Shown: piece by piece, positions 1 to 14,664 of the stretch
How positions within the stretch are numbered: position 1 is the stretch's first letter
How the letters are laid out: each line of letters starts with the position of its first letter
NCBI GenBank assembly: GCA_945949035.1
Contig: CAMFDH010000012.1
Span: 1-14,664, forward strand
Direction of reading: 5' to 3'
DNA from: an uncultured Actinomyces sp.
GTDB lineage: Bacteria; Actinomycetota; Actinomycetes; Actinomycetales; Actinomycetaceae
DNA: 14,664 nucleotides
Program-made: the position numbers and the translations under genes
Notes under the pieces: model-generated
What the model was told of the DNA's origin: nothing
The model's input: the letters and a program-made list of their open reading frames with translations, nothing else
The model's database searches: none

Positions 1-35
1 TCCGCGGAAATCCGCTGACGGGCCCCAACGTCAAA

Positions 36-65
36 CTTGCGGCGGGCCCGCCGCCATCCCGCAAG
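36..65 (-). terminator. GC-rich hairpin downstream of the CAP-domain gene
   Basis: Positions 39-54 form a perfect 16-base palindrome (GCGGCGGG/CCCGCCGC). An alternative outer pairing joins CTTGCGG at 36-42 with CCGCAAG at 59-65. The hairpin starts within ten bases of the TAG stop of the minus-strand CAP gene. Read on the minus strand it is followed by AAGTTTG, which is only a short, poor T-run, so this is a weak intrinsic-terminator call based on position and symmetry. Confidence 0.4.
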
Positions 66-71
66 ATACCC

Positions 72-1166
72 CTACTTACACTCCGTCAGGCTCGCAACCG
101 AGCTGCTCAGCGCGCCGGTCCCGCCCACCAGGTTGACTTGGGCCACCTTCGAATCCGCGGTCTTGATCTGCTTCGACACCACTGAGCCAGGAATGCACGC
201 CCTGTTCGACAGCACCAGGCGTTGCGTGGGGTCACCCGCCGGGGGCGCCGCCGAGAGCGCATCCGGGAAGGACGCTCCAGTCGCGATGAACACCGGCTTG
301 GCACTGCACGACAGCGCCTTATTGACCGCACAACTGGTGGAGTATCGGCAGTCACCGGAGACGCGCTGGACGGAAATCTCCGCCACATTGACCCGAGCTG
401 TCTTGGTAAACGACTTCTGAGTGGCCAAGTCTTTCACCGTGTAGGTAGCATCCACAGCCTTGCCTGCTTGGGCGTTCGTTAGTTGCAATGTCTTGCCAGA
501 CTGGATGGTCTTCCCTGCGACCGCCCAAGAGTACGACTCGGTTACGCCCTGGCTACCCGCTCCCGCGACTGCTGTTGTCATGGTGAGCGTGGAACCCGAC
601 GCCGCTTTGCCCGCAATGCTAACCGACAGCGTCAACGCAGGTTGGGCGGGCACAGTAGATCCCCCGGTCGGCGTCCTGTCGACGTTACCTGTCTTGGAGG
701 GGTTGCCCGCAACATAGAGCGTCCAGTAACTTCCAACCTTCGCCACGCCCGCCGCGCCCATTTGCCCGTGCTTGTCCATCAACCACTCGCGGTGCTTGGT
801 TGAGTTCAACCACGCGTTCGCCACCTGCTGCTCGGTTGAAAAACCTATGCCGATCAGGTCACCACCCAATTGCCATCCAGCGTTCTTCGCAAATGATGCC
901 TGGTACCTGTAGTCGTAGACCTCATACATATGGACGAACTTGTTCACCTTGTTCATGTAGGTCGACCACGTCAGCGCCGCGTCGTACATGGGCTGTACGT
1001 TGAGGAGTGGGCTGAGCCCCGCCTTCTTGCGTTCCTGGTTGATGATGCCGAGGGCGACATCGCCTGGAACCGTCGTGGTTGTGGCCGAGGCCGCCATCAG
1101 GCCCACTTGCTCAAGGCCATCGCCCTCGTCTGCCACGAGCCCCTCGGGCACTACCGGCTCGAGCAC
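72..1166 (-). CDS. CAP-domain (SCP/PR1-like) protein with one CWB2 repeat, probably 5'-truncated
   Basis: The product is 364 residues from a GTG codon. Residues about 35-155 match a bacterial CAP domain: INQERKKAGLSPLL, His79 (KFVHMYE), the AWLNSTKHREWL block around H125-R126, and a closing SYWTLYVAG strand. The usual ENI-type segment reads GDLIGIG. Residues 175-262 are an Ig-like beta domain. Residues 267-364 are one cell-wall-binding repeat 2 (VFIATGASFPDALSAAP, then VNLVGGTGALSSSV), with five Cys (273, 279, 287, 324, 363). CAP/CWB2 proteins normally act outside the cell, with CWB2 binding the wall. Here no signal peptide is visible: the N-terminus is an acidic linker (VLEPVVPEGLVADEGDG), and the frame stays open upstream only to a TAG near 1219, with no ATG and no clear ribosome site. 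The 5' end may have been lost. It follows the LAL gene on the same strand by 91 bases. Confidence 0.8.
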   Translation of the reverse strand: MLEPVVPEGLVADEGDGLEQVGLMAASATTTTVPGDVALGIINQERKKAGLSPLLNVQPMYDAALTWSTYMNKVNKFVHMYEVYDYRYQASFAKNAGWQLGGDLIGIGFSTEQQVANAWLNSTKHREWLMDKHGQMGAAGVAKVGSYWTLYVAGNPSKTGNVDRTPTGGSTVPAQPALTLSVSIAGKAASGSTLTMTTAVAGAGSQGVTESYSWAVAGKTIQSGKTLQLTNAQAGKAVDATYTVKDLATQKSFTKTARVNVAEISVQRVSGDCRYSTSCAVNKALSCSAKPVFIATGASFPDALSAAPPAGDPTQRLVLSNRACIPGSVVSKQIKTADSKVAQVNLVGGTGALSSSVASLTECK

Positions 1167-1257
1167 TTCAGTGGACCCACCCGTCTTATGTGTGAGATCA
1201 AGCCCAAGGTCCCACGCCTACCCGCTGGGCCGCAATCCCCCACCCGAACAAAACAGA

Positions 1258-3714
1258 TCAGGTGAGCAGTCCCAGCATGTGCGCCGTCGTCAACGCCTCA
1301 CCCCGCGATGGGGCTCGCAGCTTCGCGTAGATGCTCCGGCAGTGACTCTTCAACGTGTTGGGAGAAAGGTACAGGTCACTGGCGGTTTCAACCATGGTCT
1401 TATTCTTGGTCAGCGCCTGCAACACCTCAATCTCCGCTTTGCTGAGGGCCCCGTACTGATGCGCGCGCCCCTCAACACGCGTGGCCTGGAGCGCTTCGAC
1501 CAACCCACCCATCCCAAGGTCGTCGGCAACTTCCGCAAACATCTCGTAGGGCACCGTCCCCACCAGGGCATCGAGGGCGACCGGCGTCAGTGAAGCCTGC
1601 AGTCCCTGCAGTGTCTGCGCCGCTGCCTCGCGGTTCCCCATCCCGTGTTCAGACAGCGCCCCGATCAGGTCACATTCCTGGCGAGAGCGCACCGAAATCC
1701 CGGCAGGCATCGCCGCTACGATCCGTGCCGCGTCCCCGTACTGACCTTGAAACAACGCGAGCCGAGCCCTCGACTGGCGCAGACCCGTTGATTCCTGCGA
1801 GCCGGGAAGGTTTGACAGCGAGGCGATCTGCCTCGCCGCGTCCTTGTACCTTCCCGTCGTCGTCGCCAGATCGGCCAGACGCCACCCCAACTTCAGTTGC
1901 CAGTAGGGAGAAAGCACGCGCCCCACCGCTGCCTGCCGCATCCGACTGTGCATTTGCACGAGGGCGTTCCCACTGCCACGCAATCGCTCCGTGACCAGGC
2001 TCTCAGCCATGACGACCATGGGCCACTGTTCCATTCGGTCCATCGCGGGGATCAGCCGTTCCAGCGCACCTGTGGCCGGAGCGCAATCACCCTTCTGGTA
2101 CGCCGTAAACACCCGTGCGATGTCTCCGTCTGTCCACGAAAACTCTGGAGCTACGAACTCCGCGTTGGCCGCAAGCGCGTCGGCCCTCTCCAACGCGGCG
2201 GCTGCAGCGTCTCCCTCTCCCTGCAGACTGTGCGCCAGTGCCGCCAACGAAAGTGCGTGCACCTGTTCGAGGACGTTTCCCTGTTCGAGGGCGATCTCCA
2301 GTCCCCACCGCGCCGCCTCTAGCCCGACGTTTAGGTCCCCTACCAGCACCCCGGTCAGTGAGATGACAGCGTAGAGGATCGGGGCTTTGGGGTTGGCGAG
2401 GACGCCGGGGCGCAGTCTCTTATCACCCATCTGCTCCATTAGAGCCACGGAGCTGCCCAGGGCAGCGTCCCACATGCCAAGCATTCGCTCCACGGCGATT
2501 TTCGATGCGGCAGAGGGTACAGCAACTTGCAGGTCGGGTGAGGTTGCCTGTTCCGTCAGCACCCTGTGGAGGCGACCGGCCAGGTCCTCCACCAGTGAGG
2601 CGGGCGTCGACGGCAGCGGCCGTTCCAGCACCAGCCTGACCAACAGCAGGGTGGGATGTTCTTCCAACTGTTCCAAAGAGAGGTTACGCACCGCCTCAAG
2701 CGTTGTCTCCCCACCATCGAGGGTCTCCTGGAAATGCACATGCGCCACATCCTGTGCATCCGTGAAGGCTCCCAGGGCAATCAGGTCGGCAACGGCCCGT
2801 GGCGGTGATTCATTGCCGAGGGTGAGGGCGTGACTGCACTGGAGTTCACGCAACTCCCGCGCCTCCCAATGGTGAGATCCCTGGTACAGCAAGCCGGCCC
2901 GCAGGCCCTCCCTCACCGCGTAATGGGGATGCGCTTCGTCCTTGTCGCCCCCAACTGTCACGTTGGAAGTCACCACTTCCACAACGCCCTCGGCCTGCAG
3001 CCGTTTCAAGGTCGTCTCTGCGTCGCTGGAACTGATGCCGAGGGCGTCCCCGAGCAACTCGGGACGCACCACATCAAGGGACGCAGCGGCAAAGAGAGCC
3101 TTTTTTGTCAGGTCACCGGGAAGATTGTGGTAGATTGTCGCAGCCAACTCGTCGAGCACTTCACCGGCGTCCGCACCGCTGCGATGAGCGCTGAGTGCCA
3201 CGCGAGTCCCTAGCGGCCACCCCGACAACGACTCCAGCAGCGGGGTGAGACTCTGGTAGGCCCCAACATCCAGAAGATCGGCTAAATCGGCGACCTCGTC
3301 TGACTCAAGACGGAGGTCGGCCGCGGTGATGGCGAGGTCGGAGGCCAGTTCATCCAGTCCGCATCGACCCGACACCACGATCGTGTGCGCGCCACGCTCG
3401 GCAACCAGCTCTTTGACTGCCACCTCGGCCAGACGATTGTTACAGTCGTCGATGATGACGGTGGCGCCATCACTGCCCTCCAGAAGTGCTGCCACCACGC
3501 GCGGCAGGTTGCGAATGTCGTGATCGGCCAGGGAAATCCACTGCACCGTCTCTCCGCGCTCCAGCTTGGCGCGGGCCCACTGGCTGAGCAACGTTGTCTT
3601 GCCGTAGCCCGCCGGCGCTTGAACAGTCAAGACCATTCCGGGGACAGTCATACCCCGCAGCCTCTGCTCAAGGGCAGGGCGCGGAAGCACCTTTACACGA
3701 ACGGCAGGAATCAT
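1258..3714 (-). CDS. LuxR-family LAL regulator (MalT-like STAND ATPase), copy 1
   Basis: This 818-residue protein has the size and layout of large ATP-binding LuxR regulators. Walker A is APAGYGKTT at 33-41, Walker B VIIDD at 86-90, VSGR at 114-117, and the GWPL motif typical of STAND/MalT-type ATPases at 165-168. The middle, roughly 280-740, is helical and Ala/Leu-rich, resembling a TPR-like sensor. Residues 756-818 are a LuxR/GerE helix-turn-helix (ALSKAEIEVLQALT, then LSPNTLKSHCRSIYAKL). In this family a ligand on the sensor domain drives ATP-dependent oligomerisation and DNA binding; the ligand here is unknown. The ATG at 3712-3714 begins 40 bases after the upstream paralogue ends. No good Shine-Dalgarno precedes it, so the start is uncertain by a few codons. 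The paralogue upstream shares motifs throughout, so the pair is a tandem duplication, probably co-transcribed. Confidence 0.9.
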   Translation of the reverse strand: MIPAVRVKVLPRPALEQRLRGMTVPGMVLTVQAPAGYGKTTLLSQWARAKLERGETVQWISLADHDIRNLPRVVAALLEGSDGATVIIDDCNNRLAEVAVKELVAERGAHTIVVSGRCGLDELASDLAITAADLRLESDEVADLADLLDVGAYQSLTPLLESLSGWPLGTRVALSAHRSGADAGEVLDELAATIYHNLPGDLTKKALFAAASLDVVRPELLGDALGISSSDAETTLKRLQAEGVVEVVTSNVTVGGDKDEAHPHYAVREGLRAGLLYQGSHHWEARELRELQCSHALTLGNESPPRAVADLIALGAFTDAQDVAHVHFQETLDGGETTLEAVRNLSLEQLEEHPTLLLVRLVLERPLPSTPASLVEDLAGRLHRVLTEQATSPDLQVAVPSAASKIAVERMLGMWDAALGSSVALMEQMGDKRLRPGVLANPKAPILYAVISLTGVLVGDLNVGLEAARWGLEIALEQGNVLEQVHALSLAALAHSLQGEGDAAAAALERADALAANAEFVAPEFSWTDGDIARVFTAYQKGDCAPATGALERLIPAMDRMEQWPMVVMAESLVTERLRGSGNALVQMHSRMRQAAVGRVLSPYWQLKLGWRLADLATTTGRYKDAARQIASLSNLPGSQESTGLRQSRARLALFQGQYGDAARIVAAMPAGISVRSRQECDLIGALSEHGMGNREAAAQTLQGLQASLTPVALDALVGTVPYEMFAEVADDLGMGGLVEALQATRVEGRAHQYGALSKAEIEVLQALTKNKTMVETASDLYLSPNTLKSHCRSIYAKLRAPSRGEALTTAHMLGLLT

Positions 3715-3753
3715 AGAGAGTCAATGCTACGCTCTCACCCCACAATTTATCCC

Positions 3754-6360
3754 CTAAACGATACCCAAACCGCGGGCAACGCTGAGCATGTCCGCCTTGC
3801 TTGTCACATCCAGCTTGGGGTAAATCTGCCGCAAGTGTGCCTTTACGGTATTGGGAGAAAGGGACAACTCCGCTGCCGCCTTGTTGATTGTGCTCGCTTT
3901 CCCAACAGCCTGAACGATTGCCCGTTCACGGGCGCTGAGGGGCTCAACCGTCCTCGAACGGTAGCGAGCAGGCACTGCTTCAATGAGCTCAAGCAGACGC
4001 GAGTCTCCCTTGTGGTGAGCGGCCTCGGCCAACTCCCGCAGCACCCCGAAAGGAATGGTCGGCAGGATCATCTGCACTTGGCCCCGCCCTGCACGCAGGT
4101 CAACGCCGTGTAGCAGGGAGAGTGCCGTCCCCTGGTCACCCGCGGTAAAGAATGCGGCGGCCCCCAGCAGCATCGCACTTTGTGCGTGCAGCCCCGTCGA
4201 TCCGGCCTCCAGCAGTTGTTCTGTTATGCGGATGGCTTCCAGCGGCTGTCCCTGGTGGAATGCCAGGCGCCCCTTCGCCAGGATGACGTCACGGGTCTGC
4301 TCAAGTGGAACCTCAAGCACTGCCTGCGCGGCCCGCAAGTTGGAATCATGCATTGCCAGGTTCGCCATTGTGGCGGCCAGCAGCCCTTCGGCGTAACCGG
4401 GCAGTCGAGGATCAGAACGTTCCTGCAGCCGCCAGCGCAGCCTCTCAAGTGCGGGGCGACTCCCCTGGCTTGTGCGGATGACCCAAGACTCAATGACGGC
4501 GAAGAGTGCCCACTGTTCCATCCGCGGCAGAAGGTACTCTATCGAACCCAGCAATTGCGCGGCTTCCTGGGTCTTCCCCCCGAAGAGGGTGACCATGGCT
4601 CGCGCAATCGTGCCGTTAATTCGGTCAACCTCTGCGGTGTTCACCTCAACCGATACCCTGATGGCATCTGCCCGGCTCAGGTATGAGGCCGCCTCTTCTG
4701 GATTCACCTGCATGGCGTGGAGTAGTGCCAGCCGCTCCAGGGAGGCAACCTGAGCTGCCGGGACGGCCTCGTCCGTCGCTATCCGCAGGGACCGACTTGA
4801 GGTCCGTTCCGCTAACTCATAGTCCCCGCCGAGAATACCGGTTAGGCTCGCAACCGCATACATTAGCGGCAGCTCCGAGGCCGTCCCCCAGTAGGTCCTG
4901 TGGCGGTGTTGTGAGAGGCGCAGTTCCAACTGCTCCGCTAGGGCAGATGCTTTGTCCCAGTGACCTAAGATCCGCTCTGCTGCCACAAGGTAGGTGAGGT
5001 GGACGGCATCCGCATCACTCATTCTTGCGCCATTTGCTGCGTAGACAGCGTCCGTGACTCGCGATGCGATCGAGCGCACCCGATCAATGGGGACGGAGGC
5101 GTCGTTGAGTTGAAGCAGCATCAGCAGCGCCAGAAGTGTCGGGAACCCCGCTAGGGCATCCTGTGGGCTCTGCGCCAGTAACTGCACAATGGGACCGGGA
5201 GCACTGGTGATGCGGGAGAAAAAGCGGATCGCCAAGATCTCGGCCTCCCCCAACTCTCCGTTTTCTAGTAACAGGACGAGGGCGTCGGTTGGGTCGTGTT
5301 CGGCGAGGTCGCGGGCGTGCAGAAGCCAGATCCGCGCAACGTCTTCGTCATCCAGAAACACCTCTTGAAACCAGGTCAACGTGTGTTTCAAGCCGCGGTG
5401 GGGCACATAAATTCCACCCCCGCGCACCCAACGTCTCTCAACCAAACCCCGCGAACTTAGCTCAGCCAAGCACTGCTGCAACTGCGCTGGGCGTAGTCCC
5501 GTCGCCTCGAGCAGGACGAGGGCGGAGGTGCCCCCCACCGCAGCGATTGTTGCGAAAACCCGGGAGGCTTCCTCCGTGAGTGATGCGGCATCGATGCGTT
5601 CTAGGAACAGTGCTGCCCCAAGATCCTCTGCACCTTCGCACGCCCCCTGCAGAATCGCCGCGGTGGCGAGGGGCCACCCACCAATCGCAGCGATCCGTTC
5701 AAGCGCTTCGCCGGCCGCAGACAGCTCCGAGTAGCCGGGAAGAGCGGCAACTTCCTCCGGAGTGAAGGCCAGATCCCGCGCGAAAAGCACCCTGCTGTCG
5801 ACCTGCGACGTAACAAGTGGGGTGTCGAAAGAGGCGAAGCGGCGCCCGGACATAACAAGGTAGATATGCTCGCTACTCATGAAAACACGTAGAAGGCGGT
5901 CGTCAAGGTCCGGGTTGGTAATTTGCTCGTAGTCATCCACGACGACTACGACGGGTTCGGCAAGTTCCTCAACCCACTGCAAGCCGCGTTCCCGCGCTGC
6001 CTCAACACTACCGCTAACCTTGGGTGATCCCTGCAACTTGTAGCTGAAGTCGGCGACCTGCTTCCAGAGTGCAAGCGGTTCTTCTAGGTTTGCTGCACTG
6101 AGGTGCAGCAAAGGGAAATCCGCAGGCAGAGACTCGGTCCACTGGCGCAGCAGCTCGGTTTTCCCGTAGCCTGCAGGGGCGGAGAGGACTGTCAGCGGGG
6201 CAAGATCCACCCCGGGAGTGCCAAGGCGCTCGACCAACTGCCGCCGCTCAACAAGCTTCCCATTCAGCAAAGGGCGTGCAGGCGCTGTTTCGCTGCGGGG
6301 GCTCTCCCGAAGACCGTTTGGACCCAATTTGCAACTCCGCATTTCTCTGCCACTAAGCAC
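3754..6360 (-). CDS. LuxR-family LAL regulator (MalT-like STAND ATPase), copy 2
   Basis: This 868-residue protein is the longer of two tandem LAL regulators. Walker A is APAGYGKTE at 61-69, Walker B VVVVVDD at 137-143, MSGRR at 170-174 and GWPL at 228-231. A helical TPR-like middle follows, and a LuxR helix-turn-helix occupies about 807-868 (PLSARERAIVQAV, then LSPNTVKAHLRQIYPKL). Its sensor core aligns by eye with the neighbour (MYAVASLTGILGGDYELA here, LYAVISLTGVLVGDLNVG there), which supports duplication. The GTG start is favoured because GGAG at 6368-6371 lies seven bases upstream; an in-frame ATG six codons further in lacks such a site. A good promoter candidate lies just upstream, and strong hairpins separate it from the surface-protein gene, so it probably heads its own transcript with copy 1. 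Target genes and ligand are not deducible; the adjacent surface-protein gene is the obvious candidate (inference). Confidence 0.9.
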   Translation of the reverse strand: MLSGREMRSCKLGPNGLRESPRSETAPARPLLNGKLVERRQLVERLGTPGVDLAPLTVLSAPAGYGKTELLRQWTESLPADFPLLHLSAANLEEPLALWKQVADFSYKLQGSPKVSGSVEAARERGLQWVEELAEPVVVVVDDYEQITNPDLDDRLLRVFMSSEHIYLVMSGRRFASFDTPLVTSQVDSRVLFARDLAFTPEEVAALPGYSELSAAGEALERIAAIGGWPLATAAILQGACEGAEDLGAALFLERIDAASLTEEASRVFATIAAVGGTSALVLLEATGLRPAQLQQCLAELSSRGLVERRWVRGGGIYVPHRGLKHTLTWFQEVFLDDEDVARIWLLHARDLAEHDPTDALVLLLENGELGEAEILAIRFFSRITSAPGPIVQLLAQSPQDALAGFPTLLALLMLLQLNDASVPIDRVRSIASRVTDAVYAANGARMSDADAVHLTYLVAAERILGHWDKASALAEQLELRLSQHRHRTYWGTASELPLMYAVASLTGILGGDYELAERTSSRSLRIATDEAVPAAQVASLERLALLHAMQVNPEEAASYLSRADAIRVSVEVNTAEVDRINGTIARAMVTLFGGKTQEAAQLLGSIEYLLPRMEQWALFAVIESWVIRTSQGSRPALERLRWRLQERSDPRLPGYAEGLLAATMANLAMHDSNLRAAQAVLEVPLEQTRDVILAKGRLAFHQGQPLEAIRITEQLLEAGSTGLHAQSAMLLGAAAFFTAGDQGTALSLLHGVDLRAGRGQVQMILPTIPFGVLRELAEAAHHKGDSRLLELIEAVPARYRSRTVEPLSARERAIVQAVGKASTINKAAAELSLSPNTVKAHLRQIYPKLDVTSKADMLSVARGLGIV

Positions 6361-6375
6361 TTCTTGGCTCCAAGC

Positions 6376-6403
6376 ACTCTACCGCGTTCAGCCCTCCTTT
6401 CAA
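6376..6403 (-). promoter_or_regulatory. Candidate promoter of the tandem LAL regulators
   Basis: On the minus strand TTGAAA (6398-6403) and TAGAGT (6376-6381) are separated by 16 bases, a reasonable sigma-A-type pair. Transcription would begin at about 6369-6372, almost at the GGAG ribosome site (6368-6371), giving a very short leader before the GTG at 6360. It lies after the hairpins that close the surface-protein gene, so the LAL genes can be transcribed independently. This rests on motif inspection only. Confidence 0.4.
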
Positions 6404-6410
6404 CGCGCGC

Positions 6411-6448
6411 GAAGGACCCCCAGGGTTTTCACGCCCCGGGGGTCCTTT
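6411..6448 (-). terminator. Hairpin 2 after the surface-protein gene
   Basis: AAGGACCCCC (6412-6421) and GGGGGTCCTT (6438-6447) form a ten-base-pair stem around a 16-base loop, with a possible G-T pair extending the base. It is the second hairpin met by minus-strand transcription leaving the surface-protein gene. No clear T-tract follows on the minus strand, so it may act as an unusual intrinsic terminator or a 3'-end stabiliser. The pairing is certain; the function is inferred. Confidence 0.55.
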
Positions 6449-6454
6449 CCCTCA

Positions 6455-6482
6455 TGGTGACGCCATCACCTTGGCGTCACCA
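6455..6482 (-). terminator. Hairpin 1 immediately after the surface-protein stop codon
   Basis: TGGTGACGCCA (6455-6465) and TGGCGTCACCA (6472-6482) form a perfect eleven-base-pair stem with a six-base loop, starting five bases after the TAG stop at 6488-6490. It lacks a T-run. With the next hairpin it forms a double stem-loop boundary between the 5.6-kb surface gene and the LAL regulators. Confidence 0.55.
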
Positions 6483-6487
6483 CTTGC

Positions 6488-9400
6488 CTATGCGCTGAGG
6501 TGCCGTCCGCGTCCTCTGGTCTTGCTGGCACGTAGAGCAACGTAGCCACCTCCCAGAAGTAGCAGTGCGCCACCAAGAACGAGGCCGACGTTTGCCCCTG
6601 TAACCGGCAGCTTCCCACCGGAACCAGGAACCGTGTGGTTCGTGGTGCACTTGTCTGCAACACACTCACCAAGTGGTGACGCAGGTGTAGCAACGTTCTT
6701 GAACTTGACGTTCTTCGCGTCTGCGTTGACCTTCACCTTGTAGGAGACGGTCACAGATTCACCGGTTGGAACCTCTGGGACACTCCACGTCAGCGTCTTG
6801 CCGTCCTCGGAAAGAGCCAGCTCATCATTCAGGCTGTCCTTCACAAGGGTGGCGTGCTTGAGCACATCCGTAAGGTTGTCCTCAACCAGTGCGTCAAACA
6901 GGTTAACTTCCCCGGTGTTCGTTACCTTCAGCGTGTAGGTGACGATCTCGCCTGGCTTCACTTCTGAGCCTGACTTGGCAACCGAAGACTTCTCCAGCTC
7001 CCAAGTTGGTGCTTCAGGAACCCTGACACAACCTGCATCGTTGACCTCAACTTCACCGGAAACCATCCCCAGCTGGTTACCAAGCGGAATGCCGTACCCT
7101 CCGGCCTCGCACTCTTCAGGTAGCGGAACGCTCTCTACCTTGGCAGGATCCACGGCAATTTTCGCGGTGACCGTGAACTTGTCGGAGGCTCCGGGGGCAA
7201 GACGACCTGCAGCGAAGACCCAGTCTCCTTCAGCCGGCTTCGAGGGCGCTACAACACGCGCATCCTCAGTCGGCGCAACAGCCACAGCAGTCCAGGTGGT
7301 GCCTTCGACCAGTGATACCCCTGTTGGGAACGCATCAGGCGTATCTGTCAGTTCGTAGACAACATCGATGTCATTGTCGTTACGAACCGTGATGTCGTAG
7401 CTAACAGTGAAGGTTCCGTCGGCGTTCTGAATCGGGTCCTGACCAACCTTAGTCGCGGATGGCGCGGCAGGCTCTGAACAAGCATTCACCTCTGTTTCGG
7501 TCGAGTTGGACGTCAGGACCGCCCGGTTCAAGAAACCGGACTTCTCTGCCCCTTCCTCGCCCGCAACACATACATTCGTCCCGCCCTCGAACGCTGAAGA
7601 CTTAGCGTTCGCAACTACGGAAACCTTGTAAACATGCTGTGGATCTTCGGTTGTGATGATCTTCCCGGACGCGAGTTGGGCGTTCCAGTTACTTGAGTTG
7701 AAGTCCGAGACGCTGCCCGCAGGCTCTGGCTGAACCTGCTGCCATGTGGCTGAGACAGGTGTCAGACCATCGCCGTAGTCCAGTGTGTCTGTCAGGTCAT
7801 ACTTGGCCGACAGACCGCTGGGGTTCAGACCCTTGGTCGGCAGGGTAACAACGACCTCGTACTCAATACCCCAGGTCCCGTCATCATTCTGGACGGTGCT
7901 GAGGGCGTTCTTCTCAACCGATGGGTTCACCGCCGGGGTGATCTCTCCACAGGCATCATCTGTCTGGGTGGTTCCACCGTTGACCAGACGAGCCTCGTTG
8001 AAGAATCCGTGTCCCGCACCCGAAGCCTCACACTCGGCGAGGTCAGCAGGAATGCTTGCGGGAATCCGCACGTCCCAGGTCACCTGGTAGCGCACCATTC
8101 CGCCGCGCGGAACTTCCACTCCGCGCTCAATCAACCAGGCATCGTCACCATCAACGGCAACGGTACCTTCGGTGATGTCAATGCCACCCTCGTTGGGGTA
8201 GGGAGAGAACCAGTTGCCCTCTACCAGTTCCACACCGGTTGGGAAGCCTGGCTCATCGTAAACGTCCACGTAGAAGGAAGCAGTGGGGCTTCCGAGGACG
8301 AATACCGAGTAGCCAACCGACCAAACGTTGGGGTCGTCGGCATGTGGCTGCGCGAAGAGGAACTGCTTGTCGATGCCAGGTCGCTGCGGTGATGCGCAGT
8401 CTTCCGCGTCATCGCTTCCGCCAACCCACTCTAGGTGAGCCGTGTTAAAGAAGCCACCGTTTGCCGGTCCCCCCTGTGCTTCACACTTGGTGGGCTGGGT
8501 GTCAGCGGTCCAGGCACCCGGTTCAACGCTGGCGTTGACCGTCACCGTGTAGGTGTCGGTCTGCCCGGCAGGAAGAGCCTGGGAAGTCGCTAGTGTCACC
8601 GAAGTAGCACCGCCAGCGATTGTTCCACTTGCGGCCCCATTACGACCGGTCCACTGGCCACCCACAACCTTGATCTGCGACTGATCGAACTTGATTCCGT
8701 CGGTCAGGTCGTAGGTCTGTGCAAACTCGCTGTTGTTGGCCACAGTCACGTCATAGGTGACGTCCCATGTTCCATCAACGCGCTGACTTGAGGACTTCCA
8801 AGTCTTGTCCAGGTCGAGGTCGCCCACGGGAATTGCCACGCAACCCGTGTCCTTATCGTTGTGTTTGCCGGACGTTACCTCTGCCAGGTTGGGGAACACA
8901 ATCCCGTGTACCTCGGTGTCCGCACAGTCCGCAACTGCGCTGTCGTCGACAGCGGTTGTTACCTTGACGGTTGTTGAAACCGTGTAGGTGTAGTCAGTTC
9001 CTGCGGGAATACGTGCCCCGTCGACGAGTGTCCAGGCACCAGTCCCGTTAAACCTGTCACCATCAAGCGGTGTGCCTTCTGGTGCTGTTGCCACCCAGTC
9101 ACTCAAGCGCTCAACACCAGTAGGCATCGGATCAGGAGTATCAGTGAGGGTGAAAGGCAGTTCGGAGTCTGATGGATTCGACACGGTCACGTCATAGGTA
9201 AGCGTCCAGGTTGTGCCATCATCGCCAAGCGTTGCGGACCGTCCGGTCTTCTCAACGGAGGGGATTGCCGGCGTCGAGCAGGCATCGTCAACAACGTGGC
9301 CCCCGGAGTAGTCCAGGGTTGCAACGTTAAGGAAGCCCCCTGCATTCTGTGTTCCCGGTGCGGAGCACTTCAATGCATCACTGCCCCATGCACCCTCGTC

Positions 9401-12064
9401 CACCGAAGCATTCACAGTTACCGTGTACGTGTGCTCGTACGTGTTCTTCGGGTCGGCATCCTTCGAACCACCGATGGGGCGATCATCAGCCATTTGAGCC
9501 GATGAGGTCCCCAAGTTGAAGCTGCCGTTCTGGGGATTCTGTGACGATACCTGGTCAGGGTTGTTCCCCGTCAGTACCCAAGAAGCGTTGTTGACCGTGA
9601 TGCCTGCACCGAACTTCAACTCATCACTCAGGTCATACGTGGTGCGACCATAGTGTGGGTCATCTTCAGTTCCCGTGTTAGGCATGGAAACGACAACGTT
9701 GTAAACGATTGTCCACGTCCCATCGTCTTCAGCCGTGGTGCTAGCGACAGACTTCTCCATGTTCAACTGGGTCATCTCGATCGCAACACAACCATCATCG
9801 GAGGCTTCGAAGCTGCCAGTCCTGATGGTCGCACCATTGATTAGGACGAGGCCGGTCTTACCCGTGTCCTCACAAACCTCATTGCCAATAGCAACGGTGC
9901 GGTCAACTTCCACAACAGCCTTGATCAGGTACGTGTGCGTTGCGTCTGGAGTCAGTGTTCCCGTGGCAATCTGCCATGGATCGTTGTCGCCCTTGGTCCC
10001 CTGGGATATGTTTCCCGCGGGATTCCCGGCCTCAACTGTCCAATCACCCACCTGTGAAACACCTTCTGGCAGATCCGGAGGTGTGTCAGTCAGCGTGTAG
10101 TCAAGTGCGGCCTCGGTTGGGTTGCTGACCTCAATCTTGTAAACGAGGTCGTAGACCAGACCTGGTCCGGCACGCTTCTCAGCACTCATGCCGGTCTTTT
10201 CGATAGTCGGAGCACCCGTCTCATGGGTGGTCTCACGGCAGTTGGGGTCGTCTACTTCACAGTCTGTAGGAGGCGTGACTGTGTCAGGAACGGTGACAAC
10301 ATTCTTCAGTGTCACGCCCACGGCACTGTCCTTGACCGTGACCGTGTACTTCAGCGTCGTGGTTGTCTTGGCAGTCAGCGTGCCAACGTTCCACGTCAGT
10401 TGGTCGCCGGTAACGCTCGCTGTTCCTTGCCCTGCCACGATTGAGCCAGAATCGAGAACCGCGTACTTCAGAACCTCGGTGAGGTCGTCATTGACAACAA
10501 CGTCCTTCACATCAACGTTCGACGTGTTTTCCGCCGTAACGGTGTACGTGATGTCCTGGCCCGGCTTTACAGTCGAACCACTCGCAGGGTTAGAGGACTT
10601 GGTTAGCTCCCATGAACCCGCTTTTGGTGTATTGGTGAAGGTACAAACCGTTGCAGCAGAGGACTGCGGGATGGTGATGGATCCAGACGTGCCGTTGCCA
10701 TCCCCACTCTGCGACACGACGGTGTTCCCGACTTTGCAGACCCAGCTAGAGGTGTAGCCGTCGGCAATGTTGCCACCAACCAGTGCTTCACTGAATGTTA
10801 GCTTTTGTCCGCGAGTGACGGGCTCTGGTCCGATCTGCTCGGTCTGGAGCCCGTTGGCGGAACCTGTGGTGACTGCGCTAGCAACTTCCTTGCCTGCGTT
10901 GCTCAATGACAACTTGAACTGATCGCCGGATGAAGCTCGATCCACGATGTTCTTCTGAATCGTCAGGGTTGGCGGGTTGGAGCAGGAAGCCAGGTCGGTG
11001 CTATCAATGTTGGAATTGTTGAGCTTGGCGGAAGCCTTGTCCCAACCAGGCATTGTGAAGCCGTAGATGTTGGCGGCGTCACCTAGGTAGACCTTTCCAT
11101 CATTGCCGTAGGCAGCACCATTGATGTTGGACATCCCCGAGTTGGCACTTCCATTCTCAGATCGGCTGATCTTCTTGCCGGGGTCATTGATTGCACTCTG
11201 CAGGCTCGCAGCTGTGACGGTGTATCCGCGAACGGTCGGCCCGTTGCCATGGACGATGAAGAGGTTGCCGTCAACGTCGAATGCCATGTCGCCATTATTG
11301 GTTGCATTGCTTCCTGAGACCGTGGTGGCCGTAATGTAACCCACGTAACTGTTCGCATTGGTGGTGACATTGTGCCTGTAGATATGAAAAGCGTTTGAGG
11401 CATACCCACCGAAGAAGTAGTCGCCCGTCTTGAGGTCAACAGCTCCCGCAACGAACTGCGCACCCTGGCCAGGTGAGTACTTCCCTCCTTGAGACGTCCA
11501 GTTGCCGGCAGCAGGATCGTACTTGTAAATCTGCACGGCCCCAACGTTGTTGTTGCCGTTCGAGCTTCGTTCATACCCGTACGCAACGTTTCCTCCGGCT
11601 CCGATGGCGAGCCCGTTGAAGGAGGACACGCTAGAAGGCTCGTTGCCCACTTTCTTGACAGCTCCACCAGGAAGCGCCACTTCCTGAATCTGACCTGACG
11701 CGGACACGGCGTAGATCGCCTCGCATGAAAGCGGGTTGATCGTGGCGGCCAACGGCGCCGGGGTCGCAGCACGCTGTTCGACCTTTGCAGGGGTCTTCGC
11801 GGGTGTCTCCTCGATGGCATTCTCTAGCAGTTCTTCGACATCACCGGACTGCGCCTCATTCTGGCTCAGATCGGTCTCGCTAGTCAGAACGGGCTCATCG
11901 CTCACGGCAAGATCGGGGGCGCTCACCGCCAATGCTGGTACAGAGAGTGCGGTAGGGACGATCAATGCTGTCGCCGCGAGCAACGCGGCAAACACTTGGT
12001 TTCGCCTCTTCTTGGGGGCGCTATGGCGGCCTTTTGTCTTATTGGTTTGCACCTGGTACTCCAT
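6488..12064 (-). CDS. Giant LPXTG-anchored surface protein with alternating DUF11-like repeats
   Basis: This 1858-residue protein is built for wall display. A basic N-terminus is followed by a hydrophobic segment (about 24-46) with likely cleavage after ALA at 44-46. Residues 47-108 are an acidic/Pro-Ala linker. Residues about 110-361 are Gly/Asn-rich, with repeated AVDLKTGDYFFGG- and AFDVDGNLFIVHG-like strands suggesting a beta-propeller head (DUF6923-like; family name less certain). Residues 365-480 resemble a SpaA/Cna-B-type fold. Residues 483-618 are DUF11-like, 619-1686 hold seven alternating repeats, and 1687-1812 form a second DUF11-like domain. LPVTG at 1819-1823, a membrane helix (about 1826-1846) and a basic tail complete a sortase signal. 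A pilin-type lysine motif was not seen, so a long adhesin or pilus-tip protein is likelier than a shaft pilin. The ATG at 12062-12064 lacks a good ribosome site; GTG at codon 5 (12050-12052) has GGAG six bases upstream and may be the true start. Confidence 0.93.
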   Translation of the reverse strand: MEYQVQTNKTKGRHSAPKKRRNQVFAALLAATALIVPTALSVPALAVSAPDLAVSDEPVLTSETDLSQNEAQSGDVEELLENAIEETPAKTPAKVEQRAATPAPLAATINPLSCEAIYAVSASGQIQEVALPGGAVKKVGNEPSSVSSFNGLAIGAGGNVAYGYERSSNGNNNVGAVQIYKYDPAAGNWTSQGGKYSPGQGAQFVAGAVDLKTGDYFFGGYASNAFHIYRHNVTTNANSYVGYITATTVSGSNATNNGDMAFDVDGNLFIVHGNGPTVRGYTVTAASLQSAINDPGKKISRSENGSANSGMSNINGAAYGNDGKVYLGDAANIYGFTMPGWDKASAKLNNSNIDSTDLASCSNPPTLTIQKNIVDRASSGDQFKLSLSNAGKEVASAVTTGSANGLQTEQIGPEPVTRGQKLTFSEALVGGNIADGYTSSWVCKVGNTVVSQSGDGNGTSGSITIPQSSAATVCTFTNTPKAGSWELTKSSNPASGSTVKPGQDITYTVTAENTSNVDVKDVVVNDDLTEVLKYAVLDSGSIVAGQGTASVTGDQLTWNVGTLTAKTTTTLKYTVTVKDSAVGVTLKNVVTVPDTVTPPTDCEVDDPNCRETTHETGAPTIEKTGMSAEKRAGPGLVYDLVYKIEVSNPTEAALDYTLTDTPPDLPEGVSQVGDWTVEAGNPAGNISQGTKGDNDPWQIATGTLTPDATHTYLIKAVVEVDRTVAIGNEVCEDTGKTGLVLINGATIRTGSFEASDDGCVAIEMTQLNMEKSVASTTAEDDGTWTIVYNVVVSMPNTGTEDDPHYGRTTYDLSDELKFGAGITVNNASWVLTGNNPDQVSSQNPQNGSFNLGTSSAQMADDRPIGGSKDADPKNTYEHTYTVTVNASVDEGAWGSDALKCSAPGTQNAGGFLNVATLDYSGGHVVDDACSTPAIPSVEKTGRSATLGDDGTTWTLTYDVTVSNPSDSELPFTLTDTPDPMPTGVERLSDWVATAPEGTPLDGDRFNGTGAWTLVDGARIPAGTDYTYTVSTTVKVTTAVDDSAVADCADTEVHGIVFPNLAEVTSGKHNDKDTGCVAIPVGDLDLDKTWKSSSQRVDGTWDVTYDVTVANNSEFAQTYDLTDGIKFDQSQIKVVGGQWTGRNGAASGTIAGGATSVTLATSQALPAGQTDTYTVTVNASVEPGAWTADTQPTKCEAQGGPANGGFFNTAHLEWVGGSDDAEDCASPQRPGIDKQFLFAQPHADDPNVWSVGYSVFVLGSPTASFYVDVYDEPGFPTGVELVEGNWFSPYPNEGGIDITEGTVAVDGDDAWLIERGVEVPRGGMVRYQVTWDVRIPASIPADLAECEASGAGHGFFNEARLVNGGTTQTDDACGEITPAVNPSVEKNALSTVQNDDGTWGIEYEVVVTLPTKGLNPSGLSAKYDLTDTLDYGDGLTPVSATWQQVQPEPAGSVSDFNSSNWNAQLASGKIITTEDPQHVYKVSVVANAKSSAFEGGTNVCVAGEEGAEKSGFLNRAVLTSNSTETEVNACSEPAAPSATKVGQDPIQNADGTFTVSYDITVRNDNDIDVVYELTDTPDAFPTGVSLVEGTTWTAVAVAPTEDARVVAPSKPAEGDWVFAAGRLAPGASDKFTVTAKIAVDPAKVESVPLPEECEAGGYGIPLGNQLGMVSGEVEVNDAGCVRVPEAPTWELEKSSVAKSGSEVKPGEIVTYTLKVTNTGEVNLFDALVEDNLTDVLKHATLVKDSLNDELALSEDGKTLTWSVPEVPTGESVTVSYKVKVNADAKNVKFKNVATPASPLGECVADKCTTNHTVPGSGGKLPVTGANVGLVLGGALLLLGGGYVALRASKTRGRGRHLSA
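7013..10204 (-). repeat. Seven ~150-residue protein repeats in alternating A-B-A-B-A-B-A order
   Basis: Repeats begin at residues 621, 769, 937, 1085, 1231, 1383 and 1537 of the surface protein, with first codons at about 10204, 9760, 9256, 8812, 8374, 7918 and 7456. Type A (1, 3, 5, 7) carries a TDTPxxxPxGV-like turn; type A 5 reads YDEPGFPTGV. Type B (2, 4, 6) carries YDLxDxLxFGxG-like sequence, and B ends with a GFxNxAxL strand. All open with an xEK/xDK-like lysine (TK in the last) and end with two Cys 27-30 residues apart. The copies have diverged at DNA level, so this is an old protein-level repeat rather than a recent tandem DNA duplication. Confidence 0.85.
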
Positions 12065-12284
12065 CTATTTCGGCTCAAGCCTTTACATCAATGAACTGAC
12101 ACCTGTGGCTTGTCTGCGCACACAGCTGTTCGAAGTCAATCGACAGACTCCCATGCCGCTCTTTGGGGGTGTCCCTAGATGTGGGTAATTCACCCCTGAC
12201 TTAATCCCTATTCAGACGGATCTCACATTGATCGAAAGGAGAACGTTGAATCATGACCTTTGGCCAGCACGCGCCTGCACAAAG

Positions 12285-12314
12285 ATCCTAATTTCTTACC
12301 GCGGGTGACATCAA
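12285..12314 (-). promoter_or_regulatory. Candidate promoter of the surface-protein gene
   Basis: On the minus strand TTGATG (12309-12314) and TAGGAT (12285-12290) are 18 bases apart, acceptable for a sigma-A promoter. The predicted start is near 12278, more than 200 bases before the coding start. The -35 sits between the two CGGGTGAC boxes, as expected for a controlled promoter. Motif-based only. Confidence 0.4.
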
Positions 12315-12322
12315 CGGGTGAC
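12302..12322 (+). promoter_or_regulatory. Direct repeat CGGGTGAC x2, candidate regulator binding site
   Basis: CGGGTGAC occurs at 12302-12309 and again at 12315-12322, offset by 13 bases, with the candidate -35 (12309-12314) filling the gap. A third GGGTGA, in the opposite orientation, is at 12190-12195. Two identical octamers flanking a -35 suggest an operator, possibly for the adjacent response regulator or a LAL protein; the binder is inferred. Confidence 0.4.
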
Positions 12323-12359
12323 CTACCAGATTGTCTCAATAAACGAGATTCCGCGGACC

Positions 12360-13523
12360 CTAGCTCTTCGACGGCGCAATCGGCAGACTCGCCCGCACCA
12401 CCCAGTCTGAACCAACAATGCCCGCACTGAACTCCCCTTCAACACCGAGGACGCGCTGCGCCATTCGGTTCAGGCCCGTGCCCGTTGACGGCAGGTCACG
12501 GCGCGGCGTGGCTGGCAGAGGGTTGGAGATCGTCATCTCCACAACCTGGTCATCGACCTCGACCTCAAACACCACGTCCCCCGGCCCCGAGTACTTGAGA
12601 ATGTTCGTTGTGGACTCGCGGACGATCCGCGCGAAGATGATCTCAGTCCCACGGGGAATCACCGGGTTCCCAGGATCCCCGGTTAGAACGGTCTTACGAC
12701 CAGTTGCGTGCAGCTCCGCACGCGCCTCCTCGATTGCGGAGTCCAAGTCACCGGAAGAGATCCCCGCGGTATCCGTAATCTCATCGGCCAACGCAATGAC
12801 GAACCGCAAGTCGTTGAGAGCCTTGCGCGCCGAGAGCCGAATGACATCGGCTGATTCCTCCCGCGTCCGCTCATCATCGAGCAGCTGGGAGTGAAGGGTC
12901 ACCACAGTCAGGTGGTGTGCGATGCTGTCGTGCAGTTCCCCTGCGATCCACCGTCGTTCGGCGAGGACGGCTTCGTGCTCACGTTCCTTCTGTTCCTCAA
13001 GCGCCGCTTCTAGCCGTTCACCACGTGCGTACGCAACCCGCAGCGCCAACCCGACAAGACCCGATATGGCGGCAACTAGCAGTAGTGCCGACACGCTGGT
13101 CGTTTCCCCGTTGCGGCTCCCTAGTCCGGATGAAATTGCCGCACCGGTAACTAGTAGACCTCCAATGTAGGTAAGGATGAGGGGTGTCGACCCCAGCCGC
13201 ATCACCAAGAGTGCAGCAACTGAACCTGCGATCACCGTATCTACGGCATTGCCTGTTGCGAAGGCTATGAGGACAACACCGCCCAACACGGCGGTCGCGA
13301 TTGGCGGAGACCATATATAGCCGATTAGGGCTACCGTCACCAAGATGCTGATGATTCCGGCTTGAATGTTGGGACTGGAACTCAGAGCCATGACCAAAAT
13401 GTCACTGACTACAAGAACGCCAACCAGCCCGAACAGAACGAACTGTTCGGGCTGGCTGAGGTATTCGGTCTTGTCAAACCATTGTCGACCTGAGGGCCCT
13501 GTCGCCTTCTGCTTGTGCACCAT
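12360..13523 (-). CDS. NarL-class sensor histidine kinase
   Basis: This 387-residue kinase has about six membrane helices (residues roughly 28-165) with short loops and no large extracellular sensor domain. A charged linker helix follows (168-190), then a HisKA_3 dimerisation/phosphoacceptor domain with ERRWIAGELHDSIAHHL (His198), and an HATPase_c domain with the N-box around E303-N308 (RIVRESTTNILKYS) and a GTGLNRM glycine-rich loop at 348-354. It should autophosphorylate on His198 and pass phosphate to the divergent response regulator next door. The stimulus is unknown; the intramembrane layout suggests sensing at or within the membrane, as in envelope-stress kinases. The ATG at 13521-13523 has GGAG only two bases upstream, whereas the next codon, GTG, has ideal five-base spacing; either start changes one residue. 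It ends 295 bases before the surface-protein gene on the same strand. Confidence 0.93.
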   Translation of the reverse strand: MVHKQKATGPSGRQWFDKTEYLSQPEQFVLFGLVGVLVVSDILVMALSSSPNIQAGIISILVTVALIGYIWSPPIATAVLGGVVLIAFATGNAVDTVIAGSVAALLVMRLGSTPLILTYIGGLLVTGAAISSGLGSRNGETTSVSALLLVAAISGLVGLALRVAYARGERLEAALEEQKEREHEAVLAERRWIAGELHDSIAHHLTVVTLHSQLLDDERTREESADVIRLSARKALNDLRFVIALADEITDTAGISSGDLDSAIEEARAELHATGRKTVLTGDPGNPVIPRGTEIIFARIVRESTTNILKYSGPGDVVFEVEVDDQVVEMTISNPLPATPRRDLPSTGTGLNRMAQRVLGVEGEFSAGIVGSDWVVRASLPIAPSKS

Positions 13524-13561
13524 TGCTCCAGTATGACGAGGAAGGACCGAGTCTGGTGGAA

Positions 13562-13567
13562 GTATTA
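13562..13567 (-). promoter_or_regulatory. Candidate -10 of the histidine kinase gene
   Basis: On the minus strand TAATAC lies about 38 bases upstream of the kinase ATG, giving a leader near 30 bases that includes the GGAG site. The nearest TTG-type -35 (TTGGAA, 13588-13593) is 20 bases away, too far to be convincing. Weak call. Confidence 0.25.
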
Positions 13568-13741
13568 GCGGATGAACCCGAAGAAGATTCCAAGCTGTCG
13601 CCAGATGTACATTGGTCGCACCCCCTCGATTTGGCTATTGGCCATTTGTCTTGTTGAGGTCTATTCTTCCGTCGAATGCGACGTTGAACATCGGACAATT
13701 CGCTAGAGTTTTATTGGCCAAACGTCTAATGAACTGGGCAT

Positions 13742-13747
13742 TAGAAT
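13742..13747 (+). promoter_or_regulatory. Candidate -10 for a leaderless response-regulator transcript
   Basis: TAGAAT ends six bases before the ATG at 13754. At usual -10-to-start spacing, transcription would begin at the A of the ATG. The 18 bases before the ATG contain no Shine-Dalgarno, which fits a leaderless mRNA, common in actinobacteria. No convincing -35 exists at 16-19 bases. Confidence 0.35.
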
Positions 13748-13753
13748 GTCTTC

Positions 13754-14410
13754 ATGAATGAGATTCGGGTAGTCATAGCTGACGATGATCCCCTGGTGCG
13801 GGTTGCACTGTCCCACTTCGTCTCCCGCGACCCTGAAATCGTCGTGGTTGGGGAAGCTTCCGATGGCGCAGAAGCCCTCAAAGAGATCGAGGAGCACCAC
13901 CCCGACATCGTCATGATGGATGTGCAGATGCCTGGAATGGGTGGGATCGAAGCAACTGAGCAAATCTCGGAGCGCTTCCCCGACGTCCGCGTCCTTGCCG
14001 TCACCACTCTCGACACCCGTGAAACTGTGCTGCCGATGCTTAGCGCCGGAGCCACCGGCTACATGCTCAAGGATTCAAGCGCCGACGAAATCCTTGCCGC
14101 CCTGCGCCAAGCCCACGACGGCACCAGTTCCCTCTCCCCGCGCATCGCTGCGATGCTGGTCCGCCACGTCCGCAGCTCATCGACTGGAACACCTAGCTCC
14201 TCAGACCTAGCGCCACTGACCGGCCGGGAGAATGAGGTCCTGAGTCTCCTTGCCCGCGGCATGTCGAACGCGGAGATGGCAGACACCCTCCTGGTATCGG
14301 AGGGCACCATCAAAGCCCACCTCGGCAGCATCATCTCTAAATGGCATCTACGTGACCGCGTGCAGGTACTTGTTGCGGCGGCCAGGGCCGGTCTAGTCCA
14401 CTTTGACTAG
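13754..14410 (+). CDS. NarL/FixJ-family response regulator
   Basis: This 218-residue protein has a receiver domain (about 4-120) with the acidic trio D10-D11-D12, phosphoacceptor Asp56 (IVMMDVQMPGM), Thr84 and Lys106 (YMLKDS), so every residue needed for phosphotransfer is present. A short linker leads to a LuxR/GerE helix-turn-helix at about 152-215 (LTGRENEVLSLLARGMS, then VSEGTIKAHLGSI). It is divergent from the histidine kinase, which is its likely cognate partner. Phosphorylation should promote dimerisation and DNA binding. The nearby surface-protein promoter, its own 230-base divergent region and the sortase operon to the right are candidate targets (inference). The ATG at 13754 is chosen because the receiver starts immediately after it (IRVVIADDD). 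It ends convergently with the sortase, 40 bases apart. Confidence 0.95.
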   Translation: MNEIRVVIADDDPLVRVALSHFVSRDPEIVVVGEASDGAEALKEIEEHHPDIVMMDVQMPGMGGIEATEQISERFPDVRVLAVTTLDTRETVLPMLSAGATGYMLKDSSADEILAALRQAHDGTSSLSPRIAAMLVRHVRSSSTGTPSSSDLAPLTGRENEVLSLLARGMSNAEMADTLLVSEGTIKAHLGSIISKWHLRDRVQVLVAAARAGLVHFD

Positions 14411-14417
14411 ACACTAA

Positions 14418-14435
14418 GCTAGGCCGAAACCTAGC
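14418..14435. terminator. Small hairpin between convergent regulator and sortase genes
   Basis: GCTAGG (14418-14423) and CCTAGC (14430-14435) pair with a six-base loop in the 40-base gap where the response regulator (plus) and the sortase (minus) converge. The location suits a bidirectional terminator, but the stem is short and neither strand has a T-tract. Confidence 0.35.
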
Positions 14436-14450
14436 CGCAACCAACCGAAA

Positions 14451-14664
14451 CTACTCCTTGGCCCGCGCCTTCTTCGGCGGGTAACCCGACCGCCACACAT
14501 ACAGACCAGCCACCAAGACACCGCTGGGCAGGATCACCGCCCACCACGGGAACCCCGGGATATCCGGAACCGCACCGGCTGCATCGACGTCCTTGATCGG
14601 TGTCGGGGTAATCCTCTCCCCCGTCACCAAGATCCGGTGGGTGTTAATCCCCAGAGGAGTGCAA
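14451..14664 (-). CDS. srtC: Class C (pilus-type) sortase, C-terminal part, cut by window edge
   Basis: About 70 C-terminal codons are visible, ending at TAG (14451-14453); the start lies beyond the right edge. The first complete codons give CTPLGINTHRILVTGER, the catalytic block of class C sortases (family pattern TCTP-G-NTHR-L-V-G). The active-site Cys is the first complete codon (14661-14663), and the catalytic Arg is nine residues later. A single hydrophobic segment follows (PWWAVILPSGVLVAGLYVW) and then a basic tail (PPKKARAKE), the usual C-terminal membrane anchor of pilus sortases. Such enzymes join LPXTG-bearing pilin subunits, and their genes normally follow the pilin genes. Because this one reads leftward, pilin genes are expected to the right of the window (inference). 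The 1858-residue LPVTG protein is a possible additional substrate. Confidence 0.88.
   Translation of the reverse strand, partial: CTPLGINTHRILVTGERITPTPIKDVDAAGAVPDIPGFPWWAVILPSGVLVAGLYVWRSGYPPKKARAKE

Follow-up and report, generated by a model that had tools for sequence, protein, structure and literature searches.

A sortase-anchored surface protein of an uncultured Actinomyces with a stalk of alternating, probably isopeptide-bonded units

The window analysed here is a stretch of 14,664 nucleotides from an uncultured Actinomyces sp., and its main feature is the gene for a cell-wall-anchored, adhesin-like protein on the minus strand (Table 1). This gene is accompanied by a CAP / cell wall binding 2 protein gene, two adjacent regulators of the MalT-like LuxR type, a histidine kinase and a response regulator. 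When the 7991 candidates sharing most words were scored, the closest protein among the best 120 of the 140 relatives listed was P0001 of Schaalia sp. JY-X169 (G070), a member of the family Actinomycetaceae. It is 87% identical across the units and carries the database name “isopeptide-forming domain-containing fimbrial protein”. The Schaalia genome keeps the same order of CAP protein, two MalT-like LuxR regulators, adhesin, histidine kinase and response regulator. For the kinase (over 282 amino acids) and the response regulator, identity to the relative is 98.6%, against 87–89% for the surface gene and its regulators, which thus change much faster. The CAP protein has 364 amino acids in the window and 656 in the relative (L039 4091-6061), and the match between them falls into two pieces with a differing start.

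The MalT-like regulators may control the adhesin and pilus genes. A match to such a regulator (E up to 1e-10) was found in eight of 15 genomes, that of the window included, with no match at that level in the other seven. In all eight the regulator lies on the same contig as a stalk unit and at most 31 kb from it; these eight genomes are not independent, as five belong to one genus (g9).

Past the response regulator of Schaalia sp. JY-X169 (L040 1242-10525) lie a sortase, a 474-amino acid pilin-like protein with GramPos_pilinD1, SpaA and anchor domains, and a 1301-amino acid LPXTG protein with SpaA domains and a sub-threshold von Willebrand A match; a further MalT-like regulator follows. This cluster is likely a pilus operon beside the stalk adhesin. 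Its proximity, together with the fimbrial name given to the relative by NCBI, could indicate that the stalk protein is itself a polymerising subunit of a pilin shaft as opposed to a single-chain fibrillar adhesin. This is unlikely, as the neighbouring 474-amino acid protein, with the domains of a shaft pilin, is the better shaft candidate, and the stalk protein greatly exceeds it in length and carries just one sorting signal.

Table 1. Genes of the window and parts of the adhesin-like protein, with positions in the whole stretch.
Feature	Residues	Coordinates	Strand	Conserved residues	Basis
CAP / cell wall binding 2 protein		72-1166	minus		
Two adjacent MalT-like LuxR regulators (ATPase part, TPR-like middle, GerE end)		1258-3714, 3754-6360	minus		
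Cell-wall-anchored adhesin-like protein, 1858 aa		6488-12064	minus		ORF; 87% identical to Schaalia sp. JY-X169 relative
Likely signal peptide (basic start, hydrophobic stretch, AxA)	1-46	11927-12064	minus		by-eye reading of sequence
N-terminal head	106-365	10970-11749	minus		
SpaA_3 domain (CnaB-like)	366-480	10625-10969	minus		Pfam PF20674, E 5.2e-17
First DUF7927 domain	484-611	10232-10615	minus	K489, D526, N588 in conserved columns	PF25549; NCBIfam TIGR04226
Repeat stalk as delimited in the initial annotation	621-1684	7013-10204	minus		
Unit A1	617-764	9773-10216	minus	K623, D660, N743; C731-C759	
Unit B1	765-932	9269-9772	minus	K771, D814, N913; C900-C929	
Unit A2	933-1080	8825-9268	minus	K939, D975, N1059; C1047-C1075	
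Unit B2	1081-1226	8387-8824	minus	K1087, D1122, N1207; C1194-C1223	
Unit A3 (divergent)	1227-1378	7931-8386	minus	K1233, D1270, N1356; C1345-C1372	
Unit B3	1379-1532	7469-7930	minus	K1385, D1426, N1513; C1499-C1529	
Unit A4	1533-1684	7013-7468	minus	K1539, D1574, N1663; C1652-C1679	
Second DUF7927 domain	1687-1811	6632-7006	minus	K1692, D1729, N1790 in conserved columns	Pfam PF25549; NCBIfam
Sorting signal: LPVTG (1819-1823), hydrophobic stretch, basic tail		6491-6610	minus		sequence
Histidine kinase and response regulator		12360-14410			

Three features of fibrillar adhesins are present in the protein: a likely signal peptide (read by eye), a repeated stalk and a cell-wall sorting signal. Three sortase genes are encoded elsewhere in the same assembly. 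The head is possibly the adhesive part of the protein; it matches no Pfam family up to E 0.1 and no PDB chain up to E 1, and a precomputed von Willebrand A domain is found in 36 of the best 120 of 140 relatives listed. Pfam and NCBIfam name the parts flanking the units, such as the two DUF7927 copies (PF25549, E 8.2e-40 for both combined), and never the units themselves. The best family matches of single units are to TIGR04226 (two of seven units, best E 8.9e-5) and DUF11 (two of seven, best E 0.0058). By sequence, the whole protein gives only chance-level matches to unrelated proteins in the PDB.

The initial annotation described seven units of about 150 residues, each holding a Lys/Asp/Asn trio. 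Both points stand: the measured unit length is 146–168 amino acids and all 21 of the named residues are present. In a MAFFT alignment of the seven units, eight columns never vary (K, Y, V, D, W, C, N, C), and all three residues of the trio are among them. The same is true of a Cys pair, whose two columns hold all 14 Cys of residues 617-1684. This pair brackets the Asn, with one Cys ahead of it and the other exactly 16 residues past it in all seven units. The Cys pair of each unit and the alternating joint length described below were both absent from the initial annotation. The Lys and Asp are separated by 35–43 residues and the Lys and Asn by 120–142. For the CnaA-like families of a published survey, the corresponding ranges, computed here by subtraction from the positions in Table 1 of PMC12617251, are 35–62 and 66–147 with the split GBS104 domain excluded, and the long end of these is occupied by DUF7925 and AgI_II_C2.

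It was also proposed that the units alternate between two types, A and B, and this holds far beyond shuffled expectation in the window and in its relatives, except that A3 proves to be a divergent third type. Against 200 shuffles, the three pairs among A1, A2 and A4 align at z 14.0–18.8 and the three B pairs at z 9.3–16.1, compared with 3.2–10.1 for the twelve A-B pairs. The seven units are thus not all equally related. The label of A3 is largely positional, as this unit is about equally similar to A units (z 8.7–9.2) and B units (z 6.3–9.6), and the within-protein similarities described below agree with this.

To follow the units beyond the window, a hidden Markov model (HMM) built from the seven was grown over 121 proteins and gave 964 matches. 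A full-length filter kept 902 of these for residue counts and a different filter kept 928 for clustering. Unsupervised two-way clustering of the 928 units reads the window as ABABABA and P0001 as ABABABABABA. Neighbours are of unlike class in 602 of 777 cases over all proteins (mean of 1000 shuffles 390, maximum 438) and in 362 of 429 cases over 66 non-redundant proteins (shuffled mean 232, maximum 261). Units of one protein resemble each other more than average at lags 2 (+0.49) and 4 (+0.44) and less than average at lags 1 (−0.19), 3 (−0.27), 5 and 7. A simple tandem array is ruled out by this difference between odd and even neighbours. There are hints of a four-unit super-repeat in P0001, namely the joint lengths 12, 10, 13, 10 and a similarity of 0.62 between its units 6 and 10, but the value at lag 4 does not exceed that at lag 2 and no such repeat is claimed. 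Alternation is common and not universal, as it is strict in only 53 of 114 proteins with at least five consecutive units, and some relatives have uniform, non-alternating arrays. The suggestion that an A-B pair was the ancestral unit is thus only partly borne out: the alternating pair is real, but 61 of the 114 proteins are not strict and some arrays are uniform, so that it is no more than a candidate ancestor of the whole family.

The joints between the units follow the same alternation. With joint length counted in residues from the second Cys to the Lys of the next unit, joints from B to A measure 10 residues in 335 of 339 cases and joints from A to B measure 12 or 13 in 249 of 252; class and joint length are not fully independent here, because the class labels use alignment columns that include the unit ends. 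It is the class of the preceding unit that joint length tracks, with A-to-A joints mostly of 12 residues and B-to-B joints mostly of 10. A test that needs no class labels, and hence is independent of them, finds that adjacent joints differ (10 versus 12 or 13) in 537 of 607 cases, with a shuffled mean of 317 and a maximum of 356. In the window the joints are, in order, 12, 10, 12, 10, 13 and 10 residues long. The joint of 13 follows the divergent A3, and those of 12 follow A1 and A2.

The stalk of the window is four units shorter than that of its closest relative. Identity between the two genes is 94.0% as far as nucleotide 4607 and 94.6% from nucleotide 4594 onward, and 1788 nucleotides (596 amino acids) of the Schaalia gene are absent from the window gene. 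The point at which unit 6 of the Schaalia gene gives way to unit 10 falls within the joint codons for EPAAPS, at the B3-A4 joint of the window. The window genome is a draft (1.69 Mb, 303 contigs, 85% complete) and the gene is repetitive, both of which favour an assembly collapse as the source of the difference in place of real variation. A collapse would require very short overlaps, since exact direct repeats reach no more than 14 nucleotides in the window gene and 26 in its Schaalia counterpart, and the two genes part cleanly within one joint; this explanation is considered improbable.

The trio and the Cys pair are retained throughout the relatives. Among the 902 full-length units, Lys is found in 894 (eight gaps), Asp in 891 (11 Glu), Asn in all 902, the first Cys in 873 and the second in 898. 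The trio is complete in 883 units, and 855 have both Cys in addition. In a non-redundant set of 448 units below 60% identity, the counts are 445 for Lys (three gaps), 440 for Asp (eight Glu) and 448 for Asn; the six most conserved columns in this set are N, K, C, Y, D and C at 96–100%, and the seventh reaches 89%. With Lys gaps allowed, 112 of the 121 proteins have the trio in every full unit. A second set, which is not fully separate as the HMM was trained on the first, comprises 120 matches in 18 named loci. Of its 94 matches with a residue at all five columns, 92 have the trio and 88 both Cys as well, and Ser replaces Asn in four matches of these loci. The units could in principle be ordinary Ig-like stalk domains with a disulfide alone, their Lys, Asp and Asn serving packing, hydrogen bonds or metal binding, and the Cys columns indeed come close to the trio in conservation (429 and 444 of 448) and some DUF11 domains are without bond residues (PMC12617251); this is very unlikely, as the trio is kept in 437 of the 448 units although the remainder varies widely, and it does not depend on the Cys pair, since only 418 of these 437 have both Cys and 19 non-redundant units thus carry the trio without the full pair.

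The predicted fold is a confident beta-sandwich, with AlphaFold2 models at pLDDT 96.5 and pTM 0.90 for A2 and at pLDDT 92.3 and pTM 0.87 for B2. In the A2 model, K7 lies in the first strand, D43 in the strand 37-45 and N127 in the strand 120-133, and the last strand (136-147) contains C143; the B2 model is similar. VIA-align places the two unit models on 9ifr at Z 9.1 (114 aligned, 2.9 Å) and 9.5 (114 aligned, 2.7 Å), and its lists also include the pilins SpaD, EbpB, PilA/PilB and BcpA. The same chain is the top match in the PDB for a profile of the seven units (E 0.03) and for one of 73 units, made of the seven and 66 of 103 full loci units (E 0.02), both matches being weak. The 9IFR entry is the crystal structure of a DUF11 (CLIPPER) domain with a Lys715-Asn806 bond and Asp748 (PMC12617251). 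In the 73-unit profile alignment, the unit Lys falls on chain residue 10 and the Asp of the LTD motif on an Asp counted as residue 44, which is one off the published number if residue 10 is Lys715; the match ends before or at the Asn. The reading of the Lys as a bond-type residue in the initial annotation gains from this alignment to the bond-forming Lys of a solved isopeptide domain, and that of the Lys and Asn from their match to the corresponding residues of the flanking DUF7927 domains.

Judged by their sequences, the units are related to both DUF11 (CLIPPER) and DUF7927. Among the 73 units there are 24 DUF11 matches at E up to 1, the best at 8.2e-11. The window units do not reach the Pfam gathering cut-off for DUF11, and the DUF11 matches of the whole protein fall on the flanking domains (best stretch 494-594). 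An hhalign comparison of the units with DUF7927 gives a probability of 95.7%, and in full-length alignments the Lys, Asn and second Cys stand opposite their DUF7927 counterparts, with the Asp off by four. The gathering cut-off for DUF7927 is likewise not reached, one of seven units matching at E 0.12. In 27 DUF7927-like matches that overlap unit matches, the Lys coincides in 18, the Asp in 23 and the Asn in none; in eight examples of these overlaps the unit match stops short of, or misses, the DUF7927 Asn. A CnaB-like domain is ruled out, as the acidic residue is an Asp in all seven window units and in 891 of the 902 full-length units (Glu in 11) and not the catalytic Glu.

The distribution of the units is patchy: of 151 genomes sampled from the family, 48 contain matches (E up to 1e-3), as do seven of 296 sampled from the phylum, the window genome counted (E up to 1e-15). 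They are absent from at least four genomes of the same genus, and no paralogue of the stalk protein was found in the 85% complete draft of the window's own genome. A second stalk protein, of 2582 amino acids, lies about 20 kb from the first in Schaalia sp. JY-X169 (L041 5433-13181), beside a MalT-like regulator. The 18 loci of the second set, which came from a separate scan, lie in Leucobacter, Microbacterium, Arthrobacter, Compostimonas, Arachnia, a Propionibacteriaceae draft and Membranihabitans. In Membranihabitans (Bacteroidota; L018, L021, L022), tandem units with the trio and the Cys pair occur in a Gram-negative phylum, where all five residues are present in ten of 18 matches, the remaining eight being truncated and showing no differing residue.

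Taken together, it is proposed, with a probability of roughly 85%, that the seven units are CnaA-like Ig-type beta-sandwich domains, isopeptide-bonded and forming the stalk of a sortase-anchored surface adhesin. CnaA-like families share the order Lys, Asp, Asn, and an internal Lys-Asn bond formed with the assistance of an acidic residue gives resistance to heat and proteases (PMC12617251). Once the unit has folded, its first-strand Lys would attack the side chain of the Asn in the penultimate strand, assisted by the intervening Asp, to form the internal isopeptide bond. The two Cys flanking the Asn would form a disulfide that holds the last strand. A pulling force would then enter at the Lys, cross straight to the Asn and leave through the short end, so that the unit would hardly extend. 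This path would spare about 120 of the roughly 150 residues in each unit from the load, and most of the remainder would be restrained by the disulfide. Through the alternating fixed joints (10 residues after B, 12–13 after A), the stalk would become a regular rod repeating every two units and would hold the head at a distance from the cell wall, and recombination within the joint after B would change the stalk length by whole pairs. A more tentative proposal, held at somewhat less than even odds, is that the units constitute a separate isopeptide family, with a Lys-Asn bond and an Asn-bracketing disulfide, whose two joint lengths set a rod of fixed two-unit twist that grows and shrinks by whole pairs. 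In this proposal the joints would be kept in register because the length changes by recombination within the joint after B.

Isopeptide-bonded stalks serve as a model for force-resistant proteins and as a source of protein-ligation tools. With both sets of bond residues in nearly every unit and joints whose lengths alternate almost invariably across hundreds of units, the present stalks could be used directly to study the effect of joint length on stalk twist and stiffness. The long carriers also point to a blind spot of the published survey, which used a structure database with a 1280-residue limit (PMC12617251, Figure 3 legend). As nearly all carriers exceed this limit of the AlphaFold Database, the family may have escaped the survey. 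Only one of the best 120 of 140 proteins listed has 1280 residues or fewer, in a search that favours query-like lengths; a search restricted to 422–1344 amino acids gave 11 proteins at E up to 1e-10.

Stalks that combine isopeptide bonds with disulfides have been described before, also in the Actinomycetaceae (Mobiluncus mulieris, PMC10619420), and disulfides occur in 41.3% of the isopeptide domains of Actinomycetota (PMC12617251). Within the literature searched, what is new is a subfamily unannotated by Pfam, a Cys pair that flanks the Asn in almost every unit, and joints of alternating length, for which no report was found in that literature.

The likeness to CLIPPER and 9IFR lies in the beta-sandwich, the Lys in the first strand, the Asp in between, the Asn before the last strand, the use as a tandem stalk domain and a disulfide in the last strand of 9IFR (PMC12617251). 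The window units differ in falling below the Pfam cut-off, in their length (146–168 amino acids versus about 120), in their strict joint lengths and in the position of the Cys pair, which brackets the Asn, whereas CLIPPER has a CTTC motif after it. The pair is present in 96% of units, whereas 29.7% of CLIPPER domains are predicted to hold a disulfide (PMC12617251). DUF7927 (PF25549), a predicted isopeptide family in the survey (PMC12617251), has two copies flanking the seven units and shares the aligned Lys, Asn and second Cys. These copies are shorter, have no counterpart of the first Cys, and match each other at z 18.2 and any unit at z up to only 3.9. Arrays of DUF11 and DUF7507 are likewise tandem and often alternate between two isopeptide families (PMC12617251), but the classes described here are members of a single family that has no Pfam model, and their joint length alternates too.

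The giant adhesin of Mobiluncus mulieris, also from the Actinomycetaceae, is likened here by description only. It is a sortase-anchored stalk of Ig-like repeats with isopeptide and disulfide bonds, which were demonstrated by mass spectrometry and a crystal structure (PMC10619420). Ester-bond domains are mixed into that stalk, and strands 2 and 5 are joined by the disulfide Cys6887-Cys6895, located between Lys6842 and Asn6955 (PMC10619420), whereas in the window units the Cys bracket the Asn.
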